This document shows positions 1 to 64,000 of a DNA stretch of 64,000 bases, piece by piece. Position numbers and translations under genes: made by a program. Within the stretch, counting starts at the first letter, position 1, and each line of letters opens with the position of its first letter. Source of the DNA: Pedobacter riviphilus (lineage in GTDB: Bacteria > Bacteroidota > Bacteroidia > Sphingobacteriales > Sphingobacteriaceae); the NCBI RefSeq assembly GCF_014692875.1, contig NZ_CP061171.1:4588001-4652000 (forward strand). Direction: 5' to 3'. The notes beneath the pieces were generated by a model, which was not told where the DNA came from, did no database searches, and saw only the letters and a program-made list of their open reading frames with translations.

Positions 1-83
1 GAATATTCTTGACAAAAAAAGTCGTGTTTTTTATCTTAAGCCTATATATTTGGGTTTTTTGATAGAATTATAATACACAAAGA

Positions 84-959
84 ATGGTTCCGAAAGGTAA
101 ACTCATCATCATTGGTGGCGCAATAAACACAGGTAGCTTCGCAGAAACGCAATTTGGACTGCCTGAGAATATGAATTTTTTTGAGCGTGGAATTTTAAAA
201 CGGATTACTACAGAATCATTAAGAGATACCCAATCTCGCTTCGAGATCATCACCACAGCGTCGTTAATGCCCGAAAAAGTTGGTGAGGAATATATCAAGG
301 CTTATGCACAGTTAGATGTACATAATGTTGGTGTTCTTAATATTACCAACCGCGAAGAAGCCAATTCTGATGAAAATTATGAGCGTATCAAAGCAGCAGA
401 GGTAATTATCTTTACCGGGGGTGATCAGCTCCGCCTTTCATCTATCTTTGGCGGAACAAAAATCCATCAGATCCTGTTAGAGAAATATAGAAATGAACCT
501 GTGGTAATTGCAGGTACATCAGCTGGAGCCGCAGCAAGTTCTAAAAATATGATTTACCAGGGTAGCAGCAAAGATGCTTTACTTAAGGGAGAGGTTAAAA
601 TTACCGGTGGACTAGGCTTTATTGATGATGTTATTGTAGACACGCATTTTGTTCAACGCGGCAGAATTGGTCGCTTGTTATATGCTGCTGCCAGTAATCC
701 TGGTATTTTAGGGATTGGTCTTGGTGAAGATACCGGGCTTTTCATCTCTGACGGGCATACAATGGAAGCCATTGGCTCTGGTATGGTAATTTTGGTAGAT
801 GGCCGCCATATGGCCGATACCAATTTAACCGATGTGGAAATGGGACAACCGGTTTCGATCAAAAACATGGTGGTACACGTAATGTGCGATGGCGACGTTT
901 ATGATTTAACAGACCATAGCTTGGTAATCCATCACCCAAAGGTTGTTCCAATAGGGTAA
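84..959 (+). CDS. cphB: Cyanophycinase family peptidase
   Basis: Serine peptidase of the cyanophycinase (S51) family, 291 residues. Visible motifs are TGGDQ at residues 111-115 and the nucleophile elbow GTSAGA with Ser146. Family members release beta-Asp-Arg dipeptides from cyanophycin, and isoaspartyl peptidases then split the dipeptides; the next gene, 95 bp downstream on the same strand, encodes such an enzyme. An in-frame TAG at 63-65 rules out a start upstream of the ATG at 84. There is no signal peptide, so the enzyme is probably cytoplasmic. A cyanophycin synthetase is not in view and could lie just left of the window edge. The family is clear; the true substrate in this organism is inferred. 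Confidence 0.9.
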   Translation: MVPKGKLIIIGGAINTGSFAETQFGLPENMNFFERGILKRITTESLRDTQSRFEIITTASLMPEKVGEEYIKAYAQLDVHNVGVLNITNREEANSDENYERIKAAEVIIFTGGDQLRLSSIFGGTKIHQILLEKYRNEPVVIAGTSAGAAASSKNMIYQGSSKDALLKGEVKITGGLGFIDDVIVDTHFVQRGRIGRLLYAAASNPGILGIGLGEDTGLFISDGHTMEAIGSGMVILVDGRHMADTNLTDVEMGQPVSIKNMVVHVMCDGDVYDLTDHSLVIHHPKVVPIG

Positions 960-961
960 TT

Positions 962-1051
962 CAGTTAGCAGTTAACAGTGGGCGATTTTCAGTTAGGACT
1001 TAACCAATCTTCTTGCTACTTAATACTTGCTCTTAATACTACAATACTCAA
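962..1051. repeat. Imperfect 7-nt periodic tract between cphB and iaaA
   Basis: The 95-bp spacer reads as about thirteen consecutive 7-mers. The left part is of CAGTTNN type (962-996) and the right part of ACTTNNN type, with a few slips, so the two halves have opposite polarity (AGT then ACT). No promoter or coding sequence is evident. It belongs with the tracts at 12279, 16057, 20653, 28513, 28955, 37316 and 61602. Confidence 0.7.
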
Positions 1052-1054
1052 AAA

Positions 1055-1897
1055 ATGAAACTAATCATACATGGCGGCTTCTTCAGCGAATCAGCTACCA
1101 ACCAGGAAACAAAAAAGGCTAAACAAGATGCTTTAGCTTTGATTGTTACGCTCGGACACGAATATCTAAAAACACATACTGCTTTAGAAACCGTGGTTTA
1201 TACTGTTGCGCTGTTGGAAGACAACGAGCTCTTTAATGCAGGTATCGGATCCCAGATCCAAAGCGACGGAAAAGTGAGATTAAGTGCCGCGCTAATGGAT
1301 GGTAAAACTGAAAAATTTAGTGGTGTAATTAATGTAGAGGATGTTAAAAACCCTATACAAATTGCACAAAACCTGCTAGCGTATGATGATCGGGTGTTAA
1401 GTGGTGCTGGCGCCCAGCAATTTGCAAGAGCAAATGGATTTGAATATTTTAATCCGATTACCCCGCAGCGCCAATCAGAATACGAAACTAAATTAAACCA
1501 AAAGAACAATAAAGGAACGGTAGGCTGTGTAGCACTCGATGCAGATGGGAATTTAGCAGCAGCAACCTCTACAGGCGGAAAAGGATTCGAAATCCCTTGT
1601 AGGGTTAGCGATTCTGCAACCGTGGCAGGCAATTACGCCAATCAATATGCAGGTATTTCTTGTACCGGAGTAGGGGAAGATATTGTAAGCGGTGCCTTAG
1701 CCGCTAAAATTGTAACCCGCGTTACTGATGGCTTTTCTTTAAAGGAAGCATCAGATAAATCTTTTACCGAACTTAAAGCTTTTGATGGCTTTGCAGGCAT
1801 TGTAGGCATATCTGCAGCAGGAGAAGTTTACCATTGCGACTCGCATCCTTACATGGTTTGGGCATCTTTTGATGTTAATTTACAGGTATTTAGCTGA
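1055..1897 (+). CDS. iaaA: Isoaspartyl peptidase / L-asparaginase (Ntn hydrolase)
   Basis: Plant-type asparaginase/isoaspartyl dipeptidase, 280 residues. The autoproteolysis site is visible as NKGTVGCVA, with Thr155 as the predicted new N-terminal nucleophile, followed by TSTGG at 171-175. The precursor is expected to be cleaved before Thr155 into alpha and beta subunits. It lies behind the cyanophycinase gene, so splitting beta-Asp-Arg dipeptides is the likely job. It is slightly shorter than many family members (about 300 or more residues), with a short C-terminus. The spacer before it (962-1051) is a heptad-periodic tract rather than plain spacer. Confidence 0.88.
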   Translation: MKLIIHGGFFSESATNQETKKAKQDALALIVTLGHEYLKTHTALETVVYTVALLEDNELFNAGIGSQIQSDGKVRLSAALMDGKTEKFSGVINVEDVKNPIQIAQNLLAYDDRVLSGAGAQQFARANGFEYFNPITPQRQSEYETKLNQKNNKGTVGCVALDADGNLAAATSTGGKGFEIPCRVSDSATVAGNYANQYAGISCTGVGEDIVSGALAAKIVTRVTDGFSLKEASDKSFTELKAFDGFAGIVGISAAGEVYHCDSHPYMVWASFDVNLQVFS

Positions 1898-1914
1898 AAT
1901 TAGATTTAAAGTAT

Positions 1915-1922
1915 TATTTTTG
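1915..1922 (+). promoter_or_regulatory. Candidate -7 promoter box (TATTTTTG)
   Basis: TATTTTTG matches the Bacteroidota -7 consensus TAnnTTTG and ends only four bases before the ATG at 1927. If it is used, the mRNA would be leaderless or nearly so. No good -33 element is seen 19-21 bp upstream, so the call is tentative. Confidence 0.4.
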
Positions 1923-1926
1923 TTGC

Positions 1927-2616
1927 ATGACCAAGATTGTATTGGCCTTAATTGGCCTTTTTGCATCATTACAACTACAAGCTCAAAATATAGATAAATC
2001 TGAGACCCAAGAACCTAATGGTAGTGCTATAAATATAGCCGTATCTAAATTTGATTTGGAGGATGGGAATTCTTTTTTTGAGGAAGCAGAAGATTTAGAG
2101 CGAAAAGGCGATTACAATGAAGCCCTCACCTTATTTGGCAAAGCCGCTTTCGAGTATAATGCCGTAAAAAACTTCAATCGGTACGGACAGGCTATTATCA
2201 AGATGAGTAGTATGCATTATCAACTTGGTCGTTTCACTGATGCAGAGCAGATTCTTTTAAACGTAGCCTTAAAAAACTACGCTAAAACCGGGAACAAAGC
2301 CGGAGTAATGAACACCTATAACCTTTTAGGCAAAGTTTATCTGGCCAATACCAAGTATACCCAATCGATGTGGTTCTACACACAACAAGGTATTCTCGCA
2401 AAACAGTTAAAAAGCAACAACGCTTATATCGAATCTATTTTAGGCATTGTACAGGTTAAAATTAAAAAGAAAGATTTTACGCTTGCGCTGAGGGATCTGA
2501 AATCTGCCGAATGGCTGGCCAACTCCATCAAAACCACCCAGTATAAAACGCAAATTAAAGATGCCAGGGAAATGATTGCCAGCAAAACCACCAATAAAAA
2601 GGTAAACCCAAGCTAA
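1927..2616 (+). CDS. Secreted tetratricopeptide-repeat protein
   Basis: Protein of 229 residues with an N-terminal signal peptide (hydrophobic stretch ending in LQAQN near residue 21), so probably periplasmic. The rest is helical with TPR-like repeats: pairs such as GDYNEALTLFGKAA, GRFTDAEQILLNVA and TKYTQSMWFYTQQG follow each other at about 40-residue spacing. TPR proteins of this kind act as scaffolds; no enzymatic motif is visible. The ATG follows a TATTTTTG box very closely. Neighbours give no firm functional hint: iaaA upstream is only 29 bp away and could be co-transcribed, and the protease gene downstream has its own promoter. Confidence 0.75.
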   Translation: MTKIVLALIGLFASLQLQAQNIDKSETQEPNGSAINIAVSKFDLEDGNSFFEEAEDLERKGDYNEALTLFGKAAFEYNAVKNFNRYGQAIIKMSSMHYQLGRFTDAEQILLNVALKNYAKTGNKAGVMNTYNLLGKVYLANTKYTQSMWFYTQQGILAKQLKSNNAYIESILGIVQVKIKKKDFTLALRDLKSAEWLANSIKTTQYKTQIKDAREMIASKTTNKKVNPS

Positions 2617-2743
2617 TTTAAATACTTATTTTCCGCTAAAGCTTCCTACATTATTGATAATTATAGTCTTTAAAGGTCTGTAATTGGTCAAATTTTAAGT
2701 ATCGAACAAAACAAAAAATAACGCTCAACGTTCTACATAAGAA

Positions 2744-2775
2744 ATTGTTAAATAAAAAGCTTTTAGTTAGATTTG
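2744..2775 (+). promoter_or_regulatory. Promoter upstream of the ctp gene
   Basis: ATTG at 2744-2747, a 20-bp spacer, then TAGATTTG at 2768-2775. This fits the Bacteroidota -33/-7 pattern (TTG...TAnnTTTG). Transcription should begin near 2782, immediately before the hairpin at 2790-2818. Confidence 0.55.
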
Positions 2776-2789
2776 ATAAAGTTTTAACA

Positions 2790-2818
2790 AGAGACGGTAA
2801 TAATGCTGTCTCTTTTTT
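2790..2818 (+). terminator. Hairpin with T-run in the ctp leader (possible attenuator)
   Basis: AGAGAC at 2790-2795 pairs with GTCTCT at 2808-2813, followed by a T-run. It looks like an intrinsic terminator but sits between a good promoter and the protease start. It is either the late terminator of the TPR gene (about 170 bp past its stop) or a leader attenuator. Confidence 0.6.
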
Positions 2819-2887
2819 GTTTTTTTGCTAAAATGGTATCATATTGGCTATATAGAATTGGAAATGGATTTTAAATCATTTAAAGAG

Positions 2888-5053
2888 ATGTTAAAGAGAA
2901 TATTTTTTGTAATTTTTACTGCGGCAGTACTTGCTTGTCATGCTGCACCTAAAACTCAGCCTATGGTTGAAGGGGTTACCAATGTTAAACCTGATGAGCA
3001 GCAACAACTCGTTATAAAAGAGGTTGTAAATTTAATTGAGAGTTATAATTATAAAAAAATTCAGATTAATGATTCTATTTCTTCGATCATTTTAGATAAG
3101 TATATCAAGTCGCTAGATCAGGGCAAAAATTACTTCCTGGCATCGGATATCAAGGAATTTGAGAAATACAGATATACCTTGGATGATGATTTTAAAAATG
3201 GCGATCTAAGCGCTCCGTTTTTCATCTATAATGTTTATGCCAAGAGATTAAATGAATACTTCACCTATTCTCTAGCCCAGATTAAAACAAAATTTGATTT
3301 TAATCAAACCGATACCTATGTGTACGATAGAGAGAAGCAACCGTGGGCAACTTCTTCTGCAGCATTAAATGATACCTGGAAAAAACGTGTTAAATACGAA
3401 TTGATTAACCTAAATTTAGCTGGTACGACCGAAGCAAAGAATGTAGAAACATTAACTAAACGTTATCAAAACCTACAGTCGCAAACTTCAAAAACCAATA
3501 ATCAAGATGTTTTCCAGATTTTAATGGATGCTTTTACCGAATCCATTGATCCGCATACCAATTATTTTAACCCAACTAATGCAGCAGCATTTAACGAAGA
3601 TATGTCTCGTTCTTTCGAAGGCATTGGCGCCCGTTTACAATTGGAAAATGAGGTGGTTAAAATTTCGGAAATTATTGCTGGTGGACCTGCATTTAAAGGC
3701 AAACAACTGAGTGCTGGCGATCGCATTATTGCTGTAGCCCAAGGTGATGGAGAGTTTGTTGATGTAGTAGGTTGGAGATTGGATAACACCGTATCGAAAA
3801 TCAAAGGCCCGAAAGGAACCAAGGTGCGTTTAAAAGTAATCCCTGTGGGAAAAGAAATGTCATCTAAGCCAGTAATTATCGAATTGGTTCGTGATAAAAT
3901 TGTTTTGGAAGAAACATCTGCTAAGAAAAAAGTTAAAACCATTAACAGCAATGGTAAAGATTATAAAATCGGAATTATTACTTTACCAGCGTTCTATGCT
4001 GATTTTAAAGCGGCTAACGCAGGCGATAAAAATTACAAAAGTACCACGCGCGACGTTAGAAAATTAATCGACTCGTTAAAAACTTACGATAAGGTAAATG
4101 CAATAGTAATGGATTTACGTGGAAACGGCGGTGGTTCATTGGTTGAAGCCATATCATTAACCGGTTTATTTATCGATAAAGGGCCTGTTGTTCAGGTAAA
4201 AGACTTACGCGGTAAAATTGAAGTAGATGAAGATGAAAACAGCGGTGTAGCTTGGGATGGCCCTTTTGGTGTAATGGTAGACCGTTTAAGCGCATCAGCA
4301 TCGGAAATTTTTGCCGGAGCAATACAAGATTACGGACGCGGAATTATTATGGGTAGCCAAACCTATGGTAAAGGTACCGTTCAATCTTCGATCGATTTAA
4401 ATAAATTGGTAAACCCAAGTATGCTGCAAAGGGTAGCAGGGTTAATCTCGAAAGATAAAACTGTTGGAACATCGCCTAGCAGTGCTAATCCTGCAGATAT
4501 TAATTTAGGTCAGATCAATTTAACCATGGCTAAATTTTACCGCGTGGCAGGTAGCAGTACACAACATAAAGGGGTAACACCTGATGTTGTTTTCCCTTCT
4601 ATTTACCCAATGGATAAAATTGGTGAAGATACAGAGCCATCTGCTTTGCCATGGGACGTTATTCCAAGCTCTAACTTTAAAGCAGTTGCCAATCTGGCTC
4701 CTGTTAAAGCGCAATTGATTAAAAATAGCGAACAGCGTATTGCAAACTCGTTGGATTTTAAATACCTGAAACAGGATATTGCAGACCTTAAAAAACGTGA
4801 TAGTGAAGTTTCTGTAACCTTAAACGAGGCAAAACTTAAAGCAGAGCGCGATGCACAAGAAACTAAAACACTAGCCAGACAAAATGAGTTAAGGGCATTA
4901 AGAGGATTACCAGCCATTAAAAAAGGAGATAAAATTACCAAGCAGGATGCTTTCGATTTTATTGAAGATGAATCGTTAAAAGTAATGGGCGATTTCATGC
5001 AACAATCTGGCAACTATGTGATGAATCTGGGTGTAACGGCACCTAAACTTTAA
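2888..5053 (+). CDS. Carboxy-terminal processing (tail-specific) protease, lipoprotein
   Basis: S41-family tail-specific protease of the Prc type. From the chosen start it has 721 residues, a usual length for the family. The N-terminus MLKRIFFVIFTAAVLAC is a lipoprotein signal with Cys17. A helical N-terminal domain is followed by a PDZ domain (around AGDRIIAVAQGDGEF), the catalytic core with the nucleophile region LSASASEIF and the lysine region QTYGKGTVQ, and a charged C-terminal domain. It should degrade or trim periplasmic proteins. An upstream in-frame ATG at 2864 and TTG at 2825 are possible, but only the start at 2888 places the lipobox normally. A strong bidirectional hairpin follows the stop. 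Confidence 0.88.
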   Translation: MLKRIFFVIFTAAVLACHAAPKTQPMVEGVTNVKPDEQQQLVIKEVVNLIESYNYKKIQINDSISSIILDKYIKSLDQGKNYFLASDIKEFEKYRYTLDDDFKNGDLSAPFFIYNVYAKRLNEYFTYSLAQIKTKFDFNQTDTYVYDREKQPWATSSAALNDTWKKRVKYELINLNLAGTTEAKNVETLTKRYQNLQSQTSKTNNQDVFQILMDAFTESIDPHTNYFNPTNAAAFNEDMSRSFEGIGARLQLENEVVKISEIIAGGPAFKGKQLSAGDRIIAVAQGDGEFVDVVGWRLDNTVSKIKGPKGTKVRLKVIPVGKEMSSKPVIIELVRDKIVLEETSAKKKVKTINSNGKDYKIGIITLPAFYADFKAANAGDKNYKSTTRDVRKLIDSLKTYDKVNAIVMDLRGNGGGSLVEAISLTGLFIDKGPVVQVKDLRGKIEVDEDENSGVAWDGPFGVMVDRLSASASEIFAGAIQDYGRGIIMGSQTYGKGTVQSSIDLNKLVNPSMLQRVAGLISKDKTVGTSPSSANPADINLGQINLTMAKFYRVAGSSTQHKGVTPDVVFPSIYPMDKIGEDTEPSALPWDVIPSSNFKAVANLAPVKAQLIKNSEQRIANSLDFKYLKQDIADLKKRDSEVSVTLNEAKLKAERDAQETKTLARQNELRALRGLPAIKKGDKITKQDAFDFIEDESLKVMGDFMQQSGNYVMNLGVTAPKL

Positions 5054-5075
5054 CAAAAGAAATCTATATATCTAT

Positions 5076-5112
5076 AGCGAGCTATCTTATTTTAGATAGC
5101 TCGCTTTTTTTT
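5076..5112. terminator. Bidirectional terminator between ctp and the AraC gene
   Basis: A perfect 12-bp stem (5076-5087 with 5094-5105), a six-base loop and a run of T after it. It sits between two convergent genes, and the A/T flanks allow it to serve both. Confidence 0.9.
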
Positions 5113-5117
5113 ATTTT

Positions 5118-6038
5118 TCAATTAAATGATTGTCTAAATGCTGAAGGTGTAAGGTTTGTTTTGGATTTGAACAACTTAGTAAAGGATTGTAAATGCTCAA
5201 AGCCAAGGGCATAAGCAATTTCACTAACAGAAAGATTTGTTGTTGAAAGCTTTTCTTTTGCTAAATCAATCAGTTTCTGATGTAAATATTGCTGAGTGTT
5301 TTGTCCGATAAGTGTTTTCAACAGTCCGGATAGATATCCTGGTGAAACGTTGAGTCTTTCGGCGATGTAAGTTACTGTTGGTAACCCTCTATTGCCAAGA
5401 TCATCGTTTTCAAAATAGCCCCTAACAACACGCTCTAATCGATCGAGCAGCTGATGGTTGATTGCTTTACGTGTAATAAATTGACGGCCATAAAAACGTT
5501 GTGCGTAGTTGAGAAGCAGTTCTATTTGCGCGATCACAACATTTTGAGTAAAATGATCGATATTGTTATTGGTTTCATTTTTAACCAATTTGGCGATCGA
5601 ATTAAGTACTGCTTCTTCAGCTTCAGAAACATGTAAAGCCTCAAATAGCGAATAACTAAAGAAGTCATAATCCTTAATTGTTTTGGCTAAATGTGTCTGC
5701 CAAAGTAAGTCAGAATGGAAAAGTATCATCCATCCAGTTGGACGATGGGTTTTATCCTGATCAATTTCGACTGTAAAAACCTGCCCTGGAGCCATAAAAA
5801 ACAATACACCATCATCAAAATCACTCATTTGTTGCCCATATTTAATTTTCGCATCAGGAACACGTTTGAGCGCAATGGAGTAGAAATCAAAAATTATTGT
5901 TTTTGATCGGCCATCGAATGGCATATTAACCTCCTCCATATTAATAATACTAACTAAGGGATGACCTGGTTTAGGCAATCCTGCAAGTTTATGGTATTCT
6001 GATATTGTTTTAAAACGATAGCGGTTCGAAGGTTCCAT
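5118..6038 (-). CDS. AraC-family transcriptional regulator
   Basis: Protein of 306 residues. The C-terminal third carries the double helix-turn-helix of the AraC/XylS family: the first HTH around VTYIAERLNVSPGYLSGLLK and the second around VSEIAYALGFEHLQSFTKLF, ending in the usual FRQSFN. The N-terminal two thirds is a cupin-like sensor domain. It lies 8 bp downstream of the SDR gene on the same strand, so the two are probably one operon, and the regulator may control its neighbour. The ligand is unknown. Confidence 0.88.
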   Translation of the reverse strand: MEPSNRYRFKTISEYHKLAGLPKPGHPLVSIINMEEVNMPFDGRSKTIIFDFYSIALKRVPDAKIKYGQQMSDFDDGVLFFMAPGQVFTVEIDQDKTHRPTGWMILFHSDLLWQTHLAKTIKDYDFFSYSLFEALHVSEAEEAVLNSIAKLVKNETNNNIDHFTQNVVIAQIELLLNYAQRFYGRQFITRKAINHQLLDRLERVVRGYFENDDLGNRGLPTVTYIAERLNVSPGYLSGLLKTLIGQNTQQYLHQKLIDLAKEKLSTTNLSVSEIAYALGFEHLQSFTKLFKSKTNLTPSAFRQSFN

Positions 6039-6046
6039 GATACAAT

Positions 6047-6940
6047 TTACTTAAAATAAACTCCCTGCTCCAAATCTTGAATCAAACTGGAGTATTTAGG
6101 CTCCCAATTTAAACGTTCCCTGGTTAAGTACCCAGAAGCCGGTCCATCTATACTGACGAAATGTTCAAACCAACCAAAGTGCGCAGCTGCTTCTTTTTTA
6201 GATATAGAAACAACAGGTAAACTGAGTTGCTCGCCAATGGCCGCTGCTATTGATTTAAGGGTTATTGATTCTTCAGTTACCCCGTGAAAACGTGCTCCTG
6301 GCGTAGCTTGTTCTAAAGCCAACCTGTAAAGTTTCGCGGCATCAAGCCGATGAATACCTGTCCATCGGTTTTCTCCATCACCAACATAAGCCGATGAACC
6401 CGTTTTGCGGGCGATATCAATCAGCATCGGTACAAAGCCATGATCATCACCTTCACCGTGTACAGATGGCGATAAACGAACCACTGACACTCGAATATTT
6501 TGAGAAGCAAGTGCATCAACTGCCTTTTCCGAAGCAAGCCTAGGATTCCCGCCATTATAATTGGGTAACATATCTTCTGTGGCCAATATGCCAGGATTAA
6601 CCAAAAGAGTTCCAGAAGTTACAATAAAGGGTTTATTGGTTCCTGCAATTGAGTTCCCAATGGTTTCTATTGCAAGTCTATCAATTTCGCAAACTGCTGC
6701 GAATCGGGAAAAATCATGAATAAAGCCAGTATGAATAATACCATCAGCTAGCTTTGCGCCCTCCTGTAAACGCTGTAAGTCTTCCAAATCTCCTTTATGT
6801 ACTTCAGCCCCAGCCATTACAAGCGCTTTTTCAGCCGCCTCATTCCTTGCCAAACCCAAAACCTCGTGGCCTGCGCTAATTAATTCTTTTACTACCGCAG
6901 AACCGACAAATCCGGTTGCGCCTGTTACAAAAACTTTCAT
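6047..6940 (-). CDS. NAD(P)-dependent epimerase/dehydratase (extended SDR)
   Basis: About 297 residues from the chosen ATG at 6940. It begins with a Rossmann nucleotide-binding motif, MKVFVTGATGFVGSAVVKEL, directly at the N-terminus, which is why this start is preferred over an ATG at 7012 that would add 24 residues with no family match. The extended-SDR fold is recognisable through GDLEDLQRL and later conserved segments. The tyrosine of the usual YxxxK motif is not obvious where expected (SEKAVDALA region), so this may be an atypical SDR. It is followed closely by the AraC gene. The substrate cannot be told from sequence. Confidence 0.8.
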   Translation of the reverse strand: MKVFVTGATGFVGSAVVKELISAGHEVLGLARNEAAEKALVMAGAEVHKGDLEDLQRLQEGAKLADGIIHTGFIHDFSRFAAVCEIDRLAIETIGNSIAGTNKPFIVTSGTLLVNPGILATEDMLPNYNGGNPRLASEKAVDALASQNIRVSVVRLSPSVHGEGDDHGFVPMLIDIARKTGSSAYVGDGENRWTGIHRLDAAKLYRLALEQATPGARFHGVTEESITLKSIAAAIGEQLSLPVVSISKKEAAAHFGWFEHFVSIDGPASGYLTRERLNWEPKYSSLIQDLEQGVYFK

Positions 6941-7087
6941 TATAATTAATTTTAAATGGTGTACAACAATTAAGCATCGATCTGAAATAAATCGCATCTC
7001 ATCATCACTCAAAATTCAATTAATTTTATAAAAACAATTTAGGCTAATCAATTCTTCATTTAGCCAAAACGAATAATTGACGCAAAA

Positions 7088-7120
7088 AAAAAGACTGCTG
7101 CTATGCGCAACAGTCTTTTT
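7088..7120 (-). terminator. Terminator of the SPFH gene
   Basis: Hairpin with arms AAGACTG (7091-7097) and CAGTCTT (7111-7117) flanked by A and T runs. Read on the minus strand it ends in a long U-run just after the SPFH stop codon. Confidence 0.8.
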
Positions 7121-7136
7121 TGTATAAAAAATACTT

Positions 7137-8069
7137 CTAGCCCTTCTTCGGAGGGTTCTGACCCAACTGCATGGCCATCATTTCTTTCATGGTTTTATTC
7201 ATTCCCTCCGTACTACCATCTAAGAAAATGATATTACCCTCGCCATATTCTGCAAATTGTTTAATGGCTTCTGTCCACATGGTGAAAAGAATTACCGATG
7301 TATCAAGGTTAGCTTGTTGCATTTCATGCGCAGCATTGGTCATACCTTTTGCAACCTCTTCCCTAAACAAAGCAATACCTTGTCCACGAAGTTGTGCAGC
7401 CTCGCGCTCTGCTGTAGCGGCAATTTTAATCGCATTACCATCCGCTTCGGCAGCTTTGGTTTTGGTAATCAATAATGCCTGTCCTTCATTCTCAGCTGCT
7501 GCTTTTAAGTTGTTCGAAGCCACTACACGACTCATTGAACGCATAATTTCTTCATCAAAGGTAATATCATTCAATTGAAGGTCCTGAAGATGGTAACCCC
7601 ATCCATCTAAAACCTGATCGATCTGCTCCTTAACATGAAGCACAATTTCGTTACGTTGTGCCAATACATTTGCCTGCTTTTGTGTAGCAACATATGCCCT
7701 AATCGAACCTTCAATAGTCCTGATTAATGCCTGCATTAAGTTGGTCGCATCTACAAACTTAAAAGCTACATTTTTGATCGTTTCTTCATCCTGATTCACA
7801 ACAGAATACAATAGCATCGCCTTAAAATATACATTGGCCTGATCTTGTGTTACCGCTTGAAACGACAGCTCTACCGAGCGGTTTTGAATGGAAATACGAG
7901 AATAAATCTGCTCAATTAATGGAATTTTAAAATTTAAACCTGGCCTTAACTGGCGGCGGTACTTACCGAAAACGGTTATCACCGCAATGGTGCCCTGTTT
8001 AACAGTAACAAAGGAGCTCAGTAGGATGATAAACCCTACAACAGCTATAATGTAAATGGTGTATTGCAT
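7137..8069 (-). CDS. SPFH/Band 7 (stomatin-like) membrane protein
   Basis: Protein of 310 residues with one N-terminal membrane helix (about residues 3-23) followed by the typical start of a Band 7 domain, VKQGTIAVITVFGKYRRQLRPGLNFKIP. The central SPFH domain leads into an alanine- and glutamate-rich coiled coil (AAAENEGQALLITKTKAAEAD and beyond). Such proteins oligomerise in the membrane, form flotillin/stomatin-like scaffolds and often regulate proteases or membrane fluidity. No NfeD partner lies beside it. A 26-bp repeat follows the divergent spacer at 8160. Confidence 0.88.
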   Translation of the reverse strand: MQYTIYIIAVVGFIILLSSFVTVKQGTIAVITVFGKYRRQLRPGLNFKIPLIEQIYSRISIQNRSVELSFQAVTQDQANVYFKAMLLYSVVNQDEETIKNVAFKFVDATNLMQALIRTIEGSIRAYVATQKQANVLAQRNEIVLHVKEQIDQVLDGWGYHLQDLQLNDITFDEEIMRSMSRVVASNNLKAAAENEGQALLITKTKAAEADGNAIKIAATAEREAAQLRGQGIALFREEVAKGMTNAAHEMQQANLDTSVILFTMWTEAIKQFAEYGEGNIIFLDGSTEGMNKTMKEMMAMQLGQNPPKKG

Positions 8070-8159
8070 AATTAGATTTTTTTATGAAGTTATAAAAAAT
8101 TCATACAAACTACATCAGGCATTTTGTAGCTTTAAGCTTTTCTAACTAACTTATTTACA

Positions 8160-8226
8160 ATGAAACCATCATGATTTTTCAAACCAAGTAGTGGGATGAA
8201 CAAATCTGATCGCTTCATCACCTTAA
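8160..8226 (+). repeat. Short copy of an inverted repeat pair (partner at 10866-10983)
   Basis: The first 26 bases (8160-8185) are identical to the reverse complement of 10958-10983. The other end (around 8203-8226) matches the reverse complement of 10866-10889 with a few changes. This copy is 67 bp and the partner 118 bp, so it looks like an internally deleted version. It lies just before the M13 peptidase start. Confidence 0.75.
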
Positions 8227-8245
8227 AAAAACAAATTATAGACAG

Positions 8246-10288
8246 ATGAAAATTAAATTATTTCTTCCGGCGGCAGGCGTTTTGCTATTTGCGGCGTGCC
8301 AGAATAAGAGCCATCAAGAAACCGATACGGTAAATGCACGTACCGAATTTTTCGATAAGGCTGGCATGGATACCACCGTAAAACCCAGCGATAACTTTTT
8401 CCTGTATGCCAATGGGAAATGGATGAAAAACACCGAAATTCCTAAAACCGAAACAGGCTGGGGTTCTTTTTATACTTTATATAACGATAACCTAAAGAAT
8501 CTGAACAGCATCCTCGAAAACGCGTCAAAAGCTAATGCAGCTAAAGGAAGTACCAAACAGAAAGTTGGCGATTTCTATACCAGTGGAATGGATACCCTTA
8601 CCATCGAAAAGTTGGGCATCGAACCTATAAAACCACTCTTAAATAAAATAGAAGGGATTAAAAATGACAAGGATTTAATCAATTTTGTTGCCGACGGCTA
8701 TAAAAACGGTGAGGGAGATTTATTGGACTTTGGCGTAGAACCGGATGATAAATTAAGTACCAAAAATGCTTTATCATTTACGCAGGCCGGTCTTACCCTG
8801 CCAGATCGCAGTTATTATTTAGAACAAGATGATAAGGCAAAAAAAATCAGAGCCGAGTACATTAAATACATCACAAAAATTTTTAACCTGTCAGGCGATT
8901 CAGCGAATGCGGCTAAATATGCCGACAATATTTTAAAACTGGAAACAGCAATTGCACAATCGCATTCAACTCCAGTACAACTACGCGATCCACAGAAAAA
9001 TTATAACAAAATGACGGTGGCTGACTTTCAAAAGCAGACCCCGAACATTGAGTGGAAATCTGTTTTAAGTAAACTGGGGGCAAACACAGATACGGTTATC
9101 GTTAGGCAGCCAAAATATTATCAAACCTTGTCATCCCTGATAAAAAGCCAGCCTATCGAAATCTGGAAAGAAAAATTAAAGTTTGATGCTTTAAACAGAT
9201 CGGCCAATGCCTTTACCAAAAAATTCAGAGATGCTAAATTCGCTTTTTTCTCTAAAACACTCTATGGCCAACAGGCACCAACAGAAAGATGGAAAGCCAT
9301 TGTAAACGCTACGGATCGTAATTTAGGCGAGCTTTTAGGCCAATTATATGCCGAAAAGTATTTCAAGCCTGAGGCTAAAGAGCGTATGTTAACCCTGGTA
9401 AACAACTTACAAAAGGTATATGCAGAAAGAATCCAGAAGGTAGACTGGATGACACCAGAAACCAAAAAGAAAGCTTTAGAAAAGCTAAACGCATTTATCA
9501 AAAAAATCGGCTATCCTGATAAGTGGAAAAAGTACGATGATGTTGAGGTTTCTAAAAGCACTTATTATGCAAACCTTCAATCGGCAAGTAAACATGCTTA
9601 CAAAGAAATGATGGATAAACTGGGCAAAAATGTTGATAAAACAGAGTGGGGAATGACTCCACCTACTGTTAATGCCTATTACAATCCCTCTTTCAACGAA
9701 ATTGTTTTCCCTGCCGGAATTTTACAGTTCCCTTTCTTTGACTTTGCCGCAGACGATGCTATTAACTATGGTGCTATAGGTGCAGTAATTGGTCATGAAA
9801 TGACACATGGTTTTGACGATCAAGGTCGCCAGTATGATGCAGTAGGCAACTTAAAAGAATGGTGGACCAAAGCCGATGCTGATAAATTTAAGATCAAAGC
9901 TGGTAAAGTAGAAACATTTTACAATAACTTCTCGCTGTTGGATAATCAGCATGTAAATGGTTCGTTAACCTTAGGTGAAAACCTTGCCGATATTGGTGGA
10001 TTAAACATTGCATACGATGCTTTTAAGTTAACTGAACAAGGAAAAGGTGATAAAAAAATTGATGGTTTTACACCTGATCAACGTTTCTTTCTAAGTTTTG
10101 CGCAAGTATGGAGAATCAAATCCCGTGACGAAAGTATGCGTGTAAGATTAAAAACAGATCCTCATAGCCCGGAGATGTTCCGTGTAAATGGCCCTGTATA
10201 TAATATGGAAGCATTTTACAAGGCATTCAACATTCCTACTACGGCGAAAATGTATATCGCTCCAACAAACCGATTAGGGGTCTGGTAA
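8246..10288 (+). CDS. pepO: M13-family zinc metallopeptidase (neprilysin-like), lipoprotein
   Basis: Protein of 680 residues with a lipoprotein signal (LLFAAC, Cys18). The M13 signature is complete: the substrate-binding motif NAYYNP before the active site, the zinc motif HEMTH (His517 and His521), and the third-ligand motif GENLADIGG with Glu near 577; the C-terminus ends in the usual NRLGVW. The length matches full M13 endopeptidases. It should cleave short peptides in the periplasm or at the cell surface. A good rho-independent terminator follows at 10311. The gene and its two small neighbours are bracketed by an inverted repeat pair. Confidence 0.93.
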   Translation: MKIKLFLPAAGVLLFAACQNKSHQETDTVNARTEFFDKAGMDTTVKPSDNFFLYANGKWMKNTEIPKTETGWGSFYTLYNDNLKNLNSILENASKANAAKGSTKQKVGDFYTSGMDTLTIEKLGIEPIKPLLNKIEGIKNDKDLINFVADGYKNGEGDLLDFGVEPDDKLSTKNALSFTQAGLTLPDRSYYLEQDDKAKKIRAEYIKYITKIFNLSGDSANAAKYADNILKLETAIAQSHSTPVQLRDPQKNYNKMTVADFQKQTPNIEWKSVLSKLGANTDTVIVRQPKYYQTLSSLIKSQPIEIWKEKLKFDALNRSANAFTKKFRDAKFAFFSKTLYGQQAPTERWKAIVNATDRNLGELLGQLYAEKYFKPEAKERMLTLVNNLQKVYAERIQKVDWMTPETKKKALEKLNAFIKKIGYPDKWKKYDDVEVSKSTYYANLQSASKHAYKEMMDKLGKNVDKTEWGMTPPTVNAYYNPSFNEIVFPAGILQFPFFDFAADDAINYGAIGAVIGHEMTHGFDDQGRQYDAVGNLKEWWTKADADKFKIKAGKVETFYNNFSLLDNQHVNGSLTLGENLADIGGLNIAYDAFKLTEQGKGDKKIDGFTPDQRFFLSFAQVWRIKSRDESMRVRLKTDPHSPEMFRVNGPVYNMEAFYKAFNIPTTAKMYIAPTNRLGVW

Positions 10289-10310
10289 ATTATCTTTTCA
10301 TCTAATAAAT

Positions 10311-10349
10311 AAAAGCAGCCATCCAGTTAATGAGATGGGCTGCTTTTTT
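10311..10349 (+). terminator. Terminator of the M13 peptidase gene
   Basis: Stem formed by 10311-10323 and 10334-10346 (GCAGCC paired with GGCTGC plus flanking bases), followed by a T-run. Confidence 0.88.
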
Positions 10350-10403
10350 GGTTTAAAACAAAAGCGCGAATATTTTGTCTTACTCATATTAAAAGATAAC
10401 CCT

Positions 10404-10589
10404 ATGAATGTAAAACGCACTTTTGGAACTATATTAACCATTCTCGGAATAATCGGTTTAATTTACGCAGGTTACGGCTTTGTAAACCACAGCCAAAACA
10501 CAAGGGGATTGATGGTTTATGGCATCATCGGACTTATATTCTTTGTGTCAGGAATTGGTTTGGTGAAGAATACGAAGGACGAAAGCTAA
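10404..10589 (+). CDS. Small two-helix membrane protein
   Basis: 61 residues from the ATG at 10404. Two hydrophobic helices (about residues 8-27 and 36-55) are separated by a short polar loop with NHSQNTRG, and the tail is charged. The organisation resembles small DUF3185-like membrane proteins, but I cannot assign it. A longer reading frame from 10335 would run through the preceding terminator, so the internal start is preferred. Function unknown. Confidence 0.6.
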   Translation: MNVKRTFGTILTILGIIGLIYAGYGFVNHSQNTRGLMVYGIIGLIFFVSGIGLVKNTKDES

Positions 10590-10609
10590 ACTAGGCTTTA
10601 GCCACCATA

Positions 10610-10792
10610 CTATTGCTTTTTTTTATGTTTGATGATCTGGTACTGGCTAAAAGCAACCAGGCAGCCTGCCAGGATAATAATTCCAGCAGACAATAGGTTA
10701 TCAGGGTTCTGATTGATATAGTAAGCTGCCGCCAATACTAAAATTGCAGCTGCAATACCTATAATATAATGAAGTATTAATCCTTTTTTCAT
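10610..10792 (-). CDS. Small two-helix membrane protein
   Basis: 60 residues: MKKG, a hydrophobic helix (about 6-26), the polar segment NQNPDNL, a second helix (about 33-50) and a lysine-rich end KHKKKQ. It is convergent with the small membrane protein at 10404, with 20 bp between the stops. No family recognised. Positive residues at both ends suggest both termini face the cytoplasm. Confidence 0.55.
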   Translation of the reverse strand: MKKGLILHYIIGIAAAILVLAAAYYINQNPDNLLSAGIIILAGCLVAFSQYQIIKHKKKQ

Positions 10793-10865
10793 CCGTATAT
10801 CATTATTAATTTATTGCTCATTGTTTTCAATGGCATTAATGAGCTCGCAAAAGCCCGGTTTGTTC

Positions 10866-10983
10866 TTAAGTTGATTAAACGATCAGATCTTTCAGCCAAT
10901 GTAAATGTTTTTAACAGTATTCAAGAAGACTTGAGCCGTTTATTCAGACCACTGTGCGGTTTGAAAAATCATGATGGTTTCAT
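10866..10983 (-). repeat. Long copy of the inverted repeat pair (partner at 8160-8226)
   Basis: On the minus strand it starts with the same 26 bases as 8160-8185 and ends with a segment similar to 8203-8226. About 50 bp of extra sequence lies between them. An open frame over this region (10814-10999, plus strand) is considered spurious. Confidence 0.75.
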
Positions 10984-11027
10984 ACAACAAATATTCTGAA
11001 ATAAAACGAGATTGATGTCGCAGAAGA

Positions 11028-12125
11028 TTAATCTTTTAAACTGATTCTGTTGTCAGCAAATTTCAACTTATGGCCAGTGAAATCAGCATCTGTTAATTCT
11101 CTGATCCGTTTAAAAGCACTATGATTAACATCCAGGGTTAAACGGTTAATTTTATCCTGCTTAACTGAGGTAATATCCGCATATAGAAAATCGCCTTTCG
11201 CATTTATTTTTAGCTGAAGCAAAGGCGCAATACCGTTATTACCTTTTAAGCTGAACATCCCATAGGTACAAAAATTGCCCAAACTGTAAGCGATGAATTT
11301 ATTTTTATAAACTTCAACAGCTCTTGTTACATGCGGACCATGCCCCAGCACCACATCGGCCCCGGCATCAATAACTGCATGTGCAAAGGCATAAACATTG
11401 CCTCTGTTCTCCTTATAAAAAATCTCATTTTTGCGCGGAACATGTTCAAACCTTGCACCTTCACCTCCACCATGAAAAGAAACAATCACAATATCGGCCA
11501 TTAATTTTAAACGGGCTACTAAAGCCTTCGCACTATCAATCTTATTAATCGATACTGTATTCTCATTCGGGGCAAAAGCACAGAACGCATACTTTACACT
11601 GTCTTTTTCAAAAACTTCAAAAGGTTTGTTTACCTGTCCGGCGTAATGGATTTGTAGCGAATCTAAAATCCTTGCTGTATTTTTCCTCCCTTTTGCATCA
11701 AAATCGCCAACATGGTTATTGGCAATGCTCAAGACATTAAATCCTGCCTCCTTGTATATCCCGGCATAGTGCTCTGGCATTCTAAAAGCATAACAGTTGT
11801 TCGGATTAATGCCATTACATTTGTTCGAATTACCTGAGTTCAGGAAGCAGCCCTCTAAGTTTCCAAAAACAATATCTCCTTTTAACAAACTATCAACCGC
11901 CCGAAAGCTGTTTACAGCATCATCAGGGGGCAGGTTTGTTTTAGATGGAAAAGCGGAACCGAGCATAATATCGCCTACAGCGGTAATGGATATGGTATCC
12001 TTTATTTTTCTGATCACCGTGTCTTGTTTGGCTACAGGCGCAGTAACCTGTGCATTATTGCTTGTGCAACTAATTAAAATAATTAGGATAAAAGGTAAGA
12101 TTAGGATGTTATTGATGAACTTCAT
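11028..12125 (-). CDS. CapA family protein, lipoprotein
   Basis: 365 residues. Lipoprotein signal with Cys20 (IILISC). The metallophosphatase-like CapA/PgsA domain is shown by ITAVGDIMLG (residues 47-56), FGNLEGCF, the SIANNHVGDFD motif, SFHGGGEG and GHGPHVTRAVE, in the order expected for the family. CapA-like proteins take part in poly-gamma-glutamate capsule export, but many Bacteroidota homologues stand alone, as here, with no capB/capC beside it. The role is therefore uncertain, though the domain assignment is firm. Confidence 0.85.
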   Translation of the reverse strand: MKFINNILILPFILIILISCTSNNAQVTAPVAKQDTVIRKIKDTISITAVGDIMLGSAFPSKTNLPPDDAVNSFRAVDSLLKGDIVFGNLEGCFLNSGNSNKCNGINPNNCYAFRMPEHYAGIYKEAGFNVLSIANNHVGDFDAKGRKNTARILDSLQIHYAGQVNKPFEVFEKDSVKYAFCAFAPNENTVSINKIDSAKALVARLKLMADIVIVSFHGGGEGARFEHVPRKNEIFYKENRGNVYAFAHAVIDAGADVVLGHGPHVTRAVEVYKNKFIAYSLGNFCTYGMFSLKGNNGIAPLLQLKINAKGDFLYADITSVKQDKINRLTLDVNHSAFKRIRELTDADFTGHKLKFADNRISLKD

Positions 12126-12142
12126 TAGGCGTTTATTGTAGT

Positions 12143-12215
12143 CGTCATCCCAACTGAAACATAGTGGAACGGAGAGATCTATCCCGACTACGTTTCACTC
12201 CGCTCGAAATGATGG
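12143..12215. repeat. CGTCAT-bounded palindromic intergenic repeat
   Basis: Starts with GTCGTCATCCC and ends with CTCGAAATGATGG, with an internal AGATCT centre flanked by complementary segments (GTGGAACGGAGAG against CTCCGCT). It has the same outer and inner plan as the elements near 17985, 32870 and 47949. Confidence 0.6.
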
Positions 12216-12233
12216 ACTGGAGTTGTGTTAAAC

Positions 12234-12270
12234 AAAAAATCCTCCGAAAATTTCTTTAGGAGGATTCTAT
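12234..12270 (-). terminator. Terminator of the NlpC/P60 gene
   Basis: AATCCTCC (12238-12245) pairs with GGAGGATT (12259-12266). On the minus strand the stem is followed by a run of T. Confidence 0.8.
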
Positions 12271-12278
12271 ATTTTTAA

Positions 12279-12313
12279 TTAATGGTTAACTGAAAATAGT
12301 CAACTACTAACTG
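12279..12313. repeat. 7-nt periodic tract after the NlpC/P60 gene
   Basis: Reading the minus strand, the segment splits into CAGTTAG-like 7-mers with the same order of variants as part of the tract at 962. It lies directly after the stop codon of the NlpC/P60 gene. Confidence 0.55.
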
Positions 12314-12315
12314 AT

Positions 12316-12873
12316 TTATTCTACAGTGAATTCTTTCTTAAACGATTCTAAAACGCGGCCGCCCTTGTAAAAATAACGGCTGTAATAAGGTTCGTTAAGG
12401 TTGCTGATTACCACACCACGAGAACTTGATGCATGTGCAAATCTGTTATCGCCCAGGTAAATACCAACATGTGAAATACTTCTGCTTTTAATCTTGAAGA
12501 AAACTAAATCGCCTTCTTTTAAATCTTCTTTTGATAATGGATCTACCATGCTGAAAATATCGCGTGAATTTCTTCGAATGGTGGTGTTGAAAACTTTATC
12601 GTAAATCGCTTTGGTAAAAGCCGAACAATCGATTCCTCTTTTGGTGTTTCCACCATAACTATAAGGAGTTCCGATCCATTCGTAAATAAACTTGTACAGT
12701 TTTAAATTCGAAGTCGCATCTACCGCAACGCCCATAACCTGCGAAAAATATTGGGATGCAAGGTTATCAGGATCATTTAATTCTTTACCAGATTCTTTTG
12801 TTTTTGTTTGCGCAAATGCGGCTGAGAGCGTGCAAATAGCAATTAGAGTAGAAAACAAAATTTTTTTAATCAT
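12316..12873 (-). CDS. NlpC/P60 family cell-wall endopeptidase
   Basis: 185 residues with a signal peptide (cleavage after FAQ, near residue 22). The C40 catalytic residues are visible: Cys83 in RGIDCSAFTKAIY, His135 in SISHVGIYLG and His147 in RFAHASS. The domain fills most of the mature protein, and no SH3 or LysM module is present. It should cut the peptide stems of peptidoglycan (gamma-D-Glu to diamino acid bonds). Single gene with its own terminator. Confidence 0.9.
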   Translation of the reverse strand: MIKKILFSTLIAICTLSAAFAQTKTKESGKELNDPDNLASQYFSQVMGVAVDATSNLKLYKFIYEWIGTPYSYGGNTKRGIDCSAFTKAIYDKVFNTTIRRNSRDIFSMVDPLSKEDLKEGDLVFFKIKSRSISHVGIYLGDNRFAHASSSRGVVISNLNEPYYSRYFYKGGRVLESFKKEFTVE

Positions 12874-13367
12874 GTTATACAGTTATGTTTGGGTATTCAC
12901 TTACACATTAACGTACACCACATGGGCTTATTGTTGGTTGCCAAAAGTATTAATTATACAAATGTTATCCAAATGTTAGATGTTAAAAAACGAAAGTTAT
13001 TAACATTTTTATTTTTCATCCATCATTTTTACTTATAAACACCTCCTAAAAATTATCTTTTTTAAAAAAACGATTTAATTCAATATTCTAAACAGGAATA
13101 AATTTGCATTATTTTAAATTATGGGAATAAGCACTTATACAGAATTAAATTTTAGAATAAATTGATTCCATATTATGATAAAGGGTGTTGATTTAATTAT
13201 AAGAAATCGCTGTTAAACCGATATCAGTAACCCAGGTTTATATTTAATTGTAAAACAACTGTTAAATCTGATTACAACCCTAATACTATGATGTTTTTAC
13301 ACTAAAAAGTGCCAAAAATTACAATAAAAAAATTAGATTTGCTGTCGCAAAAAACAAATACCCTAAA
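12874..13367. other. Long AT-rich intergenic region upstream of pdhA
   Basis: 494 bp with no supported gene on either strand. It is very AT-rich. The only clear signal is the -7 box close to pdhA; the 5' side holds the promoter region of the divergent NlpC/P60 gene. The length suggests further regulatory sites, but none was recognised. Confidence 0.6.
13334..13341 (+). promoter_or_regulatory. -7 promoter box of the pdhA-pdhC operon (TAGATTTG)
   Basis: Perfect TAnnTTTG match, 26 bp before the pdhA ATG, giving a short 5' leader of about 20 nt. No matching -33 TTG was found at standard spacing. Confidence 0.5.
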
Positions 13368-14363
13368 ATGAGTGCAGTAGAAATAAATAAAGATACCTGG
13401 TTAAAGTGGTTCGAGTCGATGTTGCTGATGCGCAAATTCGAAGAAAAAACTGGCCAGTTATACGGACAACAAAAAATACGTGGCTTTTGTCATTTATACA
13501 TTGGACAAGAAGCTGTAGTTGCAGGCGCAATATCTGCAATGCAAAAAGGTGATTCAATGATTACAACATACCGTGACCATGCCCATGCTTTAGCTTTAGG
13601 AGTTAGTGCCGATAGTATTATGGCAGAAATGTATGGTAAAGCTACAGGTTGCTCTAAAGGTAAAGGCGGTTCAATGCACATGTTCAGTAAAGAGCATAAC
13701 TTCTATGGTGGCCATGCAATTGTTGGCGGTCAGATTCCATTAGGTGCTGGTGTTGCTTTTGCAGAAAAATACAAAGGAACTGATAATGTTAATATTTGTT
13801 ATATGGGCGATGGTGCTGTGCGCCAGGGTGCATTAAACGAAACTTTCAACATGGCCATGCTCTGGAAATTACCTGTTGTTTTTGTTTGCGAAAACAATGG
13901 TTATGCAATGGGTACTTCAGTACAACGTACGACCAACATGACTGATATTTATAAAATAGGTTTAGGTTTCGATATGCCATGTGCACCTGTTGACGGTATG
14001 GATCCGGTTGCTGTACACAATGCAATGGACGAAGCGATTCAACGTGCACGTAAAGGCGAGGGACCTACCTTCTTAGAAATGAGAACTTACCGTTACCGCG
14101 GTCACTCAATGTCAGATCCGGCAAAATACCGTACCAAAGAAGAGTTAGAAGATTATAAAGCAAAAGATCCGGTTGAGCACGCAAGAGAAACTATTCTTAA
14201 AGAAAAGTATGCAGATCAGGCCTGGATTGAAGAAGTAGAGGCTAAAGTAAAAGCAATTGTAGATCAAGCAGTAAAATTTGCTGAAGAATCTCCTTGGCCT
14301 GATGCATCTGAATTATATAAAGATGTATATATGCAACAGGACTACCCTTACGTAACGGACTAA
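13368..14363 (+). CDS. pdhA: Pyruvate dehydrogenase E1 component, alpha subunit
   Basis: 331 residues. The thiamine-diphosphate motif begins at YMGDGAVRQGA and ends about 30 residues later at CENN, as in E1-alpha chains. The phosphorylation-loop-like segment YRGHSMSDPAKYR is also present, as is GGSMHMF. With E1-beta it decarboxylates pyruvate and transfers the acetyl unit to lipoyl-E2. The E2 gene follows 30 bp downstream, but no E1-beta gene is present here; in Bacteroidota that gene commonly sits elsewhere. Confidence 0.95.
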   Translation: MSAVEINKDTWLKWFESMLLMRKFEEKTGQLYGQQKIRGFCHLYIGQEAVVAGAISAMQKGDSMITTYRDHAHALALGVSADSIMAEMYGKATGCSKGKGGSMHMFSKEHNFYGGHAIVGGQIPLGAGVAFAEKYKGTDNVNICYMGDGAVRQGALNETFNMAMLWKLPVVFVCENNGYAMGTSVQRTTNMTDIYKIGLGFDMPCAPVDGMDPVAVHNAMDEAIQRARKGEGPTFLEMRTYRYRGHSMSDPAKYRTKEELEDYKAKDPVEHARETILKEKYADQAWIEEVEAKVKAIVDQAVKFAEESPWPDASELYKDVYMQQDYPYVTD

Positions 14364-14393
14364 TATTAATAAGATTTCAATTAATTAGATATA

Positions 14394-16055
14394 ATGGCTG
14401 ATGTAATTAAAATGCCCAAAATGAGCGACACCATGACCGAAGGGGTTTTGGCAAAGTGGCATAAAAAAGTGGGCGATAAAGTGAAAAGCGGCGATGTTTT
14501 GGCAGAAGTAGAAACTGACAAAGCAACAATGGATATGGAATCTTATTGGGATGGTACACTTTTATACGTTGGTGTAGAAGAAGGAACAGCTGTTCCTGTT
14601 GATGCTATCATGGCCGTTATTGGTAAAGAAGGCGAAGATTATAAAGCAGCATTAGAGGCTGAAAAAGGCGCAGAAGCTCCAAAAGCAGAAAGCACCGAAG
14701 CCCAAAAAGCTGAAGAGAAAAAAGAAGAAGCCGCACCGGCTCAGGGTGGTGGCTTAAGCGAAGAAGAATTAGCTGCAAAAGGTGTTACGGTTATCCGCAT
14801 GCCTTTGTTAAGCGATACCATGACTGAAGGCGTTATTGCCGAATGGCATAAAAAAGTTGGCGATAAAGTAAAAGACGATGATGTTCTTGCTGACGTAGAA
14901 ACCGATAAGGCAACTATGGAAGTAATGGGCTATGCAACCGGAACTTTATTGCATATTGGTGTAGAGAAAGGTGCCGCTGCAAAAGTGAACGGAATTATTG
15001 CTATCGTTGGTCCAGAAGGAACTGATGTAAGCGGAATTTTAGCAGGAGGCTCAGCACCAGCTCCAAAAGCTGAAACTGCAGAAGCACCCAAAGAAGAAAA
15101 ACAAGCTACAAACGCCAATACAAATGCACCTGCTCCAGTTGCAGAAAGCGCTTCTGATAGCCGTGTTAAAGCATCTCCTTTGGCCAAGAAAATTGCTAAA
15201 GATAAGGGTATCGATTTAGCGCAGGTTGCAGGTAGTGCAGAAGGCGGTCGTATCATTAAAAAGGATATCGAAAACTTTAAACCAGCTGCTGCTCCGGCAA
15301 AAGCAGAATCTGCAGCTCCAGCTGCTGAAAAAGCTGCTGCACCAGCACCAGTTATTCCGCAATATGTTGGTGAAGTTAAATTTACAGAAGCCCCAGTTTC
15401 GCAAATGCGTAAAGTAATTGCAAAACGTTTAGCAGAAAGTTTATTCACTGCGCCACATTTCTATTTAACCATAAGTATTGATATGGACAGTGCGATAGCT
15501 GCTCGTACGGCTATTAACACAGTTGCTCCTGTTAAGGTTTCTTTCAACGATATCGTAATTAAAGCGGTTGCCGTTGCATTGAAAAAACACCCTGCTGTTA
15601 ATTCATCGTGGGGTGGCGACAAAATCAGGTTTAACGAACACACCAACATTGGTGTAGCTATGGCCGTTGAAGATGGCTTATTGGTACCAGTAGTCCGTTT
15701 CGCTGATGGTAAATCTCTATCACACATCTCTGCAGAAGTAAAAGATTTTGGCGCTAAAGCAAAAGCTAAAAAATTACAGCCAGCAGATTGGGAAGGCTCT
15801 ACTTTCACCGTTTCTAACTTGGGTATGTTTGGTATTGACGAATTTACTTCAATTATCAACTCTCCTGATGGCGCAATTTTATCAGTAGGTGCAATACAGC
15901 AAGTTCCGGTGGTTAAAAACGGTGCTGTTGTTCCTGGTAATGTTATGAAATTAACTTTAGGTTGCGATCACCGTGTGGTTGATGGCGCAACCGGAGCACA
16001 ATTCTTACAAACATTAAAAGGTTTATTAGAAGAGCCAATCAGGTTATTAGCATAA
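14394..16055 (+). CDS. pdhC: Pyruvate dehydrogenase E2 (dihydrolipoyl acetyltransferase)
   Basis: 553 residues with two N-terminal lipoyl domains (lipoyl lysines Lys43 and Lys172, each in VETDKAT), alanine/proline/glutamate-rich linkers, a peripheral subunit-binding domain (SPLAKKIAKDKGIDL through GGRIIKKDI), another Ala/Pro linker, and the C-terminal catalytic domain ending with the active-site motif DHRVVDGATGAQF. It transfers acetyl groups to CoA and forms the core of the complex. Co-transcribed with pdhA from the promoter at 13334, and terminated by the hairpin at 16100. Confidence 0.95.
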   Translation: MADVIKMPKMSDTMTEGVLAKWHKKVGDKVKSGDVLAEVETDKATMDMESYWDGTLLYVGVEEGTAVPVDAIMAVIGKEGEDYKAALEAEKGAEAPKAESTEAQKAEEKKEEAAPAQGGGLSEEELAAKGVTVIRMPLLSDTMTEGVIAEWHKKVGDKVKDDDVLADVETDKATMEVMGYATGTLLHIGVEKGAAAKVNGIIAIVGPEGTDVSGILAGGSAPAPKAETAEAPKEEKQATNANTNAPAPVAESASDSRVKASPLAKKIAKDKGIDLAQVAGSAEGGRIIKKDIENFKPAAAPAKAESAAPAAEKAAAPAPVIPQYVGEVKFTEAPVSQMRKVIAKRLAESLFTAPHFYLTISIDMDSAIAARTAINTVAPVKVSFNDIVIKAVAVALKKHPAVNSSWGGDKIRFNEHTNIGVAMAVEDGLLVPVVRFADGKSLSHISAEVKDFGAKAKAKKLQPADWEGSTFTVSNLGMFGIDEFTSIINSPDGAILSVGAIQQVPVVKNGAVVPGNVMKLTLGCDHRVVDGATGAQFLQTLKGLLEEPIRLLA

Positions 16056-16056
16056 T

Positions 16057-16090
16057 CAGTTAACAATTCGCAGTTTCAGTTCACACTGAC
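16057..16090. repeat. Short 7-nt periodic tract after pdhC
   Basis: Starts one base after the pdhC stop. It reads as CAGTTAA, CAATTCG, a 6-mer CAGTTT, CAGTTCA and CACTGAC, so it is heptad-like with one slip. Same type as the start of the 962-1051 tract. Confidence 0.45.
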
Positions 16091-16099
16091 TACATATTA

Positions 16100-16126
16100 A
16101 AGCCATCCTAAAGGATGGCTTTTTTG
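16100..16126 (+). terminator. Terminator of the pdhA-pdhC operon
   Basis: AAGCCATCC (16100-16108) pairs with GGATGGCTT (16113-16121), with a four-base loop and a T-run. Confidence 0.9.
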
Positions 16127-16194
16127 CGTTTAAGGCTTTTAGTAAATGGCAACTTAATTTGTTATTTTTGATTAAGGATCTTTAAATAGAACAA

Positions 16195-17973
16195 ATGAAA
16201 AAAATATTTCTTTTTACTGCTTGCATTGCTTTCTTATCTTCCTGTAAGCAAGGAGCCAAATCTGATTCAGGCTCAGAAAACAAAGCCTTTGCCAATATGT
16301 GCGAGCAATACTACCAGGATGGGTTAAAAATTAACCCAATTAATGCCACTTATATTGGTGATGAACGTTATGACGATCTCCTTCCAAATGATGGTTCACA
16401 AGCTTATCTTAAGGAATACAAAGCATTTAACCAACGTTATCTCGACAGTTTAGGCAAGTACGATAGGGAAGGCCTGAATGACAATGACAAACTGTCTTTT
16501 GATTATCTTAAAGACCAGCTAAGCATCAATTTAGAGGGATTAAAATATCATTCAGAATACCTTCCATTTAACCAGATGTTTGCTCTACCCTTAACCATTG
16601 GTCAGTTAGGCTCGGGTACAGGAGCACAGCCATTTAAAACGGTCAAAAATTATGAAAACTGGTTAAAACGCGCTACCGCCTTTTCCGTTTGGGCCGATAC
16701 AGCAATTGCCAACTTTAAAAAAGGTGAGGCCGCAGGTATTGTTTTACCTAAGGCTTTGGTCGTTAAAATGATTCCGCAAATGCAGAGTATGGTGGTAACC
16801 GATCCTAAAAAAAGTTTGTTCTATGGCCCTATCAATTCATTACCAGCAAATTTTTCTGCAGCAGATAAACAAAGATTAACAGAAGCATACCGAAATGCTA
16901 TCACTACTGTTATTGTACCAACTTATAAAAAACTGGGCGATTTTCTTCAAAACGAATACCTGCCTAAAGCAAGAACTACGTCTGGCTGGTCTGCCATGCC
17001 AGGTGGCCTGGAGTGGTATATTTACCTGGTTAAACAACAAACTACCACCAACAAAGCGCCTGAAGAGATTTATCAAACAGGTTTAAAAGAGGTTGCCCGT
17101 ATTAAAGGGCAAATGGATAGCATCAAAAACTTAGTGGGCTTTAAGGGCGATTTGAAAGCTTTTTTCGAATACATGAAAACCGATAAAAAATTCATGCCTT
17201 ATAAAACCCCAAAAGAAGTATTGGCGGCCTTTGAAAATATCCACCAGCGCATGAAACCCAATTTGAAAAAGATGTTTGATGTGGAGCCCAAAACCCCTTT
17301 CGAAATTCGTCAAACAGAGGCTTTCAGAGCAGCATCTGCCAGTGCAGAATACAACCAGGGTTCGGCTGACGGGTCTCGTCCTGGCATCTTTTATGTGCCA
17401 ATTTTAGACGCTAAAACATTTAACACCACCTCAGGGATGGAATCTCTATTCTTGCATGAAGCAATACCCGGTCACCATTATCAGATTTCTTTAACGCAGG
17501 AAAATAAGTCGTTACCTAATTTCCGCCGTTTCGGTGGTCATAACGCCTATGTAGAAGGCTGGGCGCTCTATTGTGAGTCATTAGGTAAAGAGCTGGGGTT
17601 ATACCAGGATCCATATCAGCATATGGGAGCTCTGGGTGATGAAATGCACCGGGCCATTCGTCTGGTGGTTGATGTGGCTATTCACACCAAAAACATGACC
17701 CGCGAGCAAGCCATTAAATACATGACTGATAACGAAGCCATAAGCACTGAAGGTGCAACAGCAGAAATTGAGCGTTATATGGGTATACCTGCACAAGCTT
17801 TAGGCTATAAAACAGGTGCAATGAAAATAAGGGAATTGAGAACCAAATATGAGAAAGAATTAGGTCCGAAGTTTAAATTAGCAGCTTTTCATACTGCAGT
17901 TTTAAAAGATGGATCTTTCCCTTTATCTGTTTTTGAAGCTAAGATGGATGCTTGGGCAGAAAGCCAGAAATAG
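16195..17973 (+). CDS. DUF885 family metallopeptidase-like lipoprotein
   Basis: 592 residues with a lipoprotein signal (FLSSC, Cys17). The domain is DUF885, recognised by the histidine-rich motif HEAIPGHHYQ at about 421-430 and the later GWALYCESLGKELG, a pattern that resembles gluzincin zinc sites. These proteins are probable secreted carboxypeptidase-like enzymes, but their substrates are poorly known. A -7 box TATTTTTG at 16163-16170 gives a short leader. It stands as a single gene followed by a repeat element at 17982. Confidence 0.85.
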   Translation: MKKIFLFTACIAFLSSCKQGAKSDSGSENKAFANMCEQYYQDGLKINPINATYIGDERYDDLLPNDGSQAYLKEYKAFNQRYLDSLGKYDREGLNDNDKLSFDYLKDQLSINLEGLKYHSEYLPFNQMFALPLTIGQLGSGTGAQPFKTVKNYENWLKRATAFSVWADTAIANFKKGEAAGIVLPKALVVKMIPQMQSMVVTDPKKSLFYGPINSLPANFSAADKQRLTEAYRNAITTVIVPTYKKLGDFLQNEYLPKARTTSGWSAMPGGLEWYIYLVKQQTTTNKAPEEIYQTGLKEVARIKGQMDSIKNLVGFKGDLKAFFEYMKTDKKFMPYKTPKEVLAAFENIHQRMKPNLKKMFDVEPKTPFEIRQTEAFRAASASAEYNQGSADGSRPGIFYVPILDAKTFNTTSGMESLFLHEAIPGHHYQISLTQENKSLPNFRRFGGHNAYVEGWALYCESLGKELGLYQDPYQHMGALGDEMHRAIRLVVDVAIHTKNMTREQAIKYMTDNEAISTEGATAEIERYMGIPAQALGYKTGAMKIRELRTKYEKELGPKFKLAAFHTAVLKDGSFPLSVFEAKMDAWAESQK

Positions 17974-17981
17974 AACTATTC

Positions 17982-18082
17982 GTCTTTGCGAGGAGGAACG
18001 ACGAAGCAATCTTAATGCGATCGCGAATAGCAGCAGTATAAGATTGCTTCGTCGGCTGAAAAAGCTTTCTCGAAATGACGAC
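17982..18082. repeat. CGTCAT-type palindromic intergenic repeat
   Basis: Begins CGTCTTTGCGAG, contains GACGAAGCAATCTTA, then a TAAGATTGCTTCGTC arm in inverse orientation, and ends CGAAATGACGA. Its reverse complement aligns along most of its length with 32870-32947, including CAGCCGACGAAGCA and GCATTAAGATTGC. Confidence 0.75.
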
Positions 18083-18174
18083 CACTTCTATACAAAATAT
18101 AAATCCGCAGGAAACCATCCAAATCTTTAAACCCTTTTCCAATTCCTTTGTTAACTATTAAAACATCCCAAATC

Positions 18175-18726
18175 ATGGACAAAGAAAAATTGATTCAAGA
18201 AGCCTACCTGGTTGCGCATAAAATAGAGGAGAATGGCAATTTTCCTAATAACCCTACTTTACCCTTAATGATTTACAAAGGTACGTTCAGGTTGCACCCT
18301 GATGATACTGAAGAAACAATCAAAAGGGTTTTCGCGCAAAACGGATACACTAATGCCTGGATAGATGGCATCTTTGATTACCATCATTATCATAGCAATA
18401 CTCATGAAGTAATGGGCGTATTTTGTGGCAAAGCCGATGTGCAGTTTGGAGGTGATCATGGTGTTTGTATAGAGCTGGATAAAGGTGATGTCATTATCAT
18501 CCCTGCAGGTGTAGCGCATAAAAAGCTGAATTCAACTGATGACTTCACTGTAGTTGGGGCATATCCAAATGGCTTAGATTATGACATTAAATATGGCAAA
18601 GCAGAGGAGCGGCCCGAAGCAGATGAAACCATAGCTAAAGTGAAAAATCCAGACAGCGATCCTGTTTACGGAAGTAAAGGTCATTTATTTGAATGCTGGT
18701 ACAACCAAAATTGCGAAAATGTGTAA
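18175..18726 (+). CDS. Cupin-domain protein (YjlB-like)
   Basis: About 183 residues from the ATG at 18175; an upstream ATG at 18148 would add nine residues of no clear value. The protein has a single cupin fold: YHHYHSNTHEVMGVFCGKADVQFGG carries the first metal-binding cluster with His and Glu, and DVIIIPAGVAHKKL the second. It resembles the uncharacterised YjlB group. No signal peptide. The ligand or reaction is unknown, and the neighbours (lipoprotein peptidase, serine hydrolase) do not help. Confidence 0.78.
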   Translation: MDKEKLIQEAYLVAHKIEENGNFPNNPTLPLMIYKGTFRLHPDDTEETIKRVFAQNGYTNAWIDGIFDYHHYHSNTHEVMGVFCGKADVQFGGDHGVCIELDKGDVIIIPAGVAHKKLNSTDDFTVVGAYPNGLDYDIKYGKAEERPEADETIAKVKNPDSDPVYGSKGHLFECWYNQNCENV

Positions 18727-18794
18727 AACTCTTTCGTTTTAACCGTCTAAAATTCTTTAATTTTCGGGTTTTAAATACACCACCCCCAATATAA

Positions 18795-20024
18795 ATGAAT
18801 TTTCGATATATATGTTCAGCATTAGCCCTCTCTGTAACTTTACTAACCGCTTGCTCAAGCAAAAAATCTGAAGAGAAAAAGGCGGCTGAAAAAAAAATCC
18901 GCACTAAAGACGACGACAAAGCAGATAGCCTGTTACTGGTTTATAACCCACAAAAAGGCGATAAATGGATAGCTGATTTTGTAGATAACCTACACCGAAA
19001 ATTCGGTTTCAATGGAAATATGCTGGTAGCCAAAGATGGAAAAATTCTTTACGAAAAAGCCATAGGTTGGGCCGATTACCTGCACCGTGATAGTTTAACC
19101 ATCAATTCAGAATTTGAGCTGGCCTCGATTACCAAAACCTTTACCGGTACAGCTATTATGCAATTGGTAGAGGCGGGAAAACTTTCATTGAACGATAATG
19201 TAAAAAAATTCTACCCTAATTTTCCGTATGATGGCATAACAGTGAAATTATTGCTTTCTCACCGCAGTGGCATGATGAACTATGTTTATTTCATTGACGA
19301 TATCTGGCGTAAGGAAAAACGCAATATGAAAAAAGGTGTAACCAACCAGGAAGTAATGAATGTTATTGCCGAGCGGAAGCCAAACCCATACACTAAACCA
19401 GATAACCGTTTTCATTATAACAACTCAAACTTTATGGTTTTGGGGGCTATTATAGAAAAGGTTACCGGACAGCGTTATTCACAATATATGATGGAGCATG
19501 TGTTTAAACCTGCCGGGTTAAAACATACACACGTATATAGCACCACTGAGTATGAAAAAATTCCTGTTGATGTGGTTGGTCATGACCGTACCTGGAGATA
19601 TTCTGTTGCGCAGAATTTTTTAGACGGCCCAGTTGGAGATAAAGGCATTTATAGTACTGTACACGATTTAGTATTATTTGATAAATACCTGAAAAATGGG
19701 AGGTTATTAACTAAAAAAAGCCTAGATTCTGCATATGTAGGCCGTAATAAGCCTGTTAATGGTCATTTTAACTATGGTTATGGCTGGAGGATGTTCGATG
19801 GCGAAAAGATGGACAAAGTAGTTTACCACACAGGTTGGTGGCATGGTTTTCGCCATATTTATGTGCGGGATTTAGATAAAAATATTGTGATTATATTTTT
19901 AGGCAACCTTACTAATGGAAGTTTGATGCATCTTGACGAACTTTATAAACACTTCAATATGCCTATTATCCGTAAAGGTGCTTACCATGGCAACGGCAGT
20001 TTACCGGGAAGTGATGAAGATTAA
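18795..20024 (+). CDS. Serine hydrolase of the beta-lactamase/DD-peptidase type, lipoprotein
   Basis: 409 residues with a lipoprotein signal (LLTAC, Cys20) and a lysine-rich tether. The class C/AmpC-like fold is indicated by the SxxK motif Ser111-Ile-Thr-Lys114, the YxN motif Tyr208-Asn-Asn210 and a C-terminal HTGWWHG in the place of the KTG box. Members include esterases and D-aminopeptidases as well as beta-lactamases, so resistance should not be assumed. The enzyme should sit on the outer face of a membrane. Confidence 0.85.
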   Translation: MNFRYICSALALSVTLLTACSSKKSEEKKAAEKKIRTKDDDKADSLLLVYNPQKGDKWIADFVDNLHRKFGFNGNMLVAKDGKILYEKAIGWADYLHRDSLTINSEFELASITKTFTGTAIMQLVEAGKLSLNDNVKKFYPNFPYDGITVKLLLSHRSGMMNYVYFIDDIWRKEKRNMKKGVTNQEVMNVIAERKPNPYTKPDNRFHYNNSNFMVLGAIIEKVTGQRYSQYMMEHVFKPAGLKHTHVYSTTEYEKIPVDVVGHDRTWRYSVAQNFLDGPVGDKGIYSTVHDLVLFDKYLKNGRLLTKKSLDSAYVGRNKPVNGHFNYGYGWRMFDGEKMDKVVYHTGWWHGFRHIYVRDLDKNIVIIFLGNLTNGSLMHLDELYKHFNMPIIRKGAYHGNGSLPGSDED

Positions 20025-20146
20025 TTAATATATTTAGACTAAAGGAAATCAGTATTTTACTTTAAGGTTTTTGATAGAAAAATAATATTTATTTTTTTGA
20101 CTTAACAAGATGTTAACCGACACTAAGGGAGCAGGATTTAGTTTCT

Positions 20147-20245
20147 TAGCCCCGAGCGAAGCGGCATCCCTGTAGCGCAGCGAAAGGATATAGCGAAGAA
20201 CGGGAACAAATGTTGATAGGGTTGCTGTACCTGCGCTTCAAAAAC
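20147..20245 (+). repeat. ~100-bp structured intergenic repeat, copy 1
   Basis: Starts TAGCCCCGAGCGAAGCGG and ends TGCGCTTCAAAAA, with an inner stem of CATCC against GGATA and a GCGCAGCG-like centre. It shares the ends and spacing with the copies at 35165-35269 and 40864-40969, though it is more diverged. It lies downstream of the serine hydrolase gene. Confidence 0.65.
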
Positions 20246-20306
20246 AAATATTTCTTTTAGTAAAACAAATTATCCTAATTTCATTTTATAATAAAAACAA
20301 CAAATT

Positions 20307-20612
20307 ATGTTCGACAAGTTATTTGCGGCTCAACAAAAAGCCGAAGAAATTAAAAAACGTTTGGATACCATCTCGGTATTTGGCGAAGTTGAAAATGGCG
20401 CAATAAAAATTACCGCTACCGCCAACAAAGCCATTACCGGAGTTTCTATTGATGAAGAGTTTTTGAAAAATGCTGATAAGGAAGAATTAGAGGAACTTTT
20501 ATTAACTGCTATTAACAAAGCGATGGCAAGCGCCGAGCAAGTTAGTGCAGCAGAAATGCAGGCATCGGCACAAGATATGCTGGGCGGCTTAGGCGGTATG
20601 TTTGGCCAATAA
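20307..20612 (+). CDS. YbaB/EbfC family nucleoid-associated protein
   Basis: 101 residues; a small alpha-beta-alpha protein with the family pattern FGEVENGAIKITATANKAITGVSID and a glycine-rich, methionine-ending tail (GGLGGMFGQ). EbfC dimers bind DNA and help organise the nucleoid. The gene usually neighbours dnaX/recR in other phyla; it stands apart here. Confidence 0.9.
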   Translation: MFDKLFAAQQKAEEIKKRLDTISVFGEVENGAIKITATANKAITGVSIDEEFLKNADKEELEELLLTAINKAMASAEQVSAAEMQASAQDMLGGLGGMFGQ

Positions 20613-20652
20613 AAACCATTAGAAGAATCAACTGTTATACTTACAACAATCA

Positions 20653-20708
20653 GTCTTAACACTCGATTCTCAGATCTTGCTACTTGTTATTCAAATCTAG
20701 ATACTGTT
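20653..20708. repeat. 7-nt periodic tract upstream of the UPF0173 gene
   Basis: Eight consecutive 7-mers of the form NNCTNNN (one has TT instead of CT) fill the spacer and end three bases before the ATG at 20712. It has one polarity only. Confidence 0.6.
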
Positions 20709-20711
20709 ATT

Positions 20712-21389
20712 ATGAAATATACTTATTACGGCCAATCATGTTTCTTACTGGAAGCAGCTGGCAAAAAATTACTCTTCGATCCGTTCATATCACATAATCA
20801 ATTAGCTAAAAATATAGATATTAAAGCCATTGAGGCCGATTATATATTGGTAAGCCATGGCCACGGCGATCATGTGGCCGATCTTGTATCCCTGGCAAAA
20901 CAAACCCAGGCTACGGTTATAGCCATGCCAGAAATTATTGATTGGGTTTCGAAACAGGGCATAGAAAAAGTGCATGGAATGAATTTCGGTAAAGTTACTT
21001 TCGACTGGGGAGTTGTACGCATGGTACCAGCTACACACTCATCGAGTTTACCAGATGGAAGTTACGGTGGAAATCCTGCTGGTTTTGTACTTGAAGTAGG
21101 CGGCAAACAGATTTATTTTGCGGGCGATACGGGCTTAACCATTGAGATGAAAGTTTTGGCTGATATTTACAATCTGGATTATGCCATCTTACCGATAGGC
21201 GGGAATTACACCATGGATGTTGATGATGCTTTAATTGCGACTAAATATTTCGACTGCGACAATGTAATCGGTGTGCACTACAATACTTTCCCGGTAATTG
21301 AAATTGATACACAGGCTGCGTTAGATAAATTTAAACGCGAAAATAAAACCTTATTGTTGCCAGAAATTGGTGAGACGATAAGTTTATAG
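20712..21389 (+). CDS. UPF0173 family metal-dependent hydrolase (metallo-beta-lactamase fold)
   Basis: 225 residues. The zinc signature VSHGHGDH places His49, His51, Asp53 and His54, followed by further ligands in ATHSSS and YFAGDTGLT and the conserved C-terminal GVHYNTFP. The family is conserved and cytoplasmic, with poorly defined substrates. The start is fixed by MKYTYYGQSCFLLE, the usual beginning of the family. Confidence 0.88.
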   Translation: MKYTYYGQSCFLLEAAGKKLLFDPFISHNQLAKNIDIKAIEADYILVSHGHGDHVADLVSLAKQTQATVIAMPEIIDWVSKQGIEKVHGMNFGKVTFDWGVVRMVPATHSSSLPDGSYGGNPAGFVLEVGGKQIYFAGDTGLTIEMKVLADIYNLDYAILPIGGNYTMDVDDALIATKYFDCDNVIGVHYNTFPVIEIDTQAALDKFKRENKTLLLPEIGETISL

Positions 21390-21413
21390 TTTAATGCGAA
21401 TTACAAATCCTCC

Positions 21414-21452
21414 TTTCAAAGGGCCGTGATTTGCAATCACGGCCCTTTGAAA
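21414..21452. terminator. Perfect 18-bp hairpin after the UPF0173 gene
   Basis: Bases 21414-21431 pair perfectly with 21435-21452, leaving a three-base loop. The stem is very stable (GGGCCGTGATT core) but has only a short A/T tail. It may work as a terminator, or as an RNA-stabilising or palindromic repeat unit. Confidence 0.75.
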
Positions 21453-21482
21453 AACACCTTTTAGATCATTTACCTAATATGA

Positions 21483-21627
21483 TCGTCATGCTGAATTTAT
21501 TTTACAAGTAGAGGTAGTATTTTCAAATGTTTTGTAGCTACTACGTGGTCAGCATCTTTCCAGCTATTAAGCCCTAACCTGCTGCAGAACGGAAAGCTAC
21601 GCAGCAAAATGAATTCAGGGTGACGAC
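21483..21627. repeat. CGTCAT-bounded composite repeat (shares segments with 40989-41071)
   Basis: CGTCATGCTGAATT at the left and AATTCAGGGTGACGAC at the right form inverted ends. Inside, a 23-base segment and a 20-base segment are identical to the reverse complement of the region 40989-41071. The element lies between two genes and has no open frame. Confidence 0.75.
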
Positions 21628-21653
21628 ACAAATATTTTAAGATTTCTTAAAAC

Positions 21654-21692
21654 AAAAAAGGGCCTCCGATTTTCATTGGAGACCCTTTCAAA
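21654..21692 (-). terminator. Terminator of the small Ala/Lys-rich protein gene
   Basis: Stem between AAAGGGCCTCC and GGAGACCCTTT. Read on the minus strand, a T-run follows. It lies 15 bp after the stop codon at 21707. Confidence 0.82.
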
Positions 21693-21706
21693 TTATAAAC
21701 CTGAAC

Positions 21707-22048
21707 CTAATTCTTTTTAGCAGCAGCTTTGTTTGCTTTATAACGCATATCTGCTGTACCGTCTTTTTTAGTTGGACCAGCAACTTTAGTTACTGCTTTT
21801 GCTTTATTTTCTTTAAAACGCATATCTGGCGTGCCATCTGCTTTTACTTTAGCAGCTGTAGTAGTAGTTTTAGTTTCTACTTTTTTAGCCTCTTGTTTTA
21901 CGCCTGCTTTAACAGGTGCTGTTGTTGTTTTTACTTCTTTTTTTACAACTGTTTTAGCTTTAGCTGCAGGAGCAGTAGCTGGTGTTTGAGCAAATGCTGT
22001 TGTTAAACCAAATGCTGCGATTGCGATTAAACTCAATAACTTTTTCAT
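21707..22048 (-). CDS. Small secreted Ala/Lys/Thr-rich protein with two DGTxDMR repeats
   Basis: 113 residues with a signal peptide (ending TTAFAQ near residue 21). The mature part is low-complexity and basic (many KTVVKKE and TTTAPVKA segments) and ends with two copies of a 13-residue unit, DGTPDMRFKENKA and DGTADMRYKANKA. I do not recognise a described family. It is probably periplasmic and disordered, with the repeated unit as the likely functional part. It has its own terminator and is flanked by repeats. Confidence 0.65.
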   Translation of the reverse strand: MKKLLSLIAIAAFGLTTAFAQTPATAPAAKAKTVVKKEVKTTTAPVKAGVKQEAKKVETKTTTTAAKVKADGTPDMRFKENKAKAVTKVAGPTKKDGTADMRYKANKAAAKKN

Positions 22049-22154
22049 GTTTTTTTCGATTTTTGTTTTACTCGTTTATTTGTTGGTATAAAATTGATTA
22101 ATCGGGATGAAGTTTTTATGAAGATAACAAATATTTTTATTTTTTGTGATACAG

Positions 22155-23027
22155 CTACCTTAAAGTAAAATAAACATTGATGTTGTACGATACGGCTATG
22201 GGATTACCAAATAATGTACCTGGAATCCAGTTTGGCGATTGCTGCGTAACTCTGATGGCCTCTTCACTTAAACTTACACTAGGTGATGAAATAATTTTAA
22301 TATCTTCTATTGCGCCAGTTTTATTTACTGTGAATGATAAATAAACTTTCCCTTGGGTTTTAGCCCGATGATCTTCCACAGGATACCTGATATTTTTGCT
22401 CAGATATACATAAAATTGCTTCATGCCTCCCGGAAAAGACGGCTCTGTACTAACATCGGCTTTGGCTACAGGTTTACCGTCTATATCTAGATATGCACTA
22501 TCGGTTACTTTATTTTTACTGTCGTACTCTTCTTTAAGCGCCAGGTTGCCGTTCTCGTAAAGAATCTTCCATTCGCCCAGTTTCTTTCCATTGTTATAAT
22601 TGCCGCTTATTTTTGTAGCGCCATTTTTCCAATAGGTGGTGTATGCTCCGTTAAGCCTATCCTCCTGGTATACTTTAGATTCCTTTGGCTTACCATCAAG
22701 GTCAAAGCTCGTCCACAAACCTGTTTTTTTATTGTCGAGATAAAAACCCTTCAATGAAACTTTTTCATTGTTATACTCTTGATATTCGCCGTTCAACGTT
22801 TTCAGTTTTTTATCGGTGAAAGTTTCCGTTTTAACAATAGCGTGTTTGGCATTAAAGGTTGTTTTGATCCAAACACTATCCTTTCTGTAAACTTTATAAG
22901 TTTCACCTGTTTTGGCTACCGCTTTAGTATAATCGCCAAAACTATAGGTTATTAAGGTGTCGCTTTTCTGCGCAAATACATTAAGCGAAATAAAACTGAG
23001 TACGATGATTAAGGTTCTTTTCATCAC
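22155..23027 (-). CDS. MORN-repeat protein with C-terminal TonB domain
   Basis: 290 residues: a signal peptide (to about residue 19), then YwqK/MORN-2-type repeats (about residues 75-175; GLWTSFDLDGKPKESKVY, GAYTTYWKNGATKISGNY, GEWKILYENGNLALKEEY), then a TonB C-terminal domain (about 200-290, from SFPGGMKQFYVYLSKNIRYP). The TonB part suggests contact with an outer-membrane receptor plug, but there is a cleavable signal instead of the usual inner-membrane anchor. Downstream of polA on the same strand, 17 bp after its stop. Confidence 0.78.
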   Translation of the reverse strand: MMKRTLIIVLSFISLNVFAQKSDTLITYSFGDYTKAVAKTGETYKVYRKDSVWIKTTFNAKHAIVKTETFTDKKLKTLNGEYQEYNNEKVSLKGFYLDNKKTGLWTSFDLDGKPKESKVYQEDRLNGAYTTYWKNGATKISGNYNNGKKLGEWKILYENGNLALKEEYDSKNKVTDSAYLDIDGKPVAKADVSTEPSFPGGMKQFYVYLSKNIRYPVEDHRAKTQGKVYLSFTVNKTGAIEDIKIISSPSVSLSEEAIRVTQQSPNWIPGTLFGNPIAVSYNINVYFTLR

Positions 23028-23044
23028 ATGTATTTCATTATCCC

Positions 23045-23428
23045 TTAATGTGCAGCCAGCCAGTTTTCGCCCTCGCCAATTTCTACAACAATAGGCACGG
23101 TTAATTTAATGGCATTAGCCATTTTATCCTGAATAATTGCTTTCATGGCTTCCTTTTCCGTTCTCAGCACATCAAACACCAACTCATCATGCACCTGCAT
23201 CGTCATGGTTGATTGCAAATGTTGCGCTTTCATTTCTTTATGGATATTAATCATCGCAATCTTGATCATATCGGCGGCAGAACCTTGAATTGGCGCGTTA
23301 ATGGCATTTCTTTCCGCAAAACCTCTTACCGTTTGGTTGGCAGAGTTAATGTCTCTTAAATAACGTCTTCTACCCATTATCGTTTCTACAAATCCATTCT
23401 CACGCGCAAAATTCATGGTATCACTCAT
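23045..23428 (-). pseudogene. polA: DNA polymerase I, C-terminal fragment after a frameshift
   Basis: 127 residues that continue the Pol I palm domain directly: MSDTMNFARENGFVETIMGRRRYLRD, then the motif C region with MQVHDELVF carrying the second catalytic aspartate. The reading frame joins the upstream fragment if one G is added next to the CCCGG run near 23437. The ATG here overlaps the TGA of the upstream fragment (ATGA). Either the base is missing through sequencing error, or the gene is really split. Taken alone, this fragment cannot be a polymerase. Confidence 0.85.
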
Positions 23429-25851
23429 GTAACGTTTAATGCCGGGTATTGCGCAAAGTATTGTTCAATAATCTCAGCTGCTTCTTTTCGCGGAATACCT
23501 AAGTTCTGCGATAAGCCAAAGGCAGATTGACCATAAATGATTCCGAAGTTAACCGCTTTGGCATTTCTACGTTGCGTTCCGTCTACTTCTTCGATACTTA
23601 CACCATATACTTTAGCTGCTGTTGCGGTGTGGATATCAATCCCCTGGTTAAACGCATCGAGCATGTTCTCTTCCTTACTTATTTCGGCAATAATGCGTAA
23701 TTCTATCTGCGAATAATCGGCTGATAACAATATATGGTTTTCATCCCTTGCGATAAAGGCTTTACGTACTTCTCTTCCGCGCTCAGTGCGGATCGGAATA
23801 TTCTGTAAATTTGGGTTGTTAGAACTTAATCTTCCTGTTGCCGCAACGGCCTGATTGTAGGATGTATGCACCCTGCCCGTTTTAGGGTTAACCATTAATG
23901 GTAATGCATCTACATAGGTTGATTTAAGTTTCTGTAACTGGCGGAAATCTAAAATATCCTGTACAATATCACTCTTACTGGCTAATGCCAACAAAACATC
24001 TTCACCGGTCTGATATTGACCCGTTTTAGTCTTTTTAGCTTTCGGATCGAGCTGAAGTTTATCAAATAAAACCTCTCCCAACTGCTTTGGTGAAGCCAGG
24101 TTAAATTTAAGCCCTGCTTTATCGTAAACATTCTGCTCAAACTTAATAATTTCAGTTTCGAGCTCTTTAGAGTAGGCCTTTAAGGTTTCGATATCAATGC
24201 GAACACCTTCTTTTTCTATATCAGCCAAAACATAAACCAAAGGGTTCTCAATTTCTTCTGCTAGTTTAGCTGCATTTAATTCTTTTAATTTTGGTTCGAA
24301 GATATGTGCCAGTTGTAGCGTCACATCTGCATCCTCGGCAGCATAATCTACCACATCAATTACCGGAACATCGCGCATGGTACCCTGGTTTTTACCCTTT
24401 GCACCAATCAGTTTGGTAATCGAAATAGGAGAGTAACCGAGGTAATTTTCTGATAATACGTCCATACCATGGCGGGTATCGGGATCGATCAGATAGTGAG
24501 CAAGCATAGTATCGAAAAGTTTTCCTTTTACTTCCACACCATACCATTTTAGCACTAAAATGTCGTATTTGGTATTCTGACCAATTTTTTCGATTTCTTC
24601 ATTTTCCAATACGATCTTAAATTCATCAACAATCGCCTGAGCCTCTTCTCTGTCTGCCGGAACTGGGATATAATAACCCGTGCCCGGTTTTATGGAGAAA
24701 GATAAACCAACCAAATCGGCCATGTTCGCATCGGTGCCCGTAGTTTCGGTATCAAATGAGATCCTTTTTTCGGCAAGCAATAATTTGATTAAATCGGCTC
24801 GTTGTTCAGCGGTATCAACCAACTGATAATCGTGTTCCGTATTTTCGATGGTTTTAGCCGGAAGCTTTTCTGCTGGTTCTTCTTCAAGTGTATTCGTATA
24901 TTGAATGGCCTCCCCTGGCTGGTTACCGAACAAATCGGTCTGCGTACCTTCCTGAAAGCGTGCCGTCGTAACCGAAAATTCATCACCAAATACCCTGCGT
25001 CCCAAAGTCCTGAATTCTAATTCGGTAAACAAGGGTTCTAATAAATCTCGACTTGGATCGCAGAGCTCCAAACTAGCTTCATCCAGTTCAACTGGTACAT
25101 CCAATAAAATGGTAGCCAACTTTTTGGATATTAAACCCTGTTCTGCAAAATTCTCCACGTTTTCGCGTTGTTTGCCTTTTAATTCGTGTGAATTGGCAAT
25201 AATGTTCTCCATGGAGCCATATTGCTTGATCAGGGCTTTTGCTGTTTTTTCTCCAATACCCGGAATGCCTGGGATATTATCTACGGCATCGCCCCATAAT
25301 CCTAAGATATCGATTACCTGTAATACATTTTCGATTTCCCATTTGGCCAATACTTCCTTTACACCCAATATTTCCATATCGTTACCCATACGGGCAGGTT
25401 TGTAAATAAAAATATTTTCAGAAACCAATTGTGCAAAATCCTTATCAGGTGTCATACAGTAAACCTGGTAACCCTTTTGTTCTGCTTTTTTAGCCAGTGT
25501 ACCAATAATATCATCGGCCTCGTAACCATCAGAGGTGATTACAGGAATGTTAAAACCCGTAATTAACTTAATCACATAAGGCATTGCTGCAGCCAGATCT
25601 TCAGGCATGGCCTGGCGCTGTGCTTTATAGGCTTCGAAGGTGGTATGCCTTTCTGTTGGTGCTTCAGTATCGAAAACCACTGCAATGTGTGTCGGTTTTT
25701 CTTTCTTCAGCACATCGAGCAAAGTATTGGTAAAGCCCATTACTGCCGATGTATTGATGCCAGTTGAGGTAAAACGAGGGTTTTTACTTAATGCAAAATG
25801 CGCCCTGTACATCAGCGCCATACCATCTAAGAGAAAGAGTTTTTTATTCAT
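23425..25851 (-). CDS. polA: DNA polymerase I, N-terminal 808 residues (frameshifted)
   Basis: 808 residues with the 5'-nuclease domain at the N-terminus (MNKKLFLLDGMALMYRAHFA onward), an intact-looking 3'-5' exonuclease domain (RISFDTETTGTDAN, with later EKIGQNTKYD and YAAEDAD) and the polymerase domain through motif A (LLSADYSQIELRI) and motif B (RRNAKAVNFGIIYGQSAFGL). The frame is lost right after EQYFAQYP, before motif C. Bacteroidota Pol I is normally one chain of about 930 residues, the sum of the two pieces. Pol I repairs and processes Okazaki fragments, so a real loss would be costly. Confidence 0.92.
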   Translation of the reverse strand: MNKKLFLLDGMALMYRAHFALSKNPRFTSTGINTSAVMGFTNTLLDVLKKEKPTHIAVVFDTEAPTERHTTFEAYKAQRQAMPEDLAAAMPYVIKLITGFNIPVITSDGYEADDIIGTLAKKAEQKGYQVYCMTPDKDFAQLVSENIFIYKPARMGNDMEILGVKEVLAKWEIENVLQVIDILGLWGDAVDNIPGIPGIGEKTAKALIKQYGSMENIIANSHELKGKQRENVENFAEQGLISKKLATILLDVPVELDEASLELCDPSRDLLEPLFTELEFRTLGRRVFGDEFSVTTARFQEGTQTDLFGNQPGEAIQYTNTLEEEPAEKLPAKTIENTEHDYQLVDTAEQRADLIKLLLAEKRISFDTETTGTDANMADLVGLSFSIKPGTGYYIPVPADREEAQAIVDEFKIVLENEEIEKIGQNTKYDILVLKWYGVEVKGKLFDTMLAHYLIDPDTRHGMDVLSENYLGYSPISITKLIGAKGKNQGTMRDVPVIDVVDYAAEDADVTLQLAHIFEPKLKELNAAKLAEEIENPLVYVLADIEKEGVRIDIETLKAYSKELETEIIKFEQNVYDKAGLKFNLASPKQLGEVLFDKLQLDPKAKKTKTGQYQTGEDVLLALASKSDIVQDILDFRQLQKLKSTYVDALPLMVNPKTGRVHTSYNQAVAATGRLSSNNPNLQNIPIRTERGREVRKAFIARDENHILLSADYSQIELRIIAEISKEENMLDAFNQGIDIHTATAAKVYGVSIEEVDGTQRRNAKAVNFGIIYGQSAFGLSQNLGIPRKEAAEIIEQYFAQYPALNVT

Positions 25852-25946
25852 GTGATTACACCGATTTAATGATTACACCGACAAATAGATTTATCGGATG
25901 ATAAAAGTAACCAAAGTTAAAGGTTTAGAAAAGATATAGTTTCAAT

Positions 25947-26645
25947 TTAACAGAAAAAGACTGTTAATAATACGAGGATAAAATTAAAGAAGCCATGTAA
26001 TAATATGGAATAGCCCAAACCATATTTGACGCGTATAAAACCAAGTGATATACCCGTAAATGTTTGGGAGATAACGAATAGAATAAAAGCGGGATCGCTT
26101 AGTGTTAAACCTTTAATATTGCCTAAGTGTATTAAACCAAATATGATAGCAGAATAATAAAAGAGATAGCTAAATGATTTTTGCTGAAAAACCAGTCTCT
26201 TGCGTATGTCTATCCTTTTAAAATATCCTGAAATAATTAATGCCACAAAAAGAAAAAATATATAAACAGGCCAGGTAAGAAAACTGCTCTTTATGAAATA
26301 ATTTGATATCAGGCCCAAGGTAAAACACACAAAGTATATTGGCAGATACTTCTTTCTCAGGTGCCATCTAAATAAAAATTCTTCTAATACTGGAGCCAAA
26401 ATACAGACCAAAAGTAAGGTTACAGTTAACCCATATTTTTTCAGGATATCGATTTCCTGAACATATTCTTTAATAATTTTAAAATCTACTAGAATACAAT
26501 AGGTAGTTATTACTAAACCTGCAAATAATAGATCGAGTATGAGTAGCCATAACATATCTCTCCAAAGAGATTTATTATCTTTACTGAGTTTTAAAGGTTT
26601 TGGCTTTTTTAAGAATTGCCAAAATGCAGAGAGCGTTTGTATCAT
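25947..26645 (-). CDS. CPBP family intramembrane metalloprotease
   Basis: About 233 residues with some six to seven membrane helices. The CPBP (Rce1-like) motifs are visible: EEFLFRWHLR (EExxxR), then FGLIHLGN, and HGFFNFIL near the C-terminus. Such proteins cleave within membranes or modify prenylated peptides, and some serve in bacteriocin self-immunity. The ATG at 26645 is preferred over 26702, because the longer frame would run over the promoter of the divergent gene at 26703. No bacteriocin-like small gene was seen nearby. Confidence 0.82.
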   Translation of the reverse strand: MIQTLSAFWQFLKKPKPLKLSKDNKSLWRDMLWLLILDLLFAGLVITTYCILVDFKIIKEYVQEIDILKKYGLTVTLLLVCILAPVLEEFLFRWHLRKKYLPIYFVCFTLGLISNYFIKSSFLTWPVYIFFLFVALIISGYFKRIDIRKRLVFQQKSFSYLFYYSAIIFGLIHLGNIKGLTLSDPAFILFVISQTFTGISLGFIRVKYGLGYSILLHGFFNFILVLLTVFFC

Positions 26646-26668
26646 TCGTATATTGAATATTATTTTTG
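26636..26668 (+). promoter_or_regulatory. Promoter of the secreted Gly-rich protein gene
   Basis: TTTG at 26636-26639, a 21-bp spacer and TATTTTTG at 26661-26668: a full Bacteroidota -33/-7 pair. The start site would be near 26675, giving a leader of about 28 nt before the ATG at 26703. Confidence 0.65.
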
Positions 26669-26702
26669 AATAACTTACGTTATATCCCGAGATTACTAAC
26701 AT

Positions 26703-27383
26703 ATGAAGATTTTTAGCTTTTTTATTTTATTTTTTTCAATAATTATTACTGCTCGTGCCCAGGATTTTATCGTTAAAAACAATGATGAAGTCATCCGTGG
26801 AACAATAAAGGGAACCGATTATTTTTCCGTTTTTATCAGTGCCAACGATGAGGCTGATGTGATTTTACCAGCAAAGGATATTAAAAACTTCTTTTGGAAT
26901 GGTGATAGCTTTGTGAGCAAGGGCTTTGCAAATGGGCGCAATTTCGAATACCGTTTTGTTAAGGTAATAGAAATGGGAACGGTTAATCTTTATTCTTTTG
27001 GCGGAGGCACCTTAGTTCCTGAAGTAAAAGAGAAAAAAGTAAAATTCAGACCATCAATTGGCATCGGTACAGGAACCGGCGGTTATGGCGGGATGGGTAT
27101 GGGCGGAGGCATTAGCATTGGTGGTGGACGTAATACTGCACCAGAAAGGCCAGCAGGTGCACCAGTTATCCGTTACTTTATTGAAAAACCAGGTGCTGGT
27201 CCTTTACAGGAAGTGCCGATGAAAGCAATAACCGAAGACACCAAAAAAGCTGAAGTTAAAAGTATTTTATTGCAAAAAATGAGCGACCAACCTGCTTTAA
27301 AAGCTAAAGTTGAAGCTGGAACTGATTTTAATAGCAGGGATGTAATTGAATGGGTTAAGGAATATAACGCGACAAAGAAATAG
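26703..27383 (+). CDS. Secreted protein of unknown function with a glycine-rich stretch
   Basis: 226 residues with a signal peptide ending around ARAQD (residue 20). The N-terminal part is beta-rich (FIVKNNDEVIRGTIKGTDYF). A glycine/methionine-rich linker follows (GTGTGGYGGMGMGGGIS, about 120-140), then a helical C-terminus. No family recognised. The glycine-rich linker looks like a flexible hinge or a surface-exposed loop. It has a good promoter of its own and no co-transcribed neighbour. Confidence 0.65.
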   Translation: MKIFSFFILFFSIIITARAQDFIVKNNDEVIRGTIKGTDYFSVFISANDEADVILPAKDIKNFFWNGDSFVSKGFANGRNFEYRFVKVIEMGTVNLYSFGGGTLVPEVKEKKVKFRPSIGIGTGTGGYGGMGMGGGISIGGGRNTAPERPAGAPVIRYFIEKPGAGPLQEVPMKAITEDTKKAEVKSILLQKMSDQPALKAKVEAGTDFNSRDVIEWVKEYNATKK

Positions 27384-27419
27384 AATCATGATTAACTGAT
27401 TTCAGGATTGCAAGATCGT

Positions 27420-27962
27420 TTAACTAATATCTTCGCGCTTTAACTTTATATAGATGGCTAAACTGATAAGCTCATCTTTTTTAATTTCACAGTTCTCCAT
27501 TGTTTTCTGATAATCAAAATCAAGTTTTTGCAGCACCTTTTTGCTGTTTTCATTTTTAGTTTCAACCACGGCCTCGATCTTTATTAAGCCTAATTTCTCA
27601 AAGGCATAATTGCAAACGGGATTTGCTACTTCTTTAATGATACCTTTTCCCCAATGTTCGGGCAACAGCCAAAAACCGATTTCAGCCTTTTGATCCGTTT
27701 TACTTAAATCATTAAACCCTATCGCGCCTAAGAGACTAAGGTTTTCTTTATCGCAGATGGCCCACCAAATACCTGTTTCATTTTTTTGAAGGTCATTGAA
27801 CCAGATCAATTGCTCATTGGTTTCCTCTAGGCTAGAATAGCGCACACCGTAATAAAGGATCACATCCGGATGAGATAATCCTTCAAAAACAAATGCTAGA
27901 TCGTCAGAACAAAATTGTCTTAATAAAAATCTATTCGTGTGTATTGTCGCTGAAGCAAACAT
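27420..27962 (-). CDS. GNAT family N-acetyltransferase (RimJ-like)
   Basis: 180 residues from the ATG at 27962, which overlaps the stop of tag by one base (TAATG); a TTG at 27974 is the only longer option. The protein has the RimJ/RimL-type layout: the N-terminal strand TNRFLLRQF, LGAIGFNDLS, IGFWLLPEHWGKGI with the acetyl-CoA loop, and KIEAVVETKNENSKKVLQKLDF at the end. It should acetylate a protein N-terminus or a small amine. It is translationally coupled to tag. Confidence 0.82.
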   Translation of the reverse strand: MFASATIHTNRFLLRQFCSDDLAFVFEGLSHPDVILYYGVRYSSLEETNEQLIWFNDLQKNETGIWWAICDKENLSLLGAIGFNDLSKTDQKAEIGFWLLPEHWGKGIIKEVANPVCNYAFEKLGLIKIEAVVETKNENSKKVLQKLDFDYQKTMENCEIKKDELISLAIYIKLKREDIS

Positions 27963-28549
27963 TACCTTGCGCAACAGTTTAATAAATGGTCATTCACCAT
28001 TCCGGTTGCCTGCATATGGGCATAGCAGATAGTGGTGCCGAAAAATTTGAAACCGCGTTTTTTCATGTCTTTACTGATCTGATCAGAAAGTTCGGTTCTT
28101 GGCGGCACATCACCCATTTTTTCGATGTGATTTTGAATCGGTTTACCATCCGGAACAAAACCCCACATGTATTTAGAGAAACTGCCAAATTCTTTCTGAA
28201 TTTCGATAAATAGCTTGGCATTCGTGATTGCGCCATTAACTTTTAAACGGTTGCGGATAATGCCTTCATCGTTCATTAACCTTTCTACATCTTTTTCTGT
28301 AAAAGCAGCTACTTTATTAACATCAAAATCGGCAAAAGCTTTACGGTAGTTTTCCCGTCTTCGAAGAATAGTGATCCAGCTTAAACCTGCCTGGGCACCT
28401 TCGAGTATTAAAAATTCGAATAAAATTTTATCATCATAAACAGGCTTTCCCCATTCTTCATCATGATATTTGATGTAAAGCGGATCGGAGCCAGCCCAGC
28501 TGCAGCGGATTGTTAAGTCCTCAGTCTTGAGTCCAGAGTCTTGAGTCAT
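27962..28549 (-). CDS. tag: DNA-3-methyladenine glycosylase I
   Basis: 195 residues. The Tag family is clear from RCSWAGSDPLYIKYHDEEWG and the zinc ligands Cys16, His29, His188 and Cys192 (the His-x3-Cys spacing matches E. coli Tag). It removes 3-methyladenine from alkylated DNA. Oddly, the first twelve or so residues (MTQDSGLKTED...) are encoded by a heptad-repeat tract (28513-28547), so the ATG itself comes from that tract; there is no other start codon before RCSW. The next gene (GNAT) overlaps its stop. Confidence 0.9.
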   Translation of the reverse strand: MTQDSGLKTEDLTIRCSWAGSDPLYIKYHDEEWGKPVYDDKILFEFLILEGAQAGLSWITILRRRENYRKAFADFDVNKVAAFTEKDVERLMNDEGIIRNRLKVNGAITNAKLFIEIQKEFGSFSKYMWGFVPDGKPIQNHIEKMGDVPPRTELSDQISKDMKKRGFKFFGTTICYAHMQATGMVNDHLLNCCAR

Positions 28550-28989
28550 ATTATGCGAATTTTGCAGGATTGTTAATCATAAAGTTTAATAATTTGCTTA
28601 TCTCTTCACATTGACTATCCAAGTGATTGAATTTTTCCTCAGAAATATAGTTACATGCAAGCGCTACATCTAACCAAACTTGCGTTTCACCATTTTCCAT
28701 ATCGGCGTCTGATAATTTGCTGATGAAATGATTTGGATACCTTCTTTTTTTATAAGCTTCACCTATACTGCTACAAACAGACCTAGAAGATCTGCGAATT
28801 TGGTCTACCAAACTATATTGCTCAGATTTGGGAAATTCTTTTGTTAACATAAAGATATCCATCAACAGAGAAAATCCTTTTTTATAAACCATTAGTTCTC
28901 TAAATTTCCCCATAGTTTTTTAAAACTAATATAACAATTTGAGAGCAGAATAAAGACTCTAGACTGAGGACTTAAGACTCGGGACTAAG
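28513..28989. mobile_element. Heptad-repeat-bounded element carrying a four-helix-bundle gene
   Basis: The left end (28513-28547) is five exact-period 7-mers NNNAGTC, and the right end (28955-28989) five 7-mers GACTNNN, so the ends are inverted. 28513-28533 and 28955-28975 match as an inverted repeat at 20 of 21 bases. Between them is one gene for a 120-aa four-helix-bundle (S23) protein. The ends overlap the tag start codon and the stop codon of the CMD gene. This plan recalls 23S rRNA intervening sequences, but the location is between protein genes. Mobility is inferred, not shown. Confidence 0.6.
28551..28913 (-). CDS. Four-helix-bundle protein (S23/IVS-encoded protein family)
   Basis: 120 residues, all helical. 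It has the typical pattern MGKFRELMVYKKGFSLLMDIF, then FPKSEQYSLVDQIRRSSRSVCSSIGEAYKKRRY, as in four-helix-bundle proteins first found inside 23S rRNA intervening sequences and related to the accessory protein of diversity-generating retroelements. They form pentameric barrels with a basic surface and are thought to bind nucleic acid. The gene stands alone, bracketed by inverted heptad tracts, between tag and a CMD gene. No reverse transcriptase is near. Confidence 0.88.
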   Translation of the reverse strand: MGKFRELMVYKKGFSLLMDIFMLTKEFPKSEQYSLVDQIRRSSRSVCSSIGEAYKKRRYPNHFISKLSDADMENGETQVWLDVALACNYISEEKFNHLDSQCEEISKLLNFMINNPAKFA

Positions 28990-29326
28990 CATTCAATTCA
29001 TCCCAATACTCCACCGCTCTCCTATAATGTGGAATTACAATACTACCGCCTACAAGATTGGCGATCATGAAAATTTCGTTCATCTCATCGTGGCTTACAC
29101 CGGCATCGAAACATTTGCCCAAATGGTATTTAATACAATCATCACAGCGCAAAACCATCGAGGCTACCAAACCTAACATCTCTTTCGTTTTAACATCTAA
29201 GGCTCCGTCTGCATAGGAAGTTGTATCGAGCGCAAAAAAACGTTTAATATTTGTATTTGCCGTTTCCATTATCCTATCGTTCATTTTTTCACGATAGCCA
29301 TTAAATTCTTCTACAAGCTTTCCCAT
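28985..29326 (-). CDS. Carboxymuconolactone decarboxylase-family protein
   Basis: 113 residues with the AhpD/CMD motif: Cys61-Asp-Asp-Cys64 followed by IKYHL, where His68 completes the CxxCxxxH pattern. Such proteins are usually peroxidase-like or decarboxylase-like oligomers. The stop codon (TAG, 28985-28987) lies inside the right-hand heptad tract of the four-helix-bundle element. The neighbours are DNA-repair genes, which may mean a shared alkylation/oxidation stress role; that is inference. Confidence 0.83.
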   Translation of the reverse strand: MGKLVEEFNGYREKMNDRIMETANTNIKRFFALDTTSYADGALDVKTKEMLGLVASMVLRCDDCIKYHLGKCFDAGVSHDEMNEIFMIANLVGGSIVIPHYRRAVEYWDELNA

Positions 29327-29377
29327 ATTTTAAAATCTTTTTTAACTGTTATTTGTTAGGGATATAAACATTTGATT

Positions 29378-29737
29378 ATGAAAATGATATCCCCAAAATT
29401 TCATGCCGTTTTAGATTACCTATTAGTAATGCTTTTATTGGCTTCACCTGATGTTTTTGGTCTTTCCAAAACCGCTTCAACACTCGCTTATGCACTGGGT
29501 ATCATTCATTTTTTATTAACAATAAGCACTAATTTTAGCGGAGGTATTTTTAAAATCATTAATCTTAAACTTCACGGCCTGATCGAATTTTTCGTCAGTG
29601 TTATTCTAGTTATTTTAGCGTTTACGCTTTTTAAGGGAAATTTAGTAGATGAAATTTTCTACGCCTGCTTAGGCTTATTGATTCTGATTATTTTTATCCT
29701 TACTGATTATAAACGAAGTTTACCTGTTATATTATAA
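29378..29737 (+). CDS. Small integral membrane protein, four helices
   Basis: 119 residues from the ATG at 29378 (a TTG at 29372 would add two residues). Four hydrophobic segments: about 8-27, 33-52, 63-85 and 91-113. The pattern SPKFHAVLDYLLVMLLLASPDVFGLS occurs in small SPW/DoxX-like membrane proteins, but I cannot name the family firmly. The last 11 bases overlap the 3' end of the convergent ATL gene. Confidence 0.65.
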   Translation: MKMISPKFHAVLDYLLVMLLLASPDVFGLSKTASTLAYALGIIHFLLTISTNFSGGIFKIINLKLHGLIEFFVSVILVILAFTLFKGNLVDEIFYACLGLLILIIFILTDYKRSLPVIL

Positions 29738-30059
29738 TTTCTTCCAGCGGATTCCAGAATATCTTTTTAAAGTTTACCACCTTGTCGTTCTTCACTTCAA
29801 CACCTTCTTTCCTCAACAGCTCCTCCATCAATTCGGGCGGTTTGAAATGAAACTTTCCGGTTAGCAAGCCACTACTGTTTACTACCCTATGTGCAGGCAC
29901 ACTAGGATGTGCTGTTCCGGCATAAAGCATGGCATGCCCTACCATTCTTGACGATTTTGCTGCACCCAAACTTTTGGCGATAGCGCCATAAGAAGTAACC
30001 CTTCCTTTCGGAATTAACCGGGCAATCTCATAAACCTGCTCGTAAAAGTTGGTATCCAT
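29727..30059 (-). CDS. Alkyltransferase-like protein (MGMT fold without the active cysteine)
   Basis: 110 residues, the length of the DNA-binding C-terminal domain of O6-alkylguanine transferases. The helix-turn-helix region GRVTSYGAIAKSLG and the arginine-finger region SSRMVGHAM are present. In the active-site motif, usually PCHRV, the sequence is VPAHRVV: Ala56 replaces the acceptor Cys. It should therefore bind alkylated guanine and flag it for nucleotide excision repair rather than transfer the alkyl group. It overlaps trmB by one base at 30059 and is near tag. Confidence 0.88.
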   Translation of the reverse strand: MDTNFYEQVYEIARLIPKGRVTSYGAIAKSLGAAKSSRMVGHAMLYAGTAHPSVPAHRVVNSSGLLTGKFHFKPPELMEELLRKEGVEVKNDKVVNFKKIFWNPLEEIII

Positions 30060-30709
30060 TATTCAAAAGAAAATTGAATATAATTAATATTTTTATCGTG
30101 TAACAAGTATTTTTTCTCGTAATAGGTTTTGATCGACAATACTTCATCAACCAGTTCAGATGTATATAGATGATCGGTGTTTTTATGTACAGGCAAGCCC
30201 AATTCTGCCACCTTTTCGCAAGTATAAGTATACAGTTGGTCGTTATCTGTTTTTAAATTAACATTGCCACCTGGCCTTAAAACAAGTTTATAACGGTTCA
30301 GGAATGCCGGAAAAGTCAGACGTTTTTTCTCACGGCTATCTTGTGGTTGCGGATCGGGGAAAGTGATCCAGATCTCATCAATTTCTCCTTCGTTGAAATA
30401 ATCCAGTAAGTTTTCAATCTGGATTCTTAAAAAAGCCACATTATCAATCCCGTCTTCAATGGCCGTTTTGGCCCCGCGCCAAATGCGGTTACCTTTATAA
30501 TCAACGCCTATAAAATTCTTCTCCGGGAATAACCTGGCCAGATTTACCGAATATTCGCCTTTTCCACATGCCAGTTCGAGCACAATTGGATTCGTATTTT
30601 TAAAATGTGCTGAAGCCCAGTTTCCCTTTAAAGCTTTTCCTTGTTCTAATTGATATACGTTTGCAAATGTTTCAATTTCTGCAAAACGCCTAAGTTTATC
30701 TTTACCCAA
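30059..30709 (-). CDS. trmB: tRNA (guanine-N7)-methyltransferase
   Basis: 216 residues. The SAM-binding motif is LELACGKGEYSVNLAR, followed by NFIGVDYKGNRIWRGAK and the TrmB signature ITFPDPQPQDSREKKRLTFPAFL (the substrate-recognition region). The enzyme methylates G46 of tRNAs. The overlap with the downstream ATL gene suggests that they are expressed together. A longer minus-strand frame upstream is not supported. Confidence 0.93.
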   Translation of the reverse strand: MGKDKLRRFAEIETFANVYQLEQGKALKGNWASAHFKNTNPIVLELACGKGEYSVNLARLFPEKNFIGVDYKGNRIWRGAKTAIEDGIDNVAFLRIQIENLLDYFNEGEIDEIWITFPDPQPQDSREKKRLTFPAFLNRYKLVLRPGGNVNLKTDNDQLYTYTCEKVAELGLPVHKNTDHLYTSELVDEVLSIKTYYEKKYLLHDKNINYIQFSFE

Positions 30710-30796
30710 AAGTTTTTTTTCTGCAAAAATACAATTAAATCAATAATCGAAGTTTCTTTTGCTATAAAGATTAATGTCATTCTTGCATAGGAATCG

Positions 30797-30804
30797 TATT
30801 TTTG
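30797..30804 (+). promoter_or_regulatory. -7 promoter box of the GDP-fucose synthase gene (TATTTTTG)
   Basis: Perfect TAnnTTTG match 18 bp before the GTG start at 30823. No standard -33 box at the right spacing. Confidence 0.45.
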
Positions 30805-30822
30805 TAACCTTATAAAAATACC

Positions 30823-31749
30823 GTGGAAAAAAACGCTAAAATATATGTTGCAGGTCATCGTGGTATGGTGGGTTCGGCCATTTACCTTAAACTGCAAAAA
30901 GAGGGTTACGAAAATATCATTACCAAAACGTCAGCAGAACTTGATCTGCGCAACCAGCAGGCCGTTACCGATTTCTTTGCAAAAGAAAAACCGGATTATG
31001 TGTTTCTTGCCGCAGCAAAAGTTGGTGGTATTATAGCCAACAATACATACAGGGCCGACTTTCTTTACGAGAACTTAGCCATACAAAATAACGTGATCCA
31101 CAATGCTTATGTAAATGGCGTTAAGAAACTTATGTTTTTGGGATCGAGCTGTATTTACCCTAAAATGGCTCCGCAACCTTTAAAAGAAGATTACCTTTTA
31201 ACCGGAACTTTAGAGCACACCAACGAACCTTATGCCATTGCAAAAATTGCAGGAATTAAAATGTGTGATGCTTACCGCGATCAGTATGGCTGTAATTTCA
31301 TCTCGGTTATGCCCACAAATCTATATGGCTTTAATGATAACTATCACCCTCAAAATTCGCATGTTTTACCAGCTTTGATCCGTAAGGTACACGAAGCAAA
31401 AGCAAATAACGAAAAAGAGATTGTAGTTTGGGGATCAGGATCGCCGATGCGCGAATTTTTGTTTGCAGATGATCTGGCAGACGCCTGTTATTTTCTGATG
31501 CAAAACTATAACGAACCACATTTGATCAACGTAGGCACCGGACACGATTTGACCATTAAAGATTTAGCTTTATTAATCAAAGATGTATTGGGCTTTGAAG
31601 GTGAATTGGTATTCGATGCCAGCAAACCAGACGGAACGCCCCGTAAATTGATGGATGTAAGCAAACTGCACAGTTTAGGCTGGAAACACAAAATCGAATT
31701 ACCTGAGGGCATTGCTTTGGCTTATCAGGATTTCGAAAGCAGATATTAA
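30823..31749 (+). CDS. fcl: GDP-L-fucose synthase
   Basis: 308 residues, starting with GTG. The nucleotide-binding motif GHRGMVGSA (11-19), the catalytic triad (Ser108/Ser109 region LGSSC, Tyr137 and Lys141 in YAIAK) and the MPTNLYG segment are typical of the bifunctional epimerase/reductase that makes GDP-L-fucose from GDP-4-keto-6-deoxymannose. The usual partner, GDP-mannose 4,6-dehydratase (gmd), is not next to it. The product feeds capsule, exopolysaccharide or glycoprotein synthesis. The GTG start is the only one that fits the family N-terminus. Confidence 0.93.
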
Positions 31750-31752
31750 ATA

Positions 31753-31832
31753 ATGATTGAATGATAGAATAATTTTTATGCAGCTAGCCATTTCTCTCAT
31801 TCAAAATTCCGTCATTCGCTAATTTATCATAG
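31753..31832. repeat. 8-nt periodic inverted tract between fcl and oxyR
   Basis: The left half (31753-31776) reads as 8-mers of ATGATNGA type. The right half (31793-31832) reads as 8-mers with TCAT/TCATT, the complementary polarity. The arrangement is the same as in the heptad tracts, with a period of 8. Confidence 0.5.
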
Positions 31833-31874
31833 CTAAAATTTATATATTTGTTTTGATAAATAAATTTTAACTAT

Positions 31875-32807
31875 ATGACTTTAGTTCAGCTAGAATATAT
31901 CGTTGCTGTAGATACTTACAGAAGTTTTGTTACCGCTGCAGATAAATGTTTTGTAACGCAACCTACCTTAAGCATGCAGGTACAAAAACTGGAGGAGTTG
32001 ATTAGCGTTAAAATTTTCGACAGAAGCAAACAGCCAGTAAGTCCTACTGAAATTGGCGCCCAGATTATTGCTCAGGCCAGAATCATTTTACAAGAAAGCG
32101 GAAAAATAAAAGAACTGATCAGCAGTCAGCAACAGGATGTTTTAGGCGAGCTAAGAATAGGTGTAATCCCAACTGTTGCACCGTACCTGCTGCCTGAAGT
32201 AATTTCGGCCATGCTGGATAAATATCCCGAATTAAAACTTTTAATCTGGGAATATACCACAGAAGACATTATTCACCATTTAAAAACAGGCGTACTCGAT
32301 TGCGGGATTTTAGCCACCCCACTTACCGACCCGAACATTACTGAAACCCCTTTATATTACGAAAACTTTGTAAGCTACATCAGCAAAAACAGCAAGCTTT
32401 ATAAAAAGAAGGCCGTTGATGCAGAAGACCTAAACGATGAAAACATCTGGCTTTTGAACGAAGGTCATTGTATGCGCAATCAGGTATTGAATATTTGCCG
32501 CTCTACAAAAAACAACAGATTACAGGGGCTGGAATACAATACAGGCAGTGTAGAAACCTTAGTGCGTATGGTTGATTTAAATGGAGGTGCAACATTACTC
32601 CCTGAGTTGGCCATAGCAGAATTAAATGCAAAACAGACCAATAAAGTTCGTCATTTTAAATCTCCTGAACCTGTGCGTGAGATCAGCCTGGTAACACATA
32701 AAAACTTCATCAAAAAAAGGATGCTCAATGCTTTAAAAGATGAGATTTTAGAAATTATCCCAAAAACAATGAAACAAAAAAAGAAAAAAGATATCGTTGG
32801 GATATAA
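31875..32807 (+). CDS. oxyR: OxyR-type LysR-family regulator
   Basis: 310 residues. An N-terminal LysR winged HTH (TLVQLEYIVAVDTYRSFVTAADKCF onward) is followed by a sensor domain. Cys199 and Cys208, in NEGHCMRNQVLNICR, fall in the same positions as the redox-active pair of E. coli OxyR, so peroxide sensing by disulfide formation is well supported. A -7 box TATATTTG at 31843-31850 precedes the gene. Superoxide dismutase lies about 1 kb downstream; the targets themselves are not seen. Confidence 0.92.
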   Translation: MTLVQLEYIVAVDTYRSFVTAADKCFVTQPTLSMQVQKLEELISVKIFDRSKQPVSPTEIGAQIIAQARIILQESGKIKELISSQQQDVLGELRIGVIPTVAPYLLPEVISAMLDKYPELKLLIWEYTTEDIIHHLKTGVLDCGILATPLTDPNITETPLYYENFVSYISKNSKLYKKKAVDAEDLNDENIWLLNEGHCMRNQVLNICRSTKNNRLQGLEYNTGSVETLVRMVDLNGGATLLPELAIAELNAKQTNKVRHFKSPEPVREISLVTHKNFIKKRMLNALKDEILEIIPKTMKQKKKKDIVGI

Positions 32808-32869
32808 ATCATCTTGAGAAGTTTAAAAGTGCGAAGCGATAGAAAAACTTCGAAAGCTTTAATATGGTT

Positions 32870-32947
32870 GTCATTGCAAGAAGGCTCTTTCAGCCGACGA
32901 AGCAGTCTTACAACGATCGCTAGAAGCATGCGCATTAAGATTGCGTG
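32870..32947. repeat. CGTCAT-type palindromic intergenic repeat
   Basis: Aligns with the reverse complement of 17982-18082, including TTTCAGCCGACGAAGCA, CGATCGC and GCATTAAGATTGC. It lies after oxyR, and no coding sequence is supported. Confidence 0.7.
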
Positions 32948-32970
32948 TACCTCATTTAAACTTCATGAAG

Positions 32971-33195
32971 TTACTCACGATCTTTATCTACATGATCAGC
33001 CAGCTTATAGCCTGCAGCAGCAGGATTTTTATCTTCTAAAAAGATCAAAATAATTAATGAAATAATGGGGATTAAAAAGGAAATGAAAAACCAGAACCAA
33101 AAATTCCGGCCTGTTCGCTTTGCCAAAAAACCTGCAAGTAACTGTGGCGATAATAGTAGTCCGAGTACAATAGTGCCTAAGATAATCTCTGGCAT
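32971..33195 (-). CDS. Small two-helix membrane protein
   Basis: 74 residues: an N-terminal helix (about 4-22), a basic loop AKRTGRNF, a second helix (about 32-52) and a polar tail with EDKNPAAAGYKLADHVDKDRE. It looks like a small PMP3-type or antitoxin-like membrane protein, but no family is assigned. Transcribed toward oxyR. Confidence 0.58.
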   Translation of the reverse strand: MPEIILGTIVLGLLLSPQLLAGFLAKRTGRNFWFWFFISFLIPIISLIILIFLEDKNPAAAGYKLADHVDKDRE

Positions 33196-33243
33196 TTGTT
33201 ATTGATTTAATTGATTACAAAACCACTGATTTGCTTAATAATA

Positions 33244-33705
33244 CTACTGATTTTGTTTTTCTACGGGAGGTGCAGATAGCAATCCTTTAATATCGCTCTC
33301 CACTTCTTCTTCTTCGCCTTTCTTCTTTTTCTTGTTTTTAGCTTTTAAGCCTTTACCGCTTAAACGTTCCTCAATAATTTTATCATATTCGGTTTGTTGC
33401 TCTGGCCTTAAAACATTGCGGATATTTTTTGAGGTTTCGTTCTGGAGTTTATAGAATTTATCTACATCCTCTTCGCGCGAGTTGCCTGCCTGTTGTCTTT
33501 TAATTAAATCAGCCTGCTCTTTCGCCTGGTTATAGGTAAAGCTGTAGATTACGCTTTTTTGCGTCCCATTAAGTTTTAATCGCTTATCCAGATCCTCCAC
33601 ATTCTTCTGTGCAATTTCTGTTGGAGTAGGTACTTTATTCTGTTGTGCACGTACCAATCCATTTGCACCAACAATAATTAAAAATAAAATTACAAGCCTT
33701 TTCAT
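33244..33705 (-). CDS. Secreted helical protein, Spy/CpxP-like
   Basis: About 153 residues from the ATG at 33705 (33714 is the longer option). A signal peptide ends near VRAQQ. The helical mature part has EDLDKRLKLNGTQKSVIYSFTYNQAKEQADLIK and NVLRPEQQTEYDKIIEERL, an arrangement like the LTxxQ motifs of Spy/CpxP-type chaperones, followed by a lysine-rich stretch KAKNKKKKKGEEEEVE. A periplasmic chaperone role is possible; I would not go further. Confidence 0.62.
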   Translation of the reverse strand: MKRLVILFLIIVGANGLVRAQQNKVPTPTEIAQKNVEDLDKRLKLNGTQKSVIYSFTYNQAKEQADLIKRQQAGNSREEDVDKFYKLQNETSKNIRNVLRPEQQTEYDKIIEERLSGKGLKAKNKKKKKGEEEEVESDIKGLLSAPPVEKQNQ

Positions 33706-33753
33706 TCCGAACATTTTATATCTGCGAAGTTACTTAATTATCTTAAAACAAGA

Positions 33754-33777
33754 AAGTCCCGATTTGCATCGGGACTT
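33754..33777 (-). terminator. Terminator of the superoxide dismutase gene
   Basis: AAGTCCCGAT (33754-33763) pairs with ATCGGGACTT (33768-33777). On the minus strand the stem is followed by T-rich sequence. Confidence 0.82.
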
Positions 33778-33803
33778 CTCTTAAATTTTATTTAATGTTT
33801 AGC

Positions 33804-34412
33804 TTATAAAGCTTTTTTGTAAAGCTCAGCAACTGCATCCCAGTTAATTACATTCCAAATGGCCGCTAAATAATCAGGGCGTTTGTTCTGGTATTTTAAG
33901 TAATAAGCGTGCTCCCAAACATCGATACCTAAAATTGGTGTGCCTTTTACCTCAGCAATATCCATTAAAGGATTATCCTGGTTTGGTGTAGAAGAAACTT
34001 GAAGTTTTTTATCAGCACCTACTGATAACCAAGCCCAACCAGAACCAAAACGGGTAGCACCGGCTTCTTGTAATTTAGTTTTAAGCTCGGCAAACGAACC
34101 AAAAGTTTCGTTAATGGCCTTAGCTAAATCGCCAGTTGGCTCACCACCCTTATTTGGACCTAAAATGTTCCAGAATAAAGAGTGATTATAATGTCCACCG
34201 CCATTGTTTCTTACAGCAGCAGGGAATTTTGAAATGTGTTTTACAATTTCCTCAATGCTTGAAGTCGCCTCTGGCTTACCTTCTAAAGCTTTGTTTAGGT
34301 TGGTAACGTAAGCCTGATGGTGTTTATCATGGTGGATTTCCATGGTAGTTTTATCAATATGCGGTTCTAATGCATCGGTTGCGTAATGTAACGCAGGTAA
34401 TTCAAAAGCCAT
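33804..34412 (-). CDS. sodA: Superoxide dismutase (Mn/Fe family)
   Basis: 202 residues with all metal ligands: His27 (MEIHHDKHH), His77 (YNHSLFW), Asp164 and His168 (DVWEHAYY). Gln145 in PNQDNPLM is the position that favours the Mn type, but the family is cambialistic in some species, so metal choice is not certain. There is no signal peptide, so the enzyme is cytoplasmic. It removes superoxide. Single gene with its own terminator. Confidence 0.95.
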
Positions 34413-34625
34413 AATGTTTTATGTTTAAAGATTTAAAAATGTTTCTTGTAGCAAATATAACATTAGAACGTTAAGATTTGTTCATGTTATTATCATCAAA
34501 TCGTTTTCTGTAAGAAGTTGTAAAGCCAGAAGGGTTGAAAAGTTGTAAGGTTCAGGCCGGTAAGTCTGAAAAAAAAGATTCATGGCTCATGGTTTGATTG
34601 CCTAATATGCAACCATCAACTCAAC

Positions 34626-35093
34626 CTATCTCTTCTTCGCAAAAAATCCTTTCATTAACGCTCCGCACTCCTCAGCCATTACACCGCCTTTTAATATTGT
34701 TTTGGGATGGAGCAGGTTTGCATTTTTAGAGATAAATCCTCTTTTCTCTTCTCTAGCGCCATACACAATGCGACCAATTTGTGTCCAATAACTTGCACCG
34801 GCACACATTACACAAGGCTCGATGGTTACATATAAAGTACAATCCCTTAAATATTTCCCTCCAATGGTTTGCGCAGCAGAAGTAAAAGCCTGCATTTCGG
34901 CATGTGCTGTTACATCATTAAAGCGTTCAGTTAAGTTATAACCACGGCCAATAATCCTGTTTTTACTTACTACTATAGCGCCTATCGGAATTTCATCATC
35001 AGCCAAAGCTTTTCTTGCTTCTTCCAAAGCCAGTTTCATATAATGGATGTCTTCTTCTTCGGGATCCGTATTTTCGAAATTGTAAAAACTCAT
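34626..35093 (-). CDS. tadA: tRNA-specific adenosine deaminase (nucleoside deaminase)
   Basis: 155 residues with the zinc deaminase motifs HAE (His64, Glu66) and PCVMC (Cys94, Cys97). This order and spacing fits TadA, which converts A34 of tRNA-Arg to inosine; the family also includes guanine deaminases. The N-terminal 15 residues are acidic and variable. Confidence 0.88.
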   Translation of the reverse strand: MSFYNFENTDPEEEDIHYMKLALEEARKALADDEIPIGAIVVSKNRIIGRGYNLTERFNDVTAHAEMQAFTSAAQTIGGKYLRDCTLYVTIEPCVMCAGASYWTQIGRIVYGAREEKRGFISKNANLLHPKTILKGGVMAEECGALMKGFFAKKR

Positions 35094-35164
35094 GGAGCAA
35101 ATATAGGGTATAGTTCAGTAGTTTTGCCCCTCATATGTGTTGTAAACTTCTGGAGTGAGATTGA

Positions 35165-35269
35165 TTTTTGAAGCGCAACGCGAGCGCTAATCGGCTACTG
35201 TATTCCTGCTTTGCATTTCAAGTCCGCCCTCGTTCCTCGCTTGCATGCTTCCCACTTCAATCAGGGCTA
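35165..35269 (-). repeat. ~100-bp structured intergenic repeat, copy 2
   Basis: On the minus strand it begins TAGCCCTGATTGAAGTGG and ends TGCGCTTCAAAAA. It aligns along its length with 40864-40969 (CTGATTGAAGTG, TGCAAGCGA, GCGGACTT, AAAGCAGGA, CCGATTA). It lies downstream of csaA and has no open frame. Confidence 0.8.
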
Positions 35270-35307
35270 TTAGCGTCGAGTCTCAGCTAAAACACTTCAG
35301 AAATCGG

Positions 35308-35643
35308 CTAAATCAACTTACTCCCATTAGGCACTTTACTTTGCACAGCTGTTAATACGATATCGCCGTTTTCATCAGCAAAACCGGTAACTAAAAATTC
35401 GGACATAAATTTTCCGATCTGTTTTTTAGGAAAGTTAATTACCCCAACAATCTGTTTTCCGGGTAATTCGTCCAATGTATAATGTTTGGTAATTTGCGCG
35501 CTGCTCATTTTAATGCCGAATTCGCCAAAATCTACCTTCACTTTATATGCCGGTCTTCGGGCTTCAGGAAATTCGAAGGCCTCTAAAATGGTCCCCACCC
35601 TTAATTCCACCTTTTCGAAATCATTCCAGGTAATCTCTTCCAT
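35308..35643 (-). CDS. csaA: tRNA-binding protein (CsaA-like)
   Basis: 111 residues forming a single OB-fold tRNA-binding domain: VELRVGTILEAFEFPEARRPAYKVKVDFG and VVGVINFPKKQIGKFMSEFLVTGF, as in CsaA and the C-terminal region of some MetRS. CsaA proteins are described as chaperone-like and associated with protein export. The length is the family's usual one. Confidence 0.88.
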   Translation of the reverse strand: MEEITWNDFEKVELRVGTILEAFEFPEARRPAYKVKVDFGEFGIKMSSAQITKHYTLDELPGKQIVGVINFPKKQIGKFMSEFLVTGFADENGDIVLTAVQSKVPNGSKLI

Positions 35644-35724
35644 AGCTTAATTTTAATGTATAGACGGCAAAAATATAAATTATTAAATAATTCGGGTATA
35701 GCTTAAATTAGCACAAATATGCAA

Positions 35725-35738
35725 TTCAACCGATTGCA
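35725..35738 (+). promoter_or_regulatory. LacI-type operator, distal site (xylB)
   Basis: TTCAACCGATTGCA, a partial palindrome with the central CG of LacI/GalR operators. It lies 71 bp (centre to centre) upstream of the proximal site, close to seven helical turns, so looping is possible. Confidence 0.6.
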
Positions 35739-35764
35739 TTAAAAAGAATAGATTTTACAAAAAA

Positions 35765-35795
35765 TTTGCGTTTTATCTTTTAACCACTATCTTTA
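35765..35795 (+). promoter_or_regulatory. Promoter of the xylose operon
   Basis: TTTG at 35765-35768, a 19-bp spacer and TATCTTTA at 35788-35795. The -7 box deviates from TAnnTTTG only in the last base. The predicted start near 35801 falls inside the proximal operator, which would explain repression. Confidence 0.55.
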
Positions 35796-35811
35796 TGCAA
35801 CCGTTTGCATA
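35794..35811 (+). promoter_or_regulatory. LacI-type operator, proximal site (xylB)
   Basis: TATGCAACCGTTTGCATA: a near-perfect palindrome (16 of 18 positions) with the central CG and TGCAA half-sites typical of LacI/GalR repressors. It overlaps the predicted transcription start. A similar site lies at 62936-62949 upstream of susC. Confidence 0.75.
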
Positions 35812-35837
35812 GCCAAATATTAAAATAATTTAAAACG

Positions 35838-37322
35838 ATGTATTTATTAGGGATTGATTTAGGTACCTCATCTATAAAGGTCGCAGTTGTTGATGCAACT
35901 ACACAAAGAAACATAGCCACCGCTCAGTATCCAGAGGAGGAAACAGCCATCAAATCTTTACAGTCCGGCTGGGCAGAACAATCACCTAACGATTGGTGGC
36001 AAAATGTTCAACTGGCCATTCTCAAATTAAATTCGACAGGCCTTTTTGATCCTAAAGAAATTAAAGCCATTGGTATTGCGTACCAAATGCACGGATTGGT
36101 TATTGTAGATAAAAACCAGCAGGTGCTCCGCGATAGTATTATCTGGTGCGATAGCAGAGCGGTTGAACTAGGCAATAGCGCTTTTGAGGCGATTGGGCAC
36201 GAAAAATCGTTAAAACATTTATTAAACTCTCCAGGAAATTTTACGGCCTCAAAACTGGCCTGGGTAAAAGCAAACGAACCAGACATCTATAGTCAAATTG
36301 ACAAGATAATGCTACCTGGCGATTTCATTGCGATGAAATTAACCGGAGAAATTACAACAAGTATTTCTGCACTATCTGAAGGCATTTTCTGGGATTTTGA
36401 AAACCACGAAATTTCTAAAGATGTAATGGATTATTATGGCATTTCGGACAACCTTATCCCAACGGTGAAACCCTTATTTTCAGAACATGGTTATTTAAAT
36501 GCAGATATTGCACATGCGTTGGGTCTACCAATCGGAATTCCAATTGCGTATAAATCTGGCGATCAGCCGAACAATGCGCTTTCTTTAAATGTATTAAAAC
36601 CCGGAGAGGTTGCCGCCACTGCCGGAACATCGGGAGTGATTTACGGCGTAAGCGACGGGCTTACTTACGATAAACAATCGAGAGTAAATACCTTTGCGCA
36701 CGTCACCTATTCGGAGGAAAAAAAACACACTGGCGTTTTACTTTGTATCAATGGTACCGGCAGTATGTACCGTTGGGCAAAACATAATTTCGCACGACAG
36801 GCTACCTATACCGAGCTGAATACGCTGGCATCAAAAGCACCAATAGGTAGCAAGGGTTTAAAAGTGCTTCCGTTTGGAAACGGTGCCGAAAGGATGTTAA
36901 ACAACAAATATACCGGAGCTCAATTATTAGGTATTGATTTAAACCTCCACAATCAATCAGATATCTTCAGAGCGGTACAAGAAGGGATTGCTTTTTCTTT
37001 CCGTTATGGATTGGATATTATGCGAGAAAATGGCATGCAGCCTAAAGTCATCCGGGCCGGAAGGGCCAACCTTTTTTTAAGTGATGTATTTGCACAAACT
37101 TTTGTAGACGTTACAGGCATTCCGGTGGAACTTTACGAAAACGATGGTAGTGTAGGTGCAGCATTAGGTGCAGGTATAGGTGCCAAAATTTTTAAAAGTG
37201 AAGAAGAAGCTTTTAGCAACCACCAAGTAATTAATACTTTAACACCACAACATTCAGCTGTATATGAAGCAATCTATCAGGATTGGAAAGAAATATTAGA
37301 AAAACAATTAGCAATTGGTTAA
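35838..37322 (+). CDS. xylB: Xylulokinase
   Basis: 494 residues, the usual length for FGGY kinases. The first phosphate-binding loop is LLGIDLGTSSIKVAVVD at the N-terminus, and the xylulokinase pattern is seen in GWAEQSPNDWW, GSMYRWAKHNF and the C-terminal RAGRANLFLSDVFAQTF. It phosphorylates D-xylulose. First gene of the xylose operon: xylA follows after a 73-bp spacer that is a heptad-periodic palindrome. Expression should respond to the two LacI-type operators upstream. Confidence 0.93.
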   Translation: MYLLGIDLGTSSIKVAVVDATTQRNIATAQYPEEETAIKSLQSGWAEQSPNDWWQNVQLAILKLNSTGLFDPKEIKAIGIAYQMHGLVIVDKNQQVLRDSIIWCDSRAVELGNSAFEAIGHEKSLKHLLNSPGNFTASKLAWVKANEPDIYSQIDKIMLPGDFIAMKLTGEITTSISALSEGIFWDFENHEISKDVMDYYGISDNLIPTVKPLFSEHGYLNADIAHALGLPIGIPIAYKSGDQPNNALSLNVLKPGEVAATAGTSGVIYGVSDGLTYDKQSRVNTFAHVTYSEEKKHTGVLLCINGTGSMYRWAKHNFARQATYTELNTLASKAPIGSKGLKVLPFGNGAERMLNNKYTGAQLLGIDLNLHNQSDIFRAVQEGIAFSFRYGLDIMRENGMQPKVIRAGRANLFLSDVFAQTFVDVTGIPVELYENDGSVGAALGAGIGAKIFKSEEEAFSNHQVINTLTPQHSAVYEAIYQDWKEILEKQLAIG

Positions 37323-37379
37323 TGGTTGATAGTCCATAGTGAGATCTACTATGAACTATTGACCAATAGACCATCAACC
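37316..37379. repeat. Palindromic 7-nt periodic tract between xylB and xylA
   Basis: The left half (37316-37343) is four 7-mers of TGGTTNA/TAGTNNN type. The right half (37344-37378) is five 7-mers with ACT/GACC, the complementary polarity. The halves pair at about 18 of 22 positions, so the tract could fold into a long hairpin. The start overlaps the xylB stop codon. Confidence 0.7.
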
Positions 37380-37395
37380 AAAAAAAACAAAAAAC

Positions 37396-38001
37396 ATGAC
37401 AAAAGTAGTAACAGGAGCAAAAGAATTTTTCAAAGGCATTGAGCAGATCAAATTTGAAGGTCTGGAAAGCGATAATCCATTAGCATTTAGATGGTATGAT
37501 GCCAACAAAGTAGTAGCGGGCAAAACCATGAACGAACATTTTAAGTTTGCTTGTGCTTATTGGCACTCATTTAATGGTAATGGTGCCGATCCATTTGGAG
37601 GCGCAACGCACATTTTCCCTTGGGATGAAAAAAAAGATGCAGTAGAAAGGGCGAAAGATAAAATGGATGCAGCCTTTGAATTTATTACCAAAATGCAGAT
37701 CCCATATTATTGTTTCCATGATGTGGATGTGGTAGATTATAGCGACGATATTGCCGAAAACGAACGCAGGTTACAGGCTCTTGTTGAATATGCCAAACAA
37801 AAACAAGCAGATAGCGGCGTAAAACTATTATGGGGAACAGCCAATTTATTTAGCCACAAGCGCTACATGAATGGTGCATCTACCAATCCTGATTTTCATG
37901 TGCTGGCACATGGGGCCGCCCAGGTTAAAGCAGCTTTAGACGCTACCATTGCCCTTGGTGGCGAAAATTATGTTTTCTGGGAGGAAGAGAAGGCTATATG
38001 A
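37396..38001 (+). CDS. xylA: Xylose isomerase, N-terminal part (frameshifted)
   Basis: 201 residues covering the first half of the TIM barrel: [14 protein letters not shown], the catalytic-His region CFHDVDVV and [15 protein letters not shown]. The frame is normal to ENYVFW and then reads EEEKAI before a stop. Adding one G to the GGG run at 37979-37981 restores the family sequence [14 protein letters not shown] and joins the following fragment. The enzyme converts D-xylose to D-xylulose. A sequencing error is the simplest cause. Confidence 0.9.
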
Positions 38002-38726
38002 GCTTATTGAATACCAACATGAAACGTGAGCAGGAGCATTTGGCCAAATTCTTACATGCCGCTAAAGATTATGCGCGCAAACAAGGTTTCAAAGGAACAT
38101 TCTTCATTGAACCAAAACCTTGCGAACCTTCTAAACATCAATATGATTACGATGCTGCAACAGTAAAAGGCTTTTTACAACAATACGATCTGTTGGCCGA
38201 TTTCAAATTAAATTTAGAAGTTAACCACGCTACTTTGGCTGGTCATACTTTCCAGCATGAATTACAGGTTGCTGTAGATAATGGTTTATTAGGATCTATC
38301 GACGCTAACCGTGGCGATTATCAGAATGGCTGGGATACTGATCAGTTCCCTAATGATATCAACGAACTAACGGAAACTATGTTAATCATTTTAGAGGGTG
38401 GCGGCTTACAAGGCGGAGGCGTAAACTTCGATGCGAAAATCCGCCGTAACTCAACTGATCCGAAAGACTTGTTCTATGCGCATATTGGCGGCATGGATAT
38501 CTTTGCAAGGGCATTAATCACGGCAGATGCCATTCTTCAAAAATCAGATTACAAAAAAGTAAGGGCAGACCGTTATGCTTCATTTGATAGTGGAAAAGGT
38601 GCCGAATTTGAACAAGGCAAACTAAGTTTAGAAGATTTAAGGAACTACGCTGCAGAAAATGGCGAACCAGAGGTACGCAGCGGGAAGCAAGAATATCTGG
38701 AAAACTTAATTAACAGGTATATTTAA
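37998..38726 (+). pseudogene. xylA: Xylose isomerase, C-terminal part after the frameshift
   Basis: 242 residues that continue xylose isomerase exactly: [18 protein letters not shown], the metal-binding [27 protein letters not shown], and [21 protein letters not shown]. The two pieces together give about 440 residues, the family length. The ATG overlaps the TGA of the N-terminal fragment. Without the first half, the catalytic His is missing and the fragment should be inactive on its own. Confidence 0.88.
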
Positions 38727-38977
38727 AATTAATTCTCCCTGGTTTGTGAAGGCACAGGCCAGGGATGATACATACTTTATTTCAACAAATCTCAAAAATT
38801 TCTCCGTTCTGCTGCAAAGCAGTCGAAATGACGATGAACTTAGTCTATCTTAGCTTAATAACCTTGAAATTAAGATGGATGAATTAATAAACGTCACTTT
38901 AACATTTTTTAATTCAAAAAAAGCGGAGATTAATTTATGATTTTGCTACATTTAGATTTCTAAACCAAATAACTTAA

Positions 38978-40645
38978 ATGAAAGTCACAGATTACATTAT
39001 TTTTCTAGCCTACTTTGCCATTGTGGCAATTTACGGTTTTTGGATTTACCACCGTAAAAAACAAAAGCAGATGAGCAGCAAGGATTATTTTCTTGCGGAA
39101 GGTTCACTTACCTGGTGGGCAATTGGCACATCCTTAATTGCCTCGAACATTAGTGCCGAGCAATTTGTAGCCATGAGTGGCGATGGATTTAAAATGGGAC
39201 TAGCCATTTCTACTTACGAATGGATGGCAGCTGCAACATTGGTAATTGTAGCTACATTTTTTATTCCCGTATATCTTAAAAATAAGATCTACACCATGCC
39301 ACAATTTTTAAGTCAACGTTACAACGGCACCGTAGCCATGATTATGGCTGTGTTTTGGTTGTTATTGTATGTTGTAGTAAACCTAACCTCTATCTTGTAC
39401 CTGGGGGCCTTAGCTGTAAGCAGTATTTCGGGTATTGGCTTTTGGTATTGTATGATGGGTCTAGCTATTTTTGCTGTAATTATAGCATTAGGTGGCATGA
39501 AAGTAATTGGTTACACGGATGTAATCCAGGTAGCGTTTTTAATTTTCGGCGGTTTAGCAACTACTTATTTAGCGCTTAATTTAGTTAGCGATCATTTTGG
39601 CGGCCATGGCGTATTAGATGGTTTATCGTTCTTAAGAGAAAAAGCACCAGATCATTTCCACATGATATTTAAGAAAGACAGTGCCAATTACGCCTCATTA
39701 CCTGGTATGACGGTACTGCTCGGCGGGATGTGGATAGTAAACTTAAACTATTGGGGCTGTAACCAATACATTACCCAGCGTGCTTTAGGTGCTGATCTAA
39801 AAACAGCCAGAGCAGGTATTTTATTTGCTGCCTTTTTAAAGCTGCTAATGCCACTAATTGTAGTTTTGCCAGGTATTGCAGTATATATGTTGTATCAGGA
39901 AAAAACAGGTATTGATGTAAACTCAATGATGCCTGGAGGAGAGCTTCGCCCGGATAGGGCTTACCCTACTTTATTGAGTATCTTACCAACAGGGTTAAAA
40001 GGTTTATCTTTTGCAGCATTAACCGCAGCGATTGTTGCCTCATTAGCTGGTAAAATTAATAGTATCTCCACCATTTTTACTTTAGATATTTTTAAGAAAC
40101 ACATTAATTTAGAAGCCAGTGAGAAAAAACTGGTAAGTACCGGACGCGTAGTGGTAATTGTTGCCATGGCTATTGCTATCGGTATTTCGCCCTTCTTAGG
40201 TATCGATAAAAAAGGTGGTTTCGAATTTATTCAGGAGTATACAGGTTTTGTGAGTCCTGGTATTTTTGCCATGTTTATATTGGGCTTCTTCTGGAAAAAA
40301 ACTACTTCAAATGCAGCCCTGTTTGCTACTGTTGGTGGATTTGGTTTATCAGTATTGTTAAAATTCTTGCCGGGAATGATGGATTTATCTTTCCTTCACA
40401 ATTTTGGATTCTCGGTGGCCAATGCAGATGGAATCTACGAAATACCTTTCTTAGATAGGATGGGCATTGTATTCGTAATATGTATTGTAGTAATGTTTGC
40501 CATTAGTATGTTCGAAAACAGCAAAGGCGATAAATCTAATGGTTTAGAAGTCGATTCGAGCATGTTTAAAGTTCATCCTTCGTTTGCCGTTGGATCGCTG
40601 ATTGTGTTCGGAATTTTAGTTGCACTTTACTCTACTTTCTGGTAA
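38978..40645 (+). CDS. Sodium/solute symporter (SSS family), probably for xylose
   Basis: 555 residues with about 14 membrane helices. SSS-family features are KDYFLAEGSLTWWAIGTSLIASNISAEQF near the N-terminus and later segments such as MWIVNLNYWGCNQYITQRAL, close to the SglT sugar transporters. Its place behind xylB-xylA makes xylose the best guess. It may be transcribed with the operon or from its own -7 box TACATTTA at 38947-38954. A good terminator follows at 40670. Confidence 0.88.
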   Translation: MKVTDYIIFLAYFAIVAIYGFWIYHRKKQKQMSSKDYFLAEGSLTWWAIGTSLIASNISAEQFVAMSGDGFKMGLAISTYEWMAAATLVIVATFFIPVYLKNKIYTMPQFLSQRYNGTVAMIMAVFWLLLYVVVNLTSILYLGALAVSSISGIGFWYCMMGLAIFAVIIALGGMKVIGYTDVIQVAFLIFGGLATTYLALNLVSDHFGGHGVLDGLSFLREKAPDHFHMIFKKDSANYASLPGMTVLLGGMWIVNLNYWGCNQYITQRALGADLKTARAGILFAAFLKLLMPLIVVLPGIAVYMLYQEKTGIDVNSMMPGGELRPDRAYPTLLSILPTGLKGLSFAALTAAIVASLAGKINSISTIFTLDIFKKHINLEASEKKLVSTGRVVVIVAMAIAIGISPFLGIDKKGGFEFIQEYTGFVSPGIFAMFILGFFWKKTTSNAALFATVGGFGLSVLLKFLPGMMDLSFLHNFGFSVANADGIYEIPFLDRMGIVFVICIVVMFAISMFENSKGDKSNGLEVDSSMFKVHPSFAVGSLIVFGILVALYSTFW

Positions 40646-40669
40646 AATTAAAAATCAAGAATATATAAA

Positions 40670-40699
40670 AGGCTCGCAATGAAAGTTGCGAGCTTTTTT
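40670..40699 (+). terminator. Terminator of the xylose operon
   Basis: GCTCGCAA (40672-40679) pairs with TTGCGAGC (40686-40693), followed by a T-run. It lies 25 bp after the symporter stop. Confidence 0.9.
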
Positions 40700-40742
40700 G
40701 TTTATCTACTGGCTGTGTTACCAACAACCCAATTGGCTAAAA

Positions 40743-40858
40743 GCTGTTTTTGCTAGCGAGAACATCCATCAATCTGTAAAGACATTGCGATTAACGCTAC
40801 AACAGGATAGGCAGAAAAGAATTTGCAGGCGCAACAGTTAAATAGTAGCAAAAACTGC
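40743..40858. other. Unassigned region with inverted arms, abutting repeat copy 3
   Basis: Bases 40743-40755 (GCTGTTTTTGCTA) and 40846-40858 (TAGCAAAAACTGC) are complementary at 12 of 13 positions, with 90 bp between them. No open frame. It sits directly before the ~100-bp repeat at 40864. Confidence 0.45.
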
Positions 40859-40863
40859 CCAAA

Positions 40864-40969
40864 ATAACCCTGATTGAAGTGAAAGCCTGCAAGCGAAGCA
40901 TGAGCGCGGACTTATAACGGAAAGCAGGACTGCCCTATCCGATTAATACTGCAATTGCGCTCTAAAAAA
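40864..40969 (+). repeat. ~100-bp structured intergenic repeat, copy 3
   Basis: Starts TAACCCTGATTGAAGTG and runs to ATTGCGCTCTAAAAA. Together with 35165-35269 it defines the family. The 447-bp spacer 40646-41092 is packed with terminator, hairpin and repeats, and holds no supported gene. Confidence 0.8.
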
Positions 40970-40988
40970 ATGAAAATAATAAAATAAA

Positions 40989-41071
40989 CAAGTCGTCGAG
41001 GCTGACCACGTAGTAGCTACACCGCAATCAGAAACACTATTTCTACTTGTAAAATAAATTCAGCAGCACGA
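40989..41071 (-). repeat. Second copy of the 21483-type repeat
   Basis: On the minus strand it shares a 23-base segment starting GCTGAATTTATTTTAC and a 20-base segment containing GCTACTACGTGGTC with 21483-21555, in the same order and at nearly the same spacing. The middle is diverged. Confidence 0.75.
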
Positions 41072-41092
41072 TTTCTGTAGATTTTAAATGAA

Positions 41093-41473
41093 TTATTGTG
41101 CGCAAGGCCCATCAGGGATTTCTTTGCTGATTTTGATTACTTTGGTTACTACTAGAGTAGAATCGAAGTCGGCAGAAACAGTTGCTGTATCTGATTTAGC
41201 AAAATAACCTTCTAATTCTACATATACTGGCTCATAAGGCTTTTCGAAGCCTAGCTTGCTATAAGAGAGTTCTAAGTTTTTTACGCTGTCTGTAACCCAA
41301 TATTCACGTCCATCTTCGCACAAGGTAAAAGACCTCATTTCTGGGCCAAAACTATACAAACCTTTAACGGTTTTCAGATTACTTTTTTCTCCCTCGGCTT
41401 TATCGTTTCTACAAGCTGTAGCGGCCACGCCAAGGAGCACAACGAGTACAATTGCTTGCTTAAATAACTTCAT
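41093..41473 (-). CDS. Lipoprotein with an NlpE-like C-terminal domain
   Basis: 126 residues with a lipoprotein signal (Cys21 in AATAC). The mature part GLYSFGPEMRSFTLCEDGREYWV and EPVYVELEGYFA resembles the OB-fold C-terminal domain of NlpE/copper-homeostasis lipoproteins. It begins directly after the FtsX-like permease gene, with no intergenic space, so the two are probably co-expressed. A role in envelope stress or metal handling is possible, but unproven. Confidence 0.72.
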   Translation of the reverse strand: MKLFKQAIVLVVLLGVAATACRNDKAEGEKSNLKTVKGLYSFGPEMRSFTLCEDGREYWVTDSVKNLELSYSKLGFEKPYEPVYVELEGYFAKSDTATVSADFDSTLVVTKVIKISKEIPDGPCAQ

Positions 41474-41474
41474 T

Positions 41475-42710
41475 TTATATAGTTTGATTAATTTGATCTA
41501 TCTTTTTAACGCTTAAATTGGATGACAAAGCAGATGCCAAAAATGAGAAGATGCCTACTGTAACAAAAACTAAAACAAAATCTTTCCATTTTAGTCCGAT
41601 TGGATAAGAACTTACCAGTGTTTTGTTTACGTCATCGCCCATCTTAATAAAACCATAGGTGTGCTGAAAATAATAAAATATAAGGCCTATAATTAAGCCC
41701 AGTATGCAGCCAGACATAGTGATCATCATACCCTCAAATAAAAATATACGTTTGATTAATTTCTTGCCTGCACCTAAACTGCTCAGAATGGCAACATCCT
41801 TTACCTTATCGATTACTAACATGGTTAACGACCCTATGATATTAAATATAGCAATAATCAGGATAAAAGTAAGAATAATATATACAGCCCATTTCTCGGT
41901 ATTTAAAATGTGGTAAAGGGATTTATTTTGCTCCGCCTGATTTCTGACTTCATAATTCTTACCAGCCTTTTCAATTACTTCTTTTTGAAAATCGTCTACA
42001 TCAACACCAGGTTGGAGATTGATCTCTATTGCAGACACTTTTTTATCTTCGCCTAAAAGTTCGCGGGCAAAATTCAATGGTACAATAATCCCATTGTCGA
42101 AATCTTGCTGCACTTCAAAAACACCGCTTACCCGGATGTTCTTCACCACAAAATCATCGGCCGGATTTAAGGTATTGGCAGCAATATCTTTCTTTGGCGA
42201 ATAAATTTCCAACTCTGTAAAGGGATCAACAGTGTTTACAGCCAGGTAACTTTGTAACGCAGAGCCAATTACGGCATTATCGCCACTTCTGTTGTGCAAT
42301 ATAAAATGGCCTTCTTTAATGGTACTATCTAATTTGGTATTCTTCAAATAGTCTAAACTTACACCTTTAACCATTCCAACGGCCTGCTTATTGTTGTATT
42401 TCAGTAAAGCATTTTCTTGGAGCACTTCGGTAAAAGCGGCAACACTTTTATCTTTTCTGAGCTGATTAAAATAGCTTGTGTTTGGATCAAAAGTTTTCCC
42501 CTTAGCCGGGGTAATGGCAATTTGCGGGGTAATGGTATCGAACATACTCAATACCACTGTTTCTAAACCGTTAAATACCGAAAGGATAATAATCAAAGCA
42601 GCGCTGCCAACCATTACACCTACCATTGATATGCCCGATATCAGGTTAATGGCATTGGTTGATTTTTTGGCAAAAAGATACCTTTTGGCAATATAAAGCG
42701 ATGTATTCAC
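41475..42710 (-). CDS. ABC transporter permease of the FtsX/LolC-LolE type
   Basis: 411 residues with one N-terminal helix (SGISMVGVMVGSAALIIILSVF), a large periplasmic domain (about 45-270) and three C-terminal helices. This MacB/FtsX topology and the lipoprotein-release-like pattern suggest a LolCE-type subunit that moves lipoproteins from the inner membrane, although the ATPase (LolD) is not adjacent. The single permease may form a homodimer. It precedes the NlpE-like lipoprotein gene. Confidence 0.85.
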   Translation of the reverse strand: MNTSLYIAKRYLFAKKSTNAINLISGISMVGVMVGSAALIIILSVFNGLETVVLSMFDTITPQIAITPAKGKTFDPNTSYFNQLRKDKSVAAFTEVLQENALLKYNNKQAVGMVKGVSLDYLKNTKLDSTIKEGHFILHNRSGDNAVIGSALQSYLAVNTVDPFTELEIYSPKKDIAANTLNPADDFVVKNIRVSGVFEVQQDFDNGIIVPLNFARELLGEDKKVSAIEINLQPGVDVDDFQKEVIEKAGKNYEVRNQAEQNKSLYHILNTEKWAVYIILTFILIIAIFNIIGSLTMLVIDKVKDVAILSSLGAGKKLIKRIFLFEGMMITMSGCILGLIIGLIFYYFQHTYGFIKMGDDVNKTLVSSYPIGLKWKDFVLVFVTVGIFSFLASALSSNLSVKKIDQINQTI

Positions 42711-42808
42711 AGCTGCAAAGATAGGTAAAAGGTTGAGGGTTTAAATGTAGTAGAAGGTATAGGTTGTAAACTGCTACATTTAAAAGACCTTATAAACAAT
42801 ATTCAATT

Positions 42809-43447
42809 TTAAAAAAATGGGTTATGCTGTTTTTCAAAACCTATGCTTGTGGCCGGTCCATGGCCAGGATAAACTTTGGTTTCATCTGGTAAGACAAAAA
42901 GTTTATCGGAAATGTTTTGAATTAATTGCTGATGGTTGCCTCCTGGCAGATCGGTACGACCAATGCTGCCATAAAAAAGTACATCACCACCTATTAAAAT
43001 ATGATCGGCAGAGCTGTAAAAACATAAATGTGCAGGCGAATGGCCAGGGGCAAAAATTAAGCTTAAAGTGCTGTTGCCAAAAGAGACTGTTCCTGTTTCG
43101 GGCAAAAAAGTATCGGGCAATGGCGAAACATCATAACGGGTAAAACCCATTGATGGCGCATAACCCGGAACTGCATTTAAAATCGGTAATTCACCCTGAT
43201 GAAACTGTGGTTTTAAGCTATAGGTTTCGTACACAAATTTATTGCCGAAAACATGATCGAGATGACAATGTGTATTGAGCAATAAAACAGGTTTTAACCC
43301 TTCATTTTTAATGAAAGCCGCCAATTCATTTTGCTCAAAACCCTCGTACATCCCCGGATCGAGAATGGCGCATTCTTTGGTTTCATCGTAAAGTACATAG
43401 GTATTTTCGCTGTAAGTGTTAAAAGTGAAGGTTTTTATTGTAATCAT
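42809..43447 (-). CDS. Metallo-beta-lactamase-fold hydrolase (glyoxalase II-like)
   Basis: 212 residues. The dinuclear zinc motif is NTHCHLDHVFG (His60, His62, Asp64, His65), followed by APGHSPAHLCF, IGGDVLFYGSIGRTDLPGG and VYPGHGPAT, which supply the remaining ligands in the glyoxalase II-like order. Such enzymes split thioesters, with hydroxyacylglutathione or other substrates. It is a cytoplasmic single-domain protein; the natural substrate cannot be told. Confidence 0.88.
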   Translation of the reverse strand: MITIKTFTFNTYSENTYVLYDETKECAILDPGMYEGFEQNELAAFIKNEGLKPVLLLNTHCHLDHVFGNKFVYETYSLKPQFHQGELPILNAVPGYAPSMGFTRYDVSPLPDTFLPETGTVSFGNSTLSLIFAPGHSPAHLCFYSSADHILIGGDVLFYGSIGRTDLPGGNHQQLIQNISDKLFVLPDETKVYPGHGPATSIGFEKQHNPFF

Positions 43448-43495
43448 AAATTTTAGAAAAAACCTGCTTCCAAGAACAGGATAACAAATAATAAA

Positions 43496-44083
43496 TTAAT
43501 TTTTCCACCTGAAGGTAGAAATCAAGGTATCGATATCCTTTTTAATAAATTTAACAACGGGTTCAATAGAGTCGTATTGTGGGCGTTCATTAAAATATAA
43601 AGCCCCTCTAAAATAATGTTTAGCACTATCGGTTAAAAAAAACTGGACTGATGATGCAGTATTCCCTTCAATGGCGTAATAAATGCCATAAACTTTATGA
43701 TCGGGGTAATTGATGAGCTTTTGATCAATTGCACTGGCTTTTATTGTATGTTTAAAGGCAAGTTTTCGGGCATCTTCTACCATTTCATCATATTCGCTTT
43801 TTCCCGAAACATCATAATAAGTTAAATGCAAAAAGCCATTAAACTGCTTAAAGTGTAAATTGTACCAGCTTTTTTTGGCATCGCGGCTTTGATCTTGCTC
43901 TACCGCAGCATAAGCAGGGTATTTGAAAGTAAAGGGAACAGGCTTGGTAAATGTGACATAGTCTTTTTTAGGAAATACAATCCTGAAATAAGCCTTTGGC
44001 TTCGGACTATAATCATGGTTCTGGCAAGCTGTTATGAACAAAAGCAATACAAAGGGGATACAGATCAGTTGTTTTAGTTTCAT
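43496..44083 (-). CDS. gldD: Gliding motility lipoprotein GldD
   Basis: 195 residues with a lipoprotein signal (FITAC, Cys20). The mature start DYSPKPKAYFRIVFPKKDY and the later EYDEMVEDARKLAFKHTIKA are the conserved GldD pattern. In Flavobacterium johnsoniae GldD is needed for gliding and type IX secretion. Sphingobacteriaceae often keep gldD even when they do not glide. It lies in a run of minus-strand genes (hydrolase, gldD, aroE) without other gld genes. Confidence 0.88.
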   Translation of the reverse strand: MKLKQLICIPFVLLLFITACQNHDYSPKPKAYFRIVFPKKDYVTFTKPVPFTFKYPAYAAVEQDQSRDAKKSWYNLHFKQFNGFLHLTYYDVSGKSEYDEMVEDARKLAFKHTIKASAIDQKLINYPDHKVYGIYYAIEGNTASSVQFFLTDSAKHYFRGALYFNERPQYDSIEPVVKFIKKDIDTLISTFRWKN

Positions 44084-44097
44084 AACATTCTATCAAA

Positions 44098-44131
44098 GAT
44101 TGCTTCGTCGTTCCTTCTCGCAATGACGATA
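44098..44131. repeat. Half copy of the CGTCAT-type repeat
   Basis: AGATTGCTTCGTCGTTCC followed by TCGCAATGACGA is one arm of the palindromic element seen at 17982. Only the half-element is present here, between gldD and aroE. Confidence 0.6.
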
Positions 44132-44138
44132 AGTTAAA

Positions 44139-44882
44139 TTATTTATTCCAAATTGCCCAGGCTTTTTCTGCTTGTTTGTATAGCATTTCCAAACCGTTTT
44201 TAATCGCCGCACCACGCTCGGCAGCTTTAGCTAAAAATGCAGTCTCCAGCGGATTGTACACTAAATCGTAAGCTAAATATCCTTTTCCAAGCAAACTGTA
44301 ATCAATTTCGGGAAAAGTATCTACACTTGGCGACATTCCCAAGGGCGTAGTATTAATCAATAACTGGTGCGAGGCTAAAATCTCTGGTGTAATTTCCGAG
44401 TAAAGAATAGCACCGGGCACAGCTGTTCTTACCACCACCTGATATTGGATCTTTAATTTATCTAAAACGTACTTTACTGCTTTCGCCGCACCACCATCGC
44501 CAAAAACAAGTGCTTTTGTATGTTGTGGCCCTAACAATGGCTTTAACGATTCTTCAAAGCCGTATGCATCGGTATTGTAGCCTTTTAAATAGTTTTTATC
44601 TTCAAAAGTTTTAATGGAAATACAATTTACGGCGCCAATTTTTTCTGCAGCTTCATCTACTTCATTTAAATAGCAAAGCACGTTAACTTTATGCGGAATC
44701 GTAACATTAAGCCCACAAAGTGAAGGATTTTCACTTAGTAGATCGGGCAGTGATTTAATATCGGCTATAGGGAAAAGTTCGTATTGATGATCGGCTATGC
44801 CCTCATTTTGAAATTTTTCCGTAAAATATTTTTTCGAGAAAGAATGAGAAAGTGGGTATCCGATTAAACCGTATGTTTTCAT
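44139..44882 (-). CDS. aroE: Shikimate dehydrogenase
   Basis: 247 residues with GLIGYPLSHSFSKKYF at the substrate site, the catalytic Lys65 in NVTIPHK, NTDAYGFEESL and the nucleotide-binding VFGDGGAAKAVKYVL. It reduces 3-dehydroshikimate to shikimate with NADPH in aromatic amino-acid synthesis. It is slightly shorter than E. coli AroE (272 residues), as is usual in Bacteroidota. The short spacer between it and the phosphosulfolactate synthase gene holds a palindrome. Confidence 0.92.
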   Translation of the reverse strand: MKTYGLIGYPLSHSFSKKYFTEKFQNEGIADHQYELFPIADIKSLPDLLSENPSLCGLNVTIPHKVNVLCYLNEVDEAAEKIGAVNCISIKTFEDKNYLKGYNTDAYGFEESLKPLLGPQHTKALVFGDGGAAKAVKYVLDKLKIQYQVVVRTAVPGAILYSEITPEILASHQLLINTTPLGMSPSVDTFPEIDYSLLGKGYLAYDLVYNPLETAFLAKAAERGAAIKNGLEMLYKQAEKAWAIWNK

Positions 44883-44899
44883 ATTTGATATAAATAAGC

Positions 44900-44932
44900 A
44901 AACCTTACAGGTTTTAAAAACCTGTAAGGTTT
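44900..44932. repeat. Near-perfect 33-bp palindrome between comA and aroE
   Basis: 44900-44915 and 44917-44932 are exact reverse complements (16-bp arms, one-base centre), with the core CCTTACAGG. It may terminate the comA transcript, but similar palindromes are common in this phylum as dispersed repeats. Confidence 0.75.
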
Positions 44933-44965
44933 ATTTAATATGCCCCGCAATGACGGATTTTGTCT

Positions 44966-45733
44966 TTATTTTACTTGGTTCAGGAAATAATCAAAAGTAT
45001 CTCCGCGTAATCCTAAACGAATAGTTTCCAAAGGAATTACTTCTGCCGGGGCAATATTACCCAGGTTTACATTACTACCGATTAATTTAATAAACCAAAC
45101 TTGCTGTTCTTTTTGAGGTGCTTCCCAAATAATGGTTTCTTCAGGAATCTGCGTTAATATTTCATCCACCAATCCTTCACGCACTTCTCCGCTTCCACGG
45201 TAAATTCCAACATTACCACCTTCTCGTGCTTCGGCAATTACCTTCCACGATCCCGCCTCAATTTCGGCCTGCATTAATTTAATCCACTTATATGGGGCAA
45301 ATATTTTAGCGGCATCTTTACTGCCTACTTCAGAAATAACGGTTACCTGTTTAGCCAGTTCACTGATAAAACCACATTTTTTATCGTGCTCAATTTCGAT
45401 AGAACCATCAGAAACTTCTGCATATTCCATTCCATACTGATCTAAAACACGTTGGTAATCTGAAAACTGGTTTCGGATAATAAAGGCTTCAAATAATGTT
45501 CCACCAAAATAGGTAGGAATGCCTGCACTTTTATATAAAGCTAATTTTTCTTTAAGGTTTGGTGTTACGTGTGATGTTGCCCAACCTAATTTCACAATAT
45601 CTGTATGTACGCCGGCAACTTCAATAAAATCTTCAACCTGGCGTAGGCTCAATCCCTTATCCATAACCATTGTTAAGCCTTTTTGGCGTGGTTTAGCTGG
45701 ACGTTCGGGAACGTTTAATAATGGATAATTCAT
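44966..45733 (-). CDS. comA: Phosphosulfolactate synthase family protein
   Basis: 255 residues of the ComA family: RQKGLTMVMDKGLS, VHTDIVKLGWATSHV, YFGGTLFEAFIIR and EVSDGSIEI follow the family pattern. ComA adds sulfite to phosphoenolpyruvate to give phosphosulfolactate, the first step to coenzyme M in methanogens. In bacteria the product may serve sulfolactate or sulfonate metabolism. No ComB/ComC is beside it, so the pathway here is unknown. The family call is firm. Confidence 0.85.
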   Translation of the reverse strand: MNYPLLNVPERPAKPRQKGLTMVMDKGLSLRQVEDFIEVAGVHTDIVKLGWATSHVTPNLKEKLALYKSAGIPTYFGGTLFEAFIIRNQFSDYQRVLDQYGMEYAEVSDGSIEIEHDKKCGFISELAKQVTVISEVGSKDAAKIFAPYKWIKLMQAEIEAGSWKVIAEAREGGNVGIYRGSGEVREGLVDEILTQIPEETIIWEAPQKEQQVWFIKLIGSNVNLGNIAPAEVIPLETIRLGLRGDTFDYFLNQVK

Positions 45734-45793
45734 ATGCGTACAAAAGTGAAAAAAATTTTGAGATTTATTTGTTAAATTTTTCTCACAAGGTCG

Positions 45794-47197
45794 TTACCTT
45801 ATATATCGGTTTATAACGTTCAAAATGGCACTATTATCCTGCAATTGCGGCAAATATTCAAATAAAATATAGTGTTTATCAGGGTCGGTTGTTAAAGCCG
45901 TTTCTAAATATCCCAGTGCATCGCCATAGTTCCCTAAGGCAAAAAGATAAGCCACCATCCGGTAATATAGTTCTGCTGCTTCCGGGTTATTCTTAATTGC
46001 TTCTGCCATCGTTTCAGATGCTTCCAGCAATTTCCCCTGTTCGTAAAGCACGGTACTAAAATCTAACCAGGCTTCGATATCCAAAGGATTAAACTCCAAT
46101 ACCTTTTCGTAAGCTTCAATCGATTCGTCAATCTGGCCTAATTTATAATAAGCATCAGCCATCGCAAACCAGAAATCGGCATTCTCCGCTTCTAAATCGA
46201 TTGCTTTTTTATAAAAATGCAGTGATTCGAAATAACGTTCTTCAAAATTTAGTGTAACACCGATCCCAAACCAGGCATCTGCCATTTTAGGGTCCATTTT
46301 TACCGATTTTTTGTAGTAAGAACGGGCTTCGTCCATTTTTTCCAGTTTCTCATAACACTCTCCAATGGCACAATAGGTATCGGCATTAGGCTGTTCGTAT
46401 TCGAAAGTCTGTTTATAAACATCTATCGCCTCATCGTACTTATCCAGCTGTACGAGCGCATTTCCTTTGTTAAAATAAGCCGAACTAAAATCTTCTTTAA
46501 TTAGTATCGCGTAATCATAAGCGTCAATCGCTTTTTCGAAAAGGTTCAACTTGTGGAAACTATTGCCCAAATTATACCAGGCCGCATAAGAATACGGATC
46601 GGTATCGATGTATTGCTGATAAAACTTGATACTTTCTTCTTGCTTATCTAATACATCGTAACAGAAAGCCAGCTCATATAAACCATCCTGGTTCTCCATA
46701 TTTTGCTCTAAACTAAGCTTAATATAGGTAATGGCGCTTTCATAATCGCCCATGCTCTGGTAAACATAAGCCATCTGTAATAAAATCTCATCGGTACTTT
46801 CGGCCAACCCCAATGCTTTTTCATAATTTTCCAAAGCCTCATCAAAACGTTCGGTATTTTGAAAAATATTACCGCGGAGCAAATAAATATCCGGTTCAGA
46901 CGGTTCTAAAAGCTCAGCCTTTTGTAAAGCAATAAAAGCCTTTTCGTTGTTGTTGGTTAAAATGTAAAGGTGAGCCTGTTTGATTAAAAATACTGTTGCA
47001 TAAGGGTGTTGACTGATTGCAAAATCAACTACCTGCAAAGCTTTGACCGGATCATTTTTCTCAATGTAGAAATCTACAATGTATTCGAATGCCCCTGCAT
47101 CGAAGAAATACTGATCCTGGTTCCGGAGCATTTCTTCGTAACGTTCTACCGAGCGTTGTGCATCTTCGTTGGATTCAAAAAAGAATTCTTCTTCCAT
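45794..47197 (-). CDS. Tetratricopeptide-repeat protein
   Basis: 467 residues made almost wholly of TPR motifs, about twelve in all, with the usual pattern as in AWYNLGNSFHKLNLFEKAIDAYDYAI and AYFNKGNALVQLDKYDEAIDVYKQTF. There is no signal peptide and no membrane helix, so it is likely cytoplasmic. The N-terminus is acidic (MEEEFFFESNEDAQ). It acts presumably as a protein-protein scaffold; partner unknown. Confidence 0.85.
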   Translation of the reverse strand: MEEEFFFESNEDAQRSVERYEEMLRNQDQYFFDAGAFEYIVDFYIEKNDPVKALQVVDFAISQHPYATVFLIKQAHLYILTNNNEKAFIALQKAELLEPSEPDIYLLRGNIFQNTERFDEALENYEKALGLAESTDEILLQMAYVYQSMGDYESAITYIKLSLEQNMENQDGLYELAFCYDVLDKQEESIKFYQQYIDTDPYSYAAWYNLGNSFHKLNLFEKAIDAYDYAILIKEDFSSAYFNKGNALVQLDKYDEAIDVYKQTFEYEQPNADTYCAIGECYEKLEKMDEARSYYKKSVKMDPKMADAWFGIGVTLNFEERYFESLHFYKKAIDLEAENADFWFAMADAYYKLGQIDESIEAYEKVLEFNPLDIEAWLDFSTVLYEQGKLLEASETMAEAIKNNPEAAELYYRMVAYLFALGNYGDALGYLETALTTDPDKHYILFEYLPQLQDNSAILNVINRYIR

Positions 47198-47447
47198 ATA
47201 TTATACTATTAAAGAACCGTGCCAGTTAGCAGAAAAACACATTATAAGTTTACAAGTTTTAATTATCCGTTTTTAAAATAATTATTAACATCAATCAGCT
47301 AAAACAGCGTAAATAGCTGACTATAAAGCGTATTGACTGTGATTAAGATGTGTGGATAATCGATAGATTTTTTGCAACATCGCGGTTCCTTTTCCCTTCT
47401 TTTACAAAAATACTATAAATTTATGGTATATACGTAATTAAGAAGTC

Positions 47448-47906
47448 ATGAAAGGATTAGTCATTTTTGCCCTGTTTTTATTATGTTTTACTACAAATGG
47501 CTTTGCACAAAGCGATGATGAAAGTGCCATTAAAAAAAACATAGCCAAGCTTTTTACCGGCATGAAAGACGGAGACAGCACTTTAACAAGAAGTGCCTTT
47601 GCACCAGCAGCAATAATGCAAACCATCGTCAACAAAGAAGGTAAGGTGAGCATACGAACAGAATCGGTTAACAGCTTTATCAAAGTTATTGGCACTCCGC
47701 ACCAGGATAAATACGATGAGCGTATTGTTTTTACTAAAATCTTAATCGATGGCCCTTTGGCTTCTGTTTGGACAGACTATAAATTTTACCTGGGTGAAAA
47801 ATTTAGCCATTGCGGGGTTAATTCTTTTCAGTTGGTGAAAGGAGATAAGGGCTGGCAAATTGTTTATATTATTGATACCAGGAGAAAAGAGGGATGTAAT
47901 CCTTAA
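47448..47906 (+). CDS. Secreted NTF2-like (SnoaL/nuclear transport factor 2 fold) protein
   Basis: 152 residues with a signal peptide ending near GFAQSD. The mature domain has the cone-like NTF2 fold pattern: SAIKKNIAKLFTGMKDGDSTLTRSAFAPAAIM, then beta strands with ASVWTDYKFYLGEKFSHCGVNSFQLVKGDKGWQIVYIID. It may bind a small ligand in the periplasm; no catalytic residues can be assigned. Confidence 0.72.
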   Translation: MKGLVIFALFLLCFTTNGFAQSDDESAIKKNIAKLFTGMKDGDSTLTRSAFAPAAIMQTIVNKEGKVSIRTESVNSFIKVIGTPHQDKYDERIVFTKILIDGPLASVWTDYKFYLGEKFSHCGVNSFQLVKGDKGWQIVYIIDTRRKEGCNP

Positions 47907-47947
47907 AAGACAAATAGCCAGCTTTGGCAGATTGTAAAAAGAACGAT

Positions 47948-48018
47948 CGTCATTCCCACGCAGGTGGGAATCTTAAAGCTCACTGCATTAAGATCCCCAA
48001 TCAAGTTGGGAATGACGC
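47948..48018. repeat. CGTCAT-bounded palindromic repeat (CATTCCCACG type)
   Basis: CGTCATTCCCACGCAGGTGG at the left and GTTGGGAATGACGC at the right are inverted arms, each with a smaller inner hairpin, and AATCTTAA / TTAAGAT lie in the middle. It has the same layout as the element at 17982 with different outer sequence. It lies between two convergent genes. Confidence 0.75.
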
Positions 48019-48042
48019 ATCGACACATAACTATGTTAATTA

Positions 48043-50553
48043 TTATTCTTTTCCTAAATCAGCTGCGCCTTTTTTAAACAATTCGGCCTGTTTGCTTAGC
48101 TTTGTTTTAGCCTCTCCGCTTACTGCGGCAGCTTGTTGTGTTTTAGCCTGGGCAGCTGCAGTGTAGGCTCCTGAAAGTTGCTTATTTAAATAAGATTGTA
48201 ATTTTAATCTTTCAATGGCGCCAGCAATGTTCATAATACCTTTTTCGGTAACTACGGGGTTATTGTTGGCTCTCAGATACTGAAAATACTGACCAACTAC
48301 TGCAAAAACTTCATTCTTATCGCCTGTAAGCATAATGTTATCATAAAATGCCTGATACTCATCTTTTGGTTCGTTGATATATAACGTTGCAATAGAAGCT
48401 GCTATATGTGCTTTTGTATCTTCATCTAACGATGCTAAAGTTGCGATACTTTCTTGTGGAGCCAATTTGGCCAAACCATCAACACCAGCAGCAATTACCC
48501 TGTACGACCTGTCTTTTAAGCTTTCTAACATTAAATTTTTATATGCCTGATCGCCAGTTTCAGCTAATTTCAAAATTGCAGCTGATCTTGCTTCGGTATT
48601 TTTATCTGTTTTGGCGATCTGAAGTAAAATCGGCAAAGCTGCTGCTTTAATCTGAGTATCGTCTAAATTAATGCCATCTATACTTAAAGTTCTCAAATCT
48701 GCCGATTGATCTTTTAAACCTTCTAGCAATACGAGTTGGCCGCTTTTGGCTTTACTCTGCATAATAAATTGTAAGGCTTCAATTCTATTGGCATAACTAG
48801 GGGCATTTTTGTATTGGAAATAATAGTTTTCAGCAGTTTTGTTATCGTTGGTTTCGCCAACTAAAATTTTATCTACATCAAAATCGATTAAATCCGGTTT
48901 AGCACTCACCTCAAAACTAAAATTCTGCTCACGACTATTAATCAGAACCTCTTTTCTGATTTTTTGACCTCCCGCGTAAATATCAATTTTGACCGGTAGC
49001 GTAAAGGTCTGCACGCTCGAATCCTGTGTCTGCTTAACTTTAATTGTTGCCTTGCCGTTTTCGTAGCCATAATCGATACTTAAAATCGGGTGGCCGCCAT
49101 TGTAATACCACTGATTAAAATACGGACTCCAATCTTTTCCGGTAACATCTTCCATTGCCAAACGCAATTGGTGCGTTTCGCCATTTTTAAAGGCATTTGT
49201 AGTGAGGTAGCGGTTAAGCGACTTATAGAAAGCTGCATCGCCCATCTGGTTTTTTAAGGCATACAGAATAATCGAACCTTTGGCGTAGCTGACATTATCG
49301 AACATATCTTCTTTATCGTTGTAATAGAAGCGGGCCAAAACCGGACTTTCGCCTTTTTTAGTTGAGCCTAGGTAAGACTGAAGTTTTTCGTAACGCGATT
49401 TATCTTCAGCATCCTTACCCGCATCATGCCCATGCCAGATTACCTCGCCAAAGGTGGCAAAAGATTCGTTCATGGTTAAATTAGACCACGATTCGGCCGT
49501 TACATAATCGCCAAACCACTGGTGAAAAAGTTCGTGTGCAATGGTTCCTTCTTCATTTTCGTCCAATAATTCCCGATCGGTTTTTTGCACCTGCTCGCCG
49601 TGCAAAGTTGCTGTAGTATTTTCCATCGCACCCGAAACGTAATCTCTGGCTACCACTTGTGCATATTTGTTCCATGGATAATCTACACCCAACAGATTGC
49701 TATAAAATTGGATCATATCAGGCGTTTTACCAAAAATCTGTTTGGCGTAAGGCGCGTATTTAGGCTCCAGGTAATAACTCACTTCCTTACCTTTATAAGT
49801 ATCTTTTGTAATTTTGAATTCTCCCACAGCCATCATAAACAAGTATGGCGAGTGAGGAAGCTCCATTTTCCATGTATCGGTTCGGGTTCCATCTGCATTG
49901 GCTTTCTGGCTCACCAATTTTCCGTTAGAGAGTGTTGTATATTTCGATTTTACCGTAATTGAAATCTCTTCAGTAGTTTTCTGATCAGGTTTATCGATAG
50001 TGGGAAACCATGCCGAAGATGATTCTGTTTCACCCTGTGTCCAGATCTGCGTTGGTTTATTTTTATCCGCCCCATCCGGGTTGATAAAATATAAACCTTT
50101 AGCATCGGTTATGGCCGCACTCCCCTTTACTTTCAGTTCATCAGGTTTAGCAGTATAAGCAATATATACCGTATACTTTTCAGTATTAGTGTACTTTTTA
50201 TTTAATGTGATGTACAGTTTATTATTGTTATAAACATATTTAAGCGGGGTATTTCCTTTTACGCCAACCAATGCAACGGTTTTAATATCCATTCCCTGTG
50301 CATCAAGTGTTAAAGAGTCTGTAGCATAAAAATGAGGCTTTAAAGTAACCCATTCCTTACCAAATAGGTATCGCTTAGCATAATCAAAAGATACATCGAG
50401 TTTGGTATGTATCAGATCGTTAACTTTAGTTGCAGTTACACGGTAAATATTTAAGTTGTTCGATTTTTCTACAGGCAGTTCCTGCGCAAAAAGTGGTTTA
50501 GCCATAAAGGCCGAAGCCAGCATTATCCCACAGGCAATAATTTTTTTATCCAT
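48043..50553 (-). CDS. M1-family aminopeptidase
   Basis: 836 residues with a signal peptide (to about residue 24, KPLFAQ). The M1 signature is complete: the exopeptidase motif SGAMENTTATL (GAMEN) and the zinc motif HELFHQWFG, followed by the third Glu in TMNESFATFGE. A C-terminal HEAT-like region follows (ARSAAILKLAETGDQAYKNLM). It is a periplasmic or surface aminopeptidase. The upstream spacer is short and its promoter was not identified. Confidence 0.92.
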   Translation of the reverse strand: MDKKIIACGIMLASAFMAKPLFAQELPVEKSNNLNIYRVTATKVNDLIHTKLDVSFDYAKRYLFGKEWVTLKPHFYATDSLTLDAQGMDIKTVALVGVKGNTPLKYVYNNNKLYITLNKKYTNTEKYTVYIAYTAKPDELKVKGSAAITDAKGLYFINPDGADKNKPTQIWTQGETESSSAWFPTIDKPDQKTTEEISITVKSKYTTLSNGKLVSQKANADGTRTDTWKMELPHSPYLFMMAVGEFKITKDTYKGKEVSYYLEPKYAPYAKQIFGKTPDMIQFYSNLLGVDYPWNKYAQVVARDYVSGAMENTTATLHGEQVQKTDRELLDENEEGTIAHELFHQWFGDYVTAESWSNLTMNESFATFGEVIWHGHDAGKDAEDKSRYEKLQSYLGSTKKGESPVLARFYYNDKEDMFDNVSYAKGSIILYALKNQMGDAAFYKSLNRYLTTNAFKNGETHQLRLAMEDVTGKDWSPYFNQWYYNGGHPILSIDYGYENGKATIKVKQTQDSSVQTFTLPVKIDIYAGGQKIRKEVLINSREQNFSFEVSAKPDLIDFDVDKILVGETNDNKTAENYYFQYKNAPSYANRIEALQFIMQSKAKSGQLVLLEGLKDQSADLRTLSIDGINLDDTQIKAAALPILLQIAKTDKNTEARSAAILKLAETGDQAYKNLMLESLKDRSYRVIAAGVDGLAKLAPQESIATLASLDEDTKAHIAASIATLYINEPKDEYQAFYDNIMLTGDKNEVFAVVGQYFQYLRANNNPVVTEKGIMNIAGAIERLKLQSYLNKQLSGAYTAAAQAKTQQAAAVSGEAKTKLSKQAELFKKGAADLGKE

Positions 50554-50658
50554 TTTTATGTTGTTACAGTTAGTTTTACTTTAAACGAGCTATTTGTGCT
50601 AAAGTTAAAACGCAAATGTAGTTCCCTTTCGTTTGTTTTTACAAACACATTAAAACAT

Positions 50659-51540
50659 TTAATTGGTTGCTACAGGCTTCAAAATGTAACCTTTAAGTTG
50701 CAGTCCTTTTATCAAACCTTCAGTACCTACTAAATGACCCGCCCCGACCGCTATAAACAACGACTGGTTTTGCATTAAGGCAGGTAATTGATCCAACCAT
50801 CTTTTATTTCGATTTTTTAACACTTCAGTCATAAACTCTTTGGTTTCCTCGTCTTGTATTTTAAAAAAATCGGTTAATTTATCGATATCCTGGGTGATAT
50901 AATACGTTTTCAGCTCTTCCATTTTTTGTTTGCTTTTATCTCCCTCCCTAATCGATTTCAGCAATGCTTTTTTTTGTTTTTGCAGATCATTATCGAATAA
51001 AAGTGCTCCCTGATACTCGGCTGTTTCTAACCCATACAATGATTTACCATTGTTTTTAGCATATGCCTGGAAACTATTATCAATTCCTTCTCCTACATCT
51101 TTTAATAGATCTGCATTATCAAAAAACACCATCATAAACGACACCATTGCAGGCTTAAAGTTGTTTAGCTCCTTTAATTCAAAATCGGGCTGTTTGGTTT
51201 TGAAATAATCTTCTACCTCTTTAAATTCTGCTTTTGTTAATAAACTATCGAGTGTGTTGTTTTTCATCATTAAAAAAGGCGCCATTTTCTTCTGTATGGT
51301 ACTATCCATTACAATTTCACCCACTACCGCATCGGCCGATTTCAATTTCTCCTGCAAAACCTTCATGGTATCCGCAAATTTAGCCCCTATTAAATGATGC
51401 GTGCCAAATAGATAGGAAGGCTTTTTTAGCCCATTACCAGAAATTTCCCATAAAAGAGAGTTCGTTGCCTTCTTGGGTTGTGCGTTAAGGCTGAGCCCGA
51501 AGCCTAAAAGGGCAATGAATAATAGTTTAATTTTTTTCAT
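50659..51540 (-). CDS. TraB/GumN family protein
   Basis: 293 residues with a signal peptide (to about residue 20, LNAQP). The TraB/GumN pattern is clear: LLWEISGNGLKKPSYLFGTHHLIGAKF at the start and QNQSLFIAVGAGHLVGTEGLIKGL with the C-terminal histidine. These proteins may be metal-dependent hydrolases related to the Tiki family, but function in bacteria is unclear. Single gene. Confidence 0.85.
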   Translation of the reverse strand: MKKIKLLFIALLGFGLSLNAQPKKATNSLLWEISGNGLKKPSYLFGTHHLIGAKFADTMKVLQEKLKSADAVVGEIVMDSTIQKKMAPFLMMKNNTLDSLLTKAEFKEVEDYFKTKQPDFELKELNNFKPAMVSFMMVFFDNADLLKDVGEGIDNSFQAYAKNNGKSLYGLETAEYQGALLFDNDLQKQKKALLKSIREGDKSKQKMEELKTYYITQDIDKLTDFFKIQDEETKEFMTEVLKNRNKRWLDQLPALMQNQSLFIAVGAGHLVGTEGLIKGLQLKGYILKPVATN

Positions 51541-51672
51541 TGAATAGTAGTATTGAGTAAAATTAGGGTAAGATATTAAGAATTATGCTAAAGCTAAGCT
51601 TGTGTAGGCACTAGAAAATGTGCTCTCATAAAATATTGCTTTCATAAAGGCAAATCCTTATTTTGGTCAAAT

Positions 51673-52785
51673 ATGAAAAACGCGCTATTACTCCTTATTG
51701 CAATCTGCATCACCACGCTCGTTTCTGCCCAGCAGTATGTTATTAACGCACAAATTACTGGCTTTGAAAACGGAACTAAGTTTTACTTAAACGATTCGGA
51801 GCTTGATACCGACATTGATAGCGCCATAATCAAAAATAATGTTCTAAATTTCAAAGGCATGCTTAGGAAAACACCTCAATCATTATGGGTAAAAACAACT
51901 GTAGCCAAGGAGTTTTACTATTTTACCTTACTAATGGGAAATGAAAAAATTAATGTAAAGGGAGACATTAAGGATTTTCCTTTTGACCTGAAGATAACGG
52001 GATCAAAAACACAGGATATGCATAATAAAATGATAGACTTGACTAAAGCAGGTTATAAGCAACGGAATAAATTAGTAGCGGAATATTTTGCACTGACAGG
52101 AGATAGTGCGAAATTAAAGGCTAAAGCGATATGGAAGGTGATTGGGAAAATAGATAGTACAGACAGGATTACAAGAATGAATTTTGTAAGGCAGAATTTA
52201 AATAGTTTCGAAGCACTCGATGCTCTTTTCTATCTTAAAAATGACTTTCCGAGAGACACAATACGTAAATTTTACAATTCTCTCCATGCAGATTTTAAGA
52301 ATACTTTATATGCAAAAAGAATTGATACGTATTTAAAGGTTGGGGATATTATCGATAAAGGAGATAGTTTCTACAATTTTTATGCTTTCGATAAAGATGC
52401 TAAGCAACATTCTTTAGCTGAGTTGTCGGGCAAGTATATATTATTGGATTTTTCAACTTCTTTCTGTGGCCCTTGTATAGAATCCATTCCAGAGTTAAAG
52501 GAAATCTCTCAAAAGCTCAATGATAATTTATCAGTAGTCTCCTTTTCATGTGATGCAGGGAAGGAAACTTGGTTAAAGGGCTTAAATAGAGATCAACCTC
52601 AATGGCTAAGCCTCTGGGATGGGAAAGGATTTTATGGCGAAACAATCATCAAATATGGTGTTTCTGGTTATCCTACTTTTGTACTAATCAATCCACAAGG
52701 CAAGATCGTCTCCAAATGGTCAGGCTATGAAAAAGGAGCACTATTTAAGAAAGTTCTTGGACAGATCTCTACAAAATCTAATTAA
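51673..52785 (+). CDS. Thioredoxin-like (TlpA/ResA-type) protein with N-terminal DUF4369-like domain
   Basis: 370 residues with a signal peptide (ending SAQQY). The N-terminal half resembles DUF4369. The C-terminal half is a thioredoxin-like domain with the active-site Cys265-Gly-Pro-Cys268 and GVSGYPTFVLINPQGKIVSKW (the cis-proline is in GYPTF). It should reduce or repair disulfides in the periplasm, a pattern very common in Sphingobacteriaceae. A TATTTTGG box lies only 7 bp before the ATG, again hinting at a very short leader. Confidence 0.85.
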   Translation: MKNALLLLIAICITTLVSAQQYVINAQITGFENGTKFYLNDSELDTDIDSAIIKNNVLNFKGMLRKTPQSLWVKTTVAKEFYYFTLLMGNEKINVKGDIKDFPFDLKITGSKTQDMHNKMIDLTKAGYKQRNKLVAEYFALTGDSAKLKAKAIWKVIGKIDSTDRITRMNFVRQNLNSFEALDALFYLKNDFPRDTIRKFYNSLHADFKNTLYAKRIDTYLKVGDIIDKGDSFYNFYAFDKDAKQHSLAELSGKYILLDFSTSFCGPCIESIPELKEISQKLNDNLSVVSFSCDAGKETWLKGLNRDQPQWLSLWDGKGFYGETIIKYGVSGYPTFVLINPQGKIVSKWSGYEKGALFKKVLGQISTKSN

Positions 52786-52949
52786 TATTCTGTTTTGCAC
52801 TTAAGCCCAAACTCAATGTGTAAAAGAGAATCACGAATAATTTGATCTTTCTATTAAGTAAGGGTTTTCAGCCGATTGTGATAAGATAAGCGGTAAACAT
52901 ACCTACTTTCCTTTATTTTTTTTGTTTTTTTGTGTAAATCGTTAGATAT

Positions 52950-54491
52950 ATGACTACAGATATTCAATCCATTTTAAACAAACTGGGCATTAATGCAAGC
53001 AATGCCGCCTATAGTACAGGCAGCAATTGGGGCGGTGAACTTAATCCAAATACATTAGAAAGTTTTTCTCCTGTTGATGGTAAGCTGATTGCTTCGGCAA
53101 AGGTTGCAAGTGCTGCTGATTATGATGCTGTTGTACTTAAAGCGCAGGAAGCATTTACAGCATGGCGTTCGGTTCCAGCGCCCAAAAGAGGAGAAATTGT
53201 GCGCCAGTTTGGTGACGCATTACGCGAAAACAAAGATGCCTTGGGTACCTTAGTTTCTTACGAGATGGGCAAAAGTTTGCAGGAAGGGCTTGGCGAAGTA
53301 CAGGAAATGATCGATATCTGTGATTTCGCCGTAGGTTTATCGAGACAGCTTTATGGTTTAACCATGCACAGCGAGCGCCCGAGCCACCGCATGTACGAAC
53401 AATGGCATCCTTTGGGAATTGTAGGTATCATTTCTGCATTTAATTTTCCTGTAGCCGTATGGAGTTGGAATACCGCCCTGGCCTTGGTTTGCGGCAATGT
53501 TTGCATTTGGAAGCCATCAGAAAAAACCCCTTTAACCGCCGTTGCGTGCCAACATATTATTGCGAAGGTTTTTAAAGATAACGATATAGCCGAAGGCGTT
53601 TGTAACCTTGTTTTAGGAGATAGGGAAGTTGGAGAACTGATGACAAATGATGGACGCATCCCTTTAATTTCTGCCACCGGCTCTACAAGGATGGGCAAGG
53701 CAGTTGGCGCAGCTGTTGGTGCACGGTTAGGGAAAAGCCTGTTGGAGCTAGGCGGCAATAATGCCATTATCATTTCAGAACATGCTGATTTAGATATGAG
53801 TTTAATTGGTGCTGTATTTGGTGCTGTTGGTACTGCAGGCCAGCGCTGCACTTCTACCAGAAGATTAATTATACACGAAAGCGTATATGATGCTTTTACT
53901 GCTAAACTGGTTAAAGCTTACGGACAGTTGCGCATAGGCGATCCATTAGATCAAAATAACCACGTTGGTCCGCTGATTGATACCGATGCAGTTGCAGCTT
54001 ACCTAGATTCTATAGCAAAATGTAAGGCCGAAGGCGGCAATTTTGTGGTAGAAGGAGGCGTTTTATCTGGCGATGCTTATACAAGCGGGTGTTATGTAAA
54101 ACCATGTATTGCCGAAGTTCAGAATGATTTTAACATTGTTCAGCATGAAACATTTGCGCCTATTTTATATCTGATTAAATACAAAACATTAGAGGAGGCC
54201 ATTGCCTTGCAAAATGCCGTTCCTCAAGGATTATCATCGGCCATTATGACCTTGAATTTAAGAGAGGCTGAGCAGTTCTTATCCGCTAACGGATCTGACT
54301 GTGGCATAGCCAACGTAAATATCGGTACTTCAGGTGCAGAAATTGGTGGTGCTTTTGGTGGTGAGAAAGAAACCGGTGGTGGCCGTGAAAGTGGATCGGA
54401 TGCCTGGAGAGCTTATATGCGCAGACAAACCAATACCATCAATTATTCGAATACACTGCCTTTAGCACAGGGGATAAAATTTGATTTGTAA
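52950..54491 (+). CDS. Aldehyde dehydrogenase, ALDH7 (antiquitin / piperidine-6-carboxylate dehydrogenase) type
   Basis: 513 residues. The catalytic Cys300 (GTAGQRCTSTRR), Glu266 (LLELGGNN) and Asn165 (SAFNFPVAVW) are present. The overall sequence, including NWGGELNPNTLESFSPVDGK, is closest to ALDH7-type enzymes that oxidise alpha-aminoadipic semialdehyde in lysine breakdown. No other lysine-degradation gene is next to it, so the physiological substrate is inferred. It has no operon partner and ends at a bidirectional hairpin. Confidence 0.9.
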   Translation: MTTDIQSILNKLGINASNAAYSTGSNWGGELNPNTLESFSPVDGKLIASAKVASAADYDAVVLKAQEAFTAWRSVPAPKRGEIVRQFGDALRENKDALGTLVSYEMGKSLQEGLGEVQEMIDICDFAVGLSRQLYGLTMHSERPSHRMYEQWHPLGIVGIISAFNFPVAVWSWNTALALVCGNVCIWKPSEKTPLTAVACQHIIAKVFKDNDIAEGVCNLVLGDREVGELMTNDGRIPLISATGSTRMGKAVGAAVGARLGKSLLELGGNNAIIISEHADLDMSLIGAVFGAVGTAGQRCTSTRRLIIHESVYDAFTAKLVKAYGQLRIGDPLDQNNHVGPLIDTDAVAAYLDSIAKCKAEGGNFVVEGGVLSGDAYTSGCYVKPCIAEVQNDFNIVQHETFAPILYLIKYKTLEEAIALQNAVPQGLSSAIMTLNLREAEQFLSANGSDCGIANVNIGTSGAEIGGAFGGEKETGGGRESGSDAWRAYMRRQTNTINYSNTLPLAQGIKFDL

Positions 54492-54534
54492 AATCGTCCT
54501 CGTTTGTAACAAACGATCATCTTTTTAAAATAAA

Positions 54535-54565
54535 AAAGGCACTAAATTTAAAATTTAGTGCCTTT
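54535..54565. terminator. Bidirectional terminator between the ALDH and DUF2807-like genes
   Basis: AAAGGCACTAAATTT (54535-54549) pairs perfectly with AAATTTAGTGCCTTT (54551-54565). It lies between convergent genes. A smaller hairpin CGTTTG/CAAACG precedes it at 54501-54515. Confidence 0.85.
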
Positions 54566-54586
54566 CTGGTAAAATATATGATGGAG

Positions 54587-55228
54587 TTAGAATAGTTTTT
54601 CTAGTATATCTACTTGTATATCATCGTAGCGGGATTTGTTGTTGTTTGCTAAAAGTGATTTTCCTGTTAATCTGATACTACTTTCTTGAGCGGTAAAACC
54701 GTCCATGTTTATTTTCGATGCTACGCCCAAAACAGCTTGGTGTGTATCGGTAGTGCCTTCCAATTTTAATGATGCGCCATCTTTAATATTTGTTGATAAA
54801 TTAACCGTATTGGCTTTAATATCTGCCGATGCCTCATCATTTAAAACAATGCTTAGGTTTAACAGGTTGAAATTTCCAGCAGTGTTTACACTTGCAGTAT
54901 TTGAAGCTTCGATGGCAGTTAAATTGTTTACGTGGGCAATTACGGTTAGGGTATTTTTATCAAAAGAGCTGATCCTAAGTTCTTCGCCCTGCTGTTGCAC
55001 CAACGCATTTTTGGTATAATACTGATCATAAACCACAACACTTTCTTTGGCATCCTGAACAAGGATCAGTTTCACATTTCCGGAAACTACAATTTTGCTT
55101 ATGTTTTTAACTTTTGTTAATGCAGTGTAGCTGGTATTATTTTCTGTTGCGTTTGCTACTACTGTTGCGCTGCTTAAAGTAACCATTACTAATGCTGCTG
55201 CGAATAAATTTTTGATAGAAGTTTTCAT
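54587..55228 (-). CDS. Secreted DUF2807-like beta-helical protein
   Basis: 213 residues with a signal peptide (ending TVVANATE). The mature part has repeated short beta strands (KLILVQDAKESVVVYDQYY, ASVNTAGNFNLLNLSIVLND, ADIKANTVNLSTNIKDGASLKLEG), as in the adhesin-like DUF2807 domain, which is often seen in Bacteroidota outer-envelope proteins. Function unknown; convergent with the ALDH gene. Confidence 0.75.
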   Translation of the reverse strand: MKTSIKNLFAAALVMVTLSSATVVANATENNTSYTALTKVKNISKIVVSGNVKLILVQDAKESVVVYDQYYTKNALVQQQGEELRISSFDKNTLTVIAHVNNLTAIEASNTASVNTAGNFNLLNLSIVLNDEASADIKANTVNLSTNIKDGASLKLEGTTDTHQAVLGVASKINMDGFTAQESSIRLTGKSLLANNNKSRYDDIQVDILEKLF

Positions 55229-55519
55229 GACCTTAATATTTTTATGTTTATAAATCTTTATTTTAAATCCCTAATTATTAGGTGGTTTTGTAATTAAGAC
55301 TATATACTATCAAAAACGTTTCAGCCAATTATGGGCTATTATACCATGGGCTTGTATTTATAGACGAACGCCTAATTAACCTATATGAAAAACGATTTGT
55401 TGTAAACCTGAAAGATTAAAATGAATTGACTATTAGGCAATAATGTTAAAAAAGGTTAAAGCATTATGCACAACTAACATATTAGTTTTATATTCGGCAA
55501 ACAAAACAAAATCCTATCT

Positions 55520-58309
55520 ATGAAACGCCTACTACTCTCGCTGTGCTTTTTTATTTTTATCACAACTTATTCCAGGGCGCAGGGTCTACACACGATTAAA
55601 GGCCGAACGATTGATACAGCATCGACAACGCTTTTATCAGGAACATCTATTGCCGTTTTAAATGCAAAAGATTCTACTTTGGTAAAATTTACCCGTGCAG
55701 CAGAAAATGGCTCATTCGAACTTACTGGCATTAAAAATGGAAAGTTTATCTTATTGGTTTCTTATCCTAAGTATGCAGATTTTGTAGATCATTTTACGCT
55801 CGATTCTACCACTCAGGTTAAAGATTATGGAAAAATTAATCTTACCGGGATGGCCAAAATTCTTGCCGATGTAATTATTAAAGGGAACAGAACAGCCATA
55901 AAAATTAAAGGTGATACCACAGAGTTTGATCCGAAAGCATATAATATCGAACCTAATTCGAAGGTAGAAGATTTAATTAAACAGTTTCCAGGTTTTCAGA
56001 TAGATAAGGATGGGAAAATTACAGCTCAAGGCAAAAGTGTCCCAAAGGTATTGGTAGATGGTGAAGAATTTTTTGGTGATGACCCCACGCTGGTAACCAA
56101 AAATCTTCGGGCTGATATGGTAGAATCTGTTCAACTTTACGATAAGGCTAGCGATCAGGCTAGTTTTACCGGCATTGATGATGGCGAAAAAACCAAAACA
56201 CTTAACATTAAACTAAAAGAAGATAAAAAGAACGGCTATTTCGGTAAAGTACAAGGTGGTTATGGCACTAAAGATTTTTATCAGGGTCAGGGAATGTTCA
56301 ATAAATTTTGGGGCAAAAAGAAATTTTCGGCCTACGGCATTTTAGGCAACAATGGTACAGTAGGTTTAGGTTGGGACGACCGGGATAAATATGGGGGCTC
56401 TGGTGGCCTGACGATGAGTGATGATGGTGGAATGTATTTTAGTAGTGGAAGCGATGATTTTGATAGTTATGACGGACAATATAATGGTGAGGGTTTACCT
56501 GTAGCCAGAACCGGGGGCTTGCATTTCGATAACAAATGGAACAAAGACAAGGAATCGTTAAATACGAATTATAAAATTGGATCGATCAGAGTTACGGGTA
56601 ATAGAAATTCGATAAATCAGAACAATTTTTCATCGGTTATTCAGAATAACACCTCGGATCAATCATTTGACAAAGACATGTTCAGACAGAAATTGGATGT
56701 GATGTATGAAATCAAAATCGACACCACATTAACGATGAAAGTAAATGTTGATGGCGCATTGAAAAAAAGTAATACCTCAAACCATTTTATAACCGAAACT
56801 ACTGATGGCAACAATGGGTTCTTAAATTCATCAGATAGAACACTAAGCAATGAGGTGGATGATCAAAATTTTAACATGAACGTTTTATTCACCAAAAAAT
56901 TAAAGAAAAAAGGGCGTACATTATCATTAAACTTAAATCAATCGATCAACAAAAGTAATAGTGAAGGGTATTTAAATTCGCTTAACAGAAGCTTAGGAAA
57001 AGTAGATAGTCTTACCAACCAATTAAAGGCTAACGATATTACTAACAGTGCCTTCAAATTAAATGCAGCTTACACAGAGCCTCTATCTAAAACCTTAACT
57101 GTAATTATAAACTATGGTTTAACTTTAATGAACGGAAAATCGGATAGGCTATCCTTTAATCAATCTGGAAGTGGCAAATATGATATTTTAGATACACTCT
57201 ACAGTAACAACTTTGAACTGAACCAGACCATCAATCAGGCTGGAGCAATTTTCAATTATAAAAAAGGCAAAACCGTTATCAATTTTGGTTCGAAGTTTAG
57301 TGGTGTAAATTTTAAGCAGGATGACATTTACCACAACAAAACCTATGTAAGAAACTTTATTAATTATATGCCTCAAGCATCTTATCAATATCGTTTTTCT
57401 CAGCAAAAATCGTTTAGAATTAGCTATAACGGTAATACCAATCAGCCCTCACTTGATCAACTTCAGCCAGTAAGGGTAAATGACGATCCATATAATGTTG
57501 TGGAAGGAAATCAAGATTTAAGACCATCATTCAGAAGCAATATTAACGCTAATTACAACGCATACAAAGTTTTAACCAATCAATCGGTTTGGTTAAGTGG
57601 CTCCTATAGCTTTACTGCAAATCCAATTATTAGCGATGTAACCACTGATGGTGTTGGTAAAAGTACCTATCGTTACATCAATTACAATGATAAAATGCAG
57701 ACAAATTTCTATTTGTATGGACAGATAAGCAGGAAAGTAAACACGCTTGGCGAGATAAATCTTGGTTTAAACGCAAACGCAAATGGGAGTTCTTCTTATA
57801 ACTTTATTACCATCAACGATAATAGAACCTTAAATAATACTAAAAACTATACCTACAGTGGGGGTATCAATATTTCGAAATACAAAGATAAAAGTTATAG
57901 TTTTTATACCCGCTTTGGCCCAACATACAACATGTCTAGAGCAAGTATTGGTAGGAATAGTGATGGGTGGGGATGGACTGGTTATGCGTCGGGTAATGTG
58001 CAATTACCAGGGAAGTTTGAAATATCTACAGATGCAGAATACCAGTACAATGGAAAAACACAAGTGCTTACCGAAAGTTTTGAGCGTCTTATCTGGAATG
58101 CATCAGTAAGTAAAAAATTCTTCAAAGCAGAAAATTTAAGATTCTCAGCAACTGTAAATGATATTCTTAACCAGAATATCGGCTTTAATCGTTCGGCCAA
58201 CAATACAACCATTAGCCAAAGCAGTTATACCACCATAAGGCGGTATTTAATGTTCTCGGTATCATGGGATTTTAGCAAAATGGGCGGCGGTATTAAAACA
58301 CAAAAATAA
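55520..58309 (+). CDS. Outer-membrane beta-barrel protein of the TonB-receptor-like type
   Basis: 929 residues with a signal peptide (ending SRAQG). The N-terminal carboxypeptidase-regulatory-like domain (HTIKGRTIDTASTTLLSGTS) is followed by a plug-like segment (KVEDLIKQFPGFQIDKDGKI and PKVLVDGEEFFGDDP) and a long C-terminal barrel ending in an aromatic-rich strand. It belongs with the OMP_b-brl_3 type. It should reside in the outer membrane and may import or export peptides or metal complexes. The GLPGLI gene follows after 5 bp, and they are clearly co-transcribed. Confidence 0.85.
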   Translation: MKRLLLSLCFFIFITTYSRAQGLHTIKGRTIDTASTTLLSGTSIAVLNAKDSTLVKFTRAAENGSFELTGIKNGKFILLVSYPKYADFVDHFTLDSTTQVKDYGKINLTGMAKILADVIIKGNRTAIKIKGDTTEFDPKAYNIEPNSKVEDLIKQFPGFQIDKDGKITAQGKSVPKVLVDGEEFFGDDPTLVTKNLRADMVESVQLYDKASDQASFTGIDDGEKTKTLNIKLKEDKKNGYFGKVQGGYGTKDFYQGQGMFNKFWGKKKFSAYGILGNNGTVGLGWDDRDKYGGSGGLTMSDDGGMYFSSGSDDFDSYDGQYNGEGLPVARTGGLHFDNKWNKDKESLNTNYKIGSIRVTGNRNSINQNNFSSVIQNNTSDQSFDKDMFRQKLDVMYEIKIDTTLTMKVNVDGALKKSNTSNHFITETTDGNNGFLNSSDRTLSNEVDDQNFNMNVLFTKKLKKKGRTLSLNLNQSINKSNSEGYLNSLNRSLGKVDSLTNQLKANDITNSAFKLNAAYTEPLSKTLTVIINYGLTLMNGKSDRLSFNQSGSGKYDILDTLYSNNFELNQTINQAGAIFNYKKGKTVINFGSKFSGVNFKQDDIYHNKTYVRNFINYMPQASYQYRFSQQKSFRISYNGNTNQPSLDQLQPVRVNDDPYNVVEGNQDLRPSFRSNINANYNAYKVLTNQSVWLSGSYSFTANPIISDVTTDGVGKSTYRYINYNDKMQTNFYLYGQISRKVNTLGEINLGLNANANGSSSYNFITINDNRTLNNTKNYTYSGGINISKYKDKSYSFYTRFGPTYNMSRASIGRNSDGWGWTGYASGNVQLPGKFEISTDAEYQYNGKTQVLTESFERLIWNASVSKKFFKAENLRFSATVNDILNQNIGFNRSANNTTISQSSYTTIRRYLMFSVSWDFSKMGGGIKTQK

Positions 58310-58314
58310 TTATC

Positions 58315-59097
58315 ATGAAAACTACACTAAAATATATCGTCTTATTTGCTGTTATTTTCATCAGCAACGATCTTTTCGCCCAAAATATACACTTCATAAA
58401 AAATGGTGTGATCGAATTTGAGAAAAGATCAAATATGTATGCCTTGATTAAAAAGAGGATCAATAAAGATAATGAGACTTATATGAATCAGGCTTTTGAG
58501 CAATATAAAAAGAACAATCCACAGTTTAAAGTTGCCAAAAGCACCTTAAACTTTACCAGTGATAAAAGTTTATATAAGTGGCCAACGGTAGAAGAAACGA
58601 TGAATAACAATTGGCTATCATCTGATGTTCTGGCTGATTTAAAAAATACAATTGCTACAAATTTCAATCAGCAAACCAGTGCTACACAAAAAAGTGTTTA
58701 CGAAGACACTTATCTGGTTAAAGATAGCGTGCGTAAAATTAACTGGAAAATTACCGACGAAACAAGAGAAATTGCAGGCTACGAATGCCGCAGGGCAAAT
58801 GCCATCATTATGGATTCGGTTTATGTGGTGGCTTATTACTCCAACCAAATTGCTGTTTCTGGTGGTCCAGAATCTTTTACCGGATTACCAGGCATGATTT
58901 TAGGTTTAGCTTTACCTCACGAAAATGTAACCTGGTTTGCAACTAAAGTAACAGAAGTTGCCGTGCCAGAGAAAGATTTAGCACCGCCTACAAAAGGAAA
59001 GCCGACAGATAATAAAGGTTTGAAAGCCATATTACTTGGCGCGATGAAAAATTGGGGCGAATACGCGCATCCCATATATAAGGCTTTTTCACTTTAA
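58315..59097 (+). CDS. GLPGLI family protein
   Basis: 260 residues with a signal peptide (to about residue 22, DLFAQN). The family motif is present as TGLPGMILGLALP near residue 190. GLPGLI proteins accompany outer-membrane barrel proteins in Bacteroidota, and here the gene is 5 bp behind such a barrel; a role with that receptor in uptake is likely, but the mechanism is unknown. Confidence 0.88.
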   Translation: MKTTLKYIVLFAVIFISNDLFAQNIHFIKNGVIEFEKRSNMYALIKKRINKDNETYMNQAFEQYKKNNPQFKVAKSTLNFTSDKSLYKWPTVEETMNNNWLSSDVLADLKNTIATNFNQQTSATQKSVYEDTYLVKDSVRKINWKITDETREIAGYECRRANAIIMDSVYVVAYYSNQIAVSGGPESFTGLPGMILGLALPHENVTWFATKVTEVAVPEKDLAPPTKGKPTDNKGLKAILLGAMKNWGEYAHPIYKAFSL

Positions 59098-59154
59098 CAC
59101 CATAAATTCCATTCTTGTAATTATGCCTATTTTAGCGTAATCAATAGAATAGTA

Positions 59155-59724
59155 ATGTACAGTGCACTTTATAACCACATCAATAGATTCATAGATTTGA
59201 ATAGCGATGAACAAGAAACCCTTGAGTCGCTACTCAAATCTTTTTCCGTTAAAAAGAAGGCTTTTTTATTAGCGCAAGGACAAACCTGCAGGGCAAATTA
59301 TTTTGTAGTAAAAGGCTGTTTAAGGCTTTATTTCATTGACATAAAGGGCGCTGAGCAAACCACTCAATTTGCCATAGAAAACTGGTGGATTACCGATCTA
59401 ACCAGCTTTCTTTTTCAGGAACAATCTGAATTTTATATCCAGGCGGCAGAAGCCACCGAGGTGATTGCCATTGAGCATCATCATTATGATGAAATGTTCC
59501 ATAAATTACCCAAGCTGGAACGGTATTTTAGGTTGATTCTGCAAAAAAACCACCAGGCATCGCAAAGAAGGATAAAATTCCTGTATAGCCAAACCGCTGA
59601 AGAAAGATATCGTCATTTTAATAGTTTATTCCCTGAATTTGTACAGCGTGTGCCACAGTATATGCTGGCTTCTTACCTCGGCTTCACCCCCGAATTTCTG
59701 AGTAAAATCAGGGCTAAAAAGTAA
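59155..59724 (+). CDS. Crp/Fnr family transcriptional regulator
   Basis: 189 residues: a cyclic-nucleotide-binding-like domain (SVKKKAFLLAQGQTCRANYFVVKGCLRLYF) and a C-terminal helical region that ends with QYMLASYLGFTPEFLSKIRAKK, the usual winged HTH. No Fe-S cysteine cluster is seen, so oxygen sensing as in Fnr is unlikely. It lies 115 bp upstream of an AhpD-like gene on the same strand and may regulate it. Confidence 0.87.
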   Translation: MYSALYNHINRFIDLNSDEQETLESLLKSFSVKKKAFLLAQGQTCRANYFVVKGCLRLYFIDIKGAEQTTQFAIENWWITDLTSFLFQEQSEFYIQAAEATEVIAIEHHHYDEMFHKLPKLERYFRLILQKNHQASQRRIKFLYSQTAEERYRHFNSLFPEFVQRVPQYMLASYLGFTPEFLSKIRAKK

Positions 59725-59839
59725 CTCTTCATTATTCGCTTTTTTTAGGTTACGAATCAACATTTCATTTCTTAAACTACATTAAGTTTTTTGATAGTTA
59801 AGTTGCAGACCTTTACATCGTAATCAAAAAACAAATAAA

Positions 59840-60274
59840 ATGGAAAATAGAATCAACATCCAAAAAGTAGAACCTGCAGCTTACCAAGCCATGTATGGTT
59901 TAGAGAAATATTTATCAACCAGCAAACTAGATCCAATTCTTTTAGAACTGATTAAAATGCGTGCATCACAAATTAACGGCTGTGCATTTTGCTTAAATAT
60001 GCACTCAACCGATGCCCGCAAAATAGGTGAAACCGAACAGCGTTTGTATTTATTAAATGCCTGGAGAGAAACAACTTTATTTACGCCGCAAGAAGAAGCT
60101 GTTTTAGCTTTAACAGAAGAAGTAACCTTAATTAGCCACCATGTTTCTGATGCAACTTATCAAAAAGCCGCAAGCTTTTTTAACGAACAGGAATTAGCGC
60201 AGATTATTATGGCTATAGTTACCATTAATGCCTGGAATAGACTTGCTATTACCGCTAAAGTAATGGTTGGCTAA
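59840..60274 (+). CDS. AhpD/carboxymuconolactone decarboxylase-like protein
   Basis: 144 residues with CxxC at Cys48 and Cys51 and His55 (NGCAFCLNMH), the redox centre of alkylhydroperoxidase AhpD-like proteins. It is likely a thiol peroxidase-like or decarboxylase-type protein. The neighbouring Crp/Fnr regulator is a common partner in Bacteroidota. A hairpin follows the stop. Confidence 0.88.
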   Translation: MENRINIQKVEPAAYQAMYGLEKYLSTSKLDPILLELIKMRASQINGCAFCLNMHSTDARKIGETEQRLYLLNAWRETTLFTPQEEAVLALTEEVTLISHHVSDATYQKAASFFNEQELAQIIMAIVTINAWNRLAITAKVMVG

Positions 60275-60298
60275 CCAAATGCTGATTTCAGCTTATCA

Positions 60299-60356
60299 CA
60301 AAGACACGAGAACACTTGGTTAACATTCAAAATAACTTCGTGTTTTGGTGTCTTTA
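60299..60356. repeat. Inverted-repeat hairpin between the AhpD-like and rlmI genes
   Basis: ACAAAGACACGAGAACAC (from 60299) and GTGTTTTGGTGTCTTT (to 60356) are complementary with a few mismatches. It sits between convergent genes and could end both transcripts. Confidence 0.6.
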
Positions 60357-60386
60357 TGCTTTAAAATAGATTAGTAAGTGATAAAT

Positions 60387-61571
60387 TTATAGTACCCTTA
60401 ACAACAAACCTTTTAAGTACTCTCCTTCTGGAAAAGAAATCCGAACGGGATGATCTTCCGGTTGGCAGAATTGTTTAATAATCTGAACTTCCTTGCCTGC
60501 ATCAAGCGCAGCCCAGGCAATTATCTGTTTAAAGGTTTCAATATCAACTGCACCCGAGCAAGAGAAAGTAGCCAATAAGCCTCCTTTTTCTAGCAATAGC
60601 ATACCTAAACGATTTAAATCTTTATAGGCTCTTGCCGCGCGGTCTAATGCCGAACGCGATGGTGCATATTTAGGTGGGTCGAGCACAATCACATCAAACA
60701 ATTCGCCCGATTCTTTGAAAGCCCGGAGTTGTTTGTTTACATCTGATTGTATCGCTGTTACTTTAGCCGCATCGAATTTGTTTAAGGCTACATTCTGCTT
60801 TAATGTTTCAACCGCCAAACCTGAACTATCAACGCTGGTAACGCTAGCGGCATCATTAGCCAGGCTATTCAAGCTAAAACCACCACTATAACTAAAACAG
60901 TCTAAAACTTTTTTACCTTTTGTATAACTGGCTAAAATCCTTCGGTTATCACGCTGGTCGCAATAAAAACCAGATTTTTGTCCTTCAGCAATATTGATAT
61001 TATAAATAATTCCATTTTCTTTTACCTCTAAAAGTTCTGGAGGATTTTCGCCCCAAAGTAATCCATTTTCAATGGGTAAACCTTCGTGGGTGCGAGCGGT
61101 TGCATCACTTTTATCAAAAATTCCTTTTGGATTTAATTCGGTTTTTAAAATTTCTACAATTTCTGCTTTCACTTTTTCGATTCCAGAACTTAGAATCTGT
61201 AACGATAGGAAATCGGCATACTGATCGACAATTAAACCTGGCACGAAATCGGCTTCACTAAACACTAAACGACAGGTATTGGTCTGCTCGTTTAAAATAA
61301 ACTGACGTGAAGCAATAGCCTGTTTTAACCGGTTTTGATACCAGCTGGGATCAATAGTTTGTGTTTCGTCCCACTCTAATAAACGAACGGCAACACGCGA
61401 ATTGCTGTTGAAATATCCATAGGCCAGAAATTCATGATCAAAAGCAAAAACTTTTACTACATCACCATCTTCAGGTTTTCCTTTAACTTTTTCTAATGCG
61501 CCAGAAAATACCCATGGATGTCTTTGTAGTGCCGCTTTTTCTTTGCCCTTTTTTAATGTAATTTCTACCAT
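60387..61571 (-). CDS. rlmI: Class I SAM-dependent rRNA methyltransferase (RlmI-like)
   Basis: 394 residues. The N-terminal PUA-like region (KGKEKAALQRHPWVFSGALEKV) is followed by an EEHEE-type segment and a Rossmann domain with LDCFSYSGGFSLNSL as motif I, SVDSSGLAV, and the catalytic DVIVLDPPKYAPS. This is the layout of RlmI, the enzyme for 5-methylcytidine 1962 of 23S rRNA in E. coli. The stop is followed by the hairpin at 60299; the start is just after the periodic tract. Confidence 0.88.
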   Translation of the reverse strand: MVEITLKKGKEKAALQRHPWVFSGALEKVKGKPEDGDVVKVFAFDHEFLAYGYFNSNSRVAVRLLEWDETQTIDPSWYQNRLKQAIASRQFILNEQTNTCRLVFSEADFVPGLIVDQYADFLSLQILSSGIEKVKAEIVEILKTELNPKGIFDKSDATARTHEGLPIENGLLWGENPPELLEVKENGIIYNINIAEGQKSGFYCDQRDNRRILASYTKGKKVLDCFSYSGGFSLNSLANDAASVTSVDSSGLAVETLKQNVALNKFDAAKVTAIQSDVNKQLRAFKESGELFDVIVLDPPKYAPSRSALDRAARAYKDLNRLGMLLLEKGGLLATFSCSGAVDIETFKQIIAWAALDAGKEVQIIKQFCQPEDHPVRISFPEGEYLKGLLLRVL

Positions 61572-61601
61572 GGTGCAAAGGTAATAATTAGTTTGGAGAG
61601 T

Positions 61602-61720
61602 AGCGTTCGGCGCCTAGCGATAAGCGTTTCATACGAAGCGCGTATCAGAACGTCTGTTAAATCGGAGTGCTTATTTGGATGTAGCGTTAAACGCTTAGTG
61701 CTGGGCGCTTACTGCTTTGC
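61602..61720. repeat. GC-richer 7-nt periodic inverted tract between rlmI and the LacI gene
   Basis: The left half (61602-61643) consists of 7-mers of AGCGNNN type, and the right half (61686-61720) of 7-mers GCTNNNN. The halves pair over about 22 bases (61607-61629 with 61689-61711) with a few mismatches. A small inner hairpin ATACG/CGTAT is at 61631-61645. The right end overlaps the last codons of the LacI gene. Same plan as the tracts at 962, 28513/28955 and 37316. Confidence 0.65.
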
Positions 61721-62725
61721 CATCTTAACCAGTTCCGTATCCAAAACCTTGGTTTCAAACTCAGTTACAGGCCTTTTAGCCTCGATCATCGAAATCAATA
61801 ATTCTGTGGCCACCTGTCCCATTTCGAATGCAGGCTGTTTAACTGAGGTTAAGGATGGCGAAAACAGTTCGACTAGATTAGAATTGGTAAAACCCGCTAT
61901 CGCAATTTTATGTGCCACTTCAGGATTGGTTTTCTTTAGGGCCATAATACAGCCTGTGGTTAAGCGGTCGCTCGAGATAAAAATCCCATCGGGCTTAAGC
62001 GGCAAAAGTTCTTTCACCGCTTCTTCAAGTTCTGCGCTGTGCATACCGCCATGCTGGCAATATTTCACCAGTTCGGGTCTAAATTCGATATGATATTTAA
62101 CCAAAGCCGCTTTATAACCTTTTAACCTTTCTTTCGTTATCGAAAGGTTTTCGGAATTCGTTAAATGGGCAATGGTTCTTTTTCCTGATAAAATAAGATG
62201 TTCTGTAGCATCAAAAGAACCCTTAAAGTTATTGGCAATTACTTTATGGGTTTCAAAATCTTCGGGCACCCGATCAAAAAACACAATTGGTAAGCCCTTG
62301 GCATATAAATCTCTTAAATAATCGATATCCTGTGTTTCTGAAGAAAGCGCAATTAATAAACCATCAATAGAACGCGATGCCAAGTGTTCTACGTTTAGCT
62401 TTTCCTGCTTATACGACTCGTGGCTTTGAGAAATAATAACATGATAATCTTTATCGTAAGCAATTGATTCAATGCCATTTATAACCTGTGAAAAAAAGTT
62501 ATTCGCAATTTCACTTGCAATAATGCCGATAGAATAGCTACGGCGCTCCTTTAAACTTCTGGCAATCGGATTGGCACGATAATTTACCTTTTCAGCATAG
62601 GCTAAAACCAGCTTTTTTGTTTCTTCACTAATTTCGTAACGATCTCTTAAGGCACGGGAAACCGTAGAGGTAGATAGTCCCAATGCTTTAGCAATATCTT
62701 TTATGGTAGATGTTTCAAATCTCAT
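61709..62725 (-). CDS. LacI/GalR-family transcriptional regulator
   Basis: 338 residues from the ATG at 62725 (an ATG at 62743 would add six). The N-terminal HTH is TIKDIAKALGLSTSTVSRALRD, followed by the hinge helix region and a periplasmic-binding-protein-like sensor domain (SYSIGIIASEIANNFFSQVINGIE). It is divergent from a SusC gene, and the spacer holds several LacI-type palindromes. Similar operators lie upstream of xylB, so it is the best candidate in this window for control of both. The effector sugar is unknown. Confidence 0.88.
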   Translation of the reverse strand: MRFETSTIKDIAKALGLSTSTVSRALRDRYEISEETKKLVLAYAEKVNYRANPIARSLKERRSYSIGIIASEIANNFFSQVINGIESIAYDKDYHVIISQSHESYKQEKLNVEHLASRSIDGLLIALSSETQDIDYLRDLYAKGLPIVFFDRVPEDFETHKVIANNFKGSFDATEHLILSGKRTIAHLTNSENLSITKERLKGYKAALVKYHIEFRPELVKYCQHGGMHSAELEEAVKELLPLKPDGIFISSDRLTTGCIMALKKTNPEVAHKIAIAGFTNSNLVELFSPSLTSVKQPAFEMGQVATELLISMIEAKRPVTEFETKVLDTELVKMAKQ

Positions 62726-62790
62726 TTTTCGTATTGGGTACAAGTTACAAAAAATATCTCTTTAAGGGGATTCACTCACCAATATTAATA

Positions 62791-62823
62791 AACGTTAAAT
62801 TAACGTTTTTGGGAACGTTTGCA
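62791..62823. promoter_or_regulatory. Two palindromic sites close to the LacI gene start
   Basis: AACGTTAAATTAACGTT (62791-62807) is a perfect palindrome. TGGGAACGTTTGCA (62810-62823) has the LacI-type central CG and the half-site GTTTGCA that is identical to half of the xylB operator. They could serve autoregulation. Confidence 0.55.
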
Positions 62824-62917
62824 CAGTTTTTTAGTTAAAATTGGTTTCAAACGGTTTTTAGTTTGTAAAATTGTTACCTCAACGTAACCAAATATAAACA
62901 AACAATAACATTCCGAA

Positions 62918-62950
62918 ATAGAATTATATTCTATCTGCAAGCGGTTGCAG
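62918..62950. promoter_or_regulatory. Adjacent palindromes in the susC leader region
   Basis: ATAGAATTATATTCTAT (62918-62934) is a perfect palindrome with a three-base centre. CTGCAAGCGGTTGCAG (62935-62950) is a LacI-type operator (14 of 16 symmetric), with the same TGCAA half-site as at 35796. They lie about 40 bp before the susC ATG. A weaker half-site is at 62846-62859. Confidence 0.7.
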
Positions 62951-62988
62951 AATCTTAAAATAACCAAATCACTTCAAATAAATAATTT

Positions 62989-64000
62989 ATGAGCAGAGTT
63001 CTACTCTTTTTAGCATTTTTCTCTTTTTTTGGATTATCTGTCGCTCAAGCACAAAACAGACAATTAACAGGAACTGTAAAGGATAAAGCCGACGGGCAGG
63101 TACTGGTAGGCGTTAGTGTAAACGTTAAAGATACTAAAATTGCAGCCAGTACCGATGCAAACGGAACCTATAAAATCAATATTCCATCCAATGGTGCCAC
63201 GGTAACGTTTACTTATGTTGGTTACAAAACCAGGAACGTCACTGTAACCAGCCAAACAAAAGTTGATGTCAGCCTGGAAGAAGATGCAAACAACCTTCAG
63301 GAGGTAACTGTAAATGTGGGTTATGGAACGGTTTCAAGGGATAAACTTTCTTCTGCAGTATCGAGTGTAACAGCTAAAGATCTGGCCGATTTCCCGGTAA
63401 GCACTGCTGCACAGGCATTGGCAGGGAAACTTGCCGGCGTTTCGGTAACCACAACCGAAGGATCTCCGGGTGCAGAAATCGAGGTTAAAGTAAGAGGCGG
63501 AGGTTCATTAACCCAAAGTAATGCCCCGCTTTATATCGTAGATGGGGTTCAGCTGGATAATGCGCTATCGTTGTTATCTCCAAACGAGATCCAATCAATA
63601 GATGTATTGAAAGATATTGCTTCGACAGCCATTTATGGTGCGCGTGCGGCTAATGGTGTAGTTATTATTACTACAAAAGGTGGTAAAGAAATGAAAACTG
63701 CCGTTTCTTTTGATGCTTATGCAGGTGCAAGGCAGATTGTTAACGAACTATCGGTAATGAATCCTTATGATTACGTTTCTTACCAATACCAACTTTATAA
63801 TTACAACACTTCGCAGGATGTAAAAGATGCATTTACCAAACGTTATGGCACTTTTGAAGATCTCGACATTTATAAAAATATCCAAAATATCGATTGGCAG
63901 GACAAAGTTTTTGGTCGTCAGGCTTTTTCGAATACGCAGGTGGTAAACTTAGCGGGCGGAACCAAAGCCACCACTTTCAATTTTACTGCAAATAATACGC
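62989..64000 (+). CDS. SusC-type TonB-dependent outer-membrane receptor (partial, runs off the window)
   Basis: The first 337 residues are visible. A signal peptide (FGLSVAQAQN, near residue 25) is followed by a carboxypeptidase-regulatory-like domain (QLTGTVKDKADGQVLVGVSV) and the SusC plug (NNLQEVTVNVGYGTVSRDKL through SNAPLYIVDGVQLDNALSLL and YGARAANGVVIITTKGG). The protein continues beyond 64000, and a susD gene is expected next. SusC proteins import oligosaccharides with a SusD lipoprotein. The divergent LacI gene and the operators suggest a sugar-inducible PUL. Confidence 0.93.
   Translation, partial: MSRVLLFLAFFSFFGLSVAQAQNRQLTGTVKDKADGQVLVGVSVNVKDTKIAASTDANGTYKINIPSNGATVTFTYVGYKTRNVTVTSQTKVDVSLEEDANNLQEVTVNVGYGTVSRDKLSSAVSSVTAKDLADFPVSTAAQALAGKLAGVSVTTTEGSPGAEIEVKVRGGGSLTQSNAPLYIVDGVQLDNALSLLSPNEIQSIDVLKDIASTAIYGARAANGVVIITTKGGKEMKTAVSFDAYAGARQIVNELSVMNPYDYVSYQYQLYNYNTSQDVKDAFTKRYGTFEDLDIYKNIQNIDWQDKVFGRQAFSNTQVVNLAGGTKATTFNFTANNT

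Follow-up and report, generated by a model that had tools for sequence, protein, structure and literature searches.

Heptad arrays around a four-helix-bundle gene

Why should a small four-helix-bundle (4HB) gene, placed between two protein genes, be bracketed by inverted arrays of seven-base units, and do such arrays belong to this gene alone? The question was raised by a locus in the window, the 64,000-nucleotide stretch at 4588001-4652000 of the Pedobacter riviphilus genome (5.83 Mb, single contig) analysed here. The features of the locus are as follows, in window coordinates.

27962..28549, minus strand: tag, DNA-3-methyladenine glycosylase I (TIGR00624, E=5.5e-73; PF03352)
28516..28547, minus strand: downstream array of the 4HB gene, five AGTC units on the plus strand (GACT in the gene sense) in 7-base steps
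28551..28913, minus strand: 4HB gene of the S23/23S_rRNA_IVP family, 120 aa (PF05635, E=1.3e-32; TIGR02436, E=3e-29)
28955..28986, minus strand: upstream array of the 4HB gene, five GACT units on the plus strand (AGTC in the gene sense)
28985..29326, minus strand: carboxymuconolactone decarboxylase (CMD) family gene (PF02627, E=2.1e-15)

All three genes lie on the minus strand, in the order CMD, 4HB gene, tag. Counted as full heptads, the left array comprises five NNNAGTC units from 28513 and the right array five GACTNNN units reaching 28989, as an earlier note on this DNA had read them. The inverted repeat of 21 bases that it had described (28513-28533 against 28955-28975) was confirmed by eye, with one mismatch. 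A three-unit heptad pattern had six matches in the window, all inside the two bracketing arrays, and none in 100 shuffles. The overlap of the array ends with both neighbouring genes was also found in the sequence: the TAG stop of the CMD gene is built with letters of the upstream array, and the tag ATG overlaps the last base of the left (downstream) array. The first dozen or so residues of the predicted tag protein are encoded by the array (28512-28549). An array-encoded N-terminus of this kind was seen in some relatives as well, and a short start is present instead in relatives with an empty CMD-tag junction.

A predicted RNA fold pairs the two arrays as a segmented stem around the 4HB gene (-120 kcal/mol, z -4.04), in agreement with the IVS-like plan of an inverted-repeat stem around a gene that had been proposed. 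The element lies outside any 23S or 16S rRNA gene, and no rRNA family reached the Rfam threshold near the locus, the sole match scoring 16.5 against a gathering score of 50.

The sole gene between the arrays encodes, as supposed, a four-helix bundle of the S23/IVP family. The protein scored 112.6 bits against PF05635 (curated cut-off 33.8) and 101.4 bits against TIGR02436 (cut-off 24), and its AlphaFold2 model consisted of four long helices (pLDDT 97). The top fold matches were the S23-family structures 2gsc and 2rld, each solved with five chains, followed by the phage Avd 4dwl. The excerpt of PMC4990558 available to us describes S23p from Xanthomonas as a toroidal homopentamer whose subunits are four-helix bundles, and calls the function of S23 proteins unknown. 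The modelled monomer matches these five-chain relatives in fold, and the window protein may likewise form a pentamer. Avd of the diversity-generating retroelements shares this fold (4dwl, TM 0.80); the protein passed the PF22296 bAvd model (44, cut-off 40) and fell below the cut-off of the NCBIfam Avd model DivGenRetAVD (31.7 bits, cut-off 80). Neither a catalytic nor a transposase domain was detected in it by Pfam or NCBIfam.

Dispersed arrays in the P. riviphilus genome

The arrays were not private to the 4HB locus. The pattern GACTN3GACTN3GACT had 154 matches in the genome, compared with 1 for the reversed control pattern, and the matches grouped into 53 clusters with about 70 arrays. Five was the commonest number of units (31 of 70 scored arrays), and the letters outside the GACT core were loosely HHR. 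The genome contains six PF05635 genes (seven matches, one gene being in two pieces), and the window gene was the only one of them with GACT arrays within 1.5 kb. Many unrelated genes were adjoined by GACT arrays. An exclusive association of these arrays with 4HB genes was thus ruled out, both by the 53 places and by the single associated gene out of six. The earlier note had expected GACTNNN arrays at other family genes of this genome, and had named arrays beside unrelated genes as evidence that would speak against its view; the expectation failed, and such arrays were found.

Fourteen inverted GACT pairs were present in the genome, with 407 bp between the arms in the window pair and 1-153 bp in the others, and unpaired arrays were commoner than paired ones. 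Complementarity of the NNN letters between paired arms was weak (0.54, against 0.47 after re-pairing, p 0.04), and perfect arm pairing was unsupported as a selected feature. Arrays of AACTG and AACTC also occurred, without a cognate gene among the six 4HB genes of this genome.

A second 4HB gene of P. riviphilus, at 4368697 of the genome, was flanked by AAAG/CTTT arrays. The pattern AAAGNNN x4 had 50 genome matches against 1 for the control; the matches include the flanks of the gene itself and five from one AAAGACT array counted in both classes. Within an rRNA operon (L395; genome positions 12553-12586 and 15879-15954) an AAAG array directly follows the second tRNA, and the spacer between the 23S and 5S genes contains an inverted AAAG/CTTT pair. 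The AAAG strings of this operon were found again at two more places in the genome.

Heptad arrays at four-helix-bundle genes in general

We collected 92 4HB genes by hmmsearch of the relatives' loci and the P. riviphilus genome, and searched their flanks with a motif-blind detector requiring four or more 7-mers and a minimum of four fixed columns. Heptad arrays were found within 400 bp of 58 genes, compared with 0 of 157 control tiles (400 bp each, taken from the window outside the 4HB locus). They were present on both sides in 24 cases, on one side in 34 and on neither side in 34, and shuffles of the loci in two-base blocks yielded 0.011 arrays per locus. In 30 phylum-wide loci with 33 4HB genes, arrays were found on both sides of 7 and on one side of 7. 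The genes at which the detector found no array (34 of 92, and 19 of 33 phylum-wide) weigh against the explanation favoured below; they included whole subfamilies, such as the L032 type. Array density peaked within 200 bp of the 4HB gene. It was 27/125 upstream and 47/122 downstream in the first 100 bp, 16/125 and 14/122 in the second; more than 300 bp away, each 100-bp bin had 0-6%.

Each 4HB subfamily had its own core of 4-5 bases, the remaining bases of the heptad being loose. Read in the gene sense, the downstream cores were GACT, AACTC, AACTG, CAATG, CTTT, ACCTT, TAACC, GACnTCG, TACnCAA, TCCTT, GATACT, ATCTCA, AACTTAT and others. The expectation that other members of the family would carry inverted heptad arrays held in this form, with cores of their own, and failed for GACT in this genome. 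The upstream core was as a rule the reverse complement of the downstream core: the inverted match was better than the direct match in 26 of 31 both-sided loci. None of 5000 re-pairings reached the mean inverted-core match, which cannot be read as a clean probability because many of the both-sided loci are orthologous. Five cases departed from the inverted order (L031, one L315 gene, L278, L264 and L340), two of which, L031 and the L315 gene, have several upstream arrays.

In a quick tree built from 70 4HB proteins with arrays (few columns, near-copies included), the 27 core classes, which were assigned by hand, required 26 changes. This is the minimum number, the shuffled mean being 55.9 with none of 200 shuffles as low. 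Part of the agreement between subfamily and core reflects common descent of the gene with its flank. Five units were counted in 11 of 14 GACT-type arrays and in 53 of 101 other gene-flanking arrays, with a detector that needs at least four. The matching layout in many members of the family suggests that each 4HB protein reads its own repeat.

Placement of arrays at stop codons

An array was scored as stop-placed when it started between -10 and +15 nt from the stop codon of an open frame on its own strand with a length of 100 codons or more; AGTC sense means the orientation of the 4HB gene's upstream array. In this sense 36 of 70 GACT arrays began at a stop, as opposed to 1 of 70 in the mirror image and 192 of 10600 random points. 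The stop was TAG in 29 of the 36, and ten arrays had an offset of -2, with the stop codon made by the array's own first letters. The ORF test assigned no stop to the other 34 arrays, which counts against the explanation that we favour below. After exclusion of rRNA operons, of sites close to 4HB genes and of the AAAGACT array, 21 places with AAAG-sense arrays were left, and 20 of them were tested; 8 of 20 were at stops, compared with 1 of 20 in the mirror image, within wider limits (-15 to +30). The strand preference at stop codons points to the transcript.

The CMD-tag junction in relatives

The tag gene was present in 59 of the 60 genomes searched within the genus. We parsed 30 loci and recognised the CMD end in 24, leaving the other six uncounted. 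The junction was empty in five of these 24 readable relatives (L231, L232, L235, L236 and L237), with 17-23 nt from the CMD stop to a conserved tag motif. The insert is thus absent from one set of relatives, in line with the insertion that the earlier note had inferred.

A 4HB gene was present at 15 of the 24 junctions. Seven such genes had GACT arrays, three of them with an in-gene stop codon, and seven belonged to another subfamily, with AACTC/GAGTT heptads. The junction of L225 was a hybrid, its upstream array being AGTC and its downstream arrays ACTC. Four junctions contained other DNA and no 4HB gene (201-263 bp in the three measured), and in L217 and L221 the end of a 4HB gene was left together with one array. 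Two sister 4HB subfamilies (support 92 in a quick tree), with two different cores, were therefore found at the same junction, and we read this as gene and arrays having changed together. In L216, L217, L218 and L221 the 4HB gene is gone from the junction and another repeat-like stretch is present (containing CATGCTGAA...TTTCAGCAT).

Distribution, conservation and origin of the arrays

GACT x5 arrays were patchily distributed, occurring in 20 of 121 family genomes. In a scan of named genomes, Pedobacter and Mucilaginibacter were among the matches listed. Two genomes (G013 and G035) possess PF05635 genes and lack GACT x5 arrays. A set of 49 same-genus genomes was chosen, consisting of 47 of the 60 above and two added for having arrays. 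The 27 with GACT x4 arrays were the same 27 that have a relative of the window 4HB gene, a coincidence given little weight because of shared ancestry and the choice of genomes. GACT arrays also persist in genomes without a cognate gene, a further point against the favoured explanation. Genomes with a broken or truncated GACT-type gene had 50 (G142), 4 (G164), 12 (G152) and 14 (G139) four-unit matches, the assemblies of G152 and G139 being 81% and 78% complete, and those with an intact gene had 89 (G000), 147 (G144), 174 (G151) and 158 (G156). This trend towards fewer matches with a damaged gene is contradicted by three genomes without any close relative of the gene: G124 has 73 matches, G129 97 and G061 103. 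Overall, the distribution across genomes is no proof of a need for the 4HB gene, nor does it speak conclusively against one.

For G148 and for G061, 20 array loci apiece were compared with those of P. riviphilus and with its window. An alignment spanning the array was obtained for 21 of the 40 loci (10 and 11 per genome), a partial match for four and no match for fifteen. Cores were better kept than NNN: identity in the 21 pairs was 538/566 for cores, 240/332 for NNN and 5201/6057 for flanks (gaps excluded), a comparison in which the selection of both partners for having arrays favours the core figure, not the low NNN figure. In two orthologous pairs (L356/L060 and L381/L067) the heptad register was kept and the core letters differ between genomes.

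Within the P. riviphilus genome, 1 of 861 pairs among the NNN of 42 arrays was at least 85% alike (shuffled mean 0.86, maximum 4). Likeness at chance level implies that the arrays are old or were born independently, and recent copy-and-paste spread was rejected on these grounds. Perfect heptad arrays exist elsewhere, as a 15-unit AATGACT run in L042, 8 units in L057 and all five-unit matches listed for G105. These may be young arrays born by slippage. Perfect arrays had different NNN in different genomes (L042, L057; G105, G026, G062, G095).

Proposed function and alternative explanations

We suggest a two-part system, to which we assign a probability of roughly 0.55: a 4HB gene with inverted, usually five-unit arrays, together with dispersed arrays of the same core, the protein binding its cognate array as a pentamer. 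The binding, its RNA level and an effect on transcripts are what we infer. A ring that reads a spaced array, as TRAP does, is suggested by the preferred strand and by the match of five cores, with three loose bases between them, to five subunits. The 4HB protein would form a ring of five subunits, and each of these would recognise a single core of a five-unit array; the target would be single-stranded, more likely RNA than DNA. At the 3′ ends of host transcripts such a ring may protect or mark the end, or affect termination, and in the gene's own transcript the two arrays would form an IVS-like stem around the gene. The failed GACT prediction and the arrays at unrelated genes fit this system, because subfamilies have cores of their own and the arrays would be dispersed cognate sites. 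For the same reason the original idea, a free-standing IVS relative that came to rest between two genes, does not reach far enough. The underlying observation was right and generalises, and the protein family, the predicted bracketing stem and the empty junctions stand; NNN likeness at chance level gives no support to transposition.

The same dispersal could instead reflect a mobile element resembling REPIN/RAYT. Its complete form would be the gene with the arrays at its ends, its miniature copies would be the inverted pairs and its solo ends the single arrays, all spread by the 4HB protein and host enzymes. Such spread would account for a gene bracketed by a dispersed repeat, the 14 inverted pairs, the junction empty in 5 of 24 relatives, the patchy occurrence (20 of 121 family genomes) and the 19 of 40 relatives' array loci that did not align across P. 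riviphilus array loci (15 without a match, 4 partial). However, NNN likeness among 42 arrays does not exceed the shuffled level (1 of 861 pairs, 0.86 expected), the arrays are not palindromic and Pfam and NCBIfam show no catalytic domain in the protein, so we regard this explanation as unlikely.

Subfamily-specific cores are difficult to reconcile with a free-standing IVS of the 23S type, in which the inverted arrays would serve just as an RNA stem for RNase III to cut and the heptad pattern as such would do nothing. Arrays lacking a second arm are also commoner in the genome, and the arms match poorly in their NNN (complementarity 0.54, compared with 0.47 after re-pairing, p 0.04). Although the protein family is the same, a stem is predicted around the gene (z -4.0) and the 21-mer arms have one mismatch, this origin appears very improbable. 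We give still less credence to slippage and decay as the makers of the arrays, with unrelated 4HB genes that happen to lie in repeat-rich intergenic DNA. The core class tracks the 4HB subfamily, the upstream and downstream cores are in inverted order, density peaks at 4HB genes (0 of 157 other tiles), five units are the mode and placement at stops is strand-specific, all of which speaks against slippage; it is favoured by the perfect arrays (15 units in L042, 8 in L057, all five-unit matches in G105) and the unrelated NNN among arrays.

The ring-and-array system might extend beyond this subfamily. S23/IVP proteins would then be a large family of sequence-specific nucleic-acid readers, each with a five-membered ring matched by a subfamily core in about five units, inverted copies around its own gene and dispersed arrays marking host 3′ ends, including pre-rRNA. 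We offer this wider claim tentatively, as a possibility somewhat short of an even chance. If true, many heptad repeats of Bacteroidota are binding sites of S23/IVP proteins, and the two sides of a recognition code, protein and core, evolve together. Such a code could provide a compact ring for chosen spaced repeats and a hint at the purpose of the 23S IVS protein. Linking S23 genes with heptamer repeats gives each a candidate partner and allows a direct bench test.

Comparison with known systems

S23 genes in IVS stems, dispersed heptamers and repeats with a partner gene are already known. For the association of S23/4HB subfamilies with their own heptad cores we found no precedent: within the library and terms searched, no paper tied S23/four-helix-bundle genes to heptad arrays. 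Proof of cognate binding would make the system a kind of its own.

The 23S rRNA IVS, for example that of Coxiella, as far as the excerpt of PMC4990558 describes it, resembles the window element in having an S23-family gene inside an inverted-repeat stem and a sporadic distribution. Inverted-repeat ends forming a stem around the ORF, which characterise an IVS, are likewise predicted by the fold here. Unlike that IVS, the window element lies outside rRNA, its arms are spaced heptad arrays and arrays of the same core are dispersed. REPIN/RAYT, judged by the sections of PMC3116915 at hand, likewise combines a gene with a flanking repeat that is also dispersed outside genes, often in inverted doublets, and we found both the dispersed inverted doublets and the repeat beside the partner gene. 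The partner there is a RAYT (Y1/HUH) transposase, whereas here it is a four-helix bundle; the repeats here are non-palindromic spaced heptads with loose letters and no sign of recent copying, and recent common descent of the copies is contradicted by NNN at shuffled level.

TRAP is a proposed analogue in which the number of ring subunits equals the number of spaced short repeats. It is an unrelated protein, with 11 subunits and 11 (G/U)AG repeats according to the available part of PMC4027176, and with proven binding, which in our case is inferred.

The TAACTGA heptamers of Beggiatoaceae, cyanobacteria and five Bacteroidetes are similar in being tandem 7-base units at gene boundaries. The portion of PMC4679880 consulted proposes a possible post-transcriptional role for them, places them mostly before start codons in its main genome and names S1, Csp and Csr proteins as candidate binders. 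TAACTGA is one fixed 7-mer, whereas the window system has a fixed core only, favours stop codons and has a named cognate 4HB gene. The arrays here are not direct TAACTGA repeats, their core being GACT with loose NNN. Many matches of the reversed control pattern TCAGNNN x5 were recorded in genera g21 and g25 (G025, G042, G092, G098, G104, G109 and G114), with 163 in G025; these other family genomes use another heptad core, with letters close to the published TAACTGA.
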